Source: Halalkaliarchaeum desulfuricum (GTDB lineage: Archaea; Halobacteriota; Halobacteria; Halobacteriales; Haloferacaceae). From it: a DNA stretch of 64,000 nucleotides. Every line of letters begins with the position of its first letter. Within the stretch, counting starts at the first letter, position 1. Where the stretch lies: positions 1,612,001 through 1,676,000 of the forward strand of contig NZ_CP025066.1 of NCBI RefSeq assembly GCF_002952775.1, read 5' to 3'. Below are positions 1 through 64,000 of the stretch, piece by piece. The notes under the pieces were generated by a model. That model was not told the DNA's origin and made no database searches. It was given only the letters and a program-made list of their open reading frames with translations. The position numbers and the translations under genes are program-made.

Positions 1-906
1 GCGGCCGAGAAGTTCGCCGAGCCGATCGTGAGCGAGGGGATGACCGCCCAACTGGAGCGGGACATGGCGGCGATCGCGAGCGGCGAGAAGGACTACGACG
101 AGGTGACCGACGAGTCCAGGGAACTGCTCGAGACGATCTTCGAGGAGTTGGCGGACTCAAGGGAGGAGATCGGGGACCACCTCCAGGAGTCGCTGAAGGC
201 CGACAAGACGCTGGGGCCCTGCCCGGAGTGTGACTCCCAGCTGCTGGTCCGGAAGTCCAGATACGGGTCGTACTTCGTCGGCTGTGACGGCTACCCCAAC
301 TGCGAGTACACGCTGCCGCTCCCTTCCACGGGGAAGCCGCTGCTTCTCGATGAGACCTGCGAGGAGCACGACCTCCACCAGGTGAAGATGCTCGCCGGGC
401 GGAAGACGTTCGTCCACGGGTGTCCGCAGTGTAAGGCCGACGCGGCCGACGAGGCCGACGACGAGGTGATCGGCGACTGTCCCGAGTGTGGCGAAACCGA
501 GGGCGGGGAGCTCGCGATCAAACAGCTCCGGAACGGCTCGCGGCTCGTCGGCTGCACCCGGTATCCAGACTGCGACTACTCGCTGCCGCTCCCACGTCGG
601 GGTGAGATCGAGGTGACCGACGAGCGCTGTGGAGAACACGACCTGCCGCACCTCCGGGTCCACTCGGGCGACGAGCCGTGGGAACTCGGCTGTCCGATCT
701 GTAACTACCGGGAGTACCGGGCCCGTCGGGAGGGCTCGGAGCTCGAGGTAATCGAAGGTATCGGGGAGAAGACCGCAGAGAAGCTCCGGGAGGCAGGGGT
801 CGAGGACGTGGGGTCGCTGAAGGATGCCGAGCCCGACGAACTCGCCGACGAGGTCGACGGCGTCGGCCCCGATACGGTTCGGGACTGGCAGGCGAAGGCG
901 GACTGA
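1..906 (+). CDS. topA: DNA topoisomerase I, C-terminal part (5' end outside the window)
   Basis: The reading frame is already open at base 1, so this is the 3' part of a longer gene. It codes for repeated topoisomerase-type zinc ribbons: CPEC with a later GCDGYPNCEY, then HGCPQC, CPEC with GCTRYPDCDY, and GCPIC. After these comes a helix-hairpin-helix region (GIGEKTAEKL, GVGPDTVRDW) at the extreme C-terminus. In type IA topoisomerases such zinc ribbons follow the catalytic core and help bind single-stranded DNA during relaxation of negative supercoils. The catalytic tyrosine domain lies upstream of the window and cannot be checked. The HhH tail is seen here; its role in DNA binding is inferred. 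Confidence 0.93.
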   Translation, partial: AAEKFAEPIVSEGMTAQLERDMAAIASGEKDYDEVTDESRELLETIFEELADSREEIGDHLQESLKADKTLGPCPECDSQLLVRKSRYGSYFVGCDGYPNCEYTLPLPSTGKPLLLDETCEEHDLHQVKMLAGRKTFVHGCPQCKADAADEADDEVIGDCPECGETEGGELAIKQLRNGSRLVGCTRYPDCDYSLPLPRRGEIEVTDERCGEHDLPHLRVHSGDEPWELGCPICNYREYRARREGSELEVIEGIGEKTAEKLREAGVEDVGSLKDAEPDELADEVDGVGPDTVRDWQAKAD

Positions 907-1006
907 ATGATACTTTGTTCCTCGGCAACCGTCCCGGACTTGTGGTAGTGGCCTCGAGTCTCCTCGTGGCAATGGTACTTTCTTCCTCGGCGACAGACGC
1001 CATCAT

Positions 1007-1477
1007 ATGGTAGAGACTGTACTCGTGCCGACGGAGGGGTCGCCACTCTCACAGAAGGCACTCGAGGTCGCCCTCTCCGATTACCCCGATGCCGAGATCG
1101 TCGTCCTTCACGTCATGGATCCGATCGGTTCGGGGACGAGCCTCATCTACGTCATGCGTCCCACCTTCGACGACGGTGCACCGCCGGGATCGGTGAGCCC
1201 GGAGTACTGGCGCGAGTGGCGCGAGCAAGCCGAACGCGAGGCTGAGGAGGTCTTCGAGGACGCCCGCGAGACCGCGAGCGAGCACGACCGCTCGATCGAC
1301 ACGGTCCTCGAGTTCGGCGAACCCGACGACATAATCCTCGAATATGCCGAGGAAAACGAGGTCGACCGCATCGTGATGGGGAGTCACTGCCGAACCGGGG
1401 CCGAGCGGTTCCTGTTGGGCAGCGTCGCCGAGACGGTCGTCAGGCGTGCGCCGACGCCCGTGATGATCGTTCGGTGA
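1007..1477 (+). CDS. Universal stress protein, UspA family
   Basis: 156 residues, the usual length for a single Usp domain. It starts VETVLVPTEGS, matching the first strand and loop of the family, and ends with the nucleotide-binding stretch GSHCRTGAERFLLGS followed by APTPVMIVR. One glycine usual in that stretch (GSHGRTG) is Cys here, so ATP binding may be altered. Such proteins are small cytoplasmic alpha/beta dimers, often ATP-binding, of mostly unknown substrate. The gene stands alone between topA and a convergent pair on the other strand. Confidence 0.92.
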   Translation: MVETVLVPTEGSPLSQKALEVALSDYPDAEIVVLHVMDPIGSGTSLIYVMRPTFDDGAPPGSVSPEYWREWREQAEREAEEVFEDARETASEHDRSIDTVLEFGEPDDIILEYAEENEVDRIVMGSHCRTGAERFLLGSVAETVVRRAPTPVMIVR

Positions 1478-1526
1478 GAGGGTCGACGACGGACGGATGT
1501 CGCCACCGCGAGTCTGCCCCCGTCGG

Positions 1527-1694
1527 CTACCGCGCCGTGTCCCCGCTCGAGGGGCGCACCCTCTCGAGGACCATCTCGGTGTCACAGATCGAACACCGGA
1601 ACGCGTACGACGGAACGTGGTCGTCCGTGACGATCACCTCGTGTTCTTCGGGGTGGTGCCATTGGTGTCCGTACAGGCGACAGTGCCAACCCAT
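1527..1694 (-). CDS. Small zinc-finger-like protein (55 aa)
   Basis: A short reading frame on the minus strand coding for 55 residues. It starts MGWHCRLYGHQWHHPEEHE and contains FRCSICDTEMV. The Cys/His residues (WHCRLYGHQWHH and CSIC) look like one small zinc-binding site. Codon use is GC3-rich like the neighbours. The gene ends 49 bases past the convergent usp gene. The function is unknown; haloarchaea carry many such one-domain zinc proteins. Confidence rests on the metal-ligand pattern and codon use. Confidence 0.6.
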   Translation of the reverse strand: MGWHCRLYGHQWHHPEEHEVIVTDDHVPSYAFRCSICDTEMVLERVRPSSGDTAR

Positions 1695-1760
1695 ACCATG
1701 TGATACGTTCGCTGGGGCATTAACGTACCGGATGTCAGCGGACGAACCGGTGGAATCGAG

Positions 1761-4508
1761 TTAATACCGATCGAAGAACCGGTCCTGGACTTTCACGAAG
1801 ATCGCCATCAGGACGGTGAAGACCGCGACCACCCCGGCAATCTGGAGCCAGTGGATCAGTCCGAGCGCCGTCACGCCGAAGAGGACGCTCAGCGGGGTGT
1901 AAAGCACCAGTAGCTGTAGCGTGAACGTAATCGCGATCGCCACCAGGAGCCATCGGTTGTTGGAGAACGGACCGAGGCCGTAGCGCCACCTGATCGCGCC
2001 GATACGGGCGATCGCCATGAACACGAACGCGGTGAAGACGATCGTCTGGGCGAGGATCAGGTCGCCGACGACCTGGTTGTGGTAGTAAAACAGCGGCAAC
2101 AGCGTTGCCGTGATCGACACGGCGATGCCGCCGATCGACGAGACGATCCGGTCGGTGATGACGCCTTCCCCGGGCGGCCGTGGTGGACGGTCCATGACGT
2201 CGTCCGCTTCGGGATCGACACCCAGCGTCAGTGCCGGGATGCCGTCGGTGACGACGTTGATCCACAGGAACATGATTGGTGTCATCACCAGCCCCGCACC
2301 GGACATGATCCCGGTAAAAAGCAAGAGGACGTGTGCGCCGTTAGCCGAGAGGAAGTAGTTGACGAACTTCCGGACGTTGTCGAAGATTCGCCGTCCCTGC
2401 CTGACGGCGTCCCGGATCGTCGCAAAGTTGTCGTCGAGCAAGACGATGTCCGAGGCCTGCTCGGTGACGTCGGTTCCACGGATCCCCATCGCGACGCCGA
2501 CGTCGGCGTTTTTCACCGCCGGCGCGTCGTTGACGCCGTCGCCGGTCATCGCGACCGTGTGGCCGTTCGCCTGTAAGGTCTGCAGGATGCGCGTCTTGTG
2601 CTCCGGGGAGGTCCTGGCGAAGATGTTGACGTCCTCAACGACGTCGGCCAGCTCTTCGTCGCTCATCTCGTCTAATTCCGGCCCCGTGATCACTCGCGAC
2701 GACTCCAGGCCGATCTCCGCGCCGACCGCTTTGGCGGTGGTCGCGTTGTCGCCGGTGATCATGACGATGTCGATTCCGGCGTTCTGACAGCCCGCGAGCG
2801 CGTCACGGACCTCCGGCCGTGGGGGATCGAGCATCCCCTGCAAGCCGAGGAAAACCATTCCCTCCTCGATGTCGTCGTCGGCCTCGGCGGGGGCGTCGGG
2901 GCGGAAGGCAAAGCCCATCACCCGGAGGGCGTCCTCGGCGAAGGCCTCGTTTCTCGCTTCGAGTTCCTCGCGGCGCTCGTCGGTGAGTTCGACGATTTTG
3001 CCGTCGACGAGTTCACGATTACACCGCTTGATGACGACCTCCGGTGCACCCTTCATGTAGGCGACCCGATCGCCCTCGGGCGTCTCGTGCAGCGTTGTCA
3101 TTCGCTTACGGTCGGAGGTGAACTCAACCTCGCCGATCCGGGGGTAGGCCTCGTTCAGTACCTCCCTGTCGAGGTCGGCTTTCTGTGCGGCGACGAACAG
3201 CGCGATCTCGGTCGGGTCGCCGAGGTACGTCAGGCCCTCGCTCGTCGAGTGGCCTCCGTCGCTGCCGTCTCCCCCGTCTGCATTCTCACGTCGACCGATC
3301 TCGACGTTGTTACAGAGCATCCCACACCGCAAGAGTTCCGTCACACGGTCGGGATCGACCCGCTCGTCATCCTGTCGGATTTCGCCGTCGACGTCGTAGC
3401 CGGTTCCGGTGATCTCGTAGGTCTCCCTGTTGGTGGCGATGCGGGTGACCGTCATCTCCTCTTCGGTCAGCGTTCCGGTCTTATCCGTACAGATAGTGTC
3501 GACCGAACCCAGTGCCTCGACGATCGGGAGTCGTCTGATGAGTGCGTTCTGCTCGGCCATCCGGCGTGCGCCGAGTGCGAGCGAGAGCGTGACGACGGCG
3601 GGCAGGCCCTCTGGGACCGCCGAGACAGCGACGGCGACCGCGGTCATGAAGACTTGGACGGGCTCCGCATCGCCGAGGACGAACTCGCTGACGCCGATCA
3701 CGGTCACGATGGCGATGACCGCCGCGGCGATGACCTTCCCGAGGCGATCGAGTTCGGCCTGGAACGGTGTATCGCCCTCCTGGGCTTCCTCTAAGGCCGT
3801 CGCGATCTGTCCGATCTCGGTGTCAGAGCCCGTCCCGACGACCACCGCCCGTCCAGACCCACGCTCGACGACGGTGTCTTTGTACAGCATGTTCTTCCGC
3901 TCGGCCAGCGAGATCCCGGCCTCGAGGACGCCCGGATCTTTCCCGACGCCGACGCTCTCGCCGGTCAGCGCCGACTCGTCGACCCTCAGGTTCGACGACT
4001 CGATCACCCGCGCGTCCGCCGGCACGACATCGCCGGACTCGACGGAGATGACGTCACCGGGGACGACGTTTTGCACGTCGATTTCCACCGGCCCACCGTC
4101 CCGGCGGACGATCGTCTCGGTGGTCGACATATCCTTTAACGCCTGGATGCTCTGTTCGGCGCGGTAGTCCTGTGCGAACCCAAAGAGCGTGATGAACACG
4201 ACGATACCGGCGATGATCCCCGCGTCGATCGTCTCGCCGATCGCCGCCATCACGGCCGCGGCGACGATCAGCACCCAGATCAGCACGGAGGTGTACTGCT
4301 CGAGGAAGATCTGGAGCGGCGAGACGCCTTCCTCGGCCTCGATCTCGTTCGGGCCGTACTTCTCGAGACGAGCCCGCGCGTCCTCCGCGTCGAGCCCTTC
4401 TTCGGACGTGTCTAACTCGTCGTAAACGTCCTCGAGGTCTTTCGAGTGCCAGTTTTCGCCCCGCGACGGACCGCTCTCCGAACGCGTCTCCGTTCGTGAC
4501 CTCGACAC
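1761..4508 (-). CDS. P-type cation-transporting ATPase (type II, Ca2+-ATPase-like)
   Basis: About 915 residues. The order of motifs is that of a P2-type pump: an N-terminal cation-ATPase domain ([18 protein letters not shown]), TGES in the actuator domain, PEGLP in the fourth membrane helix, the phosphorylation site DKTGTLT, an MKGAPEVV nucleotide-binding loop and [10 protein letters not shown], then C-terminal membrane helices. PEGLPA is typical of Ca2+ or Na+/H+ pumps of the PMR1/SERCA group; the ion cannot be fixed by eye. The frame is open from an ATG at 4565, but a TATA-like box (TGTTTAAG, 4533-4540) lies inside that extension. It sits about 29 bases before a GTG at 4508, which I take as a leaderless start. 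Confidence 0.93.
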
Positions 4509-4532
4509 GGTCCCTACAACTCGCCGCCCTCT

Positions 4533-4540
4533 CTTAAACA
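4533..4540 (-). promoter_or_regulatory. TATA-like box of the P-type ATPase gene
   Basis: TGTTTAAG on the minus strand, about 29 bases before the GTG at 4508. The spacing fits a leaderless haloarchaeal transcript and decides the start chosen for the ATPase. Confidence 0.5.
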
Positions 4541-4570
4541 CCGGTTGACAAATTGTTTCATACAATCAAT

Positions 4571-4612
4571 TGGGAGTTCTTCGAGCATGGACACTCGAAT
4601 GAAGAACTCCCA
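4571..4612. repeat. 12-bp perfect inverted repeat in the ATPase / aIF1A intergenic space
   Basis: TGGGAGTTCTTC at 4571-4582 is the exact reverse complement of GAAGAACTCCCA at 4601-4612, with a second small pair CGAG/CTCG inside. It lies just upstream of the ATPase promoter. No T-run follows it. It could be a regulator site, a transcript hairpin or a remnant of a small mobile element. Confidence 0.7.
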
Positions 4613-4756
4613 TCTACTTCACCCTCGATTTGACAGATCCAGTTCGGCTGACGTCCCTGTCCTTTTAAGGGGTGTAGCTCGCGACCGGGTCGAGGGTATG
4701 AACAACCGTGTCAAATTAGTCGGACCACTTAACCGTGTAGCCGGCCTACCACTGGT

Positions 4757-5041
4757 GTGACTCAAGAAAGCGGGCGCCGGAATCTCCGGATGCCCAACTC
4801 GGATGAGGTTTTCGCCGTCGTGACCAATCACCTCGGCGGCAACCACGTGCGGCTGCGCTGTGCGGACGGAAAGGAGCGCCTCGGGCGCATCCCCGGCCGA
4901 ATGAAGTACCGGACCTGGATTGAAGTGGACGACGTCGTCGTCGCCGAACCGTGGGACTGGCAAGACGAGAAGGCCAACATCGAATGGCGCTACACCGGCG
5001 AGGACGCCGACCAGCTCCGACGCGAAGGCCACATCGAATAA
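4757..5041 (+). CDS. eif1A: Translation initiation factor aIF-1A
   Basis: 94 residues, the full family length. It binds the 30S A site and helps start selection. It shows the conserved OB-fold sequence: [53 protein letters not shown], and the C-terminal [11 protein letters not shown] chose the GTG at 4757 because family members carry a basic N-terminal tail before RMP, and TTAACCG lies about 25 bases upstream. Confidence 0.95.
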
Positions 5042-5094
5042 CACACGATTACCGCTGTCTGCGGACTTTTACGTCTTCGTTCGATAGCACACCC

Positions 5095-5997
5095 ATGGAC
5101 GAGAACGTGCTGGAGACGATCGGCTCGCCGCTCGTCCGAGTGGATTCACCCGACGGAGCGACGGTGGCGGCCAAGATCGAATCCAAGAACCCGGCGGGAT
5201 CCGCCAAGGACCGTCCCGCCCTGTATATGATCGAGGCCGCCGAGGAAGCCGGGAAGATCGAGCCGGGGGACGCCCTCGTGGAACCGACCTCCGGCAACAC
5301 CGGCATCGGACTCGCGATGGTCGGGGCCGCCAAGGGGTACGACGTGACGCTCGTGATGCCGGCCTCGCAGTCGAAAGAGCGCCGGCAGTTGATGCGCGCC
5401 TACGGTGCCGACATCGAACTCGTCGAGGGCGATATCTCCGACGCCAAGGACCGCGCCGACGAACTGGAGGCCGAGGGGATGGTGCAGCTCCGGCAGTTCG
5501 AAAACGAAGCCAACCCCCGCTCACATTACGAGACGACCGGTCCGGAGATCATCGAGCAGGTGGGCGACCGGACCGTCGACGCGCTCGTCGCCGGCGTCGG
5601 CACCGGCGGGACGATCACCGGCGTCGGCCGGCGGCTCCGCGAGACGTTTCCCGACCTGCAGGTCGTCGCCGTCGAGCCGGAGGGGAACGCAGTGTTGTCG
5701 GGGGAACAACCGGGCGACGGCGGGTTCCAGGGGATGGGGGCCGGCTTCGTCTCGCCGAATCTCGATGTCGACCTGCTGGACGAGGTGCGCACGGTGTCGA
5801 TCCAGGCGGCCGAAACGGAGTGCCGACGGCTCGCCCGCGAGGAGGGGATTCTCGTCGGGCAATCCAGCGGCGCCTCGAACCTGATCGCGCGGGAGGTCGC
5901 CGGCGAACTCGTGGAGTCAAACGTCGAGGATCCCCTCGTCGTCACTGTGTTCTGGGACTCCGGGGAGCGGTACATGTCGACCGGAATGTTCGATTGA
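5095..5997 (+). CDS. Cysteine synthase family PLP enzyme
   Basis: 300 residues, full length for O-acetylserine (or related) sulfhydrylase, which makes cysteine from an activated serine and sulfide. The PLP lysine is in NPAGSAKDRP (about K38), TSGNTGIGLA binds the substrate carboxylate, GTGGTITG holds the PLP phosphate, and GQSSGASN lies near the C-terminus. Fold-type II is certain. The choice between CysK, CysM and cystathionine beta-synthase-like enzymes is not. The ATG at 5095 is chosen over a longer frame that would run through aIF1A. Confidence 0.9.
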   Translation: MDENVLETIGSPLVRVDSPDGATVAAKIESKNPAGSAKDRPALYMIEAAEEAGKIEPGDALVEPTSGNTGIGLAMVGAAKGYDVTLVMPASQSKERRQLMRAYGADIELVEGDISDAKDRADELEAEGMVQLRQFENEANPRSHYETTGPEIIEQVGDRTVDALVAGVGTGGTITGVGRRLRETFPDLQVVAVEPEGNAVLSGEQPGDGGFQGMGAGFVSPNLDVDLLDEVRTVSIQAAETECRRLAREEGILVGQSSGASNLIAREVAGELVESNVEDPLVVTVFWDSGERYMSTGMFD

Positions 5998-6020
5998 CGA
6001 TTCTCCCGAGACAGCCCCTG

Positions 6021-6479
6021 TCACTCGGCGAACTCCCGTTCCGAGACCCGCACGACGACCGTATCGTCCACCTCGCGCAGGTCGTAGTCGGGGACTGAGC
6101 CGTCGACGCGGGTGAGATACATCGGATCGACGAGTTCGCCGTCGACGACGCCGTACACCTTCAGCAGCCGGTCGGTCTCCTCGGGAGGGAGCTCCCCGTT
6201 TCGCACCTGCTCGGCGAGTTCCCGGGAGAGCCACTCCTCGCGGCTGATGCTGACGTCCCGGACGAGCGTTTCTTCGACGAACCGGACGAGATACCAGTTC
6301 AGGTCGTTACAGAGCGCGACCGCGGCACCCAGGCTCACCGTCTCGACGGCGAGGCTGTTCTCGAACGGCTCCTCGAAGTCGTAGGTCGCAAGCGCCTCGC
6401 GGGACGTCTCCCGGGAGAGCAGTTCGTACTGCAGGTTCACGTCCGGATCGCCGACGAGACAGACGGTGGCCATGCTCAC
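6021..6479 (-). CDS. Conserved haloarchaeal protein of unknown function (possibly DUF5804)
   Basis: About 150 acidic residues starting MSMATVCLVGDPDVNLQYELL. It is an alpha/beta protein with no recognisable catalytic motif or membrane segment. I recall a DUF5804-type protein beside radA in other haloarchaea, but this is from memory and weak. A GTG at 6479 and an ATG two codons later are both usable starts. It is divergent from radA. Confidence 0.7.
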   Translation of the reverse strand: MSMATVCLVGDPDVNLQYELLSRETSREALATYDFEEPFENSLAVETVSLGAAVALCNDLNWYLVRFVEETLVRDVSISREEWLSRELAEQVRNGELPPEETDRLLKVYGVVDGELVDPMYLTRVDGSVPDYDLREVDDTVVVRVSEREFAE

Positions 6480-6587
6480 GTTCGTGGTCAGTCGCCCGCG
6501 GCAAAGCGGTTGTGGTCCGGCGAGAGAGACGATCGGCGATATGCGCCGGGTAACCTGCGTTTCACTTTCACTACGCTGTTAACGAGC

Positions 6588-6595
6588 TTTTATAC
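6588..6595 (+). promoter_or_regulatory. TATA-like box of radA
   Basis: TTTTATAC, about 30 bases before the radA ATG at 6622. The spacing suits a nearly leaderless transcript. Confidence 0.5.
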
Positions 6596-6621
6596 CGGAG
6601 TGCGAACAACCCCAGGGTACG

Positions 6622-7653
6622 ATGCCAGAAGACGATCTCGAGAGCCTTCCGGGCGTGGGACCGGCAACCGCTGACAAGCTCGTCGACGCGGGGTTCGACA
6701 GCTTCCAGAGCATTGCAGTCGCCAGTCCGGGCGAACTGTCAAACACTGCCGACATCGGCGATTCGACCGCTTCGGACATCATTCAGGGCGCACGGCAGGC
6801 CGCCGACGTCGGCGGCTTCGAGACCGGCGCGGCCGTGCTCGAGCGCCGTGAAGAGATCGGTAAACTCTCCTGGCAGATCGAGGAGGTGGACGACCTGCTC
6901 GGCGGCGGAATGGAAACGCAGTCGATCACGGAAGTGTACGGCGAGTTCGGCTCCGGCAAGTCACAGATCACCCACCAGATGTCCGTCAACGTCCAGCTCC
7001 CCAAGGAGTACGGCGGGCTCGACGGGGCGTCGATCTTCATCGACTCGGAGGACACGTTCCGTCCCGAGCGGATCGACGACATGGTTCGGGGGCTCGACGA
7101 CGAGATCCTCGAGGCCGAACTCGAGCGCCGCGAGATCGACGGGACGCCGGACGACGACGACGCGCTCGAACAGCTCACCGAGGCGTTCCTCGACCGGATC
7201 CACGTCGCGAAGGCGTTCAACTCCAACCACCAGATCCTGCTCTCCCAGAAGGCGAAAGAGCTCGCACAAGAACACGAGGAGTCCGACTGGCCGATCCGAC
7301 TGGTGAACGTCGACTCGCTTACGGCCCACTTCCGCGCCGAGTACATCGGTCGGGGGGAGTTGGCCGAACGTCAGCAGAAGCTCAACAAACACCTCCACGA
7401 CCTGATGCGGATCGGCGACCTCTACAACACCGCGATCCTCGTGACCAACCAGGTCGCCTCCAACCCCGACTCCTACTTCGGCGACCCGACGCAGCCGATC
7501 GGCGGCAACATCCTCGGTCACACCTCCACGTTCCGCATCTATCTCCGCAAGTCGAAGGGAGACAAGCGGATCGTCCGGCTCGTCGACGCGCCGAACCTGG
7601 CGGACGGCGAGGCCGTGATGCGGGTCCAAAACGAGGGGCTCAAACCGGAATAA
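6622..7653 (+). CDS. radA: DNA repair and recombination protein RadA
   Basis: 343 residues, the archaeal Rad51/RecA homologue that forms filaments on single-stranded DNA and drives strand exchange. The N-terminal helix-hairpin-helix domain is visible ([15 protein letters not shown]). The Walker A motif is GEFGSGKS (about 107-114), the Walker B strand is [11 protein letters not shown], and the DNA-binding loop region carries [15 protein letters not shown]. There is no intein, although radA is a known intein site in archaea. It is a single gene with its own promoter. Confidence 0.97.
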
Positions 7654-7719
7654 GGGACGCAACCGAGTAGGCTGCCGGAATCCAGTATCTTCTTTCGGAC
7701 CGAGAGTGAACGACCCCGT

Positions 7720-9057
7720 ATGCGAGACGAACGCTCACGCGAACTGTACGATCGAGCGCTGTCGGTAATGCCCGGCGGCGTCAACTCCTCGGTGCGCGCA
7801 ACGATGCCGTATCCCCTGTTCGTCGAGCGGGGCGACGGCGGCCACGTGATCGACGCCGACGGCAACCGGCTGATCGACTACGTGATGGGCTATGGCCCGC
7901 TCCTGTACGGCCACGACCTCCCGGATTCGGTCCAGTCGGCGATCCAGTCACATGCCAGTGCGGGGCCGATGTACGGCGCCCCCACGGAGGTCGAGATCGA
8001 CCTCGCGGAGTTCGTCGCCCGCCACGTCCCCAGCGTCGAGTCTGTCCGCTTCGTCAACTCCGGCACCGAGGCGACGGTGTCGGCGGTCCGGCTGGCTCGG
8101 GGGTACACGGGGCGCGACAAGATCGTGGTCATGCAGGGTGGCTACCACGGCGCCCAGGAGACGACGCTCGTCGACGGCGAGGCTGGGGACGCACACCCCT
8201 CGACGCCGGGTGTCCCCCAGGAGTTCGCCCGCCACACCTTGCCGATCCCGTTCAACGACGAAGAGGCGGCCCAGGAGGTGTTCGAGGAGTACGGCGACGA
8301 CATCGCCGCGGTGCTCACCGAGCCGATCCTCGGCAACACCGGGATCGTAATGCCCGAGGACGGCTACCACGAGACGCTGCGAGACCTGTGTGACGACTAC
8401 GGCTCGTTATTGATCTTCGACGAGGTGATCACCGGGTTCCGTGTCGGGGGCCTCCAGTGTGCCCAGGGCGAGTTCGGCGTCACGCCCGATGTCACCACCT
8501 TCGGGAAGATCGTCGGCGGCGGCTTTCCCGTCGGCGCCATCGGTGGAACCGCCGAGATCATCGAATCGTTCACCCCCGCAGGCGAGGTGTTCCAGTCGGG
8601 GACGTTCTCGGGGCATCCGGTGACGATGGCCGCCGGCTACGAATCGCTGACGTACGCCGCCGAAAACGACGTCTACGAGCACGTAAACCGGCTGGGCGAG
8701 AAACTACGGGAGGGAATCACCGAGATCTGCGAGGACCAGGCGCCCGAATACACCGTCGTCGGGACCGACTCGATGTTCAAGACGGTCTTCACCCGCGAGG
8801 CGCCGGAGTCCTTCGAGAACAGCTGTTCTGGGGGCTGCCGGCAGCGCCCGACCTGTCCCCGGTACGAGACGTGCCCGAAGAACGGCGGCGACGTCGCGAG
8901 CGCCCAGACCGACCGCTGGGAGCGCGTCTTCTGGCAGGAGATGCGCGAGCAGGGCGTGTTCCTCACCGCAAACCAGTTCGAGTGTCAGTTCACAAGCTAC
9001 GCGCACACCGACGAGGACGTCGAGAAAACGCTGGAAGCGTACAAGGAAGCGCTCTAG
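7720..9057 (+). CDS. hemL: Glutamate-1-semialdehyde 2,1-aminomutase
   Basis: 445 residues, a PLP class III aminotransferase-fold enzyme that converts glutamate-1-semialdehyde to 5-aminolevulinate for haem and cobalamin synthesis. [34 protein letters not shown] and the PLP lysine in TFGKIVGGG (about K263) are all present. Unusually, a four-cysteine cluster ([17 protein letters not shown]) sits around residues 368-384, in a region where bacterial enzymes have no such motif as far as I know. Confidence 0.95.
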
Positions 9058-9104
9058 GCGTCGCCAGACCGAGCTGACCTACCGGACTGACCTTCCGAAC
9101 TGAC

Positions 9105-9626
9105 CTACCGAATCGACCGCGAACAGCTCCCACAGAGGTTCTCCTCTTTCACATCGACCTCCCGGACCGTCGGCGAAAACGACATCACGCACTTGTTGTT
9201 GTCGCAGTGTTCCAGCCCGAGCGTGTGGCCGATCTCGTGGACGACCTCCTTGCGGACGCGGTCGGCGAACACCTCGGAGTGCGGTTTCGAGGAGATACCG
9301 CCGTCCGAGGAGGTCTGCAGCCGATACGTGGAGATCACGGAGCCGTTGCCGTTGAGATACGCCAGCCCGAACACGTAGTTCCGGCGGCGGTAGTAGAGGT
9401 CCCGGGCGGTGATTCCGATGTTCTTCTCGCCGGATCCGACCCGGCCGACGAGTTCGATGAACTCCTCGGCCCGGTACTGGCTCCGGGACTGGTCGAACGC
9501 GCCCTCGGGGATCGACTGCTCGTCGTGTACCGTCACCTCGCAGTCGTACACCGACCGCAACGCGGTGGAGGCCTCGCGTTTCACCTGGGCGGGGAGTTCC
9601 CCGATGGGCACGATGTCGAAACGCAT
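9105..9626 (-). CDS. amzA: Archaemetzincin (zinc metalloprotease)
   Basis: 173 residues, the normal size. The catalytic motif HEIGHTLGLEHC (H130, E131, H134, H140) is the archaemetzincin form of HExxHxxGxxH. It is followed by CVM and a C-terminal CGSC pair; the family's four cysteines bind a second, structural zinc. Substrates are unknown for archaea. The ATG at 9626 matches the family N-terminus (MRFDIVPIGELP); the frame continues open upstream only as a shadow of the next gene. It is divergent from UPF0146. Confidence 0.93.
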   Translation of the reverse strand: MRFDIVPIGELPAQVKREASTALRSVYDCEVTVHDEQSIPEGAFDQSRSQYRAEEFIELVGRVGSGEKNIGITARDLYYRRRNYVFGLAYLNGNGSVISTYRLQTSSDGGISSKPHSEVFADRVRKEVVHEIGHTLGLEHCDNNKCVMSFSPTVREVDVKEENLCGSCSRSIR

Positions 9627-9665
9627 GGAAAGCGCTTTGGCTGCGCCGTTCGTAAGTGTTGCGCC

Positions 9666-10088
9666 ATGACAGTCGCGCCCGACGGCGAACTCGCCGACCG
9701 GCTCGCCGGCTACGACAGCCTGCTCGAGGTCGGCGTCGGCCGTCGTCCGGGCGTGGCCGCCGCCCTCGCAGACGCAGGTTGCCGGGTCGTCGCGATCGAC
9801 GTCGATCCGGATATCGTGGCCGTCGCTCGAGCCGAAACCCCGGCGGGCGTGACGGTGATCCAGGCCGACGTCGTCTCTCTCGCCGATCGAAAGCAGTTCC
9901 CCTCCGAATACGATGTCGACGCCGTTTACGCGCGCAACCTGCCCGCCGAACTCCAGCGCCCGAGCTTGGAGTTGGCTCGACGAGTCGGCGCCGACCTGTT
10001 GTTTACGACGCTCGGGTTCGAAGCGCCGGTGATCCCGGTCGAGCGCGATCACCTCGACGGGGGCGTGTTGTACGTCGTCCGACAGTAA
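9666..10088 (+). CDS. UPF0146 family protein
   Basis: 140 residues with a Rossmann-like order: [29 protein letters not shown], and [14 protein letters not shown]. The first stretch resembles a SAM-binding loop, so a small methyltransferase-like fold is likely, but no activity is known. The ATG at 9666 begins the family match. It probably shares a promoter region with the divergent amzA. Confidence 0.85.
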
Positions 10089-10132
10089 CCGGCTCCGATA
10101 CGCTTTTTTTCCCGGGTGACCCCCACGGAGGT

Positions 10133-11017
10133 ATGCAGGTCGACGCGGTCGTGCTCGACGTCGACGGGGTGCTCGTCGACGTCGCCGACTCCTACAGGCG
10201 GGCCATCGTCGAGACCGTCGACCGGGTCCACGGGAAGACGATCCCCCGGGAGACCGTCCAGTCGTTCAAGGACGCCGGCGGGTTCAACAACGACTGGGAA
10301 CTCACTGACGCTCTCGCGCTGTACGTGCTGGCGTTCCGCGAGGGGCTCCGCTGGGACGTCGAGCGGTTCACAGACGAGATCAACGAGCGGGGAGGCGGCC
10401 TCGAGGCGGCACAGGAAATCGTCGCCGAGATGCCGAACGTCCCGCAGGCACGGGTCCGGGACAAGTGGGACCGCGACCGGCTCAGGGAGGTCTTCCAGAC
10501 GCTGTATCTGGGTGCGGATCTGTATCGCGAACTCGAAGGTGGGGAGCCAGCGTTCGACGCGCCCGGCTACATCCACGACGAACCGGTCGTGGTCGAGTCG
10601 GACACCCTCGAATGGCTGACCGGTAAGTTCGACGTCGGGGTAGTGACCGGGCGACCGGCCGCGGAAGCCGAGATCGCCCTCGACCGCGCTGGGCTGGATC
10701 TCCCGGCGGAACACGTCTTCACGATGGACGACTGGGAGGAGGGAAAGCCCCATCCGAAGGCGCTCGTGACCCTCGCCGAACGGTTCGACGCCAAACGGAT
10801 CGCGTTCGTCGGCGACACCCTCGACGACGTGAAAACAGCCCGGAACGCCGACGCGACCGATCCCGACCGGGTGTACTACGGGATCGGCGTGCTCACCGGC
10901 GGCCTCTCCGGCGATGCGGGCCGCGGGAAGTTCGCTGACGCCGGCGCGGACGCCGTCGTCGACTCGGTCAACCAACTGCCGTCGCTGCTCGATGTCCCGT
11001 CCGATTCGTCGGCGTGA
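10133..11017 (+). CDS. HAD superfamily hydrolase (TIGR01548-type)
   Basis: 294 residues. Motif I is [10 protein letters not shown] near the start, motif II is VVTGRP, the lysine region is EGKPHPKAL, and motif IV is [12 protein letters not shown]. These form a phosphatase active site with Asp nucleophile and Mg2+. The long middle part ([15 protein letters not shown]) suits the haloarchaeal subfamily that was once confused with imidazoleglycerol-phosphate dehydratase; that is family memory. The substrate is unknown. The ATG at 10133 directly follows a GGAGGT. Confidence 0.85.
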
Positions 11018-11623
11018 TCACTCCCAGGGGTGTTTCCCGGGAGCGTCGGGCCACAGCGGATACCAGTACGACTCGTCTGATTCGACCGCGAGTTCGCCGT
11101 CGAGCACCGACTGGAGCTTGAACTCCGTCCGCTGGTCGCGTTCGTGACCGCCGTCGGGAACGAAGGGGTAGTAGGCGCCCCGGCGGAACGAGTAGATCCA
11201 GTACGCCCGCGTGTCACTCTTTTCGAAGCCGAACACCGCCGCCAGCAGCCGCGAACCGAACCCCTGTTCGATGAACTCGTCGGCCGCGAAGTGGATGCTC
11301 GTGATCAAGTCCTCCGGATCGTCGTCCTCGAGGACGAACCACTCGTAGCCGTGGTCGTCGGTGTATCTGTGGAAGCCGGTGCCGGTCTCGATCTCGCCGG
11401 CCTCCAGGATCGCCTCGACTTCCCCGACCGCGTCGTCGAAGGCGGTGGAATCGACGCCCGAAAAGCAGAGTGCCGCCTCGCCGGCGTTGTCGTAGCCCAG
11501 GTCCGCCTCCATCGTGAGGTAGGCGGTCGACATGCCGAACAGATCCTCCGGGTCGGCATCGCGGGAGGCGTCGGTCTCGGCGCTGGTTCCCAGTACCGCC
11601 CGGATCGTGTCGAAAAATCCCAT
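11018..11623 (-). CDS. pspAB: PspA-associated protein PspAB
   Basis: 201 residues beginning MGFFDTIRAVLG, as in haloarchaeal proteins annotated PspAB. The downstream gene order (htpX then pspAB on one strand) is the usual setting and supports the call. Features are YLTMEADLGYDNAGEAALCFSG early, an acidic middle and a C-terminus rich in aromatic residues (ESYWYPLWPD). A role with PspA or HtpX in membrane stress is suggested by context only. It lies 21 bases after htpX. Confidence 0.8.
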   Translation of the reverse strand: MGFFDTIRAVLGTSAETDASRDADPEDLFGMSTAYLTMEADLGYDNAGEAALCFSGVDSTAFDDAVGEVEAILEAGEIETGTGFHRYTDDHGYEWFVLEDDDPEDLITSIHFAADEFIEQGFGSRLLAAVFGFEKSDTRAYWIYSFRRGAYYPFVPDGGHERDQRTEFKLQSVLDGELAVESDESYWYPLWPDAPGKHPWE

Positions 11624-11644
11624 GTTCGTGTCCCTCTTCGCCGA

Positions 11645-12520
11645 TCAGGCGGTCTCCATCTCGCGTTCCAGCTGCCGGAGCCGTTCGACCCGCTCGTCGG
11701 TCGGCGGGTGCGTCGACGCGATCTTGCCGATGAAGCCCGACCGGATCGGGATGATGAAGAAGGCGTTCATCTCCGCCTGATCGCGGAGGTCCTCCTTTGG
11801 CACCCGGTCCATCCGGCCGTTGATGCTCAAAAGCGCCGAGGCGAGCGCGCCCGGGTTCCCGGTGATCGCCGCCGCGCCGCGGTCGGCGACGTACTCGCGG
11901 TACCGCGAAAGCGCCCTGATGAGGAAAAACGAAATAATCCACACCAGAAGCGACACCGCGATCGCGACGAGGACGGGCGCCCCACCTTGCCGGTTGTTGC
12001 CGCCGAGCAGCCACCCCCACCGGACGATGATGAACGCGATCGTCGAGAGGAACGACGCGATCGTCATCACCATCACGTCGCGGTTTTTGATGTGGGCGAG
12101 CTCGTGAGCGATGACCCCCTCGAGCTCCTCCTGATCGAGCGTCCCCATTAGCCCCTGGGTGACACAGACCGTGGCGTTGCGCTGGTTCCGGCCGGTTGCG
12201 AAGGCGTTGGGCACCTTCGAGTCGGACACGGCGACCTGCGGCTTGGGGAGGTCAGCCTGCTGGGAGAGGCGTTCGACCATCCGGTGGAGCTCGGGCGCCT
12301 CGTCGGGTTCGACCGTCCGGGCGCCCATGCTATATAAGGCGAGCTTGTCGCTGTAGAAGTACTGCGCGAACGAGAACAGCCCGAACGCGAGGATTATCGG
12401 AAGTATCCGCCCCTCGAAGACGACCGAGAGCGCGCCGATGAAGACGACATACAGGACTGCGAGCAGGGCCATTGTGAAGAACATCCGGCCCTTCAGCCCC
12501 CAGTCAGTACTCCAGTTCAT
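11645..12520 (-). CDS. htpX: HtpX-like membrane zinc metalloprotease
   Basis: 291 residues. There are two N-terminal membrane helices (residues about 10-55), the zinc site HELAH at about 139-143, two further helices, and the downstream glutamate in SRYREYVAD. HtpX proteases cut misfolded membrane proteins on the cytoplasmic side. It forms a likely operon with pspAB. A second copy of the family lies at 22071. Confidence 0.95.
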   Translation of the reverse strand: MNWSTDWGLKGRMFFTMALLAVLYVVFIGALSVVFEGRILPIILAFGLFSFAQYFYSDKLALYSMGARTVEPDEAPELHRMVERLSQQADLPKPQVAVSDSKVPNAFATGRNQRNATVCVTQGLMGTLDQEELEGVIAHELAHIKNRDVMVMTIASFLSTIAFIIVRWGWLLGGNNRQGGAPVLVAIAVSLLVWIISFFLIRALSRYREYVADRGAAAITGNPGALASALLSINGRMDRVPKEDLRDQAEMNAFFIIPIRSGFIGKIASTHPPTDERVERLRQLEREMETA

Positions 12521-12668
12521 ACGTGCTGATAACGGTTCGAACGCGGTTAAATATCTCCGTTTCGGTCGGGGACTCGGTCGTGGCCCGATATTCGATCACA
12601 TGCGGTGTGCGTCAGGCGGGGGAAACCGCCCAACCGCTATACTTGTTCGACGTGTATCTTTTTACGCA

Positions 12669-13091
12669 ATGAATCGCCGTCGATTTCTCGCGTCAGGGGC
12701 CGCCGGAAGCGCGGTTCTGCTCGCGGGTTGTCTGGACACGCGGATCCGGCCCGCGCTGCCCCAGGAGGGAACCCTCCAGCTACGCAACCGGACCGAGACC
12801 GCCCGGACTGTGGACATCCAGATCACGAACGAAGTGGGTGCTGCCTTCTTTTCGGAGGCGTATACAGTCTCACCACGCGACACCGAGGGTTCGGAGACGA
12901 GCGAACGGGTGCTCGTAGACACCGACGTGACGTATTTCGTCGAGGTGAGTACAGACGATTGGCGGCGTGGCTACGAGTGGGATATTCACGAGAAAACCGG
13001 AAGTCTCACCGTCACGATCCAGGAGGCCGACATCGAGTTTTCGGTGGAACCGTTCGAACGGGTGTTCCGCCTGGACGAGCTGTTCGACTGA
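12669..13091 (+). CDS. Tat-exported lipoprotein of unknown function
   Basis: 140 residues. The N-terminus MNRRRFLASGAAGSAVLLAGCLD combines a twin-arginine signal with a lipobox ending LAGC, so it is probably exported folded and lipid-anchored outside. The rest looks beta-rich (TLQLRNRTETARTVDIQIT), like a small Ig-like or carrier domain. The ATG at 12669 is set by the signal peptide. Confidence 0.82.
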   Translation: MNRRRFLASGAAGSAVLLAGCLDTRIRPALPQEGTLQLRNRTETARTVDIQITNEVGAAFFSEAYTVSPRDTEGSETSERVLVDTDVTYFVEVSTDDWRRGYEWDIHEKTGSLTVTIQEADIEFSVEPFERVFRLDELFD

Positions 13092-13243
13092 TAGGGATCA
13101 GCGTGGATATTCCGAGGTTCTCATGAGGAAATCGACTAACTGGAAAACCGCACGACGAGAGAAACTATGAACTAGTCTGCTGATCCTTATGATAAGGACG
13201 CCAAATGCAGGGGATTGTCGGGCAAGAGCGTTGCTGACGTCGG

Positions 13244-13633
13244 TTACGCCTCCTCGTCGGAGAGGACGTAGGCGCCGAAGTCGTCAACGCTGCCGACCGG
13301 CGGTGCGCCGAACGCAAACCAGACGTGTGTGTCCCCAGTGTGGTTGCAGAGATTCCGCACTGTATCCGGATGCACCCGGACGACGCCCCCTTCGGGAACG
13401 TCGTGAACCTCCCCGTCGATCGAGATCTGCCCGTCGGTCATCGCAACGAACACCTCCTCCTGTCCCTCGTGGGTGTGTGGCGTGGTCACCTCACCTGGAT
13501 CGACGAGCACCTGATTCACCCTGAGTTCGATCGCCCCGAGCGGTTCGGTGAGCTTGCGCACCATCGTCTCACAGGTGTCGAACTGCTCTTTCGGTATCTC
13601 CTCGGGATCGACGATGCTGAAGCCGGTGGCCAT
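13244..13633 (-). CDS. Cupin domain protein
   Basis: 129 residues, one cupin barrel. Motif 1 is TPHTHEGQEEVFV, giving two His and a Glu as metal ligands. Motif 2 (GGVVRVHPDTVRNLCNHTG) supplies the last His. Such proteins range from isomerases to sugar or small-acid binders; nothing here narrows it. The ATG at 13633 is chosen because the 18 residues upstream have no family-like character. Confidence 0.85.
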   Translation of the reverse strand: MATGFSIVDPEEIPKEQFDTCETMVRKLTEPLGAIELRVNQVLVDPGEVTTPHTHEGQEEVFVAMTDGQISIDGEVHDVPEGGVVRVHPDTVRNLCNHTGDTHVWFAFGAPPVGSVDDFGAYVLSDEEA

Positions 13634-13810
13634 GCCTGTTGTCTTCAGGTGAATCACAATAGGCTCTTGTGTATTATCGGGAAACACCTATGGTGCGTGG
13701 GACCTCGTGGCTGATTATCTGCAAAATTCAGCGGGGGATTGCAGCATCCAAGCGGTTCAGTCCGGTGAATATTCACCCATCATACGGCGGAGATGACAGT
13801 CTCTGCTGTG

Positions 13811-14836
13811 CTACACCTGTAGTTCAGCGAGTAGCAGCGCAGCGAGACTGAAGTAGATAATCAGTGCGGAAATGTCTTTGATCGTCGTGATGACGGGATC
13901 GGAGGCCGCTGCCGGGTCCCAGCCGATCCTGTGTGCGACCCACGGGATGAGATAGCCGACCTCGGATGCAATGATGCAGGTGGCGACCATCGAGATGAAC
14001 ACCACCAGCGCGATGTCGGCGTTACCGAGCCACAGAAACGCCGCAAGCGCGGCGATTCCACCGACGATGACGCCAATGATGGCGCCGACGGTTCCCTCCT
14101 TGAGGACGTGAGCCCAGACGTTTTGCTCTTCGATGTGACCGAGGGCGACCCCACGGACGAAAATCGTCGACGACTGGGTGCCGACGTTCCCGCCCATGTC
14201 CATGATCACAGGGATGAAAAACGCCAGCGCCACAACTGCCTCCAGTTGGGCTTCGTACTGCCCGATCACACCGCCTGCCATCAACCCACCGGCGAGTGCC
14301 ACGATCAACCACGGAAGACGGATCCGCAGAATCCTGAACACCCCAGATTCGAGAATCGCCGACGACCGCGACACCTCGAGATCGGAGAAGTCGAGACCGG
14401 TCATCTTCAGCATGTCCTCGGTCGCCTCCTCCTCGATTACCGCGACCATGTCGTCCGCCCGGGCGATACCGACGAGATTGTTATTCTCGTCGACGATCGG
14501 CAGCGCGGGATACTCCAACTCCTGCATCTGGCGTGCCGCAAGTTCCACGTCAGCCTCCGCGTTCAATGAAATCACGTCTGTTTCCATGATCTCCCCGACT
14601 TCCTGATCCTCGGGCGCGTTCAGGAGTTCGCGAAAGGAGAGCACGCCCCGGAGTTTTCCACCCTCATCGGTGACGTAGATGTAGTAAATCGTCGCCTCCT
14701 CCTCGTCGGTGGGAGCGAACTCACGAAACTGGCTGATCGCCATCCCGACGAAGGTATCCTCTTCGACCGCGACGTAGTCGTCATCCGCTACGTCTGCGAC
14801 GATGTCGTGGTGCTTCTGGTCGAGTTCTGCTGTCAT
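13811..14836 (-). CDS. MgtE-like divalent cation transporter with CBS pair
   Basis: 341 residues: two CBS motifs (about 20-135), then an MgtE-type membrane domain of about five helices starting RIRLPWLIVALAGGLMAGG and containing PVIMDMGGNVGTQSS, the family signature. It lacks the N-terminal superhelical domain of bacterial MgtE. Mg2+ is the likely ion. The ATG at 14836 is preferred over one twelve codons upstream that adds an unrelated basic stretch. It is divergently paired with a close paralogue. Confidence 0.88.
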   Translation of the reverse strand: MTAELDQKHHDIVADVADDDYVAVEEDTFVGMAISQFREFAPTDEEEATIYYIYVTDEGGKLRGVLSFRELLNAPEDQEVGEIMETDVISLNAEADVELAARQMQELEYPALPIVDENNNLVGIARADDMVAVIEEEATEDMLKMTGLDFSDLEVSRSSAILESGVFRILRIRLPWLIVALAGGLMAGGVIGQYEAQLEAVVALAFFIPVIMDMGGNVGTQSSTIFVRGVALGHIEEQNVWAHVLKEGTVGAIIGVIVGGIAALAAFLWLGNADIALVVFISMVATCIIASEVGYLIPWVAHRIGWDPAAASDPVITTIKDISALIIYFSLAALLLAELQV

Positions 14837-15097
14837 GGCGGTCCTCCGACTGGCTCTCCAGTGTAGAGACACTCGTCTCGACTCTCCGTGACTCCGCTGT
14901 TGGTGTCCCCTGATCGCCTCGCTGGTTGTCCGGTTATACGGTTGGAACGCCAGCTGTGATTCGTATCCAGCATACGCGAGTTGCTATGAAAAATCGCAAA
15001 TAAATACTGTCGAACTATCTTCTCTTTGCCATCAAATGACAATGATACTTCCGTCTGATGTAGACTTATATGACAAGGGCAGATAAAATGTGATAGA
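14837..15097. promoter_or_regulatory. Divergent promoter region of the two MgtE-like genes
   Basis: About 260 bases, AT-rich in its right half. GACTTATATG (15062-15071) is a TATA-like box about 30 bases before the ATG at 15098, fitting a leaderless transcript. A shared metal-responsive control of both genes is possible but no operator is evident. Confidence 0.5.
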
Positions 15098-16177
15098 ATG
15101 TCACAAACACCCGAGGAGGTGATGGACGAACCGCCGGAAGAGGCGGAAGAGTACGAACTTTCCGTTGGCGACGTAATGACAGACGGTTACGTCGCTGTTC
15201 CGGCCGATATGTCCATCGAAGAGGCAACGGATCAGTTCCGGAAGTTTGCACCCGCGGATCCGACAGAGACCACGATTTATTACACGTACGTCGTCGACGA
15301 CGACGATCGTCTACTCGGTGTTGCGTCACTTCGAGAGATGTTGTCGGCACCCGATGAGGATCCGATCTCCACGATCATGACCGAAGAGGTGGTCTCGTTT
15401 CACGAGTCAGCTGACGCCGAACAGGCCGCGATGGACGTCGCAGACCTGCACTACCCGGCGGTTCCGATCGTCGACAACGAGGGACGACTGGTCGGCATCG
15501 TCCGGTCGGACACTCTCGTTGACGTGATGGAAGCCGAAAGCAGTGAGGACATGCTCCGGATGCAAGGGATGAGTCTCCCGGAACTGAAAGCGAGCGACCT
15601 CACCGACGTGGAAGAACAGCGGAGTCGGCTCATGCTCGATGCGTCCCTCTCCGACATTCTCCGTATCCGGGTCCCCTGGCTCCTCGTCGCTCTCGTTGGT
15701 GGGTTTATGGCCGGTGGTGTCATCGGCGTTTACGAGGACACCCTAGAGGCGGTCGTCATTCTCGCCTTTTTCATTCCCGTGGTAATGGACATGGGTGGGA
15801 ACGTCGGCACCCAGTCGTCGACGATTTTCATCCGTGGCGTTGTGCTCGGCCATATCGACAAGAGTAACGTGGTTCGCCGGATCACGAAAGAAACCATCGT
15901 TGGTGCAGTCATCGGAGTCATGGTCGGTGCTGTCGCCGCCCTCGTCGCCTTCCTGTGGATCGGCCGAGCCGACATTGCGTACGTTGTCTTCGGCTCGATG
16001 CTCGGCACGTCCGTCGTTGCGGCCCTGGTCGGCTTCCTCATCCCGTGGCTCGTCTACCTGATCGGCCAGGACCCGGCGGCGGCGTCGAACCCGATCGTCA
16101 CCACGATCAAGGACGTGAGCGGCCTGTTGATCTACTTCGGGTTGGCGACGCTGCTGGTGATCGAACTCGGCGTGTAG
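15098..16177 (+). CDS. MgtE-like divalent cation transporter with CBS pair (paralogue)
   Basis: 359 residues with the same design as its divergent neighbour: CBS pair (VGDVMTDGYVAVP, VPIVDNEGRLVGIVRSD), then RIRVPWLLVALVGGFMAGG and PVVMDMGGNVGTQSS. The two proteins are clearly paralogous over their whole length, with an extra acidic N-terminal tail here. Two half-size MgtE proteins side by side may act together or be differently regulated. Confidence 0.9.
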   Translation: MSQTPEEVMDEPPEEAEEYELSVGDVMTDGYVAVPADMSIEEATDQFRKFAPADPTETTIYYTYVVDDDDRLLGVASLREMLSAPDEDPISTIMTEEVVSFHESADAEQAAMDVADLHYPAVPIVDNEGRLVGIVRSDTLVDVMEAESSEDMLRMQGMSLPELKASDLTDVEEQRSRLMLDASLSDILRIRVPWLLVALVGGFMAGGVIGVYEDTLEAVVILAFFIPVVMDMGGNVGTQSSTIFIRGVVLGHIDKSNVVRRITKETIVGAVIGVMVGAVAALVAFLWIGRADIAYVVFGSMLGTSVVAALVGFLIPWLVYLIGQDPAAASNPIVTTIKDVSGLLIYFGLATLLVIELGV

Positions 16178-16336
16178 TCACTCTCGGTAGTCATTCTCGA
16201 GAATTCATCAGTTCTTTGCACTCGGGCTCGATCACGACGAAATCGAATTATCTGAAATCCACGTGGCCGGGGATTTGCCATCCGCGCGGAACGCCGAGCC
16301 GGTTCCCTTTTATCCGTCAGTCGGCTACCGTTTCGC

Positions 16337-17458
16337 ATGAGCGAGTCCCGGGAGTTCTGTCCGCGGTGTGGCAGCGCGGTCGACGCGCGCGAGGAGCCAC
16401 TGCCCGGCCAGCCGCGCGACCGGGACGAAAAGCTGTGTGACGACTGTTACTTCGAGGACTTCGACCTGGTCGACGCCCCCGACCGGATCGAGATCCAGGT
16501 CTGTTCGGGCTGTGGCGCGGTCCACAGGGGCAACCAGTGGGTCGACGTCGGCGCCCGCGACTACACCGACGTCGCGGTCGACGCCGTCACCGAGGAGTTG
16601 GGCGTCCACGTGAACGCCCGGGACGTCCAGTGGGGCGTCGAGCCCGAACAGGTCGACGCCACCACGATCCGGATGCACTGTGAGTTCTCCGGGGTCGTTC
16701 GCGGGACGCTCCGGCAGGAGTCGGTGACCGTCCCCGTGAAGATCGGTTCCGGTACCTGCACGCGGTGTGGGCGTATCGCGGGCGGGTATTACGCGAGCGT
16801 CATCCAGGTCCGGGCCGACGACCGGATCCCGACAGCCGAAGAGACTGCCCGCGCCGTCGAAATCGCCGAGACGTACGTCGCCGCCAGGGAGGAGACCGGC
16901 AGCCGGGACGCGTTCATCACGGAGGTGACGGAGGCGGACGACGGCGTCGACATCAAGCTGTCGAGCAACCAGCTCGGCCGGGGCGTCTCCGCCAGGATCA
17001 GCGAGGAGCTCGGCGGGACCGTCGAGGACCACGCCACGCTGGTCACCGAGGACAGCGACGGCAACGAGGTGTACCGGGTCACCTTCGCCGTCCGGCTCCC
17101 GCGGTACCGACCGGGGGACGTGATCGACGTCGACGACGAGGGACCGGTGCTCGTGCGAAGCGTCCGCGGGAACCTCAAAGGCGTCCGGCTCACCACCGGC
17201 GAGCGTTACGAGGCGGACTACGAAGAGGGAATCGCGCCCGACGCACGAAAGCTGGGCGACCACGAGGACGGCCAGGAGACGACGGTGGTCGCCATCGAAG
17301 ACGAACGTGCCGTCCAGGTGCTCGACCCCGAGACGTACGAGGCGAAGACGATCGCCAGGCCCGACTACGTTCCCGACGACGCCGAAACCGTCGAGGTACT
17401 GAAAAGCCGGGCCGGCCTGCACGTGCTTCCGGACGACGAGTCCGATCTCGACAGATAG
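16337..17458 (+). CDS. nmd3: Nmd3 family ribosomal export/assembly protein
   Basis: 373 residues. It starts with a zinc-binding region (CPRCGSAV, CDDCYFEDF, CSGCGAVHRGN) and later CTRCGRIAGGYY, the cysteine pairs typical of NMD3. In eukaryotes NMD3 ties the 60S subunit to export; archaeal homologues probably act in large-subunit assembly. The C-terminal eIF5A-like part (YRPGDVIDVDDEGPVLVRS) is present. Confidence 0.9.
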   Translation: MSESREFCPRCGSAVDAREEPLPGQPRDRDEKLCDDCYFEDFDLVDAPDRIEIQVCSGCGAVHRGNQWVDVGARDYTDVAVDAVTEELGVHVNARDVQWGVEPEQVDATTIRMHCEFSGVVRGTLRQESVTVPVKIGSGTCTRCGRIAGGYYASVIQVRADDRIPTAEETARAVEIAETYVAAREETGSRDAFITEVTEADDGVDIKLSSNQLGRGVSARISEELGGTVEDHATLVTEDSDGNEVYRVTFAVRLPRYRPGDVIDVDDEGPVLVRSVRGNLKGVRLTTGERYEADYEEGIAPDARKLGDHEDGQETTVVAIEDERAVQVLDPETYEAKTIARPDYVPDDAETVEVLKSRAGLHVLPDDESDLDR

Positions 17459-17538
17459 AGACCGTCCGCCAGCGATACCGGGAAGAGCAGCCGTCATCCC
17501 TCGAAAGACTTTATTGAGAAAGTATCGTACCGACGTAT

Positions 17539-17622
17539 ATGGATCGTCAAAAATGGTTCGCGCTGTTTTTCGCCGTCCTCATGGTGACCTCCATGGTCGC
17601 GTGGGGCGTCACCCTCCTGTAG
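17539..17622 (+). CDS. Tiny single-span membrane protein (27 aa)
   Basis: A reading frame of 27 residues: MDRQKWFALFFAVL, then MVTSMVAWGVTLL. It is one hydrophobic helix with a charged N-terminus. TTTATTGAG (17510-17518) lies about 25 bases upstream and would give a leaderless start. Very small membrane proteins of this kind occur in haloarchaea; the role is unknown. It fills the space between nmd3 and the convergent helicase. Confidence 0.55.
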   Translation: MDRQKWFALFFAVLMVTSMVAWGVTLL

Positions 17623-17641
17623 GCGCACCGCCGCCTCGACG

Positions 17642-19507
17642 TCACTCGCCCCAGACGTCCGAGAGTGGGTGGTCTTTTCGGGACGTCGCCCCGTCGCTGT
17701 CAGTCGACGTGTTCCCACTCGTCCCGGCGGTTTCGTGACGCCTCCCTCCTCCCGGAGCGGAGCGGTTCGACCCGCGACTCCGGCGACCACCCGATCCTCC
17801 GGGCGCCGCGCCGATCCCGGATAGCGCAGCCGCCGGGTCGAACTCGGGGAGATCCGGTCGTTCCATCTCGTCGATCGCGTCGGCGAACCACGGGGGGACG
17901 TCGGCCGCCGCGCGGTCGAACAGGTCCAGAAGCGACGAGTCGGCGAGGTACGTCGCCCCGTAGTCGTCGGGCGCCCGGACGACCCGGCCACACGCCTGGA
18001 TCACGGTCCGCAGCGCCACCCGGTGGTACCACGCCCACTGACCCTCCTCCAGCCGTCGCTCGACCCGGGAGTCGCCGGTGTTGAGATACGGCGCCTTGCA
18101 GATCACCTGCCACCGGGCGAGTTTGTCCCCGAGATCCAGCGCCTCCTCCATCTTGACGGAGATGAAGACGTCCGGGTCGTCGGTCGCCTTCCACGCCTCG
18201 AGCGCCCGATCGCGGTCGTGCCGGTCGTGGGTTCGAACCCGGGCGGAGACACCCATCTCGGCGAGTCGATCGGACAGGCTGCCCGCGATCGCATACGAGT
18301 GGGCGTGGACGATCCCCTTCTCGTCGGGGTGTTCTGCCATGAGTCGAACCAGCAGCCGGGCGATCTTCGGGAGCGTCTCCTCGCGGTGCTCGAACGTCAT
18401 CTTCCCCTGCGTGACGTCCAGCAGCGGCCGGTTCTCCAGCGGGAACGTGTGCTCGACGTCGACGAGCGCGACCGTCGAGGGGTCGAGGCCGACGCTCCGA
18501 CAGAACGCGTCCTTCGAGAGGATCGTCGCCGAAAGCAGCGCGAACCGGTTCCCGCGGTCCCAGACGGTGTGTCTGAGATATCGTGCCGGATCCAGCGGCT
18601 TGATCGTGATGGCCGACCCCTCGCCGTCGGGCTGATCGACGACCCACGTGGTGGTGCTTTCGGGGTCGCGGTACGCCTCGAGGAACCAGCCCAGTTCCGA
18701 GATGAGTTCCTGGAGCCGATCCCGCCGGGCGGCCTCTCCGGGGGTAAGTTCCGGTTTCGAAAGCAGGTCGTTCTTCGCGCGTTCACAGACCCCCACGAGC
18801 GTCTCGGCGAACCGGGCGGTCCGATCGAGCGCGTCTTCCTCCTTGCGGGTGTCGGTGTGGACGTCCGGGACGCCGACGCCGTCCCACACCGGAACCCGGT
18901 CGGGCGACAGCTCGATGGTCGCGTACATCTCCGCCCACTCGGCGAGCCCGTGCGCCTCGTCGATGACGACGACGTCCCGCGTGCGGAACACCTCCGAGCC
19001 GGCGGTCTGCATGAAGTACGCGAGCGTCGTCGCCGCGTGCCGGCGCGCGGAGGCGATCGCCCGGTCACCGTAGTAGGGACATCGGTGTTTGACGCTGCAG
19101 TCGAACCCCTGCCGACGGGCACAGGGGGCACGGTCGACGGGGGTGTCGTTCTCCCCCTGGAGGATGCAGGTGTAGTTGGATTTACCGCGGATGACGTTCA
19201 GATCCGAAAGCAGTTCGTCCTCGGCGACGTCCTCGAGCTGGGAGACCTGCGGGGTGGTGTAGTACGCCCCGGTCGCCTGATGTGGGTCGGCGTCCTCGGC
19301 CCGGCGTGCACACCCCATGATGGCCCGCGCGAGCAGCGACTTGCCGCTGCCGGTGGGCGCACGCACCAGGACGACCTCGTTTCCGGCCTCGAAGGCGTCC
19401 TCGATGGCCGACAGCGCCGACTCCTGGTTGCCGCGGTAGGAGGGCGCCGGGAACTCTTCGAACAGCCGGGACGGTTGCACGTCACCCCCTCCGGAAGCGA
19501 AGGGCAA
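17642..19507 (-). CDS. XPD/Rad3-like SF2 DNA helicase with iron-sulfur cluster
   Basis: 621 residues. Walker A is RAPTGSGKSLLA near residue 50, Walker B is VVVIDEAHGLAEW. Between motifs Ia and II lie four cysteines (YTCILQ, APCARRQGF, DCSVK, RCPYY), the pattern of the [4Fe-4S] domain in XPD, FancJ and DinG. The C-terminal half has motif VI as QACGRVVRAPDDYG. Such helicases unwind 5' to 3' in repair. It is shorter than classic archaeal XPD, so the DinG-like or other Rad3 subfamily cannot be excluded. The glycine/arginine-rich C-terminus looks disordered. Confidence 0.9.
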   Translation of the reverse strand: MPFASGGGDVQPSRLFEEFPAPSYRGNQESALSAIEDAFEAGNEVVLVRAPTGSGKSLLARAIMGCARRAEDADPHQATGAYYTTPQVSQLEDVAEDELLSDLNVIRGKSNYTCILQGENDTPVDRAPCARRQGFDCSVKHRCPYYGDRAIASARRHAATTLAYFMQTAGSEVFRTRDVVVIDEAHGLAEWAEMYATIELSPDRVPVWDGVGVPDVHTDTRKEEDALDRTARFAETLVGVCERAKNDLLSKPELTPGEAARRDRLQELISELGWFLEAYRDPESTTTWVVDQPDGEGSAITIKPLDPARYLRHTVWDRGNRFALLSATILSKDAFCRSVGLDPSTVALVDVEHTFPLENRPLLDVTQGKMTFEHREETLPKIARLLVRLMAEHPDEKGIVHAHSYAIAGSLSDRLAEMGVSARVRTHDRHDRDRALEAWKATDDPDVFISVKMEEALDLGDKLARWQVICKAPYLNTGDSRVERRLEEGQWAWYHRVALRTVIQACGRVVRAPDDYGATYLADSSLLDLFDRAAADVPPWFADAIDEMERPDLPEFDPAAALSGIGAAPGGSGGRRSRGSNRSAPGGGRRHETAGTSGNTSTDSDGATSRKDHPLSDVWGE

Positions 19508-19525
19508 AAGGGATTCCTTCGCGGA

Positions 19526-20200
19526 TCACTCCGCCTCGCTCGGCTGCTCGATTTCGGGGGTCCGTTCGGGTTCCGCCGACCGACCGGCGCGAGCCGTCCC
19601 GACGCCCGAAAAGTACTGCTCGAGCTGGGCGTACGTCTCCGCGATCCCGTTCGAGTTGTCGACGGTGAGGTGCTCGCCGCGAACAGGGTCGAAGCGGTAC
19701 CGGTAGTAGAGGTACACCTCGAAATCCGCGTCGCTTGCTCCCTCGCGGGCGGCGATGCGGTCCCGGACGATCGGTTCGGCGCAGTCGACCTCGACGAACT
19801 CGACGTCGGTGTCGGTGTCGCCGGCGCGATCGCGGAGCCTATCGCGGAAGCGCCGACGGGCGAACGTCGCGTCGAGCACCGCCACCTCGCCCGCCGACAC
19901 GACCTCGAACGCCCTGTCGAACAGTTCGGCGTACGTCCGTCTGCGCTCCTCGGCCGTGTACGAGGGGTCGGGGAACAGTTCCTTCCGGATCACGTCGGTC
20001 CGGATGAGTTGTCCATCGAGGTGGTCGGTGATCCACTCGGCCGTGGTCGTCTTTCCGACTCCGGGAACCCCACAGATCGCGATGATCCGCCCGCCGGCCG
20101 GAGGGTCGTTTTGGGCCGTTCCGTTTTCAGCGGTTCCGTTTTGCGCCGATCCGTTCTGTGACGACTCGACCCGTGCGCCCGGCCCGTGCGGATCCCCCAT
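19526..20200 (-). CDS. P-loop kinase-like ATP-binding protein
   Basis: 224 residues. Walker A is GVPGVGKTTTAEW (about 44-56). A later stretch, VAVLDATFARRRFRDRL, fits the predicted kinase group (COG0645) that includes phosphotransferases for small molecules. The substrate is unknown. The first about 35 residues are low complexity (repeats of N-G-T/S-A-x) coded by a 15-bp tandem repeat, so the true start might lie inside. It is separated from the helicase by 18 bases and probably co-transcribed. Confidence 0.75.
   Translation of the reverse strand: MGDPHGPGARVESSQNGSAQNGTAENGTAQNDPPAGGRIIAICGVPGVGKTTTAEWITDHLDGQLIRTDVIRKELFPDPSYTAEERRRTYAELFDRAFEVVSAGEVAVLDATFARRRFRDRLRDRAGDTDTDVEFVEVDCAEPIVRDRIAAREGASDADFEVYLYYRYRFDPVRGEHLTVDNSNGIAETYAQLEQYFSGVGTARAGRSAEPERTPEIEQPSEAE
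20108..20152. repeat. 15-bp tandem repeat, three units, inside the kinase-like gene
   Basis: Three consecutive 15-base units of the form GTTTTnnGCCGnTCC, at 20108, 20123 and 20138, code for a repeated Asn-Gly-Ser/Thr-Ala/Glu pattern at the N-terminus. It is in frame, so unit number can change without breaking the gene. Confidence 0.85.
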
Positions 20201-20349
20201 CAGTCTGGTGACTGTCGGCCTGATTAATCAATCTACCTAGACCGGAGTGAAAGTATTTCCCGCGATGCCACAGCCGTTTGCCGTGGTGCCGACACACAAT
20301 TCGCTCCACCGTCTATAAATTTAAGTAGATCGACCGTGGTTCTCCGAGT

Positions 20350-22029
20350 ATGTCAGAGTTTGGCATACTGTCACTGATCCCACCGCTGCTCGCAATCGTG
20401 CTGGCGATCATCACGCGGAAGGCGGTGCTGTCGCTGTTCCTCGGGATCTGGTCCGGGGGAATCCTGTATGCCGGCGGCCCGAACCCCCTTGCGGATCCGG
20501 CGGGGTGGGTCGGCGACGTCGTGAGCGCCGGCTTCGGCTTTTTCCCGACGTTCGACTGGATCGTCGCCGCCATCGCCGACGACTTCCACGCGATGATCCT
20601 GGTGTTTACGCTGTTTCTGGGCTCCGGTGTGGCGATGATCTGGAACCTCGGGGGCTCGTACGCCGTCCGGGACTGGGCGCTCGAGCGCCTCGACACCCAG
20701 CAGAAAGCCGGGCTCGCGGCGTGGGTGCTGGGGCTCGTGATGTTCTTCGACGACTACGCGAACACCGCGATCGTCGGGAGCGCGATGAAGGACGTTTCCG
20801 ACCAGCTTCGGGTGTCCCGCGAGAAGTTGTCGTACATCGTCGACTCGACGGCGGCACCGGTGGCGACGCTGGCGATCTCCTCGTGGGTGGCGTTCCAGCT
20901 CGGGTTAATCGCCGACGCGTACGACGACCTCGGGCTGGCGGAGCATCCCTCAGCGTTCGAGGTGTTCCTCAGCTCGATCCCGTACAACATGTACGCGATC
21001 CTCGCGATCGCGATGGTCGCAATCGTCGTGGGCACCCGGCGGGACTACGGGGAGATGCTCGATGCCGAACATCGGTCGTGGTCGACGGGGAAGGTGTACC
21101 GCGAGGACGCCAGACCGATGCAGGACGTCGAAGCCGAACTCGGGGAGCCGCACGGGGAAAACCCCCGGCTGGTGAACTTCTTCGCGCCGGTGATCGTTCT
21201 GGTCGTCGTCACGCTGGGCACCGCGCTGTGGACGGGCTACGAGCCGGGGGCGGAGCTGATGGACATGATCATCGACGCCGACTACGCGGCGGCGTTGATC
21301 TACGGATCGTTCGCGATGATCGTCTCCGGGTTCGTGCTGGGCAAGGTGTACGACATCTTCGGGTTCCGCGAGGCGACCGACACCACGATCGACGGGTTCG
21401 GGATCATGCTCACCGCCGTCTCGATCCTCGTGCTCGCGTGGGGGATCGGCGAGGTGGTCTCGGCGCTGGAGACCGGCGAGTACGTCGCCGGCTTCGCGGA
21501 TGCGTATCTCGTGGCGGGGATCCTGCCGGCGCTGGTGTTGATTCTGGCGGCGTTTATCGCCTTCTCGACGGGTACCTCGTGGGGCACGATGGCGATCCTG
21601 ACGCCGATCGCGATCCCGGTGGCCTGGAGCCTCACTGGCGATCACACCATGGTCGCGGCGGTCGTCGGCACGATCTTCTCGGGGTCGATCTTCGGCGATC
21701 ACACGTCGCCGATCTCGGATACGTCGGTGCTGTCTTCGACCTTTACCGGCGCCGACCTGATCGACCACGTCCGGACGCAACTGTACTACGCGGTCACGGT
21801 CGGGATCGTCGCGATCGTCCTGCTGCTCGTGTGGGGCTTTACGGGGATCACGCCGTTCGTCCTGCTGCCCGTCGGCGTGCTGGTGCTCGTCGGGCTGGTG
21901 TACGGGCTTTCGGAGCTGGACGCCCGGCGCAAGGGCGTCGATCCGGTTGCGGTCGACGCCGACTTCGACGAGGTCGGGGATCCGGTGAAGCCGGCGGCCG
22001 ACGCCGATGTCACTTCAGACGGCGAGTGA
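20350..22029 (+). CDS. Na+/H+ antiporter, NhaC family
   Basis: 559 residues with about eleven to twelve hydrophobic segments. LGLVMFFDDYANTAIVGSAMKD and AFSTGTSWGTMAILTPIA are the family's conserved discontinuous helix regions, with acidic residues likely to carry ions; GDHTSPISDTSVLS lies near the C-terminus. It would export Na+ for H+, useful in high salt. A TATA-like stretch (TATAAATTTAAG, 20315-20326) is about 30 bases upstream of the ATG. Confidence 0.93.
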   Translation: MSEFGILSLIPPLLAIVLAIITRKAVLSLFLGIWSGGILYAGGPNPLADPAGWVGDVVSAGFGFFPTFDWIVAAIADDFHAMILVFTLFLGSGVAMIWNLGGSYAVRDWALERLDTQQKAGLAAWVLGLVMFFDDYANTAIVGSAMKDVSDQLRVSREKLSYIVDSTAAPVATLAISSWVAFQLGLIADAYDDLGLAEHPSAFEVFLSSIPYNMYAILAIAMVAIVVGTRRDYGEMLDAEHRSWSTGKVYREDARPMQDVEAELGEPHGENPRLVNFFAPVIVLVVVTLGTALWTGYEPGAELMDMIIDADYAAALIYGSFAMIVSGFVLGKVYDIFGFREATDTTIDGFGIMLTAVSILVLAWGIGEVVSALETGEYVAGFADAYLVAGILPALVLILAAFIAFSTGTSWGTMAILTPIAIPVAWSLTGDHTMVAAVVGTIFSGSIFGDHTSPISDTSVLSSTFTGADLIDHVRTQLYYAVTVGIVAIVLLLVWGFTGITPFVLLPVGVLVLVGLVYGLSELDARRKGVDPVAVDADFDEVGDPVKPAADADVTSDGE

Positions 22030-22070
22030 GTCGGGCAGTTTTAACATATCGAGTGCCAATCTGGGCCCAC

Positions 22071-22907
22071 ATGAATCAGACTGGACTGCAACTCCGGATG
22101 GCAGTCGTCGGAAGCATTCTGTTCGGCCTGTATCTGGCCGCGGCGTGGTTCTTCCACCAGCTGTTCGGCGTCGATCTGTTGCTGGTGGTGCTTCTTAGCA
22201 TCGTGCTGCTGCCGGCCGGCCAGTACAAGATCGGCAAGTGGCTGGCGATCAGGAGCGCCGGCGCCGAAGACATGCCGGATGATCACCCCCAGTTCCAGAA
22301 GGTCCACCGCATGACCGAGTCGCTGTGCCGGGACATGGACATGAAAAAGCCCCGGCTGATGGTCGCCGAGATGGGCGTCCCGAACGCCTTTGCGACCGGC
22401 CGGAAGGGCGCCGGCATCGTCGTCGTCTCGACGGAACTCATGCAGGTGCTCGAGGACGACGAACTCGAAGGGGTGATCGCCCACGAACTCGCGCACCTCA
22501 AGAACCGCGACACGGTGATGATGACGCTCGGCCAGTCGATCGCGACGATCGTCGGCTACGCGGTGTTCTTCTTCGTCCAGGTGCTGGGCGAGGACAACCC
22601 GGGGAGCTTCGTCGTCGCCTGGATTGCCTCGATCCTGGCGAACCTCCTCGTGATGATCTTCGTGATGGCGATCTCGCGGTATCGCGAGTACGTCGCCGAC
22701 GACACCGCCCGGCGGTACATCGGCACCGGCGATCCCCTCGCACGCGCCCTCGAGAAGATCTCCCGCAGCGCCGAGGGGCGCGAATCCCGCATCGACGACA
22801 GCGGCGTCAACGCGCTGTGCATCTTCAACGCCGACCGGAGCTACCTCCAGCAGGTCTTCTCGACACACCCCCCGACCGAAAAGCGGGTCGCAAACCTGCG
22901 TCGTTGA
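22071..22907 (+). CDS. HtpX-like membrane zinc metalloprotease (second copy)
   Basis: 278 residues. There are two N-terminal membrane helices, GVPNAFATGR, the zinc site HELAH at about 138-142, two more helices, and SRYREYVADDTA. It is a clear paralogue of the htpX at 11645. TTTTAACATATC lies about 30 bases before the ATG at 22071. It follows the antiporter closely but seems to have its own promoter. The much longer overlapping frame that includes it is not real upstream of this ATG. Confidence 0.93.
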   Translation: MNQTGLQLRMAVVGSILFGLYLAAAWFFHQLFGVDLLLVVLLSIVLLPAGQYKIGKWLAIRSAGAEDMPDDHPQFQKVHRMTESLCRDMDMKKPRLMVAEMGVPNAFATGRKGAGIVVVSTELMQVLEDDELEGVIAHELAHLKNRDTVMMTLGQSIATIVGYAVFFFVQVLGEDNPGSFVVAWIASILANLLVMIFVMAISRYREYVADDTARRYIGTGDPLARALEKISRSAEGRESRIDDSGVNALCIFNADRSYLQQVFSTHPPTEKRVANLRR

Positions 22908-23003
22908 CTTGCTTCCCGGGCACGGTGGCCCGGGGAATCCGTCTTGCTATCTTTTGAATCGGCGCCCCCTGATTATTTGTGAGAGTGCGGCCACCGTTCG
23001 AAC

Positions 23004-23294
23004 GTGGAGTCGATATACGGGATCACGATCGCGTTCGCGCTCGTCGCGGGAACTGCGGCAGCGTTACTCTCGTTGCTGACCTGGAGAGTGTTCCGTCAAA
23101 CTCCGTTCGGCCGTGCGATATTTTTTCTGACGTTCGTGATGTCGATTTTCATCGTCTACCACGCGTTGTTGCTCACGTTAGCGGCACAGACGCTCCTCTT
23201 CAACGTCATCGAAAGCATCGTCTACACCGGATTTGCGATCGTGATCTGGTGGATCGCACTGACACATCCGGTTGGGAAACCGGGAGGGAGCTGA
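23004..23294 (+). CDS. Small membrane protein next to the oxidase cluster
   Basis: 96 residues with three likely membrane helices (ITIAFALVAGTAAALLSLL, FLTFVMSIFIVYHALLL, IVYTGFAIVIWWIAL). It starts at a GTG. It ends two bases before the next gene, so the two are one operon. No family is recognised. Confidence 0.7.
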   Translation: MESIYGITIAFALVAGTAAALLSLLTWRVFRQTPFGRAIFFLTFVMSIFIVYHALLLTLAAQTLLFNVIESIVYTGFAIVIWWIALTHPVGKPGGS

Positions 23295-23296
23295 CG

Positions 23297-23929
23297 ATGC
23301 ACACCGCGTTCCACCTCTACAACCTGATCATGGGTGTTCTCGCGACCGCAGGACTCGGGTATCTGTTTTACCTACACCAGTACGAGATCGAGTACAACCG
23401 GTTCGTCTTCGTCACGGTAACGGGAATCGTGATCTTCGCCCTGGTTGCACCAGTCATCGAGGCGGTGGTGCAACCCCTGGTCCATTTCGCACACGCTGTC
23501 GCAGCGCTTTTCATCATTTTCGGCCTGTACGACCCCGTCAACAACGACCTGCGAAAAGAGCAGTGGGCCGAGTTACTGCTCAAGGATCCGACGACGATAC
23601 GCAAGCCCTCCGAGTGGATGGTTCCGATGGACGACCGCATCCTCGAACTGTTCCACACGTCGGATCTGGTGTTGACCCCTGCGCTCATCGCGTACAACAT
23701 CGATTACAGCCGGGAAGAGGTAAACCGTCGCCTCTCGGAACTGGAAGAACACGGGCTGGTCGATCGCGTGGAACGGGGAAAATACCGGATCACGGATCTT
23801 GGCGAGAAATACCTCGACGGTCGACTGCACGTAGCACTGCTCGACAACGACGAGACCACAGAAAGCGACCATGTAAACTCGGAAAGCGAGGGCATCACGG
23901 GAAGTGACGACGAATCGCCCGATTCATAA
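23297..23929 (+). CDS. Membrane-anchored winged-helix protein
   Basis: 210 residues. The first about 80 hold two or three membrane helices. Then comes a cytoplasmic domain with ELFHTSDLVLTPALIAYNIDYSREEVNRRL, LEEHGLVDRVERGKYRITDLGEKYL, a classic winged helix-turn-helix with wing. A membrane-bound DNA-binding protein upstream of the oxidase genes could sense the membrane or respiratory state and control them; that is inference. The C-terminus is acidic and disordered. Confidence 0.8.
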   Translation: MHTAFHLYNLIMGVLATAGLGYLFYLHQYEIEYNRFVFVTVTGIVIFALVAPVIEAVVQPLVHFAHAVAALFIIFGLYDPVNNDLRKEQWAELLLKDPTTIRKPSEWMVPMDDRILELFHTSDLVLTPALIAYNIDYSREEVNRRLSELEEHGLVDRVERGKYRITDLGEKYLDGRLHVALLDNDETTESDHVNSESEGITGSDDESPDS

Positions 23930-24061
23930 CCTCAGCGCGCCTCTCGACCCCGTGCTCACTGTCGAGTGAGGCGCACGTCTGAACCCGAATCGGCATCCCT
24001 CACTAATTAGTATCATCCTTAACGATCTTTCATACTTAATAGACCTTAGATATGAGGGCGG

Positions 24062-24721
24062 GTGTATATGATTCGCGAACAAAGCGGCCGACGGCGATTC
24101 CTGACAGTGATGGGTACAACGGCTACAGTCGGCCTCGCCGGCTGTGTCGGCGGGGACGAGGAGCCAGCTGAAGAGGAGACCGGAGAAGAAGAACACGATG
24201 AGGAAGAGGACCACGACGATGATGAGATGGAAGACGATCACGATCACGGCGTAGATCACGATCTTGGACATCCCGTAGACGAATTCACCGTCGAGATGGC
24301 GAGTATGGAGGGCGCCGAACACTTCATGCCGCACGTATTGCACATTGAGGTCGGGGGAACGGTCACCTGGGAGATCGCAGACGATCTCGAAGCCCACGAT
24401 TCCACAGCATATCATCCCCTCTACGACAAACCGTTGCGAATCCCGGACGAAGACGAACACTGGCAGAGCCCCGAAATGGACGAACAGGGAGCGACCTGGG
24501 AACGAACCTTCGATGTCGAAGGCGTGTATGACTACTTCTGTGGCCCCCATTACGAAGACGAGATGATCGGCCGAGTGATCGTCGGCTGGCCGGATCCCGA
24601 TCCCGAGGAACAGCCGGCGCTCGCGCCACCGGAGGACGAACTCCTGGATATCGAAAAAGAGATGATCGAGATGTTCAACGAGAACACGATTCCGGTACTG
24701 GAAGACGGTAACGGCCATTAG
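24062..24721 (+). CDS. Halocyanin-like blue copper lipoprotein
   Basis: About 218 residues. A twin-arginine-like signal (RRRFLTVMG) ends in a lipobox (LAGCVGG), followed by a long Glu/Asp/His-rich spacer and a plastocyanin fold. The type 1 copper ligands are visible: His in EAHDS, then Cys, His and Met in FCGPHYEDEM. Halocyanins carry electrons to the terminal oxidase where bacteria use cytochrome c. It lies 14 bases before coxA, so it is the likely donor for this oxidase. The start is GTG 24062 or ATG 24068; a TATA-like TACTTAAT is upstream. Confidence 0.88.
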   Translation: MYMIREQSGRRRFLTVMGTTATVGLAGCVGGDEEPAEEETGEEEHDEEEDHDDDEMEDDHDHGVDHDLGHPVDEFTVEMASMEGAEHFMPHVLHIEVGGTVTWEIADDLEAHDSTAYHPLYDKPLRIPDEDEHWQSPEMDEQGATWERTFDVEGVYDYFCGPHYEDEMIGRVIVGWPDPDPEEQPALAPPEDELLDIEKEMIEMFNENTIPVLEDGNGH

Positions 24722-24734
24722 GGGGCGGTTCCGA

Positions 24735-26555
24735 ATGGGCGATACTACAGACGACGAGCACGATCATCCGGAGCTGACAGGCTGGCGTCGGTGGCTGCTC
24801 ACTACCGATCACAAGGACATCGGCATCATGTACCTCTGGGCAGCCGTGTTCTTTTTCGTGCTCTCGGGGGCGGCTGCGCTGTTGTTCCGCATCGAACTGC
24901 TAACCCCCGAAATGGGGATGATACTGCCGAACAGCGAAACCTTCAATTCGCTGGTGACGATCCACGGTGGAACCATGGTCTTTCTCGTAGCCATGCCCGC
25001 GCTCGGGGGACTGGCGAACTATCTCATTCCACTGATGGTCGGCGCCGACGAGATGGCGTATCCCCGACTCAACGCGTTCGGGTTCTGGGTGATCCCGGCG
25101 GCAGGCCTGCTGATCTGGGGCCCGTACCTCACCCACGCAGCCGGCATCACCGGTCTCCCGTTCCAGGGCGGCTGGACGACGTACATGCCGCTCGGTTTGA
25201 CCTTCGATTCTGTCGGGGCTGACACGTGGTTGCTCGGCGTGATCCTGCTTGCGATCGGCTCCACGGCGAGTTCGATCAATTTCATCGTGACGGCGTTCAA
25301 CGAGCGATCTCCCGACATGGGCCTGATGGACATCCCGCTATTCGTGTGGGCGATGGAGTTTACGTCCGTGCTGGCGATCATCGCCCTGGCACCGCTTGCG
25401 ATCGCCTTCGGGATGGTGTTTCTCGAACGGAACGCCGGGCTGGTATTTTTCAACCCGGGGGGCGGTGGAGATCCGATCCTGTATACCAACCTGTTCTGGT
25501 TCTTCGGCCATCCGGAGGTGTACATCGTCCTGCTTCCGTTTCTCGGGGCAGTCAGCGAGATCATCCCGCGGTTCTCGGGGCGACCCCACTACAGCTATCG
25601 CGGCGTCGTCGCCTCCTTCGCGTTTATAAGTCTGCTGAGCTGCGTCGTCTGGGCACACCACATCTACACGACCACGATCGGGGCGATCCAGTACGCCTTC
25701 ATGGCACTCACGCTCGCGATCACGGTCGGATTCGGGGCGTTGATCTTCACCTGGGTAGCGACGATGTGGGGCGGAAAGATACAGCTCAAGACGCCGATGT
25801 TGTTCGCTATCGGGATGATCGTAATGCTGATTTTCTCCGGACTGGACGGCATCATGCTCGGCAGCCCGGCGGTCGACGCAGTCTTCCATGAAACCTACTG
25901 GGTCGTCGCCCACTTCCATTTCACACTGTTCGGCGGCAGCATCATGGGCTTCTTCGCGGCGATGTACTACTGGTATCCGAAGATGACCGGCCGGATGTAC
26001 AACGAGACGCTCGGGAAGCTTCACTTCCTGACGACGATGGCAGTGGCACCGATCTTCTTCGGGCTGCTGGCGGAGCTGGGCAACGACGGGATGGTCCGCC
26101 GATACGCGACGTACGCCTACGATCCCGGCCTCCAGGCGACGCACCAACTGGCGACGGGAGCAGCGATTCTCCTCGGGCTTGCACAGGTGATCTTCGTGGT
26201 CAACGTGCTCTGGAGCATGCGGTACGGTCCGCGAACCGACGATCCCTGGAGTGAACCGCTCGACCGGATGCCCTCGCCCGAATTCAACGGCTTCCCGTAC
26301 CGTCCACCGACGCCGACGGCTCTCGTCGAAGCCGACGGCGACCGACCGGGCGCCCCCGACGACGCCCGCACCGAACAGCAGAACGACAAGCAACCGATGG
26401 TCGGCGACGGGGGCCGACTCCGGTCCTTCCTGAAGCGCGTCTCCCCGGGGGAAACGGAACCTGGCACCACGCATGATGCACCGGCTTTCACCGATCAGGA
26501 ACCGCCAGAGAGGTCCGACGCTCTCGAGGACGGAGGTGACAGAAATGACTCGTGA
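24735..26555 (+). CDS. coxA: Cytochrome c oxidase subunit I (haem-copper oxidase)
   Basis: 606 residues, about twelve helices plus a hydrophilic tail of some 90 residues. Ligands seen: the low-spin haem His in TIHGGTMVFL; the CuB His and cross-linking Tyr in WFFGHPEVYIVLLP; two CuB His in WAHHIYTTTI; haem His residues in VVAHFHFTLFGG. The GHPEV glutamate marks an A-type oxidase with the usual proton path. It reduces O2 to water in the cytoplasmic membrane. The 3' end overlaps coxB by 11 bases. Confidence 0.95.
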   Translation: MGDTTDDEHDHPELTGWRRWLLTTDHKDIGIMYLWAAVFFFVLSGAAALLFRIELLTPEMGMILPNSETFNSLVTIHGGTMVFLVAMPALGGLANYLIPLMVGADEMAYPRLNAFGFWVIPAAGLLIWGPYLTHAAGITGLPFQGGWTTYMPLGLTFDSVGADTWLLGVILLAIGSTASSINFIVTAFNERSPDMGLMDIPLFVWAMEFTSVLAIIALAPLAIAFGMVFLERNAGLVFFNPGGGGDPILYTNLFWFFGHPEVYIVLLPFLGAVSEIIPRFSGRPHYSYRGVVASFAFISLLSCVVWAHHIYTTTIGAIQYAFMALTLAITVGFGALIFTWVATMWGGKIQLKTPMLFAIGMIVMLIFSGLDGIMLGSPAVDAVFHETYWVVAHFHFTLFGGSIMGFFAAMYYWYPKMTGRMYNETLGKLHFLTTMAVAPIFFGLLAELGNDGMVRRYATYAYDPGLQATHQLATGAAILLGLAQVIFVVNVLWSMRYGPRTDDPWSEPLDRMPSPEFNGFPYRPPTPTALVEADGDRPGAPDDARTEQQNDKQPMVGDGGRLRSFLKRVSPGETEPGTTHDAPAFTDQEPPERSDALEDGGDRNDS

Positions 26556-27306
26556 TCGGCTCCTGGGCGGACTGGCGTTGGCATCGCTGTTCGTCGCACC
26601 GCTCGTGCTGGTGTACGACTTCGCCCCGGCGACTGTAACACGGACGGCCCCGGCCTTCCCCCTGGACACGATTTTGAGCCTGAAATCCGCCTTGTTCGCG
26701 ATGGCACTCGTTATGGGTGGCGGCACGATGGCGTATCTCATTTACGTCGCGATCCGGAATTCCGAGCTGTTCTCGACCGAAGCGACACCGATGGTCCCGA
26801 ACTGGAAACGGGAAACGTTCGTGGCGTGGATCATTGTCGTTGCCGGACTCGTCGGCGTCGCGATCCTGATGAGTGCCGGGACGATCGGTGCCGCCGAGGA
26901 ACCCCCCGAGGTCGAACAGGAACTCACAGTGGAGGTCACCGCATCACACCCCCAGTGGAGTTTCGAAAACGAGCACATCGGCGTTCGCAGAACCGGTGAA
27001 CTTCGCGTTCCGGTGGACACTGTTGTGAACCTCGAAATTACCTCCGGTGACGTGATGCACAATCTGGCAATTCACGAGATGGGCGTGAAACAACACGCCA
27101 TCCCCGGCCAAGAAACGAGCGCGTGGTTCCTCACAGAGGAGCCAGGAGAGTACGATATTGTCTGTGCGGAACTGTGTGGAGAGGACCACTCGCAGATGAC
27201 GGCAACGTTGATAGTCATGGAACAAGACGAGTACGCGGACTACATCGAGGAGTTGACTGGTGAATCTCCGTACGATTCTGACGGGGGTGACGACGATGGC
27301 GACTGA
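26545..27306 (+). CDS. coxB: Cytochrome c oxidase subunit II
   Basis: 253 residues. Two N-terminal membrane helices anchor an outer cupredoxin domain carrying the CuA site: the first His in GDVMHNLAIHEMG and CAELCGEDHSQM with the two Cys, His and Met. CuA takes electrons, here most likely from the halocyanin. The ATG at 26545 overlaps the end of coxA and is set by the first membrane helix. It overlaps coxC by 11 bases. Confidence 0.94.
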   Translation: MTRDRLLGGLALASLFVAPLVLVYDFAPATVTRTAPAFPLDTILSLKSALFAMALVMGGGTMAYLIYVAIRNSELFSTEATPMVPNWKRETFVAWIIVVAGLVGVAILMSAGTIGAAEEPPEVEQELTVEVTASHPQWSFENEHIGVRRTGELRVPVDTVVNLEITSGDVMHNLAIHEMGVKQHAIPGQETSAWFLTEEPGEYDIVCAELCGEDHSQMTATLIVMEQDEYADYIEELTGESPYDSDGGDDDGD

Positions 27307-28108
27307 GTCCCCCGAGAACCCCGGCGAGCCAACGCGGCAGGGAGATGGCGGAGAGGGATTCCCGCACGCCAGCCCTGCGCCGGCGATCGTGGCGGCCGGG
27401 CTGTTCGGAATCGCCCTTGGATTCCTGTGGCTTCCGCTGCTGGCTGTCGGTGTTCCGGTGTTCGGTTACGGCGTCTATCGGTGGACCCGCGAATACGCCG
27501 TCGACGAGTTCGAACGCGGGGTGATACCGGCCCAGAAACGCCAACTGCTCGGACTGCCGTCCGGAACCCTCACGATGTGGCTCGTGATCCTCTCGGAGAT
27601 CTTCGTGTTCGGAGCGCTGTTCGCGTCGCTGCTGTACCTCGAGGCGGTCAACGGTCCCTGGCCTCCCGACGGGCTCGCGCTGGATCTTCCGTACGCGATC
27701 GGGCTGACGGTGCTTTTGGTCTCGAGCGGGATCCTCCTCCACTGGGGGAAAGACAGCCTCGAAAACGGTGACCGGCGGCGGTTCGGGTACGGCGTCGCCG
27801 GAGCGTTCGTTCTCGGCAGCGCGTTCCTCGTCGGGCAACTGTACGAGTACTCGCAGTTCATGGCGAAGGGCCTGACGCCGACGGAGGGGCCGTATGGGTC
27901 CACGTTCTATGCACTGACAGGTATGCACGGTGCCCACGTCGCGGCGGGATTGGTTCTCATCGGCGTCATCGGCCTGCGTGCCTGGAGGCGTGGTCATTTC
28001 AGCGAGAACCGTCACCTCATGGTCCGCGCGACCACGCTGTACTGGCACTTCGTCGACGCGGTCTGGCTCGTCATCCTCGTTGTCGTCTACTTCCGGTTTT
28101 CGGGGTGA
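27296..28108 (+). CDS. coxC: Cytochrome c oxidase subunit III
   Basis: 270 residues with about seven membrane helices; TMWLVILSEIFVFGALFASLL and TGMHGAHVAAGLVLIGVI are the family signatures, and the C-terminus has WHFVDAVWLVILVVVYF. Subunit III stabilises the catalytic core. The ATG at 27296 overlaps coxB and precedes an acidic, disordered N-terminal tail. Confidence 0.93.
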   Translation: MATESPENPGEPTRQGDGGEGFPHASPAPAIVAAGLFGIALGFLWLPLLAVGVPVFGYGVYRWTREYAVDEFERGVIPAQKRQLLGLPSGTLTMWLVILSEIFVFGALFASLLYLEAVNGPWPPDGLALDLPYAIGLTVLLVSSGILLHWGKDSLENGDRRRFGYGVAGAFVLGSAFLVGQLYEYSQFMAKGLTPTEGPYGSTFYALTGMHGAHVAAGLVLIGVIGLRAWRRGHFSENRHLMVRATTLYWHFVDAVWLVILVVVYFRFSG

Positions 28109-28117
28109 ACACGACGG

Positions 28118-29536
28118 GTGCTCGGGAGCCAGATTCGGCGGCTTCGTCGGGCGGGACCCGGACTTCGGCTGTCGAGTCTGCTCGTCGTTCTCGCCTCCGG
28201 GGGATACCTGCTCGTTTTGAGCGGTGTTACGGCGGGGATAACTGACGCGGCGACGGCGTGTCCGGCCTGGCCGGGGTGTGGTGTTGCTGTCGAAACGCAG
28301 CACACCCCAGCGCTGGTCGTCGCAGTCGCCCATCGGCTGACAGTCGGCATCCTCGGCGGACTCCTCGCCGTCGCCGGCTGGCTCGCGTGGAACCGCGATC
28401 ACTCCACCCGTGTTCGGCTGGCGTTACTGCTTGTGGGCGCTATGTACGCACTTCAGATCGGTGTCGGTGCGACCATCGCCGTCACAACCCCGGCCAGCTT
28501 CCTGTCGACACTCCACCTCATCGTGGGGATAGCCGTTTTCTGGGGCCTGCTCGTGGCGCTCGTGTGGACGTTGGAAGACGAACACGGACCTGCCCTCGTT
28601 GGCGCGTTCGACAGGACGGCCGAACGGTCACAGGAACCCGATCCTGAACACCTGAACTCCGACCGATCGCCGGTTCTCGACCGGGCGATCGCGTACCTGC
28701 GGCTCACCAAGCCCAGGCTCATGTGGTTGCTCTGTCTGGTCGCGCTGGCGGGCCTCGCGCTGGCCGGCGGCCCCGCACTCGATCCTGTGACCGTCGCCGG
28801 CACGCTTTTCGGCGGAGTTCTGGCCATCGGGGCGAGCGGGACGTTCAACAACGTTCTCGAACGCGATCGGGACGAACAGATGCAGCGAACTGCAGACCGG
28901 CCCCTGGCGACGGAGACGATTCCGGTCGGGCGTGCCACCGCATTCGGGACGGTGTTGACAGTCGCCTCCGTTGCCGTGTTCCTGACGTTCGTAAACGCGC
29001 TGGCAGCAGCACTTGGCCTGCTTGCGATCCTGTTTTACTCGGTGGTTTATACGATCGTTCTCAAACCGCATACCTCTGCAAACGTCGTTATCGGCGGTGT
29101 TGTCGGTGGGATTCCGGCACTCATCGGCTGGGCTGCCGTGACGGGGACGGTCGGTGTGCCAGCGATCGTTCTCGGTATGGTGATATTCCTGTGGACCCCG
29201 GCCCACTTTTACAATCTCGCACTCGCATATCGTGCGGACTACGAACGCGCCGGGTTTCCGATGCTCCCGGTCGTCGCCGGCGAACAAAAGACCGCTCGAC
29301 ACATCGTCCTGTACTTCGGCGCCACGATGCTCGCTGCTGCTGGCCTCGCGGCTGTGACGGATTTGGGAACGCTGTATGCGGCCGGTGTCCTCCTATTCGC
29401 CGCCGTGTTTTTCCACGCAGTTGGCCGACTCTACCGACACCACTCCCGGTCGGCTGCACTCCGAACATTCCACGCCTCGAATGCGTTTCTCGCGGTTCTG
29501 CTCGGGTCGATCCTGCTGGAGACGCTCGTGGTGTGA
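28118..29536 (+). CDS. ctaB: Fused haem A synthase half (CtaA/Cox15-like) and protohaem farnesyltransferase (CtaB)
   Basis: 472 residues. The first about 155 are four membrane helices with ACPAWPGC and two haem-ligand histidines (VAHRLTVG, STLHLIVG): one four-helix half of haem A synthase. From about residue 185 follows a full UbiA-type transferase: YLRLTKPRLMWL, NNVLERDRDEQMQRTADRPL with the Asp-rich first Mg2+ site, and the second motif at YRADYERAGFPM. Together they would turn haem b into haem O and then haem A for the oxidase upstream. GTG start 28118, nine bases after coxC. Confidence 0.9.
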   Translation: MLGSQIRRLRRAGPGLRLSSLLVVLASGGYLLVLSGVTAGITDAATACPAWPGCGVAVETQHTPALVVAVAHRLTVGILGGLLAVAGWLAWNRDHSTRVRLALLLVGAMYALQIGVGATIAVTTPASFLSTLHLIVGIAVFWGLLVALVWTLEDEHGPALVGAFDRTAERSQEPDPEHLNSDRSPVLDRAIAYLRLTKPRLMWLLCLVALAGLALAGGPALDPVTVAGTLFGGVLAIGASGTFNNVLERDRDEQMQRTADRPLATETIPVGRATAFGTVLTVASVAVFLTFVNALAAALGLLAILFYSVVYTIVLKPHTSANVVIGGVVGGIPALIGWAAVTGTVGVPAIVLGMVIFLWTPAHFYNLALAYRADYERAGFPMLPVVAGEQKTARHIVLYFGATMLAAAGLAAVTDLGTLYAAGVLLFAAVFFHAVGRLYRHHSRSAALRTFHASNAFLAVLLGSILLETLVV

Positions 29537-29540
29537 CTTC

Positions 29541-29573
29541 CTCCACCGCGCTGGAGCGCGAGGCTTTTTTTTT
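29541..29573 (+). terminator. Hairpin followed by nine T, after the oxidase cluster
   Basis: CGCGCT/AGCGCG (29547-29552, 29555-29560) or CTCCA/TGGAG can pair, followed by AGGC and nine T at 29565-29573. It ends the oxidase operon and marks the edge of the accessory region. Palindromes like this also occur at ends of IS200/IS605-type elements, so it may be an element remnant. Confidence 0.6.
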
Positions 29574-29592
29574 GAACTTCCGTAATGAGACG

Positions 29593-30114
29593 ATGGTAAC
29601 TGCCCCACTGATCGGCGATACCCTCCCCGGCGGGAGCGGGATCGGGAGCGTCCTCGTTGGTCGGGCGTGCGCTACTGAAGTCATCGATGTCCTCATCGAA
29701 CAGTTCGACGAAGAGACTGCAGACGAACTCGCAGAGACACTTGACGAGAAAGGGTTTTGGGGCCCAGCGATGCCGCTCTCTTCGATGTACGAGATGCTCG
29801 ACAACGGTGACAACAGATGGGTCGCACCAGCGGACCAGGTTACTCCGCATCTCCAACTCAAGTTCGTGCGTGACGAGTTCGACCGTGCGCCCCTCGAAAA
29901 CGCAATCACGGCCCGAATCGGCAGCGAAGCGATCTCGGTCGGACCGTTAGAACTCCAGATCGCCTACAAACTCCACCTCGGCGCACAGAAGGACATCGAG
30001 GACGCGGTCCACCTTTACGCGCTTTTCGAGGAAAGCCTCAGTGTGCCCCGCCTCGAAGAGTGGGTAACGCGACTCAACGTCGAAGACGAATATGCGAGAC
30101 TCAAACGCGCGTGA
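29593..30114 (+). CDS. Nucleotidyltransferase-like protein, possibly N-terminally altered
   Basis: 173 residues. The C-terminal half (GPLELQIAYKLHLGAQKDIEDAVHLYALF) resembles the substrate-binding part of AbiEii/MNT-type nucleotidyltransferase relatives used in toxin-antitoxin pairs. The N-terminal catalytic GSxxxGxxxxSD motif of that fold is not visible, so the gene may have lost it or have a different role. It overlaps the next gene by 23 bases. Family assignment is tentative. Confidence 0.55.
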   Translation: MVTAPLIGDTLPGGSGIGSVLVGRACATEVIDVLIEQFDEETADELAETLDEKGFWGPAMPLSSMYEMLDNGDNRWVAPADQVTPHLQLKFVRDEFDRAPLENAITARIGSEAISVGPLELQIAYKLHLGAQKDIEDAVHLYALFEESLSVPRLEEWVTRLNVEDEYARLKRA

Positions 30115-30355
30115 ACACCTCGACGCGAAGCACGAACGCAACCGTGAGCAGCGCATCGAAGGCATCAAGCGCTGGGTCGAATACATCGAGTCCGAACCGC
30201 CCGAGAAGTGGGGACCACAGCAGAACGCAGTCGTCAACGAGCAGATCGAGGCTGCTCAGAGCGTTCAGACGTCGGCTTCTCACCAGCAACACGTGAAAGA
30301 CGTCGCAACGGAGATTCTCGAAGTGAGCGACGAGTCCGACGTTGAGTCGGAATAA
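30092..30355 (+). CDS. Small hydrophilic partner protein (87 aa)
   Basis: 87 highly charged residues, mostly helical (REHLDAKHERNREQRIEGIKRWVEYIES), with no motif I recognise. Its start lies inside the preceding gene, so the two are translated together. A small charged protein next to a nucleotidyltransferase-like gene is a common toxin-antitoxin layout; that is inference. Confidence 0.65.
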   Translation: MRDSNAREHLDAKHERNREQRIEGIKRWVEYIESEPPEKWGPQQNAVVNEQIEAAQSVQTSASHQQHVKDVATEILEVSDESDVESE

Positions 30356-30357
30356 CT

Positions 30358-30437
30358 GCCACCGGCCGGATTTGAACCGGAGTCGTTCCGCTCGCATTCG
30401 CTCGCTCCACGACAGGGTTCAAATCGCGGCCGGAGGG
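30358..30437. repeat. Large imperfect inverted repeat with tRNA T-arm-like arms
   Basis: The left arm 30358-30378 contains GGCCGGATTTGAACC. The right arm 30415-30437 contains GGGTTCAAATCGCGGCC in opposite orientation. The loop holds GTCGT/ACGAC and CGCTCGCATTCGCTCGCTCC. Both arms look like tRNA T-arm plus acceptor 3' strand, the usual target of archaeal integrases. No full cloverleaf can be drawn. It is probably an old attachment-site relic. Confidence 0.65.
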
Positions 30438-30625
30438 CTCGAATTAAGGCAGTGTTTTAAATATAATAAACCATCACATCAGGTGAATTGTCGCCAAATC
30501 ACCCCAGATAGCGGATGAATAAGTGTTTTTGTCTTAGATTGCGATGTGGATGGCAACCCGGTGAGTTGATGAGTGTCCCCTCCCACGATAGATTATTAGG
30601 TCCGTGGATCCGATAACTATGTACG
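30438..30625. promoter_or_regulatory. AT-rich promoter region of the UPF0175/PIN pair
   Basis: GTTTTAAATATAATAAACC at 30453-30471 is strongly AT-rich. GATTATTAGG lies about 35 bases before the ATG at 30626. No clear operator palindrome is seen. Confidence 0.4.
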
Positions 30626-30847
30626 ATGGCCTCTTCCAGTAGTGAGTCCTCCGACGAACTTGCGACCGCGGTGGGTCGGTACGTTCTCGGCGACCTCTCG
30701 CTCGGACGTGCTGCCGAAGCGGCCGGACTGTCCCGGTGGGAGTTCGAAGAAGTGCTGGAAGACGCTGGCTTCACGTCGCTCTACGGGCCACGAACTAACG
30801 ACCAGTTACAGCGGGAGATCGACGTTGCACTCGACCTCGACGAATAG
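30626..30847 (+). CDS. UPF0175-type antitoxin
   Basis: 73 residues. The core VGRYVLGDLSLGRAAEAAGLSRWEFEEVLEDAG is the helix-turn-helix-like UPF0175 segment; the tail after it (LQREIDVALDL) would wrap the toxin. Its stop is directly followed by the ATG of a PIN-domain gene, the standard pairing for this antitoxin family. Confidence 0.82.
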   Translation: MASSSSESSDELATAVGRYVLGDLSLGRAAEAAGLSRWEFEEVLEDAGFTSLYGPRTNDQLQREIDVALDLDE

Positions 30848-31354
30848 ATGCCGGACGGATACCCGCAACCGGTTTTCCTCGACGCAACTGTCGTAAGTAA
30901 TTTCGCCAGTACGAGCTCGGTCGAATTTCTCGTTCACCTACTCGAAGCTCCGATCGTAGTACCCGCAGTCCGTGACGAGATTGAACGGGGAGTCGAACAC
31001 GGTCACGAGTATCTGACCAGTGCCGTCGAGGCGTTCGACAACGGACTGGCAGTCAGTGACGTTCCACCCGAAATAGGAAGATTGAGCCTCCATAAGCGAC
31101 TTGATCCGGGAGAAAGGGAAGCATTGCGGGGAGCCGTTGAACGCGACGGGACGATCGCCACTGATGACCTCGCAGCACGCCGTCTTGCGACGGAACTGGA
31201 TGTGCCGGTTACTGGATCGATAGGCCTCCTCGTCCTCGGCGTCAAACGCGAACACATCGACAGCGAAACTGCGGACGAATGGCTGGAGGTCTGGCGAGAC
31301 GAACGCGGCTACTACGCCCCCGTCGAGAGCGTCATCGAACTATTAGATGAATAG
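30848..31354 (+). CDS. PIN-domain toxin (DUF3368-like)
   Basis: 168 residues. The acidic residues of a PIN nuclease are visible: the first Asp in FLDATVVSNFA, the Glu region DPGEREALR, the Asp pair in IATDDLAARRLA, and GSIGLLVLG near the end, which is typical of DUF3368. Such proteins cut RNA in toxin-antitoxin modules. It is coupled directly to the UPF0175 gene. Confidence 0.83.
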   Translation: MPDGYPQPVFLDATVVSNFASTSSVEFLVHLLEAPIVVPAVRDEIERGVEHGHEYLTSAVEAFDNGLAVSDVPPEIGRLSLHKRLDPGEREALRGAVERDGTIATDDLAARRLATELDVPVTGSIGLLVLGVKREHIDSETADEWLEVWRDERGYYAPVESVIELLDE

Positions 31355-31398
31355 AGCCGCGAACGGACGAGAACAGGACCAACGAGTTCCTCCCAGTT

Positions 31399-31725
31399 AT
31401 GGACCTCAACAACGCAAAAATTCGGGAGACCTGTGCCGACGCGGTGTTCGAGCGCGAGCGCTACCGGGCCGCTGCGACCGTCTACCGTGCGCTATTCGAG
31501 GGAATCGACGACAACCAGACCCGCATCGACGCCGCATACGATCACTACGCCAAGGCCTTGCGGTCTGCGCTTGAAGGGTACCTCGACTGCGTGCTCGCGG
31601 CCGACCCAAGCGACAACGAATTTGAACGATTCGCCGGCGCACTCGAAGCACAGGCGATGTCCGAACCGCGAATCAACGAGGAGCAGTTCCGACGTGCGCT
31701 CGGCACCCTCGAAGATCGACGATGA
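31399..31725 (+). pseudogene. Internally deleted SWIM zinc-finger protein gene (remnant)
   Basis: 108 residues, open from ATG to stop. The first about 22 (MDLNNAKIRETCADAVFER) resemble the start of haloarchaeal SWIM zinc-finger proteins. The rest (YRAAATVYRALFEGIDDN, DAAYDHYAKAL, INEEQFRRAL) resembles their C-terminal helical part. The CxC...CxH SWIM motif that should lie between is missing. I infer an in-frame internal deletion from memory of the family; a genuine small helical protein is the alternative. Confidence 0.5.
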
Positions 31726-31978
31726 CGTATCCCAGCCCAGGTGAAAACGGACCGTCTACTGAGAAGGATCATTTTTGATATCGGTCCAAATACTCGATAG
31801 GGCGACGCAACGCGCTGATTCTGCCCCTGCGGCGGTACTTCGAGACACCCGTGAACGTCGCTTGTGGACCTTCAACGAATGTGCGTCCGAAACTTCAGTC
31901 GTATTCCCGAGATATCGTCTTCAAAAGCGAAGATATACCAAGAGAATGTCGTCTTGGGCTTTAGGGTATCGTGTGAGA

Positions 31979-31999
31979 GCCAAGGGCCGGATTTGAGCC
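31979..31999. repeat. Attachment-site-like direct repeat (attL candidate)
   Basis: 21 bases with the core GGCCGGATTTGA match the sequence at 30358-30378 at 18 of 21 positions in the same orientation. On the minus strand the core reads TCAAATCCGGCC, like a tRNA T-arm and acceptor end. It sits 40 bases before the integrase start, where attachment sites are usual. Confidence 0.5.
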
Positions 32000-32001
32000 A
32001 A

Positions 32002-32028
32002 ACCCTCATAAGCCAAGCGTGTGAGGGT
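32002..32028. promoter_or_regulatory. 7-bp inverted repeat before the integrase gene
   Basis: ACCCTCA at 32002-32008 pairs with TGAGGGT at 32022-32028, only 11 bases before the start codon. It could be an operator for the integrase or part of the attachment site. Confidence 0.45.
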
Positions 32029-32039
32029 GCGGTATACCG

Positions 32040-33386
32040 ATGCCAGATCAGGACCCACGCGCCCTCGTCGACGATCTCCGAAGTCGACTCCAGGGGCGCG
32101 GCGACGAGCCCTGTCAGGTGCCGTTCGAGGCCGACCGCCACCACCTCCTCAAGATGAGCGACAACATGCGGCTCATGCAATCGGAGGTCGGCGACTACCG
32201 CCAACTCAAACTGCTGCGTCACGTCCGGCGGATGGCGATCGTCCCCGAGTGGCCCACCGTCGAGGACTTCGAGGAAAACGACGAAGCCGACGACGCCGGC
32301 GTCGAAACTGTCGACGACATCGAAGCCCTCCTCGAGGAACGGGGCTACCTGGGACTCGCCCTCGAGTATCGGGGTGCCGCCGACGCGATTGTCCGCTGGA
32401 TCCACAGCGAGTACGACAACGAACACACCAACCAGGACTACCGGACGGCACTCCGCTCGTTCGGTCGCTACCGGCTCAAGCTCGACGACCCACCCGAAAG
32501 TCTCGCGTGGATCCCCACGACCACGAGCAACAACTTCGATCCGGTCCCGTCCGAACGGGATCTCCTGCTGTGGGAAGCCGACGTCGTGCCGATGATCGAG
32601 GCGTGTCACAACGCCCGCGACCGGGCGCTCATCGCCGTCCAGTTCGAGGCGGGCCTCCGAAGTGGCGAACTCTTCGACCTCCGCGTCGGCGACGTCTACG
32701 ACGGCGAATACACGACGAGCCTGCACGTCGACGGCAAACAGGGGGAACGCTCCGTCCCGCTCGTCGTCTCCTTGCCGTACCTCCAGGAGTGGCTCACGGA
32801 CGATCGCTGCCCCAACGACCCGGATGCGTTCCTCTGGTCGAAGCTGCAAAGCGACGACCGTCCCTCCTACCGCACCTGGCGGGACTACTTCGAGGACGCC
32901 GCCAACCGCGCAGGCATCAGTAAACCCGTCACGCCGACCAACTTCCGGAAGTCCAACACGCGCTGGCTGATCGTCCAGGGGTACTCTCAGGCGCGTATCG
33001 AGGACCGACAGGGACGCAAGCGCGGCTCCGATCACACCCGCCGGTACATGGCGCATTTCGGGGAGGAAAGCCAGGAGCGGGCCTACGCCCGTCTCCAGGG
33101 GCTCGACGTCGAACCCGAAGAGGACGCGGGCGACGCCAGCCCGCTCGAGTGCCCGCGCTGTCGCCGGGAAACCCCTCGCGAGAAAGACCACTGCATGTGG
33201 TGTAACTTCGCGCTCTCCGATGACGCCGTCGAGGCGGCCCAGACGCGACAGGAACTCGGCTTGCAGGCGGTCGGTCGTCTCGTCTCCGAGCAGGGTCTCT
33301 CTCCCGAGGAGGCGGCCGCCGTGATCGAACGCACCGTCGACGAGCGGGTCCAGGCGGCACTCGCCGATCATTCGGATCCCTCCTGA
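32040..33386 (+). CDS. int: Tyrosine recombinase/integrase with C-terminal zinc ribbon
   Basis: 448 residues. After an N-terminal DNA-binding region comes the catalytic domain: Arg in EAGLRSGELFDLR (about R207), NFRKS in place of the usual HxxR (about 301-305), His in SDHTRRYMAHFG (about H332) and the likely nucleophile Tyr336. Residues 371-388 form a zinc ribbon (CPRC and CMWC). A helical tail follows. It would insert and excise the element to its right. The Asn for His change is also found in other haloarchaeal integrases as I recall. Confidence 0.9.
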   Translation: MPDQDPRALVDDLRSRLQGRGDEPCQVPFEADRHHLLKMSDNMRLMQSEVGDYRQLKLLRHVRRMAIVPEWPTVEDFEENDEADDAGVETVDDIEALLEERGYLGLALEYRGAADAIVRWIHSEYDNEHTNQDYRTALRSFGRYRLKLDDPPESLAWIPTTTSNNFDPVPSERDLLLWEADVVPMIEACHNARDRALIAVQFEAGLRSGELFDLRVGDVYDGEYTTSLHVDGKQGERSVPLVVSLPYLQEWLTDDRCPNDPDAFLWSKLQSDDRPSYRTWRDYFEDAANRAGISKPVTPTNFRKSNTRWLIVQGYSQARIEDRQGRKRGSDHTRRYMAHFGEESQERAYARLQGLDVEPEEDAGDASPLECPRCRRETPREKDHCMWCNFALSDDAVEAAQTRQELGLQAVGRLVSEQGLSPEEAAAVIERTVDERVQAALADHSDPS

Positions 33387-33580
33387 GTCGGGGGCCTCCG
33401 CTGGGCCTGATCGAGCATCTCGAGTGCGCGTCTGGCATCCGCCGACAGGACGCCCAGATCCATCTCGGCGAGCGCTTCGAGCGCCTCGCGGTGGTCGCCG
33501 AGTTCCTCTTCGATCACACTGTGGGGGTCCTCGTCGATCGCCGGTGGGTCGGCAGCGTTGATCGAGCTAGAACGGCTCAC
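33368..33580 (-). CDS. Small acidic protein, last gene of the element operon
   Basis: 70 residues, helical and acidic (DPHSVIEEELGDHREALEALAEMDL), with no recognised family. The GTG at 33580 overlaps the preceding stop (GTGA), which decides the start; a GTG two codons upstream is also in frame. Its 3' end overlaps the convergent integrase gene by 19 bases. Confidence 0.65.
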   Translation of the reverse strand: MSRSSSINAADPPAIDEDPHSVIEEELGDHREALEALAEMDLGVLSADARRALEMLDQAQRRPPTQEGSE

Positions 33581-33858
33581 TCGCACTCACCTCCAGATGT
33601 CGCAGACTCTGCATTTGAAGGTTTGGTGGCTTGGAACTCTCGCGTGCAGTTTTTGCACTTCCAGTAGGTCTCCTCGGCGGCCAGATGCGCCTGTGGCGAA
33701 TGCATCTTTCCGCCGCGCTTCGCGATCGCGACGCTCCCGCAGTGAGGACACTGCGGCCGATCGTCTGTGGGCGTCGTCGAGGGGCGGTACCTAAACTCGT
33801 CGAGCAACTCCTCGAGGTCGTCGTACTCGTCGGGATCGATGTGCTGTGAACTGCTCAC
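33577..33858 (-). CDS. Zinc-ribbon protein of the element operon
   Basis: 93 residues. An acidic N-terminus is followed by CPHCGSVAIAKRGGKMHSP and YWKCKNCTREFQAT, a four-cysteine ribbon like those of TFIIS or RNA polymerase small subunits. It may bind DNA or RNA. GTG start overlapping the previous stop by four bases. Confidence 0.75.
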   Translation of the reverse strand: MSSSQHIDPDEYDDLEELLDEFRYRPSTTPTDDRPQCPHCGSVAIAKRGGKMHSPQAHLAAEETYWKCKNCTREFQATKPSNAESATSGGECE

Positions 33859-34025
33859 GTGTCTTCCCTCCTGAGGATGGCCAGTCCCGCAAGCGCCCGG
33901 TCGCGCTCGCGGCCACTCGTGGTTCGAAAGCGATCCTGCAGGCGCCGTTCGGCTGCCTCACGACCCTCCTCGGCGACGAGCAACTCCACCGCCTCGCGCA
34001 CCTCGCCGGGGAACTCGCGGGTCAT
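33855..34025 (-). CDS. Small helical protein of the element operon (56 aa)
   Basis: 56 residues (MTREFPGEVREAVELLVAEE, RERDRALAGLAILRRE), entirely helical and charged. ATG start overlapping the previous stop (ATGA). Function unknown. Confidence 0.65.
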   Translation of the reverse strand: MTREFPGEVREAVELLVAEEGREAAERRLQDRFRTTSGRERDRALAGLAILRREDT

Positions 34026-34264
34026 GCGGCCGCCTCCCCGGCGCCGGCGCCGTTGGGGCCGTTGTCCCCATCGTCGTCGTACTCGCGATGCAGCTCGCGT
34101 GCTTCCTGACGGACGCACTCGCGCAGCCGATCGATCAACTCCTCGTGGATTGCGGCGTTGTGTTCCCAGTTGGGATCGAACGCCTCGTCGATCGCCTCCG
34201 AGACGCGGTCGTCGTCGACGGAGACGGAGGCGATGATCGCCTCGGCAAATCGGTTCTCGTTCAT
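34022..34264 (-). CDS. Small protein of the element operon (80 aa)
   Basis: 80 residues: MNENRFAEAIIASVSVDDDRV, then EELIDRLRECVRQEARELHREY and a Gly/Ala-rich tail. No family is recognised. The ATG overlaps the previous stop by four bases. Confidence 0.65.
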   Translation of the reverse strand: MNENRFAEAIIASVSVDDDRVSEAIDEAFDPNWEHNAAIHEELIDRLRECVRQEARELHREYDDDGDNGPNGAGAGEAAA

Positions 34265-34614
34265 CCCTCGAGCACCCCCTCCTCACAGAGGACGATCCAG
34301 ACGAGCGCCTTCGGACACCCGAACGCAAGCGCCAGCTCGCCCAGCGACCAGCCTGCCTGCCACAGCCGGGCGATCGCCTCGCGTTCGAGGGGGTGTTCGA
34401 GGCCGACCCGCTGCTGGCGACGGGCGTCCACGGGGGTGACTCCCTGCTCGCGGAGGTGCCGGCGGATCGTCCCGTCGGAGGTCTCGAAGACCATCGACAG
34501 CTCGGGGACGGGCCAGCCGGCCCGATGCAGCAGGCCGATGGCGTCCCGTTCCTGCTCGCCGAGCGTGCGTTTGCTGGCCAACTGCAGCCGTCGGGCGGCG
34601 CGCTCGGCGCTCAC
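34261..34614 (-). CDS. Protein with two tandem helix-turn-helix units
   Basis: 117 residues containing two similar halves: LHRAGWPVPELSMVFETSDGTIRRHLREQG and LWQAGWSLGELALAFGCPKALVWIVLCEEG. Each looks like a resolvase- or sigma-type HTH. It probably binds DNA as part of element control or replication. GTG start in a GTGA overlap. Confidence 0.75.
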   Translation of the reverse strand: MSAERAARRLQLASKRTLGEQERDAIGLLHRAGWPVPELSMVFETSDGTIRRHLREQGVTPVDARRQQRVGLEHPLEREAIARLWQAGWSLGELALAFGCPKALVWIVLCEEGVLEG

Positions 34615-35174
34615 AGCACCGTCACCTCCGGGGCGGTGGGGTCGACAACGGCGATGTCGTGTGTCGCGAGTCCATCGCGGGTGATGCCGAACTCGTCGGT
34701 GAGCACGTGTGCCACCCAGTGGGTGATCGCCTCGGGTGGGGTCTGTGAGTCGCCGGCGCCAATCTGGGTCTCGAACCGCTCGACTGTGGGCAGCCCGCGG
34801 ATCATCGCCGGCTGGGTGAGGTTGATCCGGTTGTAGACGGCCACCTCTTCGCCGTCGCGTTTACACCGGATCACGTCGCGGTGGCGCAGCGACGGGCTCG
34901 TCTGGCCGCCGTCGGTCGCGAGATCGACGCCGACGGCGTCACTCCCTTCGCGCACGTGCTCGGGCGGGGTGAAACAGGTGTGACACGCCAGCGCGTTCTT
35001 TGGTGTCTGGATCGCCGGATCGACCGAACCCGTGTACACGAACAGCCAGTCCGCGTCGTTGTCACATCGTTGGGGGCGACCGCCCTCACGGGAGTGATAC
35101 AGCTGGCAGGTGCCGCCGGGTGCGGGCACGGCATCGAGGATGGCGGGCTCGGGGACTGGGTTCTGGTTGGTCAT
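34611..35174 (-). CDS. Cysteine-containing protein of the element operon (187 aa)
   Basis: 187 residues. The N-terminal part has GGTCQLYHSREGGRPQRCDNDADW and ACHTCFTPPEHV, possibly a zinc site. The rest has DVIRCKRDGEEVAVYNRI and ends DIAVVDPTAPEVTVL. No family is recognised. ATG start overlapping the previous stop. Confidence 0.65.
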   Translation of the reverse strand: MTNQNPVPEPAILDAVPAPGGTCQLYHSREGGRPQRCDNDADWLFVYTGSVDPAIQTPKNALACHTCFTPPEHVREGSDAVGVDLATDGGQTSPSLRHRDVIRCKRDGEEVAVYNRINLTQPAMIRGLPTVERFETQIGAGDSQTPPEAITHWVAHVLTDEFGITRDGLATHDIAVVDPTAPEVTVL

Positions 35175-35518
35175 CCGTCGCCCTCCGTTCGCTCGTCGAT
35201 GATCTCGAAGACCGTCTCTGGATGTCGTTCGGTGGAGATGGCGAGCAGGCCCTCGCGGAGATCGCCGTGATACGCGCCCGCCTCGGGGACGGCCGCCCAC
35301 GGCGCGTCGTAAAAGTCCCGCTCGGGCAACCCGTGTTCGCTCGTCTGGAACTCGCCGGTGACGTTGGGCGTTCGGACGGTGACCTGGCCGACGTACCCGT
35401 GCAGGTACGCCGGGAGTTCGATCCCGTCGGCGGTGAGCCGTAAGGTTGCATCGGGCGTCTTCGTCGGGACCGCCTCGGGCGTGCCCTCGTGGCCGGGGAC
35501 CTCCTCGGGCAGGCTCAT
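35171..35518 (-). CDS. Small beta-rich protein of the element operon (115 aa)
   Basis: 115 residues: LRLTADGIELPAYLHGYVGQVTVRTPN, then FYDAPWAAVPEAGAYHGDLREGLLAIS. A compact beta-rich domain is likely. Unknown family. ATGA overlap with the previous gene. Confidence 0.65.
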   Translation of the reverse strand: MSLPEEVPGHEGTPEAVPTKTPDATLRLTADGIELPAYLHGYVGQVTVRTPNVTGEFQTSEHGLPERDFYDAPWAAVPEAGAYHGDLREGLLAISTERHPETVFEIIDERTEGDG

Positions 35519-35799
35519 CGAACCACCTCCCGCTTCGAGTCCGTCTCCGTCTCTCCCTCCTCGTCGTCGCCGGGCTCCACCGCGTAGGGGGCTTTCCAGT
35601 TGGCATGCGAGCCGACGAACTCGATTTCCTCCCGCGAGCGGAGCCGCTCGTCGACCTCGTCGTACAGCTCCCGGCCGCTGTGGGTGCAGGCGCGACACTC
35701 GAAGTAGCCATCGTTGGCTCGCCAGTTGCGGGAGCCACACTCCGGACAGGAGAGTTGCCAGGTGTCCTTCTTCTGCGTCGTATCGACACGAAGTGTCAT
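35515..35799 (-). CDS. Zinc-ribbon protein, first gene of the element operon
   Basis: 94 residues with LSCPECGSRNWRANDGYFECRACTHSG, a textbook zinc ribbon, and an acidic C-terminus. TTTTATTC (35827-35834) on the minus strand lies about 30 bases before the ATG at 35799, so this gene starts the eight-gene operon that runs down to 33368. Confidence 0.78.
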   Translation of the reverse strand: MTLRVDTTQKKDTWQLSCPECGSRNWRANDGYFECRACTHSGRELYDEVDERLRSREEIEFVGSHANWKAPYAVEPGDDEEGETETDSKREVVR

Positions 35800-35826
35800 G
35801 TTCGTATGTACGACCCCCTGAATAAA

Positions 35827-35834
35827 AGGGGTAC
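35827..35834 (-). promoter_or_regulatory. TATA-like box of the eight-gene element operon
   Basis: The minus strand reads CCTTTTATTCAGG here, about 30 bases before the ATG at 35799. Flanking CCCC/GGGG bases form a small symmetric context. Confidence 0.45.
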
Positions 35835-35939
35835 GCGGGGGGCGGTCTGAAAGTGAAAGTGATAGACAGCGGCGGGGGATTTTGCGACTCGACTCGAGGA
35901 ATATTAACCTGTCGGGAACGTGGGTGAAAGTGGTCAGGG

Positions 35940-36245
35940 TCATATCGACCCCTCCTCGGCGATTTCGACCGCGCGCTGGACTTCCTGGTGTGTGGCGCCG
36001 ACGGGCTCGCCCAGTGCGAGCCGGCACTGCCGGCACAGGTGATCGCCCGCGTCGGTGGGGCGCGTGGGCGAGCGGGCGGCGATCTCGCGGGTACGGAGCC
36101 GGCGGCCGCAGGCGGTGGCCGTCCGGCCGGCGCGGGTGCCGGCGCTTGCGTGCCACCTGGACGTGTTGGTGTCGAACAGGTACTCGTCGGGCGGTGCCTC
36201 GATGTCGTGCGAGGGTTTTAGCCCCTCGCGGCGTGTAGTTGCCAT
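35940..36245 (-). CDS. Small cysteine-containing protein (101 aa)
   Basis: 101 residues. WHASAGTRAGRTATACGRRL and HLCRQCRLALG suggest a CxxC half-site. No family is recognised. The ATG at 36245 is preferred to an upstream one because the extra residues are basic and unlike the rest. It is separated from the operon by 140 bases. Confidence 0.6.
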   Translation of the reverse strand: MATTRREGLKPSHDIEAPPDEYLFDTNTSRWHASAGTRAGRTATACGRRLRTREIAARSPTRPTDAGDHLCRQCRLALGEPVGATHQEVQRAVEIAEEGSI

Positions 36246-36383
36246 CGTCGTACCTCCTGGTACGACACTCGTCGGTCGCTGCTTGCTCAGCGGCCGGCCT
36301 TTCTGGAACCGGACAGCCGACGAGCATCGCATATCTGTGAGTGTTTACCGGCCCCTCCTTAAATTTTCCGTACGACAATCTAA

Positions 36384-36395
36384 TTCCATATGGAA
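36384..36395. promoter_or_regulatory. Operator palindrome TTCCATATGGAA (copy 1)
   Basis: A perfect 12-base palindrome immediately upstream of CTTAATTGG, a TATA-like box for the winged-helix gene at 36433. The same palindrome occurs at 36937. Confidence 0.7.
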
Positions 36396-36432
36396 CTTAA
36401 TTGGCAAAACGGTGATATTTTACACGTAGCAG

Positions 36433-36705
36433 ATGAATAGCTACTTAATGGCCAAACGGGGACGAAAACCGGAAGTCTCTGACAGAGAGATTCTCCGTGA
36501 GTTCGTTGTCTCTCCAGATCCAGCCTTCGTAGCCTCTGAATTGGGTGAAAAGTTGAATATGAGTAGGCAAGGCGTGCTTAATCGTCTGGATGATCTTGAA
36601 GAGCGTCATCTACTTCAAAGCAAAAAGGCAGCTGGGCGCAGGATTTTCTGGATAACTCATCAGGGCGAAGTCTTTTTCCAGGAATCTGAAGTCGAAGACT
36701 CCTGA
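36433..36705 (+). CDS. Winged-helix transcription regulator A
   Basis: 90 residues. SDREILREFVVSPDPAFVASELGEKLNMSRQGVLNRLDDLEERHLLQSKKAAGRRIFWIT is a full winged helix with wing. ATG 36433 fits a TATA at 36396-36404; ATG 36448 fits one at 36411. It is markedly AT-richer than the rest of the element. It overlaps the convergent regulator B by 46 bases at the 3' ends. Confidence 0.82.
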   Translation: MNSYLMAKRGRKPEVSDREILREFVVSPDPAFVASELGEKLNMSRQGVLNRLDDLEERHLLQSKKAAGRRIFWITHQGEVFFQESEVEDS

Positions 36706-36893
36706 TCGAGCCACCACCCGTATCCACTACCACAGCTCTTTCTAGTAAGAACACCCCGTTCAGCCAACCTATCTAGACGTTTTGCCATACCCTGTCTCGT
36801 CATATCGAACTGCTCCGCGAGTTCAGTAGTAGTCAAAAAAGGATCGGAGGATTCCTTGAAGGCTCGGATGATGCCGGATTCAGTAGCTTTCAT
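36660..36893 (-). CDS. Winged-helix transcription regulator B
   Basis: 77 residues. SGIIRAFKESSDPFLTTTELAEQFDMTRQGMAKRLDRLAERGVL is a winged helix related in layout to regulator A (MSRQGV versus MTRQGM in the recognition helix). The start ATG 36893 lies about 27 bases after GTTAAATA, suggesting a leaderless transcript; upstream ATGs exist. It is convergent with and overlaps regulator A. Confidence 0.78.
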   Translation of the reverse strand: MKATESGIIRAFKESSDPFLTTTELAEQFDMTRQGMAKRLDRLAERGVLTRKSCGSGYGWWLDQESSTSDSWKKTSP

Positions 36894-36894
36894 A

Positions 36895-36907
36895 TTCCCA
36901 TGTGGAA
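36895..36907. promoter_or_regulatory. Degenerate operator (TTCC-5-GGAA)
   Basis: TTCCCATGTGGAA keeps both half-sites of the TTCCATATGGAA palindrome with one extra central base. It lies between the TATA box and the start of regulator B. Confidence 0.5.
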
Positions 36908-36936
36908 CTGAACTCATATTTAACACCGGTATTAGT

Positions 36937-36948
36937 TTCCATATGGAA
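36937..36948. promoter_or_regulatory. Operator palindrome TTCCATATGGAA (copy 2)
   Basis: Identical to the copy at 36384. Here it lies just upstream of the TATA-like box (36916-36924, minus strand) of regulator B. Confidence 0.7.
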
Positions 36949-37012
36949 AATTATAAAGGTTGGCGGTGTGTACTATAGAATAGGCTCAAGTTGGTGCAGT
37001 CGATGCAAAATC

Positions 37013-37037
37013 GGCCGGCGTTGCAGCGCCGACCGGC
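37013..37037 (+). other. Hairpin in the leader of the 37061 gene
   Basis: GGCG (37017-37020) pairs with CGCC (37027-37030) around TTGCAG, with outer GCC/GGC. It lies 24 bases before an ATG, so it would sit in the 5' leader of the transcript. Confidence 0.4.
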
Positions 37038-37060
37038 TTGGGTCCTAGGAGAACCCACCA

Positions 37061-37459
37061 ATGGCTACGAACGCCGAATCCAAAGAACGTACCGCTCACG
37101 AAACCGACCGGATCGACGATCTCCGCCAGCTCCACGTCGGCGATCTCGTCACCACCCCACGCCGCAGTGAACCCTGCACGGTCGTCGCGGTCCAGTACGA
37201 CTCGCTCACCATCCGTGACCCCGAGACACTCGAGCGCACCGACGAGATCCCCGTCCGGCAGATGCGCCTCGAAACGCCGCAAGGGAACACGCTCACGCTC
37301 ACCAACCAGCACAACCAGTGGAGTGGCGATCTCGCTGGTGTGGCGCCGCTCGGTGACACCCCACCGAAAGAAGCGCGGGAGCTGCGGCGGGTCGGTCGCG
37401 TCGAGCCCGAACGAGCGCGGGAGGCGTGGGAGTACCGCGAGCGCGAGGCGCGGCGATGA
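37061..37459 (+). CDS. Element protein of unknown function (132 aa)
   Basis: 132 residues. The central part (LHVGDLVTTPRRSEPCTVVAVQYDSLTIRD) looks like a small SH3-like or KOW-type beta barrel; the C-terminus is a charged helix (ARELRRVGRVEPERAREAW). GC-rich, haloarchaeal codon use. It overlaps the next gene by four bases. Confidence 0.7.
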   Translation: MATNAESKERTAHETDRIDDLRQLHVGDLVTTPRRSEPCTVVAVQYDSLTIRDPETLERTDEIPVRQMRLETPQGNTLTLTNQHNQWSGDLAGVAPLGDTPPKEARELRRVGRVEPERAREAWEYREREARR

Positions 37460-37662
37460 CTCACCGGACCGCACGCGAAGAATTGCGGATGCACCTCGCC
37501 CAGGCGGCGACGCGGGTGGAGGATCCGGACGCCCGGGTCCACGTCGAGGCTGCGCTGGAGACGATCGAGGAACTGCCGCCGACGCCGCTGGTGGAGTGTC
37601 CCGTCTGCGGGCGGGTGGGGCTGCCGGCGCGGATCACCGCGCACGACTGTGTGAGCGAGTAA
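37456..37662 (+). CDS. Small zinc-finger-like protein of the element (68 aa)
   Basis: 68 residues: a helical part (ARVHVEAALETIEELPP), then VECPVCGRVGLPARITAHDC, a C2HC-type finger. The ATG overlaps the preceding stop (ATGA). This is the last GC-rich gene of the element. Confidence 0.7.
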   Translation: MTHRTAREELRMHLAQAATRVEDPDARVHVEAALETIEELPPTPLVECPVCGRVGLPARITAHDCVSE

Positions 37663-37960
37663 GCAGAGAGTGGGACTAGCAGAAGTTTTCGTACTTCCTG
37701 AGGTGACGGATTGGATATTTGTTTAAATCGGCGTGCAAGATGGAGGGCGCGAGTCTTGCATGAGGGTCTGGTCAAACTGACGCTGGTGCGAACGCTCAGA
37801 ACAGGTCAAGAAGTGACAGAAAAGATGTACAGTCTCTCAGAAATCCATCAAATACGCTGTATAAGAGTTCGAGGCCGATTTTGTTATAGAATCACAATAA
37901 GAATTACTGTGTCTATTGCTGTCTAGCGCTTGAATGTCACACTAAAACTCAGAAGTACTA
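37663..37960. other. Gap at the right side of the integrative element
   Basis: I see no convincing gene. TGCAAGA (37734-37740) and TCTTGCA (37754-37760) form a 7-bp inverted repeat just after a GTTTAAAT. No copy of the attachment-like core GGCCGGATTTGA was found here, so the right end of the element is not fixed. Confidence 0.4.
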
Positions 37961-39031
37961 CTATGCGGATTTAGATTGATTTTCAATCGTCTCTAACTTC
38001 TTCTCTAATTTTTGATTGTATTTTTCCCCATTTTCACCGTGGTGAACCCTATAATGGCAGTTAGGACAAAGAGCGATAACATTATTTGGTGTATCTGCTC
38101 CCCCTCTGCTTAGTTCGTGAATATGATGGACATGAAGATATGGTCCTCCATTTTTTCTGGTAAATGGCGCTGGATCGCCGCACCCTTCGCAGTATCCATC
38201 TGCTCTGGCTAATACGTATTCTTTGACTTCCGTAGATCGATCATATTGCGGCTTCTCAGTTGTCGTAGTTGAAATAGTCTCTGGGATATGTTGGGTCGCG
38301 CTTTCCATCGCTTTTTCCCTGAGTTGGTCTAATTCTGAACCTGTATTTTGATGATTAGTAGTCAGTTCTTTTTTCTGTTCACGTTCTGTCTGTGTCTCTT
38401 GGAATTCTTCAGTCTGCTCCTGCGAAATCTCTCCCTCTGTCGGTGATTTGTTCTTATTCGGTGAATTGGTGGCGGCAGCTTTGGTTTGTTCCTGTTTCTG
38501 AGGGGTTTCGTCGGGTTTCGTCAACGATGAATTGCCAGTTTTGTATTTGTATGGGGAATCCTCGTCGGCTAAAATCTCTTCAGGTGTCTTTGATTCAGAA
38601 TTAGGTTCAGGTGTCTTTGATTCAGAATTAGGTGTACTCTGGGGAGCTGTCGTAGAATTCGATACTGTTTCATTTTCCTTTGGAACGTGTTCAAGAATTG
38701 CACCTATGTTCTCTTGTTTTCTCAGACCGTGTTTTGAAATGTTTTCATGTGCATCACCATAATCAATAGAAAAGCCATAATTTGTCATCTCTTCCAGTTT
38801 ATCAATATAATTTGGTTTCAATATTCCCTTTGGTCTCTTTATTCTTGCAAAAGTTCCGGGTAGTTTCATCGCCTCGATCCGTTCGCCAACTGCACTGGCC
38901 TTAACCGGTCCGAGATTTATTTCCGTTTGTGTAGTTTCAACGATTCCATTTCCAGAATTGGTGATCTTGTGCACTTTCGCTTCAAATATTTTCCCGTTTA
39001 TGGGTACGCCCTCCACAACTTCCCGGTCCAT
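37961..39031 (-). CDS. TRAM-like domain plus HNH endonuclease
   Basis: 356 residues. Residues about 8-65 (GKIFEAKVHKITNSGNGIV, EINLGPVKASAVGERIEA) look like a TRAM OB-fold nucleic-acid-binding domain. A long Ser/Thr/Gln/Glu-rich linker (about 115-265) follows. The C-terminus is an HNH nuclease: CEGCGDPAPF, LHVHHIHELSRGG, NNVIALCPNCHYRVHH. The gene is conspicuously AT-rich and rich in Lys and Asn, unlike its neighbours, so it was acquired from elsewhere. It may act in defence or in mobile-element maintenance. Confidence 0.85.
   Translation of the reverse strand: MDREVVEGVPINGKIFEAKVHKITNSGNGIVETTQTEINLGPVKASAVGERIEAMKLPGTFARIKRPKGILKPNYIDKLEEMTNYGFSIDYGDAHENISKHGLRKQENIGAILEHVPKENETVSNSTTAPQSTPNSESKTPEPNSESKTPEEILADEDSPYKYKTGNSSLTKPDETPQKQEQTKAAATNSPNKNKSPTEGEISQEQTEEFQETQTEREQKKELTTNHQNTGSELDQLREKAMESATQHIPETISTTTTEKPQYDRSTEVKEYVLARADGYCEGCGDPAPFTRKNGGPYLHVHHIHELSRGGADTPNNVIALCPNCHYRVHHGENGEKYNQKLEKKLETIENQSKSA
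38581..38633. repeat. 27-bp tandem duplication in the HNH gene linker
   Basis: Two units with a 27-base period match at 26 positions in a row. They code for a doubled EPNSESKTP in the flexible linker and preserve the reading frame. Confidence 0.85.
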
Positions 39032-39206
39032 AAAATCTTATTTTGCATGAACGATGCTATATTTTTTGTGTGGGCTACTGACCAACTCGTTCATTCGTAA
39101 AAGTTTGAAATCAACGGTTACCGACTGCTGACTTCACATTCTAAGTCTTGTACGGCGTTTGTGATATCGCTCAGATACTATTCGGTCAGAACCGTGCCTT
39201 CGTCCC

Positions 39207-39947
39207 CTACTCCCCGCCACGAGCGAAAAACCGAACGTCATCCCCGAGCGACGCATCCTCACCGTCGACATTCTCCAGTCGGATCAGGAACCGCCACGTC
39301 GTTGCCGCCGGGATCGTTGCGCTGGCACTGCCGGTATGGCTCAACCAACTCGACCGGTAGACGCTCGCCGTAAGCGTAAGCGGCACGCTCGTCTCCCGGG
39401 TGTTTGCACACAGCCCCGTCACGCCGGGGCGTGCCTCATCGAGCGTGTACTCCTCGATCGTCACCACCTCCGGGAGCGCACTGTCAGCCTGCTGGCCCCG
39501 TACCGTGGCCTCGAACTCAGCCACCTCGAACGCCTCGCGGTGTTCGACCACGGCAAACCACGACATCCCGGCGGCAAGCGACGGCACGCTCGCTACACTC
39601 CGGCCGAGATAGTGGTCGTCGGCATCGTACCACCCAACGACGATCTCGTTCGGACGACTCGCCACCGCACCGTCATTGCCGATCATGAACTCGGCACGCT
39701 CGCCCTCGACCCGCCACGCCTAGTTGTGGATCGAGATGTCGGCCGCAGTCGTTGCGGGCGTCGGTGTCTCTGGTGGCGTCGTTTCCGCAGCTGTCGCTTC
39801 CGTCGGCGTTGAGTCGGTTGCTGGTTGGGTCTGCGTCGGCGTGGGGTTGGTCTCGACCGCTGTCGGTTCGGAGTCGCTTGCACAGTCGGCGAGTGTTACC
39901 ATGCCTCCGAGACTGGCCAGATACGCCCAGCGGTCCATCATAGCCAT
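39207..39947 (-). pseudogene. FxLYD-like lipoprotein broken by an in-frame TAG
   Basis: Two adjacent frames in the same register are separated only by TAG at 39720-39722. The first codes for a lipobox-type signal (MDRWAYLASLGG, LADC) and a Thr/Pro-rich linker ending DISIHN. The second resumes AWRVEGERAEFMIGN, then VGWYDADDHYLGRS and SLAAGMSWFAVVEH, like FxLYD outer-surface domains. A single base change of Tyr to stop explains it. A TATA-like TTTATACC lies upstream of the ATGs at 39938-39947. Confidence 0.75.
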
Positions 39948-39951
39948 TGCT

Positions 39952-40131
39952 TCAAGCGAAGGTATAAAAAAACTCGAGCGTGTGGCCCTCCGCCTTGCCG
40001 CGGTCGTGGCGGTCGCGAAGGGCCTGCTCATACTCGGTTGCGTAGTCGGTCGAGTTCAACAAAGCAGTCCCCGAGATCTCGGAGTCGGCGGCGGCCTCAG
40101 CGACCTCCTTCACCGTGACGAGAACTTTCAT
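39952..40131 (-). pseudogene. Relic of electron-transfer flavoprotein beta subunit gene (5' end)
   Basis: An open frame of 59 residues begins MKVLVTVKEVAEAAADSEISG, the N-terminus of EtfB/FixA proteins. After about 21 residues it changes to unrelated sequence (NSTDYATEYEQALRDRHDRG). It thus looks like the start of etfB joined to other DNA by a deletion or insertion. Confidence 0.5.
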
Positions 40132-40214
40132 GAAAGAGGGGTCACTTCCGCCGATAGTGAACGTTGTGATAGCCCTCCCGTTCGCGGTTCAACTGAAATC
40201 AACGGGAGACGCGA

Positions 40215-41453
40215 TCACTCGTCGGCGTGGGTGTCCTGGTCGGTATTCCCCCCCCCGCCGGTATCGCCGCCGGTACCACCGTTCCCGTCGGCATCCACGT
40301 CGTCCGGCAGCGAAATCAGGTTCTCGCGGCCGAGGCGGAGCTTCTCGATCCAGCCCTCGTCGGCCATCCTGGAGAGCAGTTGGGACACCTTCGCGTCCGA
40401 CCAGCCAGTCTCCTCGACGATTTCCGCCTGTCGCATCCGCCCGCCGCGTTGCTCCAGCAACCGTTCGACCCGCTCCTCGTCGGAAAGCAGCGAAAGATCG
40501 ACCTCGTCGTCGGCCGCCTCCTCTTCTCCCGGTCCCCCGACCCCCTCGACGGGTTGCGACGGTACGTCCCCGGACGAATCTTCCCCGGCCGTCGGTACCA
40601 CGGCGTCCGACTGGACGCCTTCTCCCTCCGTCTTTCGACGATACAGCAGCGCGGCGATCAGGATCGCCACCCCGATCAGGAAGGCGCCGCCGATGATCTC
40701 CCAGGAGTCTCCGGCCGCCTCGGTCGGCGTTCCCGGGGTGGGATCCGTATCGACGGGGCTGTACGTTATGATCAGACGGTCCTCGGCGGTGAACAGCTGT
40801 GGCCCTTCGATCCAGGCGTTACCCTCTCTGAGGTCAGGGTTCACTCCCGGCGTCGTGTCCACCTGGTAGCCGTCCGGCGTCACGACGACGAGCTGCTGGT
40901 TCGATTCGAGCGATCCCAAGAGCGGATCGCCGTCGGCTGTCGTCAACGCGTCGTCGAGAACGAGCTTCCCATCGTCGGACGCGAGAAACGCCGTCCAGGT
41001 GAACTCCACGCGGAGAGTCCCGACGTTCCCTTCGCGTTCTGCGGCCCGGCGGACGGCGGTCATCGCCATCTCCCGATCGGTGGAGTCGTCGGCGACTGCG
41101 ACGATCTGTTCGAACGTCTCGACGTCGAACGGGGCGTCCGCGGTCCCACCCTCGAAATCGGTTGCGAAGTCGTCGAACGCGTCCCGGTCGGCGTCAGTCT
41201 CGAGGTGGTACTCGGCCGTCACGTTCCAGGTCGCGTTCCCGTCCCCGTGAAGCACGACGCGGAACGTCGTTTCGGGAGGGTTCTCGGCACCACCGAGGGC
41301 TTCCAGAGACTGTGTGTGGTCGCCGTCGACGGACGGCTGCAGGGCGTCAGCTGGATGGACCGGAGAGGGCGTACCCGCCGCGGGGACCATCGCGGCTGCC
41401 CCGGCAAACACACCGAACAGCACGACCGCGGCCAAGAGGGCGGAACGCCGCAT
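40215..41453 (-). CDS. Exported membrane protein with cytoplasmic winged helix
   Basis: 412 residues. A signal peptide (ALLAAVVLFGVFAGAAAMVPAAG) leads an outer domain of about 230 residues, a membrane helix (IIGGAFLIGVAILIAALLYRRK), and a cytoplasmic winged helix (EERVERLLEQRGGRMRQAEIVEETGWSDAKVSQLLSRMADEGW). The tail is Gly/Asp-rich. This layout is common in haloarchaea (DUF7345/DUF7343-like, from memory) and suggests transmembrane signalling to DNA. The ATG at 41453 is set by the signal peptide. Confidence 0.85.
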   Translation of the reverse strand: MRRSALLAAVVLFGVFAGAAAMVPAAGTPSPVHPADALQPSVDGDHTQSLEALGGAENPPETTFRVVLHGDGNATWNVTAEYHLETDADRDAFDDFATDFEGGTADAPFDVETFEQIVAVADDSTDREMAMTAVRRAAEREGNVGTLRVEFTWTAFLASDDGKLVLDDALTTADGDPLLGSLESNQQLVVVTPDGYQVDTTPGVNPDLREGNAWIEGPQLFTAEDRLIITYSPVDTDPTPGTPTEAAGDSWEIIGGAFLIGVAILIAALLYRRKTEGEGVQSDAVVPTAGEDSSGDVPSQPVEGVGGPGEEEAADDEVDLSLLSDEERVERLLEQRGGRMRQAEIVEETGWSDAKVSQLLSRMADEGWIEKLRLGRENLISLPDDVDADGNGGTGGDTGGGGNTDQDTHADE

Positions 41454-41559
41454 ATGGAGGAAACTAACCGGCCCCAGGCAAAACGCTTTCCATGCTTCCG
41501 GGGGTGACTGGATCTGCGTAGGAGAGTTTTTGTAGCGCCGGGGGATAAGCCATCGTACG

Positions 41560-41913
41560 ATGAAGGCCGCCCCGATCCTGCTTTCGGTCCTCCTGGTCGT
41601 CGCCACCGCCGGCGTCGGCGCGTTCGCCCCGGACGCAAACGGGGAGCAGCCGGCCATCGAGGCCGGCGACGACGTCCCCCCTCCTGACGCCTTGATTACC
41701 GCCGTCAGCGCCGACACCGGGCAGCTGGAGCCCGAAGGCGACAACGCCACCCGGATGCCCGGAATCCCCGACGACGTCGACAGCCCAGATGTCAGGCGGG
41801 AACACGCCAGCACTGGCCCGACCGTCGGCTACGGCACGGGCGCCACCGGCATGGAGAACAAAACGGAATCGATGAACTTCATCGAGTACCGGGAAACTCT
41901 GACCGGGGCCTGA
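41560..41913 (+). pseudogene. Secreted protein gene, probably truncated by the transposon
   Basis: 117 residues with a signal peptide (MKAAPILLSVLLVVATAGVGAFA) and an acidic outer part that stops abruptly at EYRETLTGA. The stop codon coincides with the proposed left end of the insertion element (41913). In haloarchaea similar N-termini lead longer membrane proteins (DUF7096-like, weak memory), so the 3' part is probably lost. It is divergent from the signalling protein at 41453. Confidence 0.6.
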
Positions 41914-42129
41914 TGACTGGAAGCCTCAAATCGGTCAGGCAACCAGACAGGAAGCGAATTAGAGAGATTCCGGAAAATAGAGAAAGGAATAATTACACAC
42001 AGTGCTTACCTCCTGCATCAATGCCCAGTCACGAACCGCGTCAGAAATACATGGTCGGTACTTCCCAACCGGCGTAATCAGTGGAATTGAATCGTCGGAT
42101 TAACCACGAGAAAGTGTCTGGTTCTGGAT

Positions 42130-43302
42130 GTGTTCAAGATCCCCGAACCAGACGGTTATCTTTCGGCATCGGACGTCAAAGATGTAGCGGAAGAAGTCAT
42201 CACTCCACTCCCGTTGCCGGGTGTCGAGGGGAGCCCCCTCGACCCCGGCGACATCTGGCTCGTCGTCATATTAGCCTGCGTCAACGAGACCTCGATCTGG
42301 GAAACCTGCAAAGACACCGACGGAACGCCATGTGACGACACCACCTTCACGTGGCTCCACACCCTCAACCGTGAGTGGCTCGAAGTCGTCGCTAACCTCC
42401 TGCTTAAACGCCTTGCTATGACGATTCTCGACCGGTCTGGGTCGAGAATCGTCTCCATCGACTTCATCGACAATCCCTACCACGGTGATCACTACGTCGA
42501 TGAAGGTGAACTCTGCTCGATGGCTCCGAAAGATGGCACGACTACGTGCCATCGGTACTGTACGGCATACGTTGTCTCAAACGAAAAGCCGGTGACTCTG
42601 GCGATGACGTACGTCCGCAACGACGAAGACGAGGCCGACGCGGTCGAGCGCGTGCTCGCCCGCGTCGAGAACTATCCGTTCGAGATCGATCTTTTGCTTG
42701 CCGACAGCGGCTTCTACAACGAGCGCGTCATCCGCCGGTCTCGTGAGATCGCTGCAACGGTCGTTCACGTCCCCAAGAAGGGTGAGCGGATGAAGGACAA
42801 ACTCGACGTCCACAAGTCGTACATGACGACCTACCGCATGTACAAGGACAGCGAGCGGGAACTGCGCTTCCCGCTCGCGGTCGCTGTTTCCTACCAGAAC
42901 GGTAATCGGGGCAAGCACGGCGAGGTTGTCCGAGGCTACGTGGCTTGCGGCGTGACTGATCGATCAGCAAAGCAGGTCGAACGCCTCTACAGAAAGCGAT
43001 CAGGCATCGAAACGAGCTACCGACTGCTTCGGCAAGCACGAGGGATCACGACGACACGTGATCCCGTCGTGCGGTTTGCGATCATGCTCGTTGCAGCGCT
43101 GCTGGAGAATCTGTGGTTGGTGCTGCGATGGGCGGTCGTCGCCCGCCCGCGGCGGGGCGGGCGCGACCTGCCCGAGGAGTTCACGTTCAAGACGTTCTGC
43201 GACTGGATTCGACACGAACTGGAAGCAGAGTTACGGCGTCGGTGGAGACTCAAGATGAATGGAGTTGGTGTGCCGGCGTCACAGGCTGTGGCCGCGGGCT
43301 GA
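42130..43302 (+). CDS. Transposase, ISH3/IS4 superfamily
   Basis: 390 residues, full length. The DDE catalytic residues are likely in VSIDFIDNPYHG (first Asp) and LLLADSGFYN (second Asp). The C1 signature is present as LYRKRSGIETSYRLLRQARG, the Y-(2)-R-(3)-E type spacing. The start is an ATG after TGTTCAAG. There is no frameshift, so the element may still be active. Confidence 0.88.
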   Translation: MFKIPEPDGYLSASDVKDVAEEVITPLPLPGVEGSPLDPGDIWLVVILACVNETSIWETCKDTDGTPCDDTTFTWLHTLNREWLEVVANLLLKRLAMTILDRSGSRIVSIDFIDNPYHGDHYVDEGELCSMAPKDGTTTCHRYCTAYVVSNEKPVTLAMTYVRNDEDEADAVERVLARVENYPFEIDLLLADSGFYNERVIRRSREIAATVVHVPKKGERMKDKLDVHKSYMTTYRMYKDSERELRFPLAVAVSYQNGNRGKHGEVVRGYVACGVTDRSAKQVERLYRKRSGIETSYRLLRQARGITTTRDPVVRFAIMLVAALLENLWLVLRWAVVARPRRGGRDLPEEFTFKTFCDWIRHELEAELRRRWRLKMNGVGVPASQAVAAG

Positions 43303-43321
43303 CCGGGGTCAGCCCACGGCC
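43290..43321 (+). terminator. Strong hairpin at the transposase stop codon
   Basis: GGGCTGACC (43296-43304) pairs perfectly with GGTCAGCCC (43307-43315), extended by GGCCG/CGGCC. It overlaps the stop codon at 43300-43302. No T-run follows. It may stop transcription or serve as a transposon end structure. Confidence 0.6.
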
Positions 43322-43516
43322 AGTCTGCCACGCCGTGAGCGACTGCTCTCTTCGATAGGCGACAATAAGCGGGTGAGATCGTCCGTCTGAAGCGGTGTAT
43401 CGCTTCTCTAGTCAGTTACTCTCCAGTCATGACGGGAGTTCGGCGTAGAACCATACAAGAAGTGACTATTTCAGGGCGTTCAGACACCGCTGTTTCGACT
43501 CGTTCGGGAAGTACCG

Positions 43517-43792
43517 ATGGTAAAAGCCGAACTGTCTGCAGAAGTCGCAGACATGGTCGGCATCGATACCTATGACCCGGAAAGAGAGGCGCATGGACCG
43601 GCAGATTTTCGACGAGAAGAGATCGAACAGATCTACGAGACAATAACCGGAGAATCTGGAGAAGATCTATCTCAGCGGGAAATGAATAATGTGATGATGC
43701 AGGAGCTGGGGACGGACCTTCATTCAAAATTTCCATTTGATCTCTCACGGCAGGATCTCAAGATAATACATAAAGCGCTTTCTGAAGACTAG
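43517..43792 (+). CDS. Small helical protein at the edge of the defence island (91 aa)
   Basis: 91 residues: ELSAEVADMVGIDTYDPE, FRREEIEQIYETITGES, then DLSRQDLKIIHKALSED. No family is recognised. It is AT-richer than the transposon and convergent with the nuclease gene at 43806, 13 bases away. Confidence 0.55.
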   Translation: MVKAELSAEVADMVGIDTYDPEREAHGPADFRREEIEQIYETITGESGEDLSQREMNNVMMQELGTDLHSKFPFDLSRQDLKIIHKALSED

Positions 43793-43805
43793 CGCAGCTG
43801 GATAT

Positions 43806-44822
43806 CTAAATACTGCTCTGGAAGTTACCAACGAAGTCCGAGTGACTGGATAGATCTATGGTTTCGAAATCAACTGTGCTGAACTCTGATTTTGGAATCA
43901 TCAGGGTCTGTGTTCTCCCGCCAGTCATCCCAGGACCACCACCTTGAATCTGCCAAGCGGAAGCCCGGATCACGTCCGACAGATGAATTGACTGCCAGTT
44001 CACAAACGCACGGTCAAATACGTGAAGTTCATCGGCTTCTTCAACCTCTCTGACGATGTAAATCGGGTCTAGGCCTCTGGTCAGTGCGACCCGCATCATT
44101 ACGATTAAACGGCTTACGTCCAGCCCGAATAACTCGGCCGTATCCTGATAGGCTGTTTTTTCCTTGATTTCGTAGGGAACAATCTCAGAATCGCTGACCA
44201 AGAGACCGTCGACGTCGAAGTAGGTGCCTGTAAAGCTGTATGTCTCCTTCAGGTGGTGGGAGAAAAAGTGCTCTTTGTAGAACATCTCTTTCAGCACATC
44301 ATCGGAGAAATCAGTGACAGCGTCAGTGAACTCGTCCAAGTAATCGTCATCATCTTGGGTAGTTCTCCCTCTTGTTCTCCACGCCTCTGTTTCGTCTTCA
44401 ATATTCACCTGGTTGAGTTCACGGTCATCAACGTCATAGGAGCGCCATTTCCACTCCAGTTCGTGTTCTATAGGTGTGTCCCCTGACCCGCCTCTAAAAC
44501 TGCTCAGATCTGATTGCTCACTTCCCTCTACAGAAGGGAAAATCACCGTAGTTCCGGCATCCTCCATCAACCGAGCGGCCTCTATCTGTCCCTGTGTAAG
44601 ACTCTCCTCCTCCGCCGCGTCCAAAATAAAAGTATAGATATTTCCCCACGGCTGGAACTCATTGTTTGCTGGCTTCGGTTGAAACAGCATCACCTCTGAC
44701 ACGGGTTCTATGTCAGTAGGCTCCAGACAGTCTAGAAACCGGGCCTCGGCTATCATTCCGACTGCTTTCTGTTGTGCCCAGTACGTGTGCAGATATTCGA
44801 GATAGTTCTCTCTGTCTGCCAT
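43806..44822 (-). CDS. PD-(D/E)xK-type nuclease, probable defence protein
   Basis: 338 residues. Around 203-220 it has FDVDGLLVSDSEIVPYEIKEK: acidic residues, then ExK on the next strand, the core of the PD-(D/E)xK nuclease fold. The first 150 residues match nothing I know. It is divergent from the restriction enzyme at 44970 with a short AT-rich promoter region between. It may be a second restriction-type nuclease or an effector of the neighbouring system. Fold assignment is by motif only. Confidence 0.72.
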   Translation of the reverse strand: MADRENYLEYLHTYWAQQKAVGMIAEARFLDCLEPTDIEPVSEVMLFQPKPANNEFQPWGNIYTFILDAAEEESLTQGQIEAARLMEDAGTTVIFPSVEGSEQSDLSSFRGGSGDTPIEHELEWKWRSYDVDDRELNQVNIEDETEAWRTRGRTTQDDDDYLDEFTDAVTDFSDDVLKEMFYKEHFFSHHLKETYSFTGTYFDVDGLLVSDSEIVPYEIKEKTAYQDTAELFGLDVSRLIVMMRVALTRGLDPIYIVREVEEADELHVFDRAFVNWQSIHLSDVIRASAWQIQGGGPGMTGGRTQTLMIPKSEFSTVDFETIDLSSHSDFVGNFQSSI

Positions 44823-44969
44823 TATCGACGGGAGAATCCCCCGACCTGAAAGAAGAGATTACAATATAGGCATAATATACACACATTTAATGCGGGCTCT
44901 ATTTGTGGCCAAAAAGTATTCAAGATGTAACCACTCCTCATTGCACTTCAATGAATCGTTGCCAGATGG
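44823..44969. promoter_or_regulatory. Divergent promoter region of the two nuclease genes
   Basis: AT-rich. On the minus strand TGTATATTATG and CCTATATTG could be TATA boxes for the 44822 gene; on the plus strand CATTTAATG (44883-44891) is a candidate for the 44970 gene, leaving a leader. Confidence 0.4.
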
Positions 44970-46043
44970 ATGGCAGATTATTCCGGTGACCCCTCCGAGT
45001 TCAAGGTGTACTGGTTTGCTCGAGATCTTGTTGCTTCCAGTTACGGAAGCTTTGCTACGAAGGAAACGACCACCCTGAAGCAGCTTTCTTCCCGGATTGA
45101 ACAGGAACTTGAGAGTAATGATTCCCTCAACAGGACTGATCTCGAAACCCAGAAGGAGCAGATAAGAGACACAATCACTGGTTCCGTCAACAGAACCTAT
45201 GGAGGAGATATCTCAAAGCGCTATCGCCAGACAGAGGACCTTGCCGAAAGAATCCTCCGAAGAATTGAAGAAGAGGACGATATCCGGGAATTGCGGATTG
45301 CAATAGACGCAGTAGTACGTACCAGCGAGATACTGGATACTGCCCCGAGTTTCGGAAAACAGGAAATCGTCAATATCGTAGACGAAACACTGCAGAATGA
45401 TCAGGGAACACTCGATCCCTCGAAGGCCTACGACGCCCTCTACAGCGTTGATTTTGACGGAGAGGCCTATCAGCTTGGAGCTCAGCGAGAACCTCTTATC
45501 GACTACGTCTACAAAGAGATGGAGGAACTCCGGGCTGATCCTCGCATCGAGGAAAAGGAGATAGCGCGGATTATATCCGGTATCGTTCAGGAATATGAAC
45601 GGAGAGCTGGCCAGAGCCGGGCCTCTACCGCAGGAAACGTGCTTGAAACTGGGTTACAGCATATATTCAACCAGTTTGGGATCCCGGCGACTGGAGATTC
45701 AGCTCACTTCGGCGATCTCGAGATAGACAACATGGTAGATGGCCCGGACGGCAGTATCGGTTTCTCCTGCAAACGGACACTCCGGGAACGCTTCCGCCAG
45801 AGCCTCTCCCGGGAAGCCGAGATTGCTGTCGATGAAGTCTGGTTTGTCTCCCTGTTGATGGCTGACGTTTCAAAAGAGAAACTGCGGGACATCAGTAACG
45901 ACGGAAGTCGGATCTACGTGCCCCGGGACTCCTTCGTCTGGGATCAGTACCACACTGTCGATGATCTCTCCTATACGCTCCGTCCTGCTGATCAGTTCAT
46001 CGAAGATGTAGTAGAATTCACGGGAGTCTCCTCTCATCTCTAG
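44970..46043 (+). CDS. Type II restriction endonuclease, EcoRII C-terminal-like
   Basis: 357 residues. The C-terminal third has GNVLETGLQHIFNQFGIP, LEIDNMVDGPDGSIGFSCKRTLRERFRQSL. The Lys (268) and the Arg six residues later (274) match the CK-x5-R-x-RQ arrangement around the catalytic Lys and Arg of EcoRII and PspGI. Those enzymes cut CCWGG. The N-terminal 200 residues are helical and could be the DNA-binding or effector domain. With the C5-cytosine methyltransferase at 51554 it would make a restriction-modification pair, though the two are separated by four genes. ATG 44970 is the first in frame after a stop. Confidence 0.75.
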   Translation: MADYSGDPSEFKVYWFARDLVASSYGSFATKETTTLKQLSSRIEQELESNDSLNRTDLETQKEQIRDTITGSVNRTYGGDISKRYRQTEDLAERILRRIEEEDDIRELRIAIDAVVRTSEILDTAPSFGKQEIVNIVDETLQNDQGTLDPSKAYDALYSVDFDGEAYQLGAQREPLIDYVYKEMEELRADPRIEEKEIARIISGIVQEYERRAGQSRASTAGNVLETGLQHIFNQFGIPATGDSAHFGDLEIDNMVDGPDGSIGFSCKRTLRERFRQSLSREAEIAVDEVWFVSLLMADVSKEKLRDISNDGSRIYVPRDSFVWDQYHTVDDLSYTLRPADQFIEDVVEFTGVSSHL

Positions 46044-46193
46044 GAATCTGAGCAGTCGACAGAGGGGGCTATCAGTAACTGAATAAAGGCTGTGTATCCG
46101 CAGTCAGTTCCCCTCTCCTTCCCGTCTCGAATAGATATTCGTAGTAGATCTACCCGAAATAGATTTAACATTGGTGCCTGTTGAGGCTAAAGT
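46044..46193 (+). promoter_or_regulatory. Promoter region of the four-gene operon
   Basis: GATTTAACA (46161-46169) is TATA-like about 30 bases before the ATG at 46194. The operon thus seems to be transcribed separately from the restriction enzyme gene. Confidence 0.45.
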
Positions 46194-47894
46194 ATGTCTT
46201 CAGCGGAGCAACCGGTCGCAGCGTCTCTGTTTCACACGGAATGGAAAGACCTGTCAGACACACATAAAAAAAGACGAGAAAGATTGGAAGCGCAAATTGA
46301 TGGGTTTCCACAACCACAGAAAGCACTGTATATTGTTGGAGCGATTGGGAGTGGCAAAACTGAATTGCTCTACCATGGTCTAACGCATACGTGGACCCAG
46401 ACGGAGTTACCGGCGCTCTGCGTGACAATGAGCAAGTTGCTGAATGATATTATTGATGAAACAGGGATTGACCCTCAATCCCAACTGGTCACGCAGGCAG
46501 AGATCTACAATACGATCAAATCTATTTGTTTCGACAGGCTCGATCAGATATCCACTCTCATAGAAAATGATGGTGATATGAATCAGGTCAATTATCTTCC
46601 TGATGCTCCCCCTGATTCATCCCAAGCCAGTGAATACTTCGGGAATCTATTTAATCGTGAGATTGAAGCGGGAGATCTTGAAAAACTCGCTAAACAGGCT
46701 CAGAACGACTATTTTATTCTACATGTAGATGAGATGGAAGAGACATATGACCGACTTGATAAAGTGATTGAGGGGCATCAGGGGCCATTGAGAGAAGTAG
46801 TTAATAAAATAGCAAACGGGACATCGTCATTCTATTTCATCGGTTCATTTGCTTATGCCAGCATCCAAGAACTTGGACAGGCCGAGGGACGACGAACGCG
46901 CAATCTAAATCTGCCGATAATCCGTCCAGATGATGCGCGAAAGATACTCGGGGATGCACCATCAAGACACACCCTGAATCTCGCTTGGTGGGCAGGACGT
47001 GGCCGACCCGGATGGCTGTCAAAAGCAATCGATGAAGTTGATCTGGTAGAGGGTGAATTTGAGGGTTTATATGATACACTGGATGTGTTCCTCCCGAGTC
47101 AGATTTCCAATGTAGACTTGCTTGCAACACAACCACTTGAGTCACATCTCGAGAATAATCGCGTTGATTCAGCAGGCCGGAATTTGCTAACGTATCTTTT
47201 GCTCAACCCCGGGCCAGTCAAAATTAACGAGTTTGAAGACCCCGAGCAAGTCTACGGCATCCTCGATCGGAATGGCGAGTTACCCGTCTACACCATGGAG
47301 GAACGAACACCGCTAGAGGACGTGCTGACCTCGATCACGGAGGACATTCAGAGAATGGCCCTGTATGAGAAGTATGGTGAGCAAAGCCGAGAGCTCCGGC
47401 AATACATCAAGCGGGTGCTGTCAGCGGTGACCGATGATGATGCAATGATGGTATTTGGAGACGGGCTTTCCACCATCCCCAATCGAGGGAACCGTTTCAA
47501 GGAACTGGTGGCAGAACCATTGACAGAGAGAGCTCACGACATTGCTCTTGAGGAGATTCAGGACGAATCGGATGAGCTAGAGTTCCTCTATCAGCTATCG
47601 CAGCAGACTGGAAATCTCAGTGCCACCGAACTCGATGAGGCATACCCACAGTCAGTCAATAATTTTTCTGATGCACCGCGTGAGACATCTGAAATCAAAT
47701 ATGTGAGTGTTTCAATCAAAACCCTGAAAATAGCATTCCCGAGTTTGATCACGAACCCAATCCTGAACTTCCGCAACGCAAGTCTCGGGAAATCTGGACA
47801 GATAGAGATACTGGCGGAAAAACTCAACACGGTCGGACAGAGGCATCGAAGATTGACACAGTTTGGTGACCTGTTGCGGGGGGAGACTGAATGA
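46194..47894 (+). CDS. P-loop ATPase of the unknown four-gene defence-like operon
   Basis: 566 residues. Walker A is GAIGSGKT (49-56). Walker B is YFILHVDEMEE (about 173-183), with Asp then Glu as in AAA+/STAND-type ATPases. FYFIGSFAYAS and RRTRNLNLPIIRPDDARKIL follow, as in ORC/Cdc6-like or KAP-like NTPases. No helicase or SMC motifs are seen and no membrane segment. It overlaps the next gene by four bases (ATGA). It presumably powers the complex; the family is not recognised. Confidence 0.82.
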   Translation: MSSAEQPVAASLFHTEWKDLSDTHKKRRERLEAQIDGFPQPQKALYIVGAIGSGKTELLYHGLTHTWTQTELPALCVTMSKLLNDIIDETGIDPQSQLVTQAEIYNTIKSICFDRLDQISTLIENDGDMNQVNYLPDAPPDSSQASEYFGNLFNREIEAGDLEKLAKQAQNDYFILHVDEMEETYDRLDKVIEGHQGPLREVVNKIANGTSSFYFIGSFAYASIQELGQAEGRRTRNLNLPIIRPDDARKILGDAPSRHTLNLAWWAGRGRPGWLSKAIDEVDLVEGEFEGLYDTLDVFLPSQISNVDLLATQPLESHLENNRVDSAGRNLLTYLLLNPGPVKINEFEDPEQVYGILDRNGELPVYTMEERTPLEDVLTSITEDIQRMALYEKYGEQSRELRQYIKRVLSAVTDDDAMMVFGDGLSTIPNRGNRFKELVAEPLTERAHDIALEEIQDESDELEFLYQLSQQTGNLSATELDEAYPQSVNNFSDAPRETSEIKYVSVSIKTLKIAFPSLITNPILNFRNASLGKSGQIEILAEKLNTVGQRHRRLTQFGDLLRGETE

Positions 47895-49540
47895 ACACGA
47901 CCGTATTCCCGGTTCCAATCGGTGAGAGCGTCGACTTCGGGACCGACGAGATTATTGAAACCTACATTCGTGAAGATATTTCACCTCGAGTTTTTGATGA
48001 AGAAACTCTGTTTCTGGTGCTGCTCATCGGTGAGAATCCCGGGAATAACCGTGATCACATCCGAGATCAACTGCTGGAGAACCAGAAAGTAAAATATGCG
48101 GATCAGTTCGACAAAATCGACATTACAGTGCTGGGGGAACAGAGACTGAACGATTTCGCGGTCAGCCTTCTCTATAACTGCATGGATACGGACCCCGGAC
48201 GCGACCCGAGAGAGATCATCAACGATGAGACTATCATTACAGACGATGTTCGTAGAAAGATTGAGTTCTATCTTCCCCGCATCCATGAAAGAATCGAAGC
48301 GGTGGAAAGCCAGCTGATCAGTCAATTCCAGAACCGACAGAAGGAACTATTCCCTGTTGATGCGAATTCCAATGACGCACAGGGGTTATTCAAGACACTT
48401 GACGATGATATCGTAAGCGACGATCCGATCGTTGATTATGTTCTTGTGGCCGGGGCCGCTCTGGAAAGTCGACGCGATACGAGAAATATTGTCGAATATA
48501 TCCGTGAAAACGGCCTTGATGATGCCGGAATTCTCTCGAAAATTCGGGGATCTGGCGGCTATCAACGTATTTTCACCAACATCTACAGCCGACAACGAAG
48601 TGACTTCTTCCCGCGATTCACCGAAGCAATGAGTCTGTATGAAGACGGGATTACCGAAGTACAGACGCTTTCTCAGCTATATACAGCTCCTAATTACAGG
48701 GATGTCTATAACCTCGAATATGAACCGGAATCTCTCCTCCTCCATCGGTTTTCTGGGTCGAGTCAGCAGCTCGGGCGATATGTACTTGAAGCAGCTCTCA
48801 TAAGCCGGATTATCAGTCAGAATGAGGATGACATATCGGATGATTACGAGTCCACACGATCAGATCTCACCGATAAAATTGATAAAGTACGGGAGCTGCA
48901 GGACGATATTGATGAGTTGAACGAGTGGTTCGACGGAACCAAGATAACATACAATGCGAAGGACCCCGCAGACCAGGCCTCCGGGCTTGTAACCGAAGTT
49001 AACAAGACAAATAACACTATCCTGAAGTTTCTGTTCGGGGTGAACAGGTCGAACCGTACATCGGTCTTCACTACGGTAACACGACATCTGGAAGAGGAAC
49101 GCCAGAATCTGTCATCCAATATCGGCTCTATTCGCGGACACGTTGATCAATTAAAAGGATTTGAGTCTGAGCTAAATGAAATCCTCGAGGATATCGACGA
49201 AACATACAGCGAGATCGATTCGACTACGGTAGCGATCGAAGATCTTCCTTCTCAATCCACATTCAAGCAACACATCAAAGAAGAATGGGATACAACTGTT
49301 GAGGAGGTTTCCGAGTCGTTATCTATGGTCGATGTTTCAAAAGACCAGTCTGAGTTCAGGAACGATGAACGGGAATGGGGAGAGACGCTACAGGAGGCGG
49401 ATAAAGATCTTAATGAACTTAGAAACCGAGTCAGCAAACTCGAGGATATCGGAGAACATGCTGAAAGTATCAGTAATGAGCGTTCAAAAAGTGAAGAGAA
49501 ACTTGCTGCTATTGATCAAAAACTCGGGGGCGACACATGA
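47891..49540 (+). CDS. Long coiled-coil protein 1 of the unknown operon
   Basis: 549 acidic residues. The N-terminal 330 form a folded part starting MNTTVFPVPIGESVDFGTDE. From about 310 to the end there are long heptad-rich helices (LTDKIDKVRELQDDIDELNEWF, DKDLNELRNRVSKLEDIGEH). No known domain is recognised. A scaffold or DNA-sensing arm working with the upstream ATPase is plausible. ATGA overlaps at both ends. Confidence 0.8.
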   Translation: MNTTVFPVPIGESVDFGTDEIIETYIREDISPRVFDEETLFLVLLIGENPGNNRDHIRDQLLENQKVKYADQFDKIDITVLGEQRLNDFAVSLLYNCMDTDPGRDPREIINDETIITDDVRRKIEFYLPRIHERIEAVESQLISQFQNRQKELFPVDANSNDAQGLFKTLDDDIVSDDPIVDYVLVAGAALESRRDTRNIVEYIRENGLDDAGILSKIRGSGGYQRIFTNIYSRQRSDFFPRFTEAMSLYEDGITEVQTLSQLYTAPNYRDVYNLEYEPESLLLHRFSGSSQQLGRYVLEAALISRIISQNEDDISDDYESTRSDLTDKIDKVRELQDDIDELNEWFDGTKITYNAKDPADQASGLVTEVNKTNNTILKFLFGVNRSNRTSVFTTVTRHLEEERQNLSSNIGSIRGHVDQLKGFESELNEILEDIDETYSEIDSTTVAIEDLPSQSTFKQHIKEEWDTTVEEVSESLSMVDVSKDQSEFRNDEREWGETLQEADKDLNELRNRVSKLEDIGEHAESISNERSKSEEKLAAIDQKLGGDT

Positions 49541-51099
49541 GTTCACAGGGTGAAACAGACGATTCAGAAGCATCGGAGTCAATGGTAGCGCAAATCAGAG
49601 AAGTCGAGGTGTCAGTTAACAACCATATTGATGAGCATATCCAAGTCAGACAGTCTCTCGAGAGTGTACTGGAGGAAATCCAGTCTGAATATGCGAATGA
49701 AGACATCGATGAGGCGATCAGGAACGCGATTCGGGAGGCGTATCAGGACAATGCACAGAGTGCAGTTCGAAGATACCGAAATCTGAACGAAGATGTTTCT
49801 CCAGAACAGTACTGTGAAGATATAGAAGGGTTGGCGGACCAGCTTTCTAGTATTCTGAATGAACCCCATGCGCGAAAGCTGGTGAATGATATGTCATCAT
49901 GGTTGACTGAGAGAGGGGGAGAACCGCTTGATGAAGATGAACGAGACGACCTTGTCGAGGCGTTCAAGGAAGATGTGAGTGCAACCAGAGGATATTTTGA
50001 GGATTTGAGAGAGTACTGGTCGTTACTTTGTGATGATGTACCGGACGAAGAATCATTGCTCAGACTTGTACGTACACAGCTCAAGGACAGTAATCGAGTG
50101 GAGGATGTTCGCTCGCTCACAATAGATATCCGGAGCGTTGGAAACGAACTAGTCTATCCAATCGAACTTGATACGGAAATCCCTCCGGCAGAGATGCTGG
50201 AATCGCGCATTAACGAAATCCTCAATGACAGAGTCAGCTCATGGGCGAGTAGCAGCGATCGGTTCAGTGAATTCGAAAACAAAGTCACCTCAGAGTGGGA
50301 TACGATTCGGAACACTGTTGAGGCAATCAACGAGAATGCTGTCAAGCTTGATAATATGGCTGATGATATTGTCTCAGAAGGACTTGGCTCTGAAGATATT
50401 ACGAGTCTGATGGATCGGATTGGGCGGGACGGCATCCCCGAGTGTGAGTCTCTCGAAGCACTCTGCGAGTTTATTGAGTCGCTTGTATCCGGTATTAAAC
50501 TTGTCCGAGAGATGGCCCGAACCAATCTTGACCGGTTCGGACATACAGAGGACAGCGTTCCGGATCGAATCGAAAATCGCGTTATGAAAACCACCGAATA
50601 CGAAACGCAAGCCAGAAAGACCCGCGAAGCCGCAATCGCTGTAGACACAGTATCGGACATCGAAGAAAAGAAAGGAGATTTCGACACGGCTGTTGAGGAA
50701 GCAAACAAGCTACTCATCCGACTTGAGGATGGCCTCAAACGCCAAGTTGAAACGATTGAAGAGATTGCAGCTCAGTTCGACGCTGATGATGAAATCGACG
50801 AGGCGCGGTCTCTTCGAGACAGAATCCCTTCGATGACACAGCTTTCAGATTATATCACTGGTTTTCGAGATTACGAAGAGATCCGTGCCAATGTACTTGA
50901 AGAAGCTCGTGAAGGACTCAGCGATGACGAGAAAAAGTTGTTTGATCACATTATCGATAAGGGCGGAGAACTCACAATTGATGCGGGAGATGTCGAAGAG
51001 TTTGTTGATGGACTGGGCTGGTCTGATAACCGACTCGGGCACGCATTGACAGGGCTAAATAACGAGGGAATCATCAATGTCAATGTGAGTGTTTTCTGA
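49537..51099 (+). CDS. Long coiled-coil protein 2 with C-terminal winged-helix-like end
   Basis: 520 residues, almost entirely helical and acidic (QIREVEVSVNNHIDEHIQVRQSLESVLEEI near the start). The last 60 residues (LSDDEKKLFDHIIDKGGELTIDAGDVEEFVDGLGW, LGHALTGLNNEGIINV) look like a winged helix that could bind DNA. Overlaps the next gene by one base (TGATG). Not an SMC: no ATPase heads. Confidence 0.8.
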   Translation: MSSQGETDDSEASESMVAQIREVEVSVNNHIDEHIQVRQSLESVLEEIQSEYANEDIDEAIRNAIREAYQDNAQSAVRRYRNLNEDVSPEQYCEDIEGLADQLSSILNEPHARKLVNDMSSWLTERGGEPLDEDERDDLVEAFKEDVSATRGYFEDLREYWSLLCDDVPDEESLLRLVRTQLKDSNRVEDVRSLTIDIRSVGNELVYPIELDTEIPPAEMLESRINEILNDRVSSWASSSDRFSEFENKVTSEWDTIRNTVEAINENAVKLDNMADDIVSEGLGSEDITSLMDRIGRDGIPECESLEALCEFIESLVSGIKLVREMARTNLDRFGHTEDSVPDRIENRVMKTTEYETQARKTREAAIAVDTVSDIEEKKGDFDTAVEEANKLLIRLEDGLKRQVETIEEIAAQFDADDEIDEARSLRDRIPSMTQLSDYITGFRDYEEIRANVLEEAREGLSDDEKKLFDHIIDKGGELTIDAGDVEEFVDGLGWSDNRLGHALTGLNNEGIINVNVSVF

Positions 51100-51512
51100 T
51101 GAGCGAATACGACCATAACGAACTCGTCCGTCTGGTGTATCAGAATCTGGAAGAGGACCTTGATCAGGCAGAACTCGTAGCGTGCAAAGACGGGAAAGAA
51201 ATCAAACTGGGAAACCTGAATGTGCAGCGGCGACACTGGGACGGAAAAGAAGGTGCGCCGGATATTGTGGTACAACTCCGTGGGCTGTCACTCCTCGGCA
51301 GGAGATTTGATACGATCCCATTCGCACTCGTCGAGATCGAGGAGTCCATAGGTGCTGCCAAACGGGATCTTGAAAGCTTCCTTGACAAGAAAGAAGACAA
51401 CAAACCAACAGTCATCGTTACGGATGGTGAAAGCGAATCGCGGCGGCTTGACAGGGAGGGAACTCATGTCTTCGATATTGAGGGAATATCACATACAGAC
51501 ATCGATGAATAA
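51099..51512 (+). CDS. Small PD-ExE nuclease-like protein of the unknown operon
   Basis: 137 residues. APDIVVQLRG, then IPFALVEIEESIGAAKRDLESFL gives PD, a gap of about 20, and E-I-E, with the lysine possibly supplied by the following helix (AAKRD). That is a variant of the PD-(D/E)xK nuclease core. GKPTVIV-like strand and DGESESRRLDREG follow. It could be the cutting or DNA-sensing subunit of the four-protein set; activity cannot be judged by eye. Confidence 0.75.
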   Translation: MSEYDHNELVRLVYQNLEEDLDQAELVACKDGKEIKLGNLNVQRRHWDGKEGAPDIVVQLRGLSLLGRRFDTIPFALVEIEESIGAAKRDLESFLDKKEDNKPTVIVTDGESESRRLDREGTHVFDIEGISHTDIDE

Positions 51513-51553
51513 CGCGTACCTGAGCGGATCCGATCGTAACAGCACTGGTAAAA

Positions 51554-52912
51554 TCAATCTGCCTTCTGTGGTTCTTCCTCCCTGATGGGCTGATTGAATA
51601 TCTCGCTCCGGATAGCCGTACCAATCGCCTGAGCCAGCAGCGGGGGAACAGCATTCCCGACCTGCTTGAAGGCGTGCGTACGGGAGACAGGAAACTCGAA
51701 GGTATCTTTGAAAGACTGGAGCCTTGCGGCCTCTCGAACCGTAATGGAACGCGCCTCGTTCGGATGGATAAACATATGCCCGTCCTTGTAGAGATGGGCC
51801 ACGATTGTTGTAGCAGGTTCTTTCGGATTCTGTTTCTTGAGTTTGTCCGGGAAGATGTCAGTCCGGTATGGCTGATGTTCTTCGGGTATATCACCGATGA
51901 TGTACGAGGTCCCCTCGCCGAGGAGTTTGTAGAGAGTCAGGTCTCGCATATTGTGTCCCCGGCATTCGTGGTTCAGGAGTTCCTGTTCCTCCCAGTCCTG
52001 ACCTTCATCACGGTCGCGGGCCCAGTACTGGTACTCCGAAACAGGGCCTAGCTCATATTCGTCTGCTCTGGTGGGCGGCGTCTCTCCGCTCGGAGATACC
52101 GGCGGGAGATCGAGGATACCGTCGGCCACGGTATTCCAGGACTCTTTGCTCCGCCTGTTCTTCCGGAAGGCAGGGAACTCCTCGTCTTCACGGTCGTCAA
52201 CAAAGCCGTCAAGAGTATGCTGGTCCTCTTCAGATCTCTTGGATGGATCTCTGCTGTACTTGATTTTCTTCTCCTCTTCGGTCTGGGGAGGTCGGTGTGT
52301 CTCCCACTGTTCCATGTCCGGGTTCTCAGAGCCGATGCGGTTGCCGATAAAGAACAGACGTTTTCGGTGCTGGGGAACGCCGTAATTTGCCGCATCCAGA
52401 AGCTGGACTCGAACACTGTAATTCAGATCGAGATCCATATCCGCCACCGGCCTTTCGCCACGTATCTGCTCTTTGATGGTGTCGACGACGGGTTTTCCAT
52501 CCTCGTTTTCAGCTGAAAGCATCCCCTCCACGTTCTCCATCAGGAAGGCTCTGGGCTGATAGTGATCGACGAATCGGAGGAACTCTTCGTACAGGAGATG
52601 CCGCTCGTCGCTCTGGTTGTCCTGCCCTTCAAGGGAGTTGATCTTGCTCCGGCCGACGAGAGAAAACGTCGGACAGGGCGGTCCTCCCGCCACGAGATCG
52701 AGTTCCCCCTCGTCCAGCCCGAGATCCGGCGGCTCCTCTTCCCGGATATCACCGACCGTCATCTCGCAAGCGTGATTGGCCTCATATGTCGGCTTCGTCT
52801 TTTCCTCGTGATCGATACCCCACAGGATCTCAAAACCGGCATCGTGCAGCCCCTGTGAGAGCCCACCAGCTCCGCAAAAGAGATCAATTGCAGTCGGCAT
52901 GTTGCTAGTCAT
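51554..52912 (-). CDS. DNA (cytosine-5-)-methyltransferase
   Basis: 452 residues. The C5 motifs are in order: I AIDLFCGAGGLSQG (8-21), IV GGPPCPTFS with catalytic Cys80, VI MENVEG (125-130), VIII QHRKRLFFIG, then a variable target-recognition region of about 180 residues and X KQVGNAVPPLLA. It methylates cytosine at C5 using SAM. Its likely partners are the EcoRII-like nuclease at 44970 and the glycosylase at 53289. ATG 52912 or 52900. It converges with the four-gene operon 41 bases away. Confidence 0.94.
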   Translation of the reverse strand: MTSNMPTAIDLFCGAGGLSQGLHDAGFEILWGIDHEEKTKPTYEANHACEMTVGDIREEEPPDLGLDEGELDLVAGGPPCPTFSLVGRSKINSLEGQDNQSDERHLLYEEFLRFVDHYQPRAFLMENVEGMLSAENEDGKPVVDTIKEQIRGERPVADMDLDLNYSVRVQLLDAANYGVPQHRKRLFFIGNRIGSENPDMEQWETHRPPQTEEEKKIKYSRDPSKRSEEDQHTLDGFVDDREDEEFPAFRKNRRSKESWNTVADGILDLPPVSPSGETPPTRADEYELGPVSEYQYWARDRDEGQDWEEQELLNHECRGHNMRDLTLYKLLGEGTSYIIGDIPEEHQPYRTDIFPDKLKKQNPKEPATTIVAHLYKDGHMFIHPNEARSITVREAARLQSFKDTFEFPVSRTHAFKQVGNAVPPLLAQAIGTAIRSEIFNQPIREEEPQKAD

Positions 52913-53028
52913 TCGTACGAACCAATACGGTGGTGATCGTTTAAATCTCCCCTTCCAGTCATGTGTGTATACTGTATCTATATTGTAACCAAGTTAAATA
53001 CTTCGCCACAGGAAACTCATCGGACTGG
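52913..53028. promoter_or_regulatory. Divergent promoter region of methyltransferase and winged-helix genes
   Basis: AAGTTAAATACTTC at 52991-53004 is a TATA-like stretch with dyad character (AAGT...ACTT) about 32 bases before the ATG at 53029. On the minus strand CGATTTAAACGATC-type sequence near 52937-52950 may serve the methyltransferase. Confidence 0.45.
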
Positions 53029-53283
53029 ATGGACGTCGAGGAATACTCGTGGGTGAAAGCAAGCACATATCGCGAGAACATTCTTCTGGCTCTCGAAGAG
53101 AAACCGCGGACCCCAAAGGAACTCGCAGAGATAACTGACTACTATCTCAGTCACGTAAGCAACGTGCTCTCCGATCTGGAGGACCATGGACTGGCTGAAT
53201 GTCTGACTCCGGATCGACGGAAAGGCCGACTCTGGGCAGCTACCGAGAAAGGTGAAGAGCTGATTGCAGATCTCAAACGCTAG
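53029..53283 (+). CDS. Winged-helix regulator of the restriction-modification cluster
   Basis: 84 residues. YRENILLALEEKPRTPKELAEITDYYLSHVSNVLSDLEDHGLAECLTPDRRKGRLWAAT is a complete ArsR/MarR-like winged helix. It is divergent from the methyltransferase and six bases before the glycosylase gene. Its position is that of a controller of methyltransferase and nuclease timing. ATG 53029 is chosen from the TATA spacing. Confidence 0.82.
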   Translation: MDVEEYSWVKASTYRENILLALEEKPRTPKELAEITDYYLSHVSNVLSDLEDHGLAECLTPDRRKGRLWAATEKGEELIADLKR

Positions 53284-53288
53284 AGACA

Positions 53289-54071
53289 ATGAGTGAACTT
53301 CCGTTTGGCAAAACCCGGACCACGCCCGATGAACTCCGGACACAGATCGATACAGCCGCCGCGGTCAGACGCGCGAGAGAGGGCGGAGTAAGCTGCCCGG
53401 AACAGCGTATTGATCGGTTTATCCAGATCGTTCCGGATCTTCTTGAATGGCTGGAAAACCATGGGAGGGAGTATCCATGGCGACACTCGTCGGACGCATG
53501 GGAGGTCTACATTGCCGAGATACTTCTGCAGCGAACGCGTGGTGATGCCGTTGCAGAGGTCTATAGCGCATTTCTGGATGAATTTCCTGATCCCGACTCA
53601 CTGGCGAACGCCACTGAAGAGGATATACGACAGCTCGTTGAACCGCTTGGGTTCGTGAATCACCGGACACGGACTCTGAAAGAGGTGGGAAAACTGTTTT
53701 CAGCAGAGTTCGACGGCGACGTTCCGGATTCAGTCGAAGAACTGAAGCGGCCCTGGCGTGCCGGAGAATACTCGGCCCGTGCCTGTCAGATGTTTGCCCG
53801 AGGGAAGCCCATGGCGCTAGTTGATGCCAACTTCGCACGGGTTATCGGCCGCGTCCTCGGTTATGAAATGCCGGTTCAGCCACACAAAAGCAGTGCAGTG
53901 TATGGCCTGCTTGAGACGCTGCTCCCGACCAGTCCAGAGCTCGCACGGGCATTTAACCTTGCAATTCTGGATCTTGGAGCACTGATCTGTACAGCCGAGC
54001 ACCCGGACTGCAAATCATGTCCTATTAACCGGGGATGCGTCTATTACTGCACCAGAATGGAGGATGAGTAG
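53289..54071 (+). CDS. Mismatch DNA glycosylase (MIG/MutY family, HhH-GPD with Fe-S cluster)
   Basis: 260 residues. YPWRHSSDAWEVYIAEILLQRT is the MutY/MIG entry motif. At the HhH site it reads RPWRAGEYSARACQMF, with Tyr161 in the MIG-type position instead of Lys. VDANFARVIGR carries the catalytic Asp179. Four cysteines (C234, C241, C244, C250, spacing 6-2-5) form a [4Fe-4S] site. MIG-type enzymes remove T from T:G pairs produced by deamination of 5-methylcytosine, which fits the adjacent C5 methyltransferase. The usual LPGVG hairpin is degenerate here. Confidence 0.87.
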   Translation: MSELPFGKTRTTPDELRTQIDTAAAVRRAREGGVSCPEQRIDRFIQIVPDLLEWLENHGREYPWRHSSDAWEVYIAEILLQRTRGDAVAEVYSAFLDEFPDPDSLANATEEDIRQLVEPLGFVNHRTRTLKEVGKLFSAEFDGDVPDSVEELKRPWRAGEYSARACQMFARGKPMALVDANFARVIGRVLGYEMPVQPHKSSAVYGLLETLLPTSPELARAFNLAILDLGALICTAEHPDCKSCPINRGCVYYCTRMEDE

Positions 54072-54528
54072 AATGGCGTATTTCTGGCTCAACCAGAAGG
54101 AGACTGACGGAAGCAACTACTATGATGAAATTGGTGAGGTCTACCACTACAGAGAAAACACACCGGGCTATACCCAGCTTTCTGCTGGCGACGAATTCGT
54201 CTATTACAGACCGGGCGAGTGCAAACTATTCGGAACCGGGGAGATAGACCGGATCGAAAAAGAAACGAGAAATCCAGACGCTGATTCCGCAGTCGTCGAG
54301 TATTTTGCACACATCATCAGCTATCAGCCCTTTGACCCACCGATTCACCTGAGGGACAACCCCGGTGTGACAGACGAGATTTCGTTCCTCAGAGAAAAAC
54401 CGGGGCTGACTGGTGTTCCGCAGCACAGTATCCATCAGATCTCCCGCGAAGACTTCGAGACTATCCTTGCAGCTGCTGAAAAACAGACAGAGGCGGCGGA
54501 ACTTACAGAGAAACAGGAGAACCTCTGA
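54064..54528 (+). CDS. EVE/PUA-like small protein of the restriction-modification cluster
   Basis: 154 residues starting MSRMAYFWLNQK. YYDEIGEVYHYRENTPGYTQLSAGDEFVYYRPG and GTGEIDRI have the look of an EVE or other PUA-like fold, which in defence systems reads modified bases such as 5-methylcytosine. It overlaps the glycosylase gene by eight bases, so the two are co-translated. ATG 54073 is an alternative start. Confidence 0.65.
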   Translation: MSRMAYFWLNQKETDGSNYYDEIGEVYHYRENTPGYTQLSAGDEFVYYRPGECKLFGTGEIDRIEKETRNPDADSAVVEYFAHIISYQPFDPPIHLRDNPGVTDEISFLREKPGLTGVPQHSIHQISREDFETILAAAEKQTEAAELTEKQENL

Positions 54529-54654
54529 TCACCATGTATGCGGTGAGAAAAACCGCTCACTTTCCCGCGAGGTGAACAGGTTCTCCAGCGGAGAGGCTCC
54601 GGAGTTCACTCCCTGGGGCGTAACATCTAAGCACACCCTGATAGATTATCACAC

Positions 54655-55599
54655 ATGAGCACAGCCGGGGGACAGCAGTGGCAGCTCGATAGAACTGCCC
54701 TGGAGACTGGATGTACGGGCTGGGAGTGCGGTCTCGTCGAGGCACTCGGCGAGCCCGCGGTCGCGCTTGTCGCGATCGCCGTCGGACTCGCCGTCTTCGT
54801 CTCACTTACCCTCCTCCGGGAAGCGGCCGACGCGGTCGTCGAAGAACGGAAACACGTCGTCCGCGAACGGAACGCGTTCGAAGCGTTCGCCGAACGTGTC
54901 GAACGGCTCCAGCCCGAGATGAGTTCCGACGGCGGAAAGGGCGGAACGCTGTCCGGGGCAGCCGCAGTACGAGTGGTCTCCGACGGCGCGACCGGAAACG
55001 GCGAGGGGATCGACGCCGTCGAAACCGCCTACGAACGAACCGTGATGTCCATGCAGCATTACGACGACGAGTACGGCGAGTCGCTCACAGAGAACATGGC
55101 TGCGGAGCTGGGAAGCGACGTGGCCACGGCAGTCGCTGCGGGCGAACAGCTCACGCCCGGGTTGCAAAGAGCACTGGTTTCCGAGGCCCGCCGTGCCGCC
55201 AAGCGCCGTGAGACACTGCTTGCCCAGCTCGAAGACGAGGCAGAACGGATCGACGAGGCGTACCGCGCGATCGAGCCGGTCGAACACCGCCTCGAATCCG
55301 TCGAAGCGGATCTGGACGCGTCCGGCGGCTTCCACGAGGGGGTAAGCGCCTGGAACCGGCTCCGCTCGATAGAAACGGATCTCGAGGGCGAACTGGAACG
55401 CCAACAGACACGGCTCGACCCGTCGGAGCATCCGGCCGAGGAGCCGCACGTGTTCTGCAGATACCTCTACGGAGACGATGCCGGGAACGGCGAGTACCCG
55501 GTGCTGGGGACGCTTGGTCGCCTCCTCGAGCGGGTCGAACGTGGCAAACAGCTCGCCGTCCGGACGATCACAGGGAATTCGGACCCGTACTTTCCGTAA
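54655..55599 (+). CDS. Coiled-coil membrane protein (DUF7260-like)
   Basis: 314 residues. One N-terminal membrane helix (AVALVAIAVGLAVFVSLTLL), then a helical cytoplasmic part (REAADAVVEERKHVVRERNAFEAF) and further coiled coils. Family memory suggests DUF7260, a haloarchaeal group of unknown role. Codon use returns to the GC-rich host style here, which marks the right edge of the AT-rich island. Confidence 0.72.
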   Translation: MSTAGGQQWQLDRTALETGCTGWECGLVEALGEPAVALVAIAVGLAVFVSLTLLREAADAVVEERKHVVRERNAFEAFAERVERLQPEMSSDGGKGGTLSGAAAVRVVSDGATGNGEGIDAVETAYERTVMSMQHYDDEYGESLTENMAAELGSDVATAVAAGEQLTPGLQRALVSEARRAAKRRETLLAQLEDEAERIDEAYRAIEPVEHRLESVEADLDASGGFHEGVSAWNRLRSIETDLEGELERQQTRLDPSEHPAEEPHVFCRYLYGDDAGNGEYPVLGTLGRLLERVERGKQLAVRTITGNSDPYFP

Positions 55600-55942
55600 T
55601 CTTCCCGGATATCAGTTCACGACAACACCACCACCTCCAGTCTTATGTCGTCCAGCCGAACCTCACAGCGCCGGTAACAGCACTGACTCGACGCCGCCAT
55701 CAGCTCTCGCGGAAACTCTTCGCGACGTTGCCCCGGGTTCCACACCGTAGATTGCTACACGCTCTTCCCTCATTTGAGGAGTACAATACCTCCAATTCTC
55801 CGCCTTCACACGACAGCAGGAGCTGTATTTCGACTGCCAGCCCTCAACTATCGAACTGAAACCACGGATTTCCTGCGGCAACTACTCAAAATGTGGGTGA
55901 AAATGGGAAACTATTAAGTTGATGTGGTCATACAGATCAAGT
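55600..55942. other. Non-coding stretch, perhaps decayed transposon sequence
   Basis: No gene can be supported. Short frames on both strands have protein-like pieces (for example SVLLPAL on the minus strand) but lack a coherent length or start, as in eroded transposase genes. Confidence 0.35.
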
Positions 55943-56278
55943 ATGAGCGCCAAACCAGATAGCGCGCAGTCGAAGGAGGAACTGCTTGCGGCCGCGGGAC
56001 GGGACACGCTCCCGGACGGATGGGACGGCGGCAAAGCGTACCACAGCGGGGGCGGCATCTGGATCCGCCAGTTCACGAACGAGGAACGCGAATTGCAGGT
56101 CACCTACAGCCTGCAGGACGGCACGCCCGGCGTCGGGCTCGACGAGATTACGTGGGACGCGGATCTGGAAACGTGGCTCCCCGAAGACACGATCGCCACC
56201 GAGCCCGACCCCGCCACCGACGCGGAGAAATTTGAGGCGGCACTCAAATTCATGCAGACGCCAGAGGAGTACCAATGA
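55943..56278 (+). CDS. Small acidic protein paired with an AbrB-like gene (111 aa)
   Basis: 111 residues: LPDGWDGGKAYHSGGGIWIRQF, then ERELQVTYSLQDGTPGVGLDEI and an acidic helical tail. No family is recognised. The ATG at 55943 is chosen over one eight codons upstream. Its stop overlaps the ATG of the next gene. Confidence 0.65.
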   Translation: MSAKPDSAQSKEELLAAAGRDTLPDGWDGGKAYHSGGGIWIRQFTNEERELQVTYSLQDGTPGVGLDEITWDADLETWLPEDTIATEPDPATDAEKFEAALKFMQTPEEYQ

Positions 56279-56418
56279 GCGAGGAGGCAGACGACACCCG
56301 CGTGGTCATCCCGAAAGAGATCACGACGAAGACGACCGATTCGCGCGGCCGCATCACGCTGGGCACCGACTACGCCGACAAGGAAGTCACCGTCGCGGTC
56401 ATCGAGGTCAACGACTGA
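56275..56418 (+). CDS. AbrB-like small protein (47 aa)
   Basis: A 47-residue frame. RVVIPKEITTKTTDSRGRITLGTDYADKEVTVAVIEVND has the swapped-hairpin AbrB pattern (RGRITLG, then a hydrophobic strand). AbrB-type proteins are DNA-binding antitoxins or regulators. It starts in an ATGA overlap with the gene before, so the pair may be a toxin-antitoxin-like module. Confidence 0.65.
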   Translation: MSEEADDTRVVIPKEITTKTTDSRGRITLGTDYADKEVTVAVIEVND

Positions 56419-56420
56419 GT

Positions 56421-56786
56421 CTAGAGATTCCAATCGGTACTGCTACTCCCGACGATAGCTTCGCTCAGCTGCCCGAAGATGATACCAACACCGCGAGCGC
56501 CACGAACACCTGTTGGGTATGATTCGCTCTCACGTTTTGCGAGTGCATCAACGGAATCGCGGATTCTAGATCCAACCTCTCTCTCTCTCTCGATGTCCTC
56601 CAACGTGTAGCTGGTGTCTTCGACAACATCGTGGAGAACAGCCACGACTCGTTCCTTTTCAGAATCCATTTCCTCCATAACGCGAAGCGAATGACGGATG
56701 TGGGTCTCGTCGGCCTTGTCGGTCTGTCCTGCGTATGCATCTACAGTCAGATCGATCGCCCGTTCGAGGCCGTTCATATGATTCAA
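56421..56786 (-). pseudogene. HD-domain hydrolase gene with damaged 3' end
   Basis: 121 residues. RAIDLTVDAYAGQTDKADETHIRHSLRVM and VVAVLHDVVEDTSYTLEDI are the start of a RelA/SpoT-like HD hydrolase. After KRESESY the frame runs into unrelated sequence; the expected FVERA...VKLADLxDN continues only faintly, in another frame. A frameshift plus decay is likely. The HD pair itself is intact. Confidence 0.6.
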
Positions 56787-56851
56787 TGAACAGCTGTCTA
56801 TCTTGATGTTTCATTCATCCCGGAGACATCCATGACGTGGGTCATTTGCAG

Positions 56852-59800
56852 CTATCGTGCCTGTTCACCACAATAGAGCCTCGTTGCAGTGGTTTCGGCT
56901 CCAAACTGGACCTGTGGATCCCCGTTGAACTCCTCGATCTTGACGTTCTCGAACCGGTACCAGACTCCCTCCTTGACCGTTGGTGGCGACTCGTTGGCCC
57001 ACGAGACGAACTTGATTGTTCCGGACTGGTCCTCAAGGACTCCTGCCTGATGCTGCGTATCGTGCAGATCCTCCCAGAGAAGTCGCACTTTCGCAGTAAT
57101 TGACTCCTCCTCATCACCCGGGGTGAGGCTGGCGACGGAGCGATTAACGGATAAGTATGGTTGGATCTCCTCGATGAATGGGGACCACTGGCCCGCACGG
57201 GTCAGTACGTGAACTTCTGATTCGGCCCGAGTCAGCGCAACGTAGAACAGTCGCCGCTCCTCCTCGATCGTTGCGGTCTCAAGCTCTTGGACCGGTGCGA
57301 TCAACGTATTCTCCCGGTGATTCGCCGGGAAGCCATACGTCCCCGAGACAACATTCAACACGATTACCTGCTCGGCCTCGCGACCCTTTGCCTGATGAAT
57401 CGAGTACACAGCAACTCCGGCGTCGGGATTGAAGTCCGGATCGTATTCGCCGGGTATGTCCCCGGGACGGTAGTGCTCGTTCTTCCCGTCGTAGGGGATA
57501 TTTCGCCGTTCGAGTTCTGACTTCACGCGATCGATGAACGGCGCACCAGCGTCGAACCGACACAGCACCATCGCATCTCCCGGCTTCGTGTCTGTACGTT
57601 TTTCGAGGCGCTGTTCGACGAGATCGACAGCGTACTGTCCAACCCGGCGCTCGTAGGCGGTGTCGGTATACCCGTCAAGGACGTGCAGCGTTGGCTGGCA
57701 ATCGTGACCTCCCGCCGATCGAACCGTCTTTTCGATCTGGTGGTCGTTATTTGCGATCAGATCGTTGCCCGCATCAAGCACCGTCTCCGGGTTGCGATAA
57801 TTCTCCGTGAGCCGCGTCTCCACCGCAGGCCCGAAGTGCTCTTCGAACGCTATGAACTGGTCGACGTCTGCCCCCTGAAACGAGTAGATGCTCTGCCAGT
57901 CGTCACCGACACAGAACAATCGCGGGGCATCGTGCTGGTCATCATCGCCAGTAAGTGCCCGAATGAGTTCCAGTTGGTGTCTCGAAACGTCCTGAAACTC
58001 GTCGATAAGTAAGTGCTCGTACTGGGAGCGGTACGAGTCGGGATCGTCACGGATGGCGGCGATTGCCTCGTTGATCATGTCGTCGAAATCGACCAGACCC
58101 GCCCGCGTCAGGTACGCATTGTACGCCTCGAGTACGAACGCACCACAGTGACCGAAGTGGTACTGCCGGGGATCGGTCGGCGTCAGTCGCTCCCTGGCGT
58201 CGTCGGCATCGACTCGAAACGTCTTGGCATTGTGAACAAACGACGCCAGCAATTCTTTGATGTCCCGCTCCTTCTCGTTGTACTCGAAGGCGCGATCAAC
58301 GAACTCTTCGAAGTCGAGGCGGCGAAGCTCGACGCCCGCGTGTTCGAGGCGGTGCCGAAGGGCTGCTTCAAGGCGATTCGTCTCGTATTCAAACTCGTAG
58401 GTTTCGATGAGAGTCTGGTCGCTGTCGGCAAACTGCTCGCGTGCCCAGACGAGTTTCTCGTGGTACTCCTCGGTACTCCAGGTGAACCAGGGTGCGACCT
58501 CGCCATTCTCATCGATCCCCCAGTGTTCGATGTAGAGACCGTCCTCCGGGAGGTAAAAGTCCGGGCGGTACTCCCCTCTGTCGTCGGCGCTGTCCGCCCA
58601 CGTTGCGACGGCCTCGTACTGGTAGGTCACGTCGTGGGTAAACAGGAAATCGGCGATGACCCGTTCGGCACGGGAGGCGACGGTTTCACCGGCGAGCGTC
58701 TCGTAGGATTCCTCACGTCGCTCGGCGAGGTACGCGGTTCTCGAGTCGAAGTCAGCTTCCTTGAGGTGTGTGTGATCGTAATGGAACAGAAACCGTGTAT
58801 AGTGTTCAAGGAACTGATCGTGGTCTCCGTTCCTGGCGTCACGGATGACTTCGTCGATGAGGTTGTAGAGATCTTGCCCGTCCGCGACGTCGAGATATCC
58901 ATCAGCGGTTTTCTGGGCGATTTCGTAGGCGAACGAGTGAATCGTCCGGACATCGGCTCGATCTATCCCGAATTGCTCTTCGAGACGGAGATCCATCTCG
59001 CGGGCAGCCTGGCGGGTGTATGTGAGGGCGGCAATCCGGGCTGGGTCGACACCTTCCGCGACGAGGTAGGCGACCCGGTAGGTCAGCGCGAGCGTCTTGC
59101 CAGTACCCGCACCTGCGACGATGAGGTTTCGAACGCCGTTGGTCACGATCGCCTCACGCTGGGCACGATTGAGGTCATTGCCCTCCCCATCAATATCCGA
59201 GAAAAGGCGATCGTACTCGGCACAGCGCCGATCGACGAACTCGGCGTTGTAGTCCCGAAAATGGTCGACTATCGTCTCGAGTTCTGTTTCGACATCGGCC
59301 AGACGCTGCCGGTCAGCATCGGCAAGCAGTTCGAGATCTACTGTCTGGTGGAGATCGTCGATGTGATCCCCGATCTGATCACAGAGCCGATCGATCTCGT
59401 TTTGCTCGGGTCGCGTGAGGTACTGTTCGTACGAGCGGTAGCCTTCCATCCGTGTGTCGAGAGTCCTCTTTGCACGTTCGATGGCAGGAAGCCGCTCGTT
59501 GAAGGCCATCTTCGCGTTGAGGAAGGTCTCAAGCCGATCGATCTGCCGCTCCCAGTCAGCGAGCGTGCGTTGCTCTCCGGAGCGAAGAAATGATTCAGGC
59601 GAGTGTTCGTCCGGAAGCTGTTCGTCAAGTTCGGTGCGGAACGCGTCGATGTCGGCCCGGAGATGGTCGATCGTCAGCTCGTGGCTGGCGGCGTCGTCAA
59701 TTGCCTGCCCTGTCTCCATCGCGGGTGCGAGGTCAGCAGCTAATTCCGCAAGGGGTTCCTCGATCTCGGAAGACAGATCCTCATACCGGGTTTTGGTCCG

Positions 59801-59938
59801 TTCGCGGGTAACCTCGTATCGGCGCCGTTGCTCGCCGGGATCACCGAACAGCCGAATATGAACGGGGCGAGGGAGAAGTCGGCGCCACAGTCGACGCTCG
59901 TCACGGTCGAGTTCTCGCTGTAGTTCCTCCCACGACAT
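56852..59938 (-). CDS. UvrD/Rep-like SF1 helicase with inserted nuclease-like domain and C-terminal OB fold
   Basis: 1028 residues. A charged helical region (1-255) precedes Walker A VAGAGTGKTLAL (about 274-285), motif II LLIDEFQDVS, motif III DDWQSIYSFQG, and motif VI YVALTRAESEVHVL. At about 430-545 lies an insert with EYRPDFYLPEDGLYIEHWG, resembling a Vsr- or PD-(D/E)xK-type fold. The last 100 residues (GVLEDQSGTIKFVSWANES, GVWYRFENVKIEEFNGDPQVQFG) look like an RPA OB fold. It should unwind 3' to 5' and hold single strands itself. Confidence 0.9.
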   Translation of the reverse strand: MSWEELQRELDRDERRLWRRLLPRPVHIRLFGDPGEQRRRYEVTRERTKTRYEDLSSEIEEPLAELAADLAPAMETGQAIDDAASHELTIDHLRADIDAFRTELDEQLPDEHSPESFLRSGEQRTLADWERQIDRLETFLNAKMAFNERLPAIERAKRTLDTRMEGYRSYEQYLTRPEQNEIDRLCDQIGDHIDDLHQTVDLELLADADRQRLADVETELETIVDHFRDYNAEFVDRRCAEYDRLFSDIDGEGNDLNRAQREAIVTNGVRNLIVAGAGTGKTLALTYRVAYLVAEGVDPARIAALTYTRQAAREMDLRLEEQFGIDRADVRTIHSFAYEIAQKTADGYLDVADGQDLYNLIDEVIRDARNGDHDQFLEHYTRFLFHYDHTHLKEADFDSRTAYLAERREESYETLAGETVASRAERVIADFLFTHDVTYQYEAVATWADSADDRGEYRPDFYLPEDGLYIEHWGIDENGEVAPWFTWSTEEYHEKLVWAREQFADSDQTLIETYEFEYETNRLEAALRHRLEHAGVELRRLDFEEFVDRAFEYNEKERDIKELLASFVHNAKTFRVDADDARERLTPTDPRQYHFGHCGAFVLEAYNAYLTRAGLVDFDDMINEAIAAIRDDPDSYRSQYEHLLIDEFQDVSRHQLELIRALTGDDDQHDAPRLFCVGDDWQSIYSFQGADVDQFIAFEEHFGPAVETRLTENYRNPETVLDAGNDLIANNDHQIEKTVRSAGGHDCQPTLHVLDGYTDTAYERRVGQYAVDLVEQRLEKRTDTKPGDAMVLCRFDAGAPFIDRVKSELERRNIPYDGKNEHYRPGDIPGEYDPDFNPDAGVAVYSIHQAKGREAEQVIVLNVVSGTYGFPANHRENTLIAPVQELETATIEEERRLFYVALTRAESEVHVLTRAGQWSPFIEEIQPYLSVNRSVASLTPGDEEESITAKVRLLWEDLHDTQHQAGVLEDQSGTIKFVSWANESPPTVKEGVWYRFENVKIEEFNGDPQVQFGAETTATRLYCGEQAR

Positions 59939-60425
59939 ACGGCGTCCGTCCTAGACTGTGCGAGCCGCTTCTTATTGGAATTGGCGTTCTGTCTGCAAGT
60001 GCGATTATTCCTCATTGATGCACTCCTTGCCGTGAACAGGAGAGGGTTCCTCGCGCTCGGCTGCGAGGTGTGGCTAGTGGTGGAGGTGGTTTAGTGGCCG
60101 GAGCGACCGTCCTCTACCCGACCATCCGGGAACACCCGGCGACTCCGATGGTGGGTGTCGGCGCGGCGATCGGGACACTCGAGACGGATCTGCTCGCACT
60201 CGGCGGGATGGTGGTGTGACTGGCAATCGCGAGCGAAACCAAGAGCAGGTGCGAATGCATCTTCCCAAGCGACGACACGCGCCGTGGATCTACCGAAGTG
60301 TAGAGGGTTGACCTCCTGTACCACAGAGGTTGCAGCTACTGATATGGATCCCAATGACGGTATCTCGACCAATCGTCATCTCGCGTTGCATCTGAACATC
60401 AGCAAACCGCAGATCACCCCCGGTT
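59939..60425. other. Stretch without a certain gene between helicase and HEAT protein
   Basis: On the minus strand 60091-60372 is open for 93 residues and has a Cys/His-rich part (DCQSHHHPAECEQIRLEC) with GC-rich codons, but the first half has poor codon use. It may be a fragment of a zinc protein gene. Nothing else is supported. Confidence 0.35.
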
Positions 60426-62150
60426 TTAGCGGAGACGTGAAATCGCCCAGGCTGCTCGTTCGCGTACCGTGTCGTCCAGATCGTTGTCCTTCACTTCCTC
60501 AAGCTTCTCGATAGGCATGTTCACGTTCGTATTCCCGATCAATGTACACACGTTCGCCCGGACGTCCGGGCTCGGATCCTGTAACGCAGCTTCTAACTGG
60601 TCCTTTTGTGCCTGTATCGCAGCAGGATCCGCTTCACCTGCTCGCTGGAGCGCAATTGACGCGTTCACACGTGCCTGAATATTGGTGTCATCCAGCCGGG
60701 TTGCGATTCTGTCAGTGTATTCAATCACGATCGCTGGCTGTTCCTGTGCGAGATCGGCGAGCAACCCGACCGCATTATTTCGAACCCGTTTCGCATCATG
60801 GTCCAGTAATGTCACAAGCTCATCCACGATGGGTTCCGCAGCATCCGGATAGCTCGATGCAATCTTCCCGAGCGCTGCCAACGCGTTCGTCTGGATCGTC
60901 TCATCCTCACTCTGAATCGCCTCAATGAGGGCATCAATCGCGGGAGACACCGGTTCGGGGTACTGTTCCGCGATACTGGAAAGTACGTACACTGCGTAAC
61001 TCTGTGTCGCTTCCGTCTCTGCTGTGGCTGCCGCTTCCAGGGCCGGAATCGCGCCAAGAACACTCGCCGGGTCGGCCTCCGCCAACGTCATCAAGCACCG
61101 CGTCGCGGCTGCCTGACACATCGAATCTTGACTCGCATACCCCGCCAACTGTGCCATGTGTTCGTCCAAAACCGCTGGCTCATCTGTCGCCGCCTCGTGG
61201 AGTGCCTCTAACGTCGCTCGGTCAAGCGCCGTCGGCTCGTCAGCCAGTAACGCGAACGTCGCATCGACGGCGATTTTACGGACATCCTCTCTGTGTTTCA
61301 GTGTGGCCCTCGCCAAGCGCAACGCTTCCCGGCGATCCACGCTCATCGCGTCCGCGGCCGCATCAGACAGCATCGTCCGAAGTGTTTCCTCATCCACTGA
61401 CGCAGGGTCATCTTCGAGTTGTTTTCGGACCGCCGCGAACGCAGCCTCCGCGAATGGGTCAGCGAGGCTGTCGTACGGGACTGGGTGTAACGCTTCGATC
61501 TCGGGAAGACGCACGGAAAACCGCTCATTACTGCCAACGTTTTCGAACCAGAACGCCGGCGGGCCTTTCAACGGCGTCATCGAAGGGCGATCCGGCTCGA
61601 CATGTGTGACCAAGTGCGTCTTCTGTCCGTCGTCGGTCCGGTGTGTGAGTTCGAACACGTACCCATCGGCCAGGACGTCTCGCACAGCATCACCCGATTC
61701 GAATCCGCCGTCCGGAGCCAGGTCACTTGAGGGCGGTACCGACACCTCGAACTCCCCACGACGGATGTGGTCGAGGAAGTCCCATGCGTGATAATGCTTC
61801 CAGCCATCGACGTGAGTTAAATCGAGATCATCGACGACGATGTATCCCTCGGCGTCAGGGAACAACTCCGCAAGGATCTGCAGGCGCTTTTCGCGTTCGG
61901 GCCACCACTCGTAGTACCCGTACTCGTCCTGATCGCCGAGCGCGTCTATGTGGCCATCACGCCGTCGAATCGACTCCACCGTGCCCGGAATGTCTGCTTC
62001 CTCGACGAGGTCCTGGTTTCCGATCGCCCAGACCTCATGGTCGGTCTCGTGCGCCCAGTACCGGACCCACTCAAGCGGGACCGCTTTCTGCCGCGGGTGT
62101 GGATTCACGTCCACCGTCCAGTCTCGGTCGAACGCGAGTACGTACATCAC
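60426..62150 (-). CDS. HAD-like domain fused to HEAT repeats
   Basis: About 574 residues. The N-terminus LAFDRDWTVDVNPHP carries a HAD-type DxD, and AEGYIVVDDLDLTHVDGWKHYHAWDF a later Asp pair. From about residue 240 to the end are HEAT repeats (IDALIEAIQSEDETIQTNALAALGKIA, DELVTLLDHDAKRVRNNAVGLLADLA). The repeats would bind a protein or nucleic acid. It starts inside the stop of the ADP-ribosylglycohydrolase gene after AAGGAGG, so the two are coupled. Confidence 0.85.
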   Translation of the reverse strand: MMYVLAFDRDWTVDVNPHPRQKAVPLEWVRYWAHETDHEVWAIGNQDLVEEADIPGTVESIRRRDGHIDALGDQDEYGYYEWWPEREKRLQILAELFPDAEGYIVVDDLDLTHVDGWKHYHAWDFLDHIRRGEFEVSVPPSSDLAPDGGFESGDAVRDVLADGYVFELTHRTDDGQKTHLVTHVEPDRPSMTPLKGPPAFWFENVGSNERFSVRLPEIEALHPVPYDSLADPFAEAAFAAVRKQLEDDPASVDEETLRTMLSDAAADAMSVDRREALRLARATLKHREDVRKIAVDATFALLADEPTALDRATLEALHEAATDEPAVLDEHMAQLAGYASQDSMCQAAATRCLMTLAEADPASVLGAIPALEAAATAETEATQSYAVYVLSSIAEQYPEPVSPAIDALIEAIQSEDETIQTNALAALGKIASSYPDAAEPIVDELVTLLDHDAKRVRNNAVGLLADLAQEQPAIVIEYTDRIATRLDDTNIQARVNASIALQRAGEADPAAIQAQKDQLEAALQDPSPDVRANVCTLIGNTNVNMPIEKLEEVKDNDLDDTVRERAAWAISRLR

Positions 62151-63055
62151 GGTACCTCCTTAAGTTGCGCTGCCAAGGCTTCGAGCTCGTCGATTTCGTC
62201 GATAGCGCGACGCCATCGATCGGGTAGCTGTGAGGCCCCGAACCGCGTACCGGCGACCGCACCCGCAATCGCCCCGATCGTATCCGTGTCACCACCGCGA
62301 TTCACTGCCGTCACGATCGCATCCTCTGCGCTCTCCGCGAATAGGCCGTCGTGAAGTGCCGTCTGTAGCGAATGGACGACGTACCCAGAGGTCTCCAGCG
62401 TGTCCGGGGGGTCTCCACGAGCGAGCGGTTGAAGTGCCGTTACGAGTTCGTCGGGCGCGTCCGCGCCAACGTAGTCGAGAGCCTCCTGCAGCGGTGCGTC
62501 CGCATCTTCGATCAGGCCAGCTATCGTGAGATTCAAAATCACACAGCCTTCCGTACACCGCGGATCGGCATGCGTGATCTGTGAGGACTGGCGACTGACC
62601 TCGGCGAGTCGGTCGCGATCGTCTGCGCACGCAATTGCAAGCGGTGGACACCGCATCACGCTGCCGTTGCCGGCGTTGCTCCCTTCAGGACTGGCTTCCC
62701 AGACCGCCTGACCGGCCTCCTCCCAGGAGTCGCCCGCGGCAAGTCGCTGGAGTGCTTGCCGCGTCATGTTCCCGATATCGAAGGGCCCGGACTCGTACCA
62801 CTGGACGAACCGGTCGGCCACGTCTGCGGGATCGAATTCGCTCCGATCGGCGAGGCTCCGCGCGATACACAGTGCCTGCTCGGTGTCATCGGTGATCGTC
62901 CCGGCGGGTTGTCCCCACGTCCCGTTTCCTACCATCTCGGTGAGCGTGCCATGCTCAGCACTGATCTGGCGGGCAGAACGGAACTCAACTGGCCGGCCAA
63001 GCGCATCCCCGCAAGCCAGCCCAAGAAGGACTCCACTGGCGCGAGCCGAAGTCAT
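62147..63055 (-). CDS. ADP-ribosylglycohydrolase (DraG-like)
   Basis: 302 residues. LLGLACGDALGRPVE, GTITDDTEQALC, GSVMRCPPLAI and NRGGDTDTIGAIAGAVAGTRFG are the family motifs with the di-Mg2+ acidic residues (TDDT and GGDTDT). Such enzymes remove ADP-ribose from proteins, nucleic acids or small molecules. Its tight coupling with a HAD-HEAT protein is unusual. First gene of this minus-strand pair. Confidence 0.9.
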   Translation of the reverse strand: MTSARASGVLLGLACGDALGRPVEFRSARQISAEHGTLTEMVGNGTWGQPAGTITDDTEQALCIARSLADRSEFDPADVADRFVQWYESGPFDIGNMTRQALQRLAAGDSWEEAGQAVWEASPEGSNAGNGSVMRCPPLAIACADDRDRLAEVSRQSSQITHADPRCTEGCVILNLTIAGLIEDADAPLQEALDYVGADAPDELVTALQPLARGDPPDTLETSGYVVHSLQTALHDGLFAESAEDAIVTAVNRGGDTDTIGAIAGAVAGTRFGASQLPDRWRRAIDEIDELEALAAQLKEVP

Positions 63056-63098
63056 ACGTGACCCAACGGCTACTCGTGAGAAAAATGTGGGGCCGGAG

Positions 63099-63236
63099 TC
63101 ACTTGTCGGGTTTCGTTCCGGTTCGGACGTTTTCCAGGTACTGTCCCAACGCCTGGTACATCTCCTTGCGTTCCTCCTTGGTCATCGTGTCGTGTTCGTC
63201 CGGATCGTAAAACGGGAGTTCCTCCTTTTCGGGCAT
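63099..63236 (-). CDS. Small acidic protein (45 aa)
   Basis: A 45-residue frame: MPEKEELPFYDPDEHDTMT, then KEERKEMYQALGQYLENV. GGAGG lies nine bases before ATG 63236 and three before ATG 63242, so 63236 is the better start. Highly charged; unknown role. Confidence 0.5.
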   Translation of the reverse strand: MPEKEELPFYDPDEHDTMTKEERKEMYQALGQYLENVRTGTKPDK

Positions 63237-63263
63237 TGACATCAGCCTCCCGAGTGGATAGAT

Positions 63264-63368
63264 CTAATCGTAGTAGTTTTCGAGCACCCAGTCTTCGCCG
63301 TGGTCGTCGACGGCTTGCTGGATGACCTCTGCTGCCTCCGGGTACTTCTCTTTGAACTCGTCGTTCAT
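63264..63368 (-). CDS. Small acidic protein (34 aa)
   Basis: 34 residues: MNDEFKEKYPEAAEVIQQAV, ending WVLENYYD. It lies just upstream of the 45-residue gene on the same strand and has similar character. Supported only by codon use and spacing. Confidence 0.4.
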   Translation of the reverse strand: MNDEFKEKYPEAAEVIQQAVDDHGEDWVLENYYD

Positions 63369-64000
63369 TGTCCGGAAGTTGCTCCTAGTGAAGTTTGAGC
63401 CTACCTGTCCATGAATCTACGGGCAGGTATCCGTTAGACATCGTCCGGTTTGCAACCCCAATCAAATTACTTCAGATGAGGCGCCGTTCAACCACTCAGT
63501 TCTTCATATGACTCGACGATCGAAATATCGCCTTCCAATTTCGGTTTGAGCATCGGACTGCGTGCGTCGAGTTTGACGCGCTCGTATTGCCAGTCAAGTT
63601 CGTCTTTCCCATGCCAGACACCCGTAAATGGTGACGCTCGGGAGCTCAACGATCCCGAAAACGATCGCCAACATGTACAGGAGAATCTCGATTTCCCGCC
63701 AAGTGGCTATCGCATCGTCGGGAAATTCTGCAAGGATATCGCCTCGATGGCCTAACATTAGGCTGATAGAACTCGGCGCATCGAGCTTATTCTGACACCG
63801 AAGTCAATCTCAGGAAACAACAGGGACGACGCTGCTGACGTGATCTGCTTTGCTTGTGTAGCATCAACCATACCGATAAAACGGAGCCTGTCAAGTCGGC
63901 TCTTTGCCTCCCTCAGCAACTACTGTTAAGGGCTGTCGCTCTACATGGCTCACCATGCTTTTCTCCCCGGGTTGGTCAACCAGGCCACCTATATTTACCA
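63369..64000. other. Decayed sequence to the window end
   Basis: No complete gene is supported. Short pieces with protein-like character lie on the minus strand in several frames, as expected for pseudogenes. Confidence 0.4.
63488..63640 (-). pseudogene. C-terminal gene fragment
   Basis: The minus strand reads PFTGVWHGKDELDWQYERV, KLDARSPMLKPKLEGDISIV, ESYEELSG and then stop. It has the look of a real protein end, but no start or upstream domain in the same frame. Family not recognised. Confidence 0.35.

What the first reader, a model, noticed from the sequence alone, without database searches (positions are those of the whole stretch)
46194..51512. Four-gene overlapping operon with no recognised identity: ATPase, two coiled-coil proteins, small PD-ExE protein
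The four genes overlap by one to four bases, so they are made together in fixed order. The parts are a P-loop ATPase (GAIGSGKT, FILHVDEMEE), two long acidic coiled-coil proteins, the second ending in a winged-helix-like segment, and a 137-residue protein with APD...VEIEE. They sit inside a restriction-modification island of different base composition. It fits none of the systems I know: no SMC or JetD (Wadjet), no PglZ/BrxC/PglX set (BREX), no DrmAB (DISARM), no DndCDE genes, no Zorya motor pair. An ATP-driven DNA-sensing complex with a nuclease is the natural guess.
Basis: partly seen in the sequence, partly recalled or inferred. Interest (0 to 1): 0.88.

Follow-up and report, generated by a model that had tools for sequence, protein, structure and literature searches.

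The report
Undescribed four-gene ATPase-nuclease defence module
Four overlapping genes in a salt-loving archaeon make parts of a rare, mobile and so far unnamed probable DNA-defence machine: an ATP-driven DNA-binding protein (split in two here, one piece in bacteria), a coiled-coil partner and, usually, a small probable DNA-cutting enzyme.

Summary
The operon is real: A (566 aa), B (549), C (520) and D (137) overlap by 4, 4 and 1 bases in low-GC DNA. No protein passes a curated Pfam or NCBIfam cut-off; PADLOC and solved structures give only weak coiled-coil or P-loop matches. Relatives are few and patchy: A matches in 13 of 391 haloarchaeal genomes, six with the split A-B-C(-D) form. In bacteria and the other haloarchaea A and B are one ~1,050-residue protein, followed by C and a D-like gene; Pyrodictiales have an A-type ATPase, in some followed by a short C-like gene, and no D found.

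A model of a bacterial A+B relative shows an ORC/Cdc6/BrxC-type AAA+ ATPase with a probable winged helix (A), then an alpha/beta domain and long helices (B): the domain order published for BrxC, split where BrxC's first part ends. D conserves GxPD...E(x)E, a PD-(D/E)XK-like motif; its fold is not confirmed. DNA methyltransferases lie within 10 kb in 7 of 13 haloarchaeal loci (0.35 expected). Two D-less A-B-C sets sit inside DISARM.

Best reading: a new BrxC-like ATPase restriction module with an exchangeable nuclease, distinct from BREX, DISARM and PbeABCD. No antiviral function has been shown.

The parts
46194..47894 (+). gene A, 566 aa: AAA+ ATPase of ORC/Cdc6/BrxC type (Walker A residues ~49-56, K55 at 46356-46358; Walker B D179 E180; WWAGRGRPGW 265-274), followed by a probable winged helix
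   Evidence: ORF; conserved residues; homology to the N half of the fused protein of L028, E 3.4e-69; fold of that relative
47891..49540 (+). gene B, 549 aa: by homology an alpha/beta domain, then long helices; equals the C-terminal half of the fused A+B protein of bacteria
   Evidence: profile of B matches the C half of bacterial fused proteins in order, E 2e-12 to 3e-8; alignment; model of L028 residues ~524-1084
49537..51099 (+). gene C, 520 aa: helical protein with a C-terminal winged-helix-like end
   Evidence: ORF; alignment; profile of C finds the bacterial gene at the same place in L028, E 2.6e-7; weak winged-helix matches at the C ends of two homologues. Coiled coil judged from sequence; not modelled
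51099..51512 (+). gene D, 137 aa: probable PD-(D/E)XK-type nuclease; D55 at 51261-51263, E79 at 51333-51335, E81 at 51339-51341
   Evidence: invariant G52 P54 D55 P74 L77 E79 D90 in 11 sequences; helix-four strands-helix order in a low-confidence model; dN/dS about 0.07 between two relatives
51554..52912 (-). C5-cytosine DNA methyltransferase, 452 aa, convergent with D; 85% identical to the one beside A-B-C in the DISARM locus L018
   Evidence: PF00145 7.3e-63; PADLOC MTase_II 1.3e-89, DrmMII 4.1e-80
52963..53283 (+). small winged-helix regulator, 106 aa (81% identical to the L018 counterpart)
   Evidence: HTH_5 above cut-off
53289..54071 (+). HhH-GPD DNA glycosylase next to the m5C methyltransferase (perhaps T/G mismatch repair); also in L018 and L019
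   Evidence: PF00730 1.8e-16
44970..46043 (+). EcoRII-C-like restriction endonuclease, 357 aa, ending 150 bp before A; likely partner of the methyltransferase
   Evidence: PF09019 2.8e-5, 24.7 bits against a cut-off of 25; no relative in the other loci
42130..43302 (+). DDE transposase near the island edge
   Evidence: PF01609 9.7e-9

Best explanation
ABCD is a horizontally moving, ATP-dependent anti-invader (restriction) module. A is an ORC/Cdc6/BrxC-type AAA+ ATPase with a winged helix; with B it forms a split BrxC-like protein. Inferred: ATP-bound A-B oligomerises on double-stranded DNA, B and C form an extended helical arm that together with the winged helices in A and C recognises or holds foreign or unmodified DNA, and D, a small metal-dependent nuclease, is brought in to cut it. 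A-B-C is the frequent core and D is exchangeable: it is replaced or supplemented by DISARM proteins in two loci, looks degenerate or unrelated in three, and was not found in Pyrodictiales. Where a DNA methyltransferase sits alongside, it probably marks self DNA; where none does, discrimination must be by another cue. Shown here: gene content, homology, order, conservation, the fold class of a relative of A, and the genomic associations. Inferred: DNA recognition, complex formation, DNA cutting and antiviral action.
For: Ordered set in six of 391 haloarchaeal genomes, all four genes in four of them; fused A+B, C and D-like genes in Desulfobacteraceae L028 and Firmicutes L040. Fold: AAA+ with best matches DnaA, RFC, ORC/Cdc6 and BrxC (9zll_A Z 11.0, 280 residues, rmsd 6.5, model 2-498); a profile of A gives ORC4 as top solved-structure match, E 0.0043. 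Published BrxC order: AAA+ and winged helix in residues 1-551, then alpha+beta 551-746, winged helix and coiled coil (PMC12839542, PMC13326643). D motif and purifying selection. Methyltransferase within 10 kb in 7 of 13 loci, 0.35 expected, P about 1e-8 under random placement. DISARM co-location. D proteins of a plasmid and a chromosome from two families are 96% identical.
Against: No experiment. D's fold is unconfirmed, it has no profile match, and its ExE lacks the usual lysine. In the window the methyltransferase may simply be the partner of the adjacent EcoRII-like enzyme. Six of 13 haloarchaeal loci have no methyltransferase of the three families searched within 10 kb. Defence islands gather unrelated systems, so association statistics overstate functional coupling. 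The fold evidence is from a bacterial relative, and C was not modelled. Haloarchaeal fused-type C proteins match the window's C only weakly.
Confidence: 0.6

Rival explanations
1. ABCD is the restriction half of a dedicated modification-dependent R-M system whose modification half is the adjacent m5C methyltransferase cassette; it cuts DNA lacking that mark.
For: The block A-B-C-(D), methyltransferase, winged-helix gene, glycosylase has the same order and orientation in the window and in L018; methyltransferases within 10 kb in 7 of 13 loci.
Against: The D-bearing sets L015, L016 and L017 have no methyltransferase of the three families within 10 kb; the types elsewhere differ (N6/N4 family at L024-L026, type I at L023); the window also holds an EcoRII-like enzyme that may own the methyltransferase.
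Confidence: 0.2
2. A-B-C is an accessory or sensor module for larger systems (DISARM, AddAB-like helicase-nucleases, type I R-M) and has no stand-alone activity.
For: Inside DISARM in L018 and L019 without D; next to AddB/UvrD-type genes in L020 and L022 and type I R-M in L023.
Against: L015, L016 and L017 carry the four genes without DISARM or a methyltransferase in the stretches examined; partners differ from locus to locus.
Confidence: 0.15
3. It is a replication, partition or chromosome-organising unit of mobile DNA, with A as an ORC-like initiator or loader.
For: A is ORC/Cdc6-like in fold; two sets lie on plasmids.
Against: Several sets lie on megabase contigs and in DISARM or R-M neighbourhoods; a conserved nuclease-like D is not needed for partition; two near-identical sets lie on a plasmid and on a 3.2-Mb contig.
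Confidence: 0.05

Closest known systems
BREX BrxC (ORC/Cdc6-type AAA+ ATPase; PMC12839542, PMC13326643)
   Same: AAA+ ATPase plus winged helix, then alpha/beta domain and coiled coil; the A/B split (566 aa) falls where BrxC's N-terminal part (1-551) ends; 9zll BrxC aligns over 280 residues at Z 11.0
   Different: Only the Walker A region matches a verified haloarchaeal BrxC in profile comparison; no PglZ in the window's genome; the neighbouring methyltransferase is of C5-cytosine type; separate C and D proteins
HerA/FtsK-linked Orc/Cdc6 capture systems (PMC10853773, PMC12839542)
   Same: ORC/Cdc6-type ATPase with winged-helix proteins and a REase in mobile neighbourhoods
   Different: No HerA/FtsK gene among the window genes examined; D is a separate small protein; C is a separate helical protein
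DISARM
   Same: Two A-B-C sets lie in haloarchaeal DISARM loci; the window's methyltransferase resembles DrmMII
   Different: A-D are not DISARM proteins and no DrmA was found in the window's genome
PbeABCD (PMC6459918)
   Same: Four-gene haloarchaeal antiviral set with a small fourth gene and a coiled-coil protein
   Different: PbeA is a PLD-helicase and PbeC an SMC-like/ABC ATPase; A-D match no Pbe profile except weak coiled-coil similarity of B; no DndC found
Lamassu / Wadjet (SMC-type)
   Same: Helical coiled-coil parts plus a nuclease; B matches LmuB and JetC profiles weakly in its coiled coil
   Different: The ATPase is AAA+, not ABC/SMC; B and C carry no GK[ST] P-loop

Membership tests
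BREX | PglZ protein | tested here: not met
   PF08665 gives no match in the window's genome; it does in another carrier and in controls
BREX | BrxC by sequence | tested here: not met
   no BrxC profile match for A or for 17 A/B rows; profile comparison with a verified haloarchaeal BrxC aligns only 18-24 columns around Walker A
BrxC-like AAA+ ATPases (fold level) | ORC-type AAA+ plus winged helix, then alpha/beta domain and coiled coil | tested here: inconclusive
   order matches in a modelled relative (against 104, 110), but BrxC is tied with DnaA, RFC and ORC in Z and only about residues 1-504 were compared
DISARM | DrmA helicase in the genome | tested here: not met
   DrmA family gives no match in G000 while 52 of 391 genomes and the control Haloferax volcanii match
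PbeABCD / Dnd | DndC in the genome | tested here: not met
   TIGR03183 gives no match in six carriers of the set; control genomes matched only below the cut-off
PbeABCD / Dnd | PbeA PLD-helicase and PbeC ATPase | tested here: not met
   no PbeA match; PbeC only with B's coiled coil at E 0.0074
Wadjet / Lamassu | SMC-type ABC ATPase | tested here: not met
   B and C have no GK[ST] P-loop; LmuB and JetC matches lie in the coiled coil
PD-(D/E)XK nucleases (gene D) | acidic catalytic motif PD...(D/E)XK | tested here: inconclusive
   GxPD...E invariant, second E mostly kept, no lysine in the usual place
PD-(D/E)XK nucleases (gene D) | core fold | tested here: inconclusive
   compatible element order but pLDDT 55.7; restriction enzymes only among weak matches
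HerA/FtsK capture systems | HerA/FtsK translocase in the operon | tested here: not met
   the operon holds only A-D and no HerA match was seen for the neighbours scanned
Dpd | DpdH | tested here: not met
   NF041065 matches B only in its coiled coil, 17.9 bits against a cut-off of 450

The most novel reading that the evidence does not exclude
A distinct family of prokaryotic immune systems, shared by archaea and bacteria, built on a BrxC-like ORC-type ATPase (sometimes split in two) plus a coiled-coil winged-helix partner, which swaps effectors: its own small nuclease, DISARM, or helicase-nucleases.
Probability: 0.4. Interest if true: 0.78.

Novelty: new variant of a known kind. Interest (0 to 1): 0.6.

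Why it matters
If right, a BrxC-type ATPase plus helical arm also works outside BREX, without PglZ, with a replaceable nuclease. A compact split form makes the question of what BrxC does in restriction testable with few parts, and adds a candidate system for haloarchaea that the profile libraries searched here do not list.

Tried and rejected
DpdH membership: the only sign was a coiled-coil match and PADLOC gave none. PbeABCD, Wadjet and Lamassu: coiled-coil matches only. Full-length BrxC homology by sequence: not found with a verified haloarchaeal BrxC as comparison. D's fold: model too poor to rank matches; weak restriction-enzyme rows (R.SwaI, VRR_NUC, NgoMIV) are noted but not used. Viral contigs: no relative found by this pattern search. 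Plasmid collection: only two records. A clean empty site in the other genome of the genus: flanking genes are not syntenic there. Literature: a search by protein accessions and DUF6852 found nothing and the other paper searches found no description of this set, within an open-access library only. ARMADA, BRIGADE and TALON (PMC12458937) were considered and set aside: they centre on YprA helicases, and no such helicase was found in the operon or among the neighbours scanned.

Full report
Observation. Pfam and NCBIfam give no match above a curated cut-off for any of the four, and PADLOC gives only weak coiled-coil matches; what appears is a weak AAA/STAND signal and DUF6852 for A, and coiled-coil matches for B and C.

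Relatives. A matches in 13 of 391 haloarchaeal genomes, 12 of 86 genera. Six carry A at full length (34-37% identity for the five others). In those, B and C follow, and D too in four (window, L015, L016, L017); L018 and L019 lack a detectable D. L015 and L017 are plasmids of Natrialbaceae archaeon AArc-T1-2 and Haloquadratum walsbyi C23, where all four genes are annotated hypothetical protein. The other seven have a protein of about 1,010-1,050 aa in which A is the N-terminal half. A pattern-based search of 84,980 species' genomes added Desulfobacteraceae, Dehalococcoidia, Chloroflexi, Firmicutes and Pyrodictiales. Profile of A: E 3.4e-69 to L028; profile of B matches the C half of bacterial fused proteins in order, E 2e-12 to 3e-8; profile of D matches the D-position genes of L028 and L040, E 1.5e-8 and 1.6e-8; profile of C matches L028's second gene, E 2.6e-7. 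A profile of the fused-type haloarchaeal C proteins matches the window's C only at E 0.18, so their common descent rests on position and weak bridging matches (L040 1.9e-6, L018 0.0009). In Pyrodictiales an A-type ATPase of about 850-910 aa (L037, L041, L042) is followed in some loci by a short C-like gene (L037, L042), and no D was found. G554, in the same phylum, has a B gene of the split type, a broken A and a 260-aa C candidate at the contig end with weak matches only. L015 and L016 D proteins are 96% identical across two families; dN/dS, taken from the printed dN and dS, is about 0.11, 0.13, 0.20 and 0.07 for A, B, C and D: all four are under purifying selection.

Structure. A 1,084-residue model of L028's A+B protein on 17 sequences has mean pLDDT 79, pTM 0.59. 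Foldseek and VIA place residues 1-504 among AAA+ proteins of the DnaA, RFC, ORC/Cdc6 and RuvB kind; BrxC 9zll_A aligns over 280 residues at Z 11.0, rmsd 6.5, tied with DnaA at 11.2. The profile of A alone ranks ORC4 first among solved structures, E 0.0043. The helix-strand order after the AAA+ part (H309-321, H327-331, H338-347, E350-354) fits a winged helix (inference). Published BrxC has AAA+ and winged helix in residues 1-551, alpha+beta 551-746, another winged helix and coiled coil. A ends at 566: the split falls at that boundary. By sequence A and a haloarchaeal BrxC, verified by its match to solved BrxC at E 2e-84, share only the P-loop. Pairing A+B with BrxC is therefore a fold-level and order-level similarity, not shown homology. 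D's model (pLDDT 55.7) has helix, four strands, helix with D55 and E79/E81 at strand ends, as in PD-(D/E)XK enzymes, but the fold searches are inconclusive and sequence searches empty.

Context. Upstream of A lies an EcoRII-C-like enzyme just under its cut-off, and downstream a C5 methyltransferase, a winged-helix regulator and a HhH-GPD glycosylase. The last three are 85, 81 and 65% identical to genes in the same order and orientation beside A-B-C in L018, where A-B-C lie downstream of DrmA (E 5e-164), DrmB and DrmC. L019 has DrmA-, DrmB- and DrmC-type genes homologous to those of L018, then C-B-A on the other strand and a DrmE-like gene. DrmA is found in 52 of 391 genomes but not in the window's own. 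L020 and L022 have AddB- and UvrD-type genes beside the set, L023 a type I R-M, L024 a methyltransferase directly after D, L028 a GHKL ATPase and a D12 methyltransferase. Of 13 haloarchaeal loci, 7 have a methyltransferase of three families within 10 kb, against 0.35 expected from each genome's own counts, P about 1e-8 under random placement; defence islands cluster, so this is an upper estimate of coupling. The flanks hold a DDE transposase and an HNH gene. The other held genome of the genus lacks A, and its flanks are not syntenic.

Judgement. Defence by an ATP-driven DNA-binding complex with an exchangeable nuclease is the best reading at about 0.6. It is not BREX, DISARM, Dnd/PbeABCD, Dpd or an SMC system by the tests in the membership table. 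It differs from described Orc/Cdc6-based capture systems in its separate C and D and in having no HerA gene among the neighbours scanned. It is rated a new variant of a known kind (ORC/Cdc6-type AAA+ anchored restriction); whether it deserves a family of its own needs a wider survey and an experiment.

Noticed in passing
window 51554-54071: C5 methyltransferase, winged-helix regulator and HhH-GPD glycosylase form a cassette shared with DISARM-side DNA of another genome (L018); the glycosylase may repair T/G mismatches from methylcytosine loss.
   Followed up: partly
window 44970-46043: Gene resembling the EcoRII C-terminal restriction domain, 24.7 bits against a cut-off of 25, without relatives in the other loci.
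   Followed up: no
window 43806-44822 (-): 338-aa gene without any family match between the transposase and the restriction-like gene.
   Followed up: no
window 37961-39031 (-): HNH endonuclease gene in DNA of GC 0.417 that holds a perfect tandem 27-base duplication at 38579-38632.
   Followed up: no
L024:13993-14631, L025:4138-4785, L026:4048-4698: The gene in D's place is degenerate in L024 (lost the ExE motif) and in L025/L026 shows no detectable D motif.
   Followed up: partly
L056:7318-10962 and L015: This haloarchaeon (G029) carries both a BREX locus with a verified BrxC on its main contig and, on a plasmid, the four-gene set.
   Followed up: yes
L017:9829-12207: In Haloquadratum walsbyi plasmid PL100 gene C is 792 aa and appears internally duplicated: the window's C matches it twice.
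   Followed up: no
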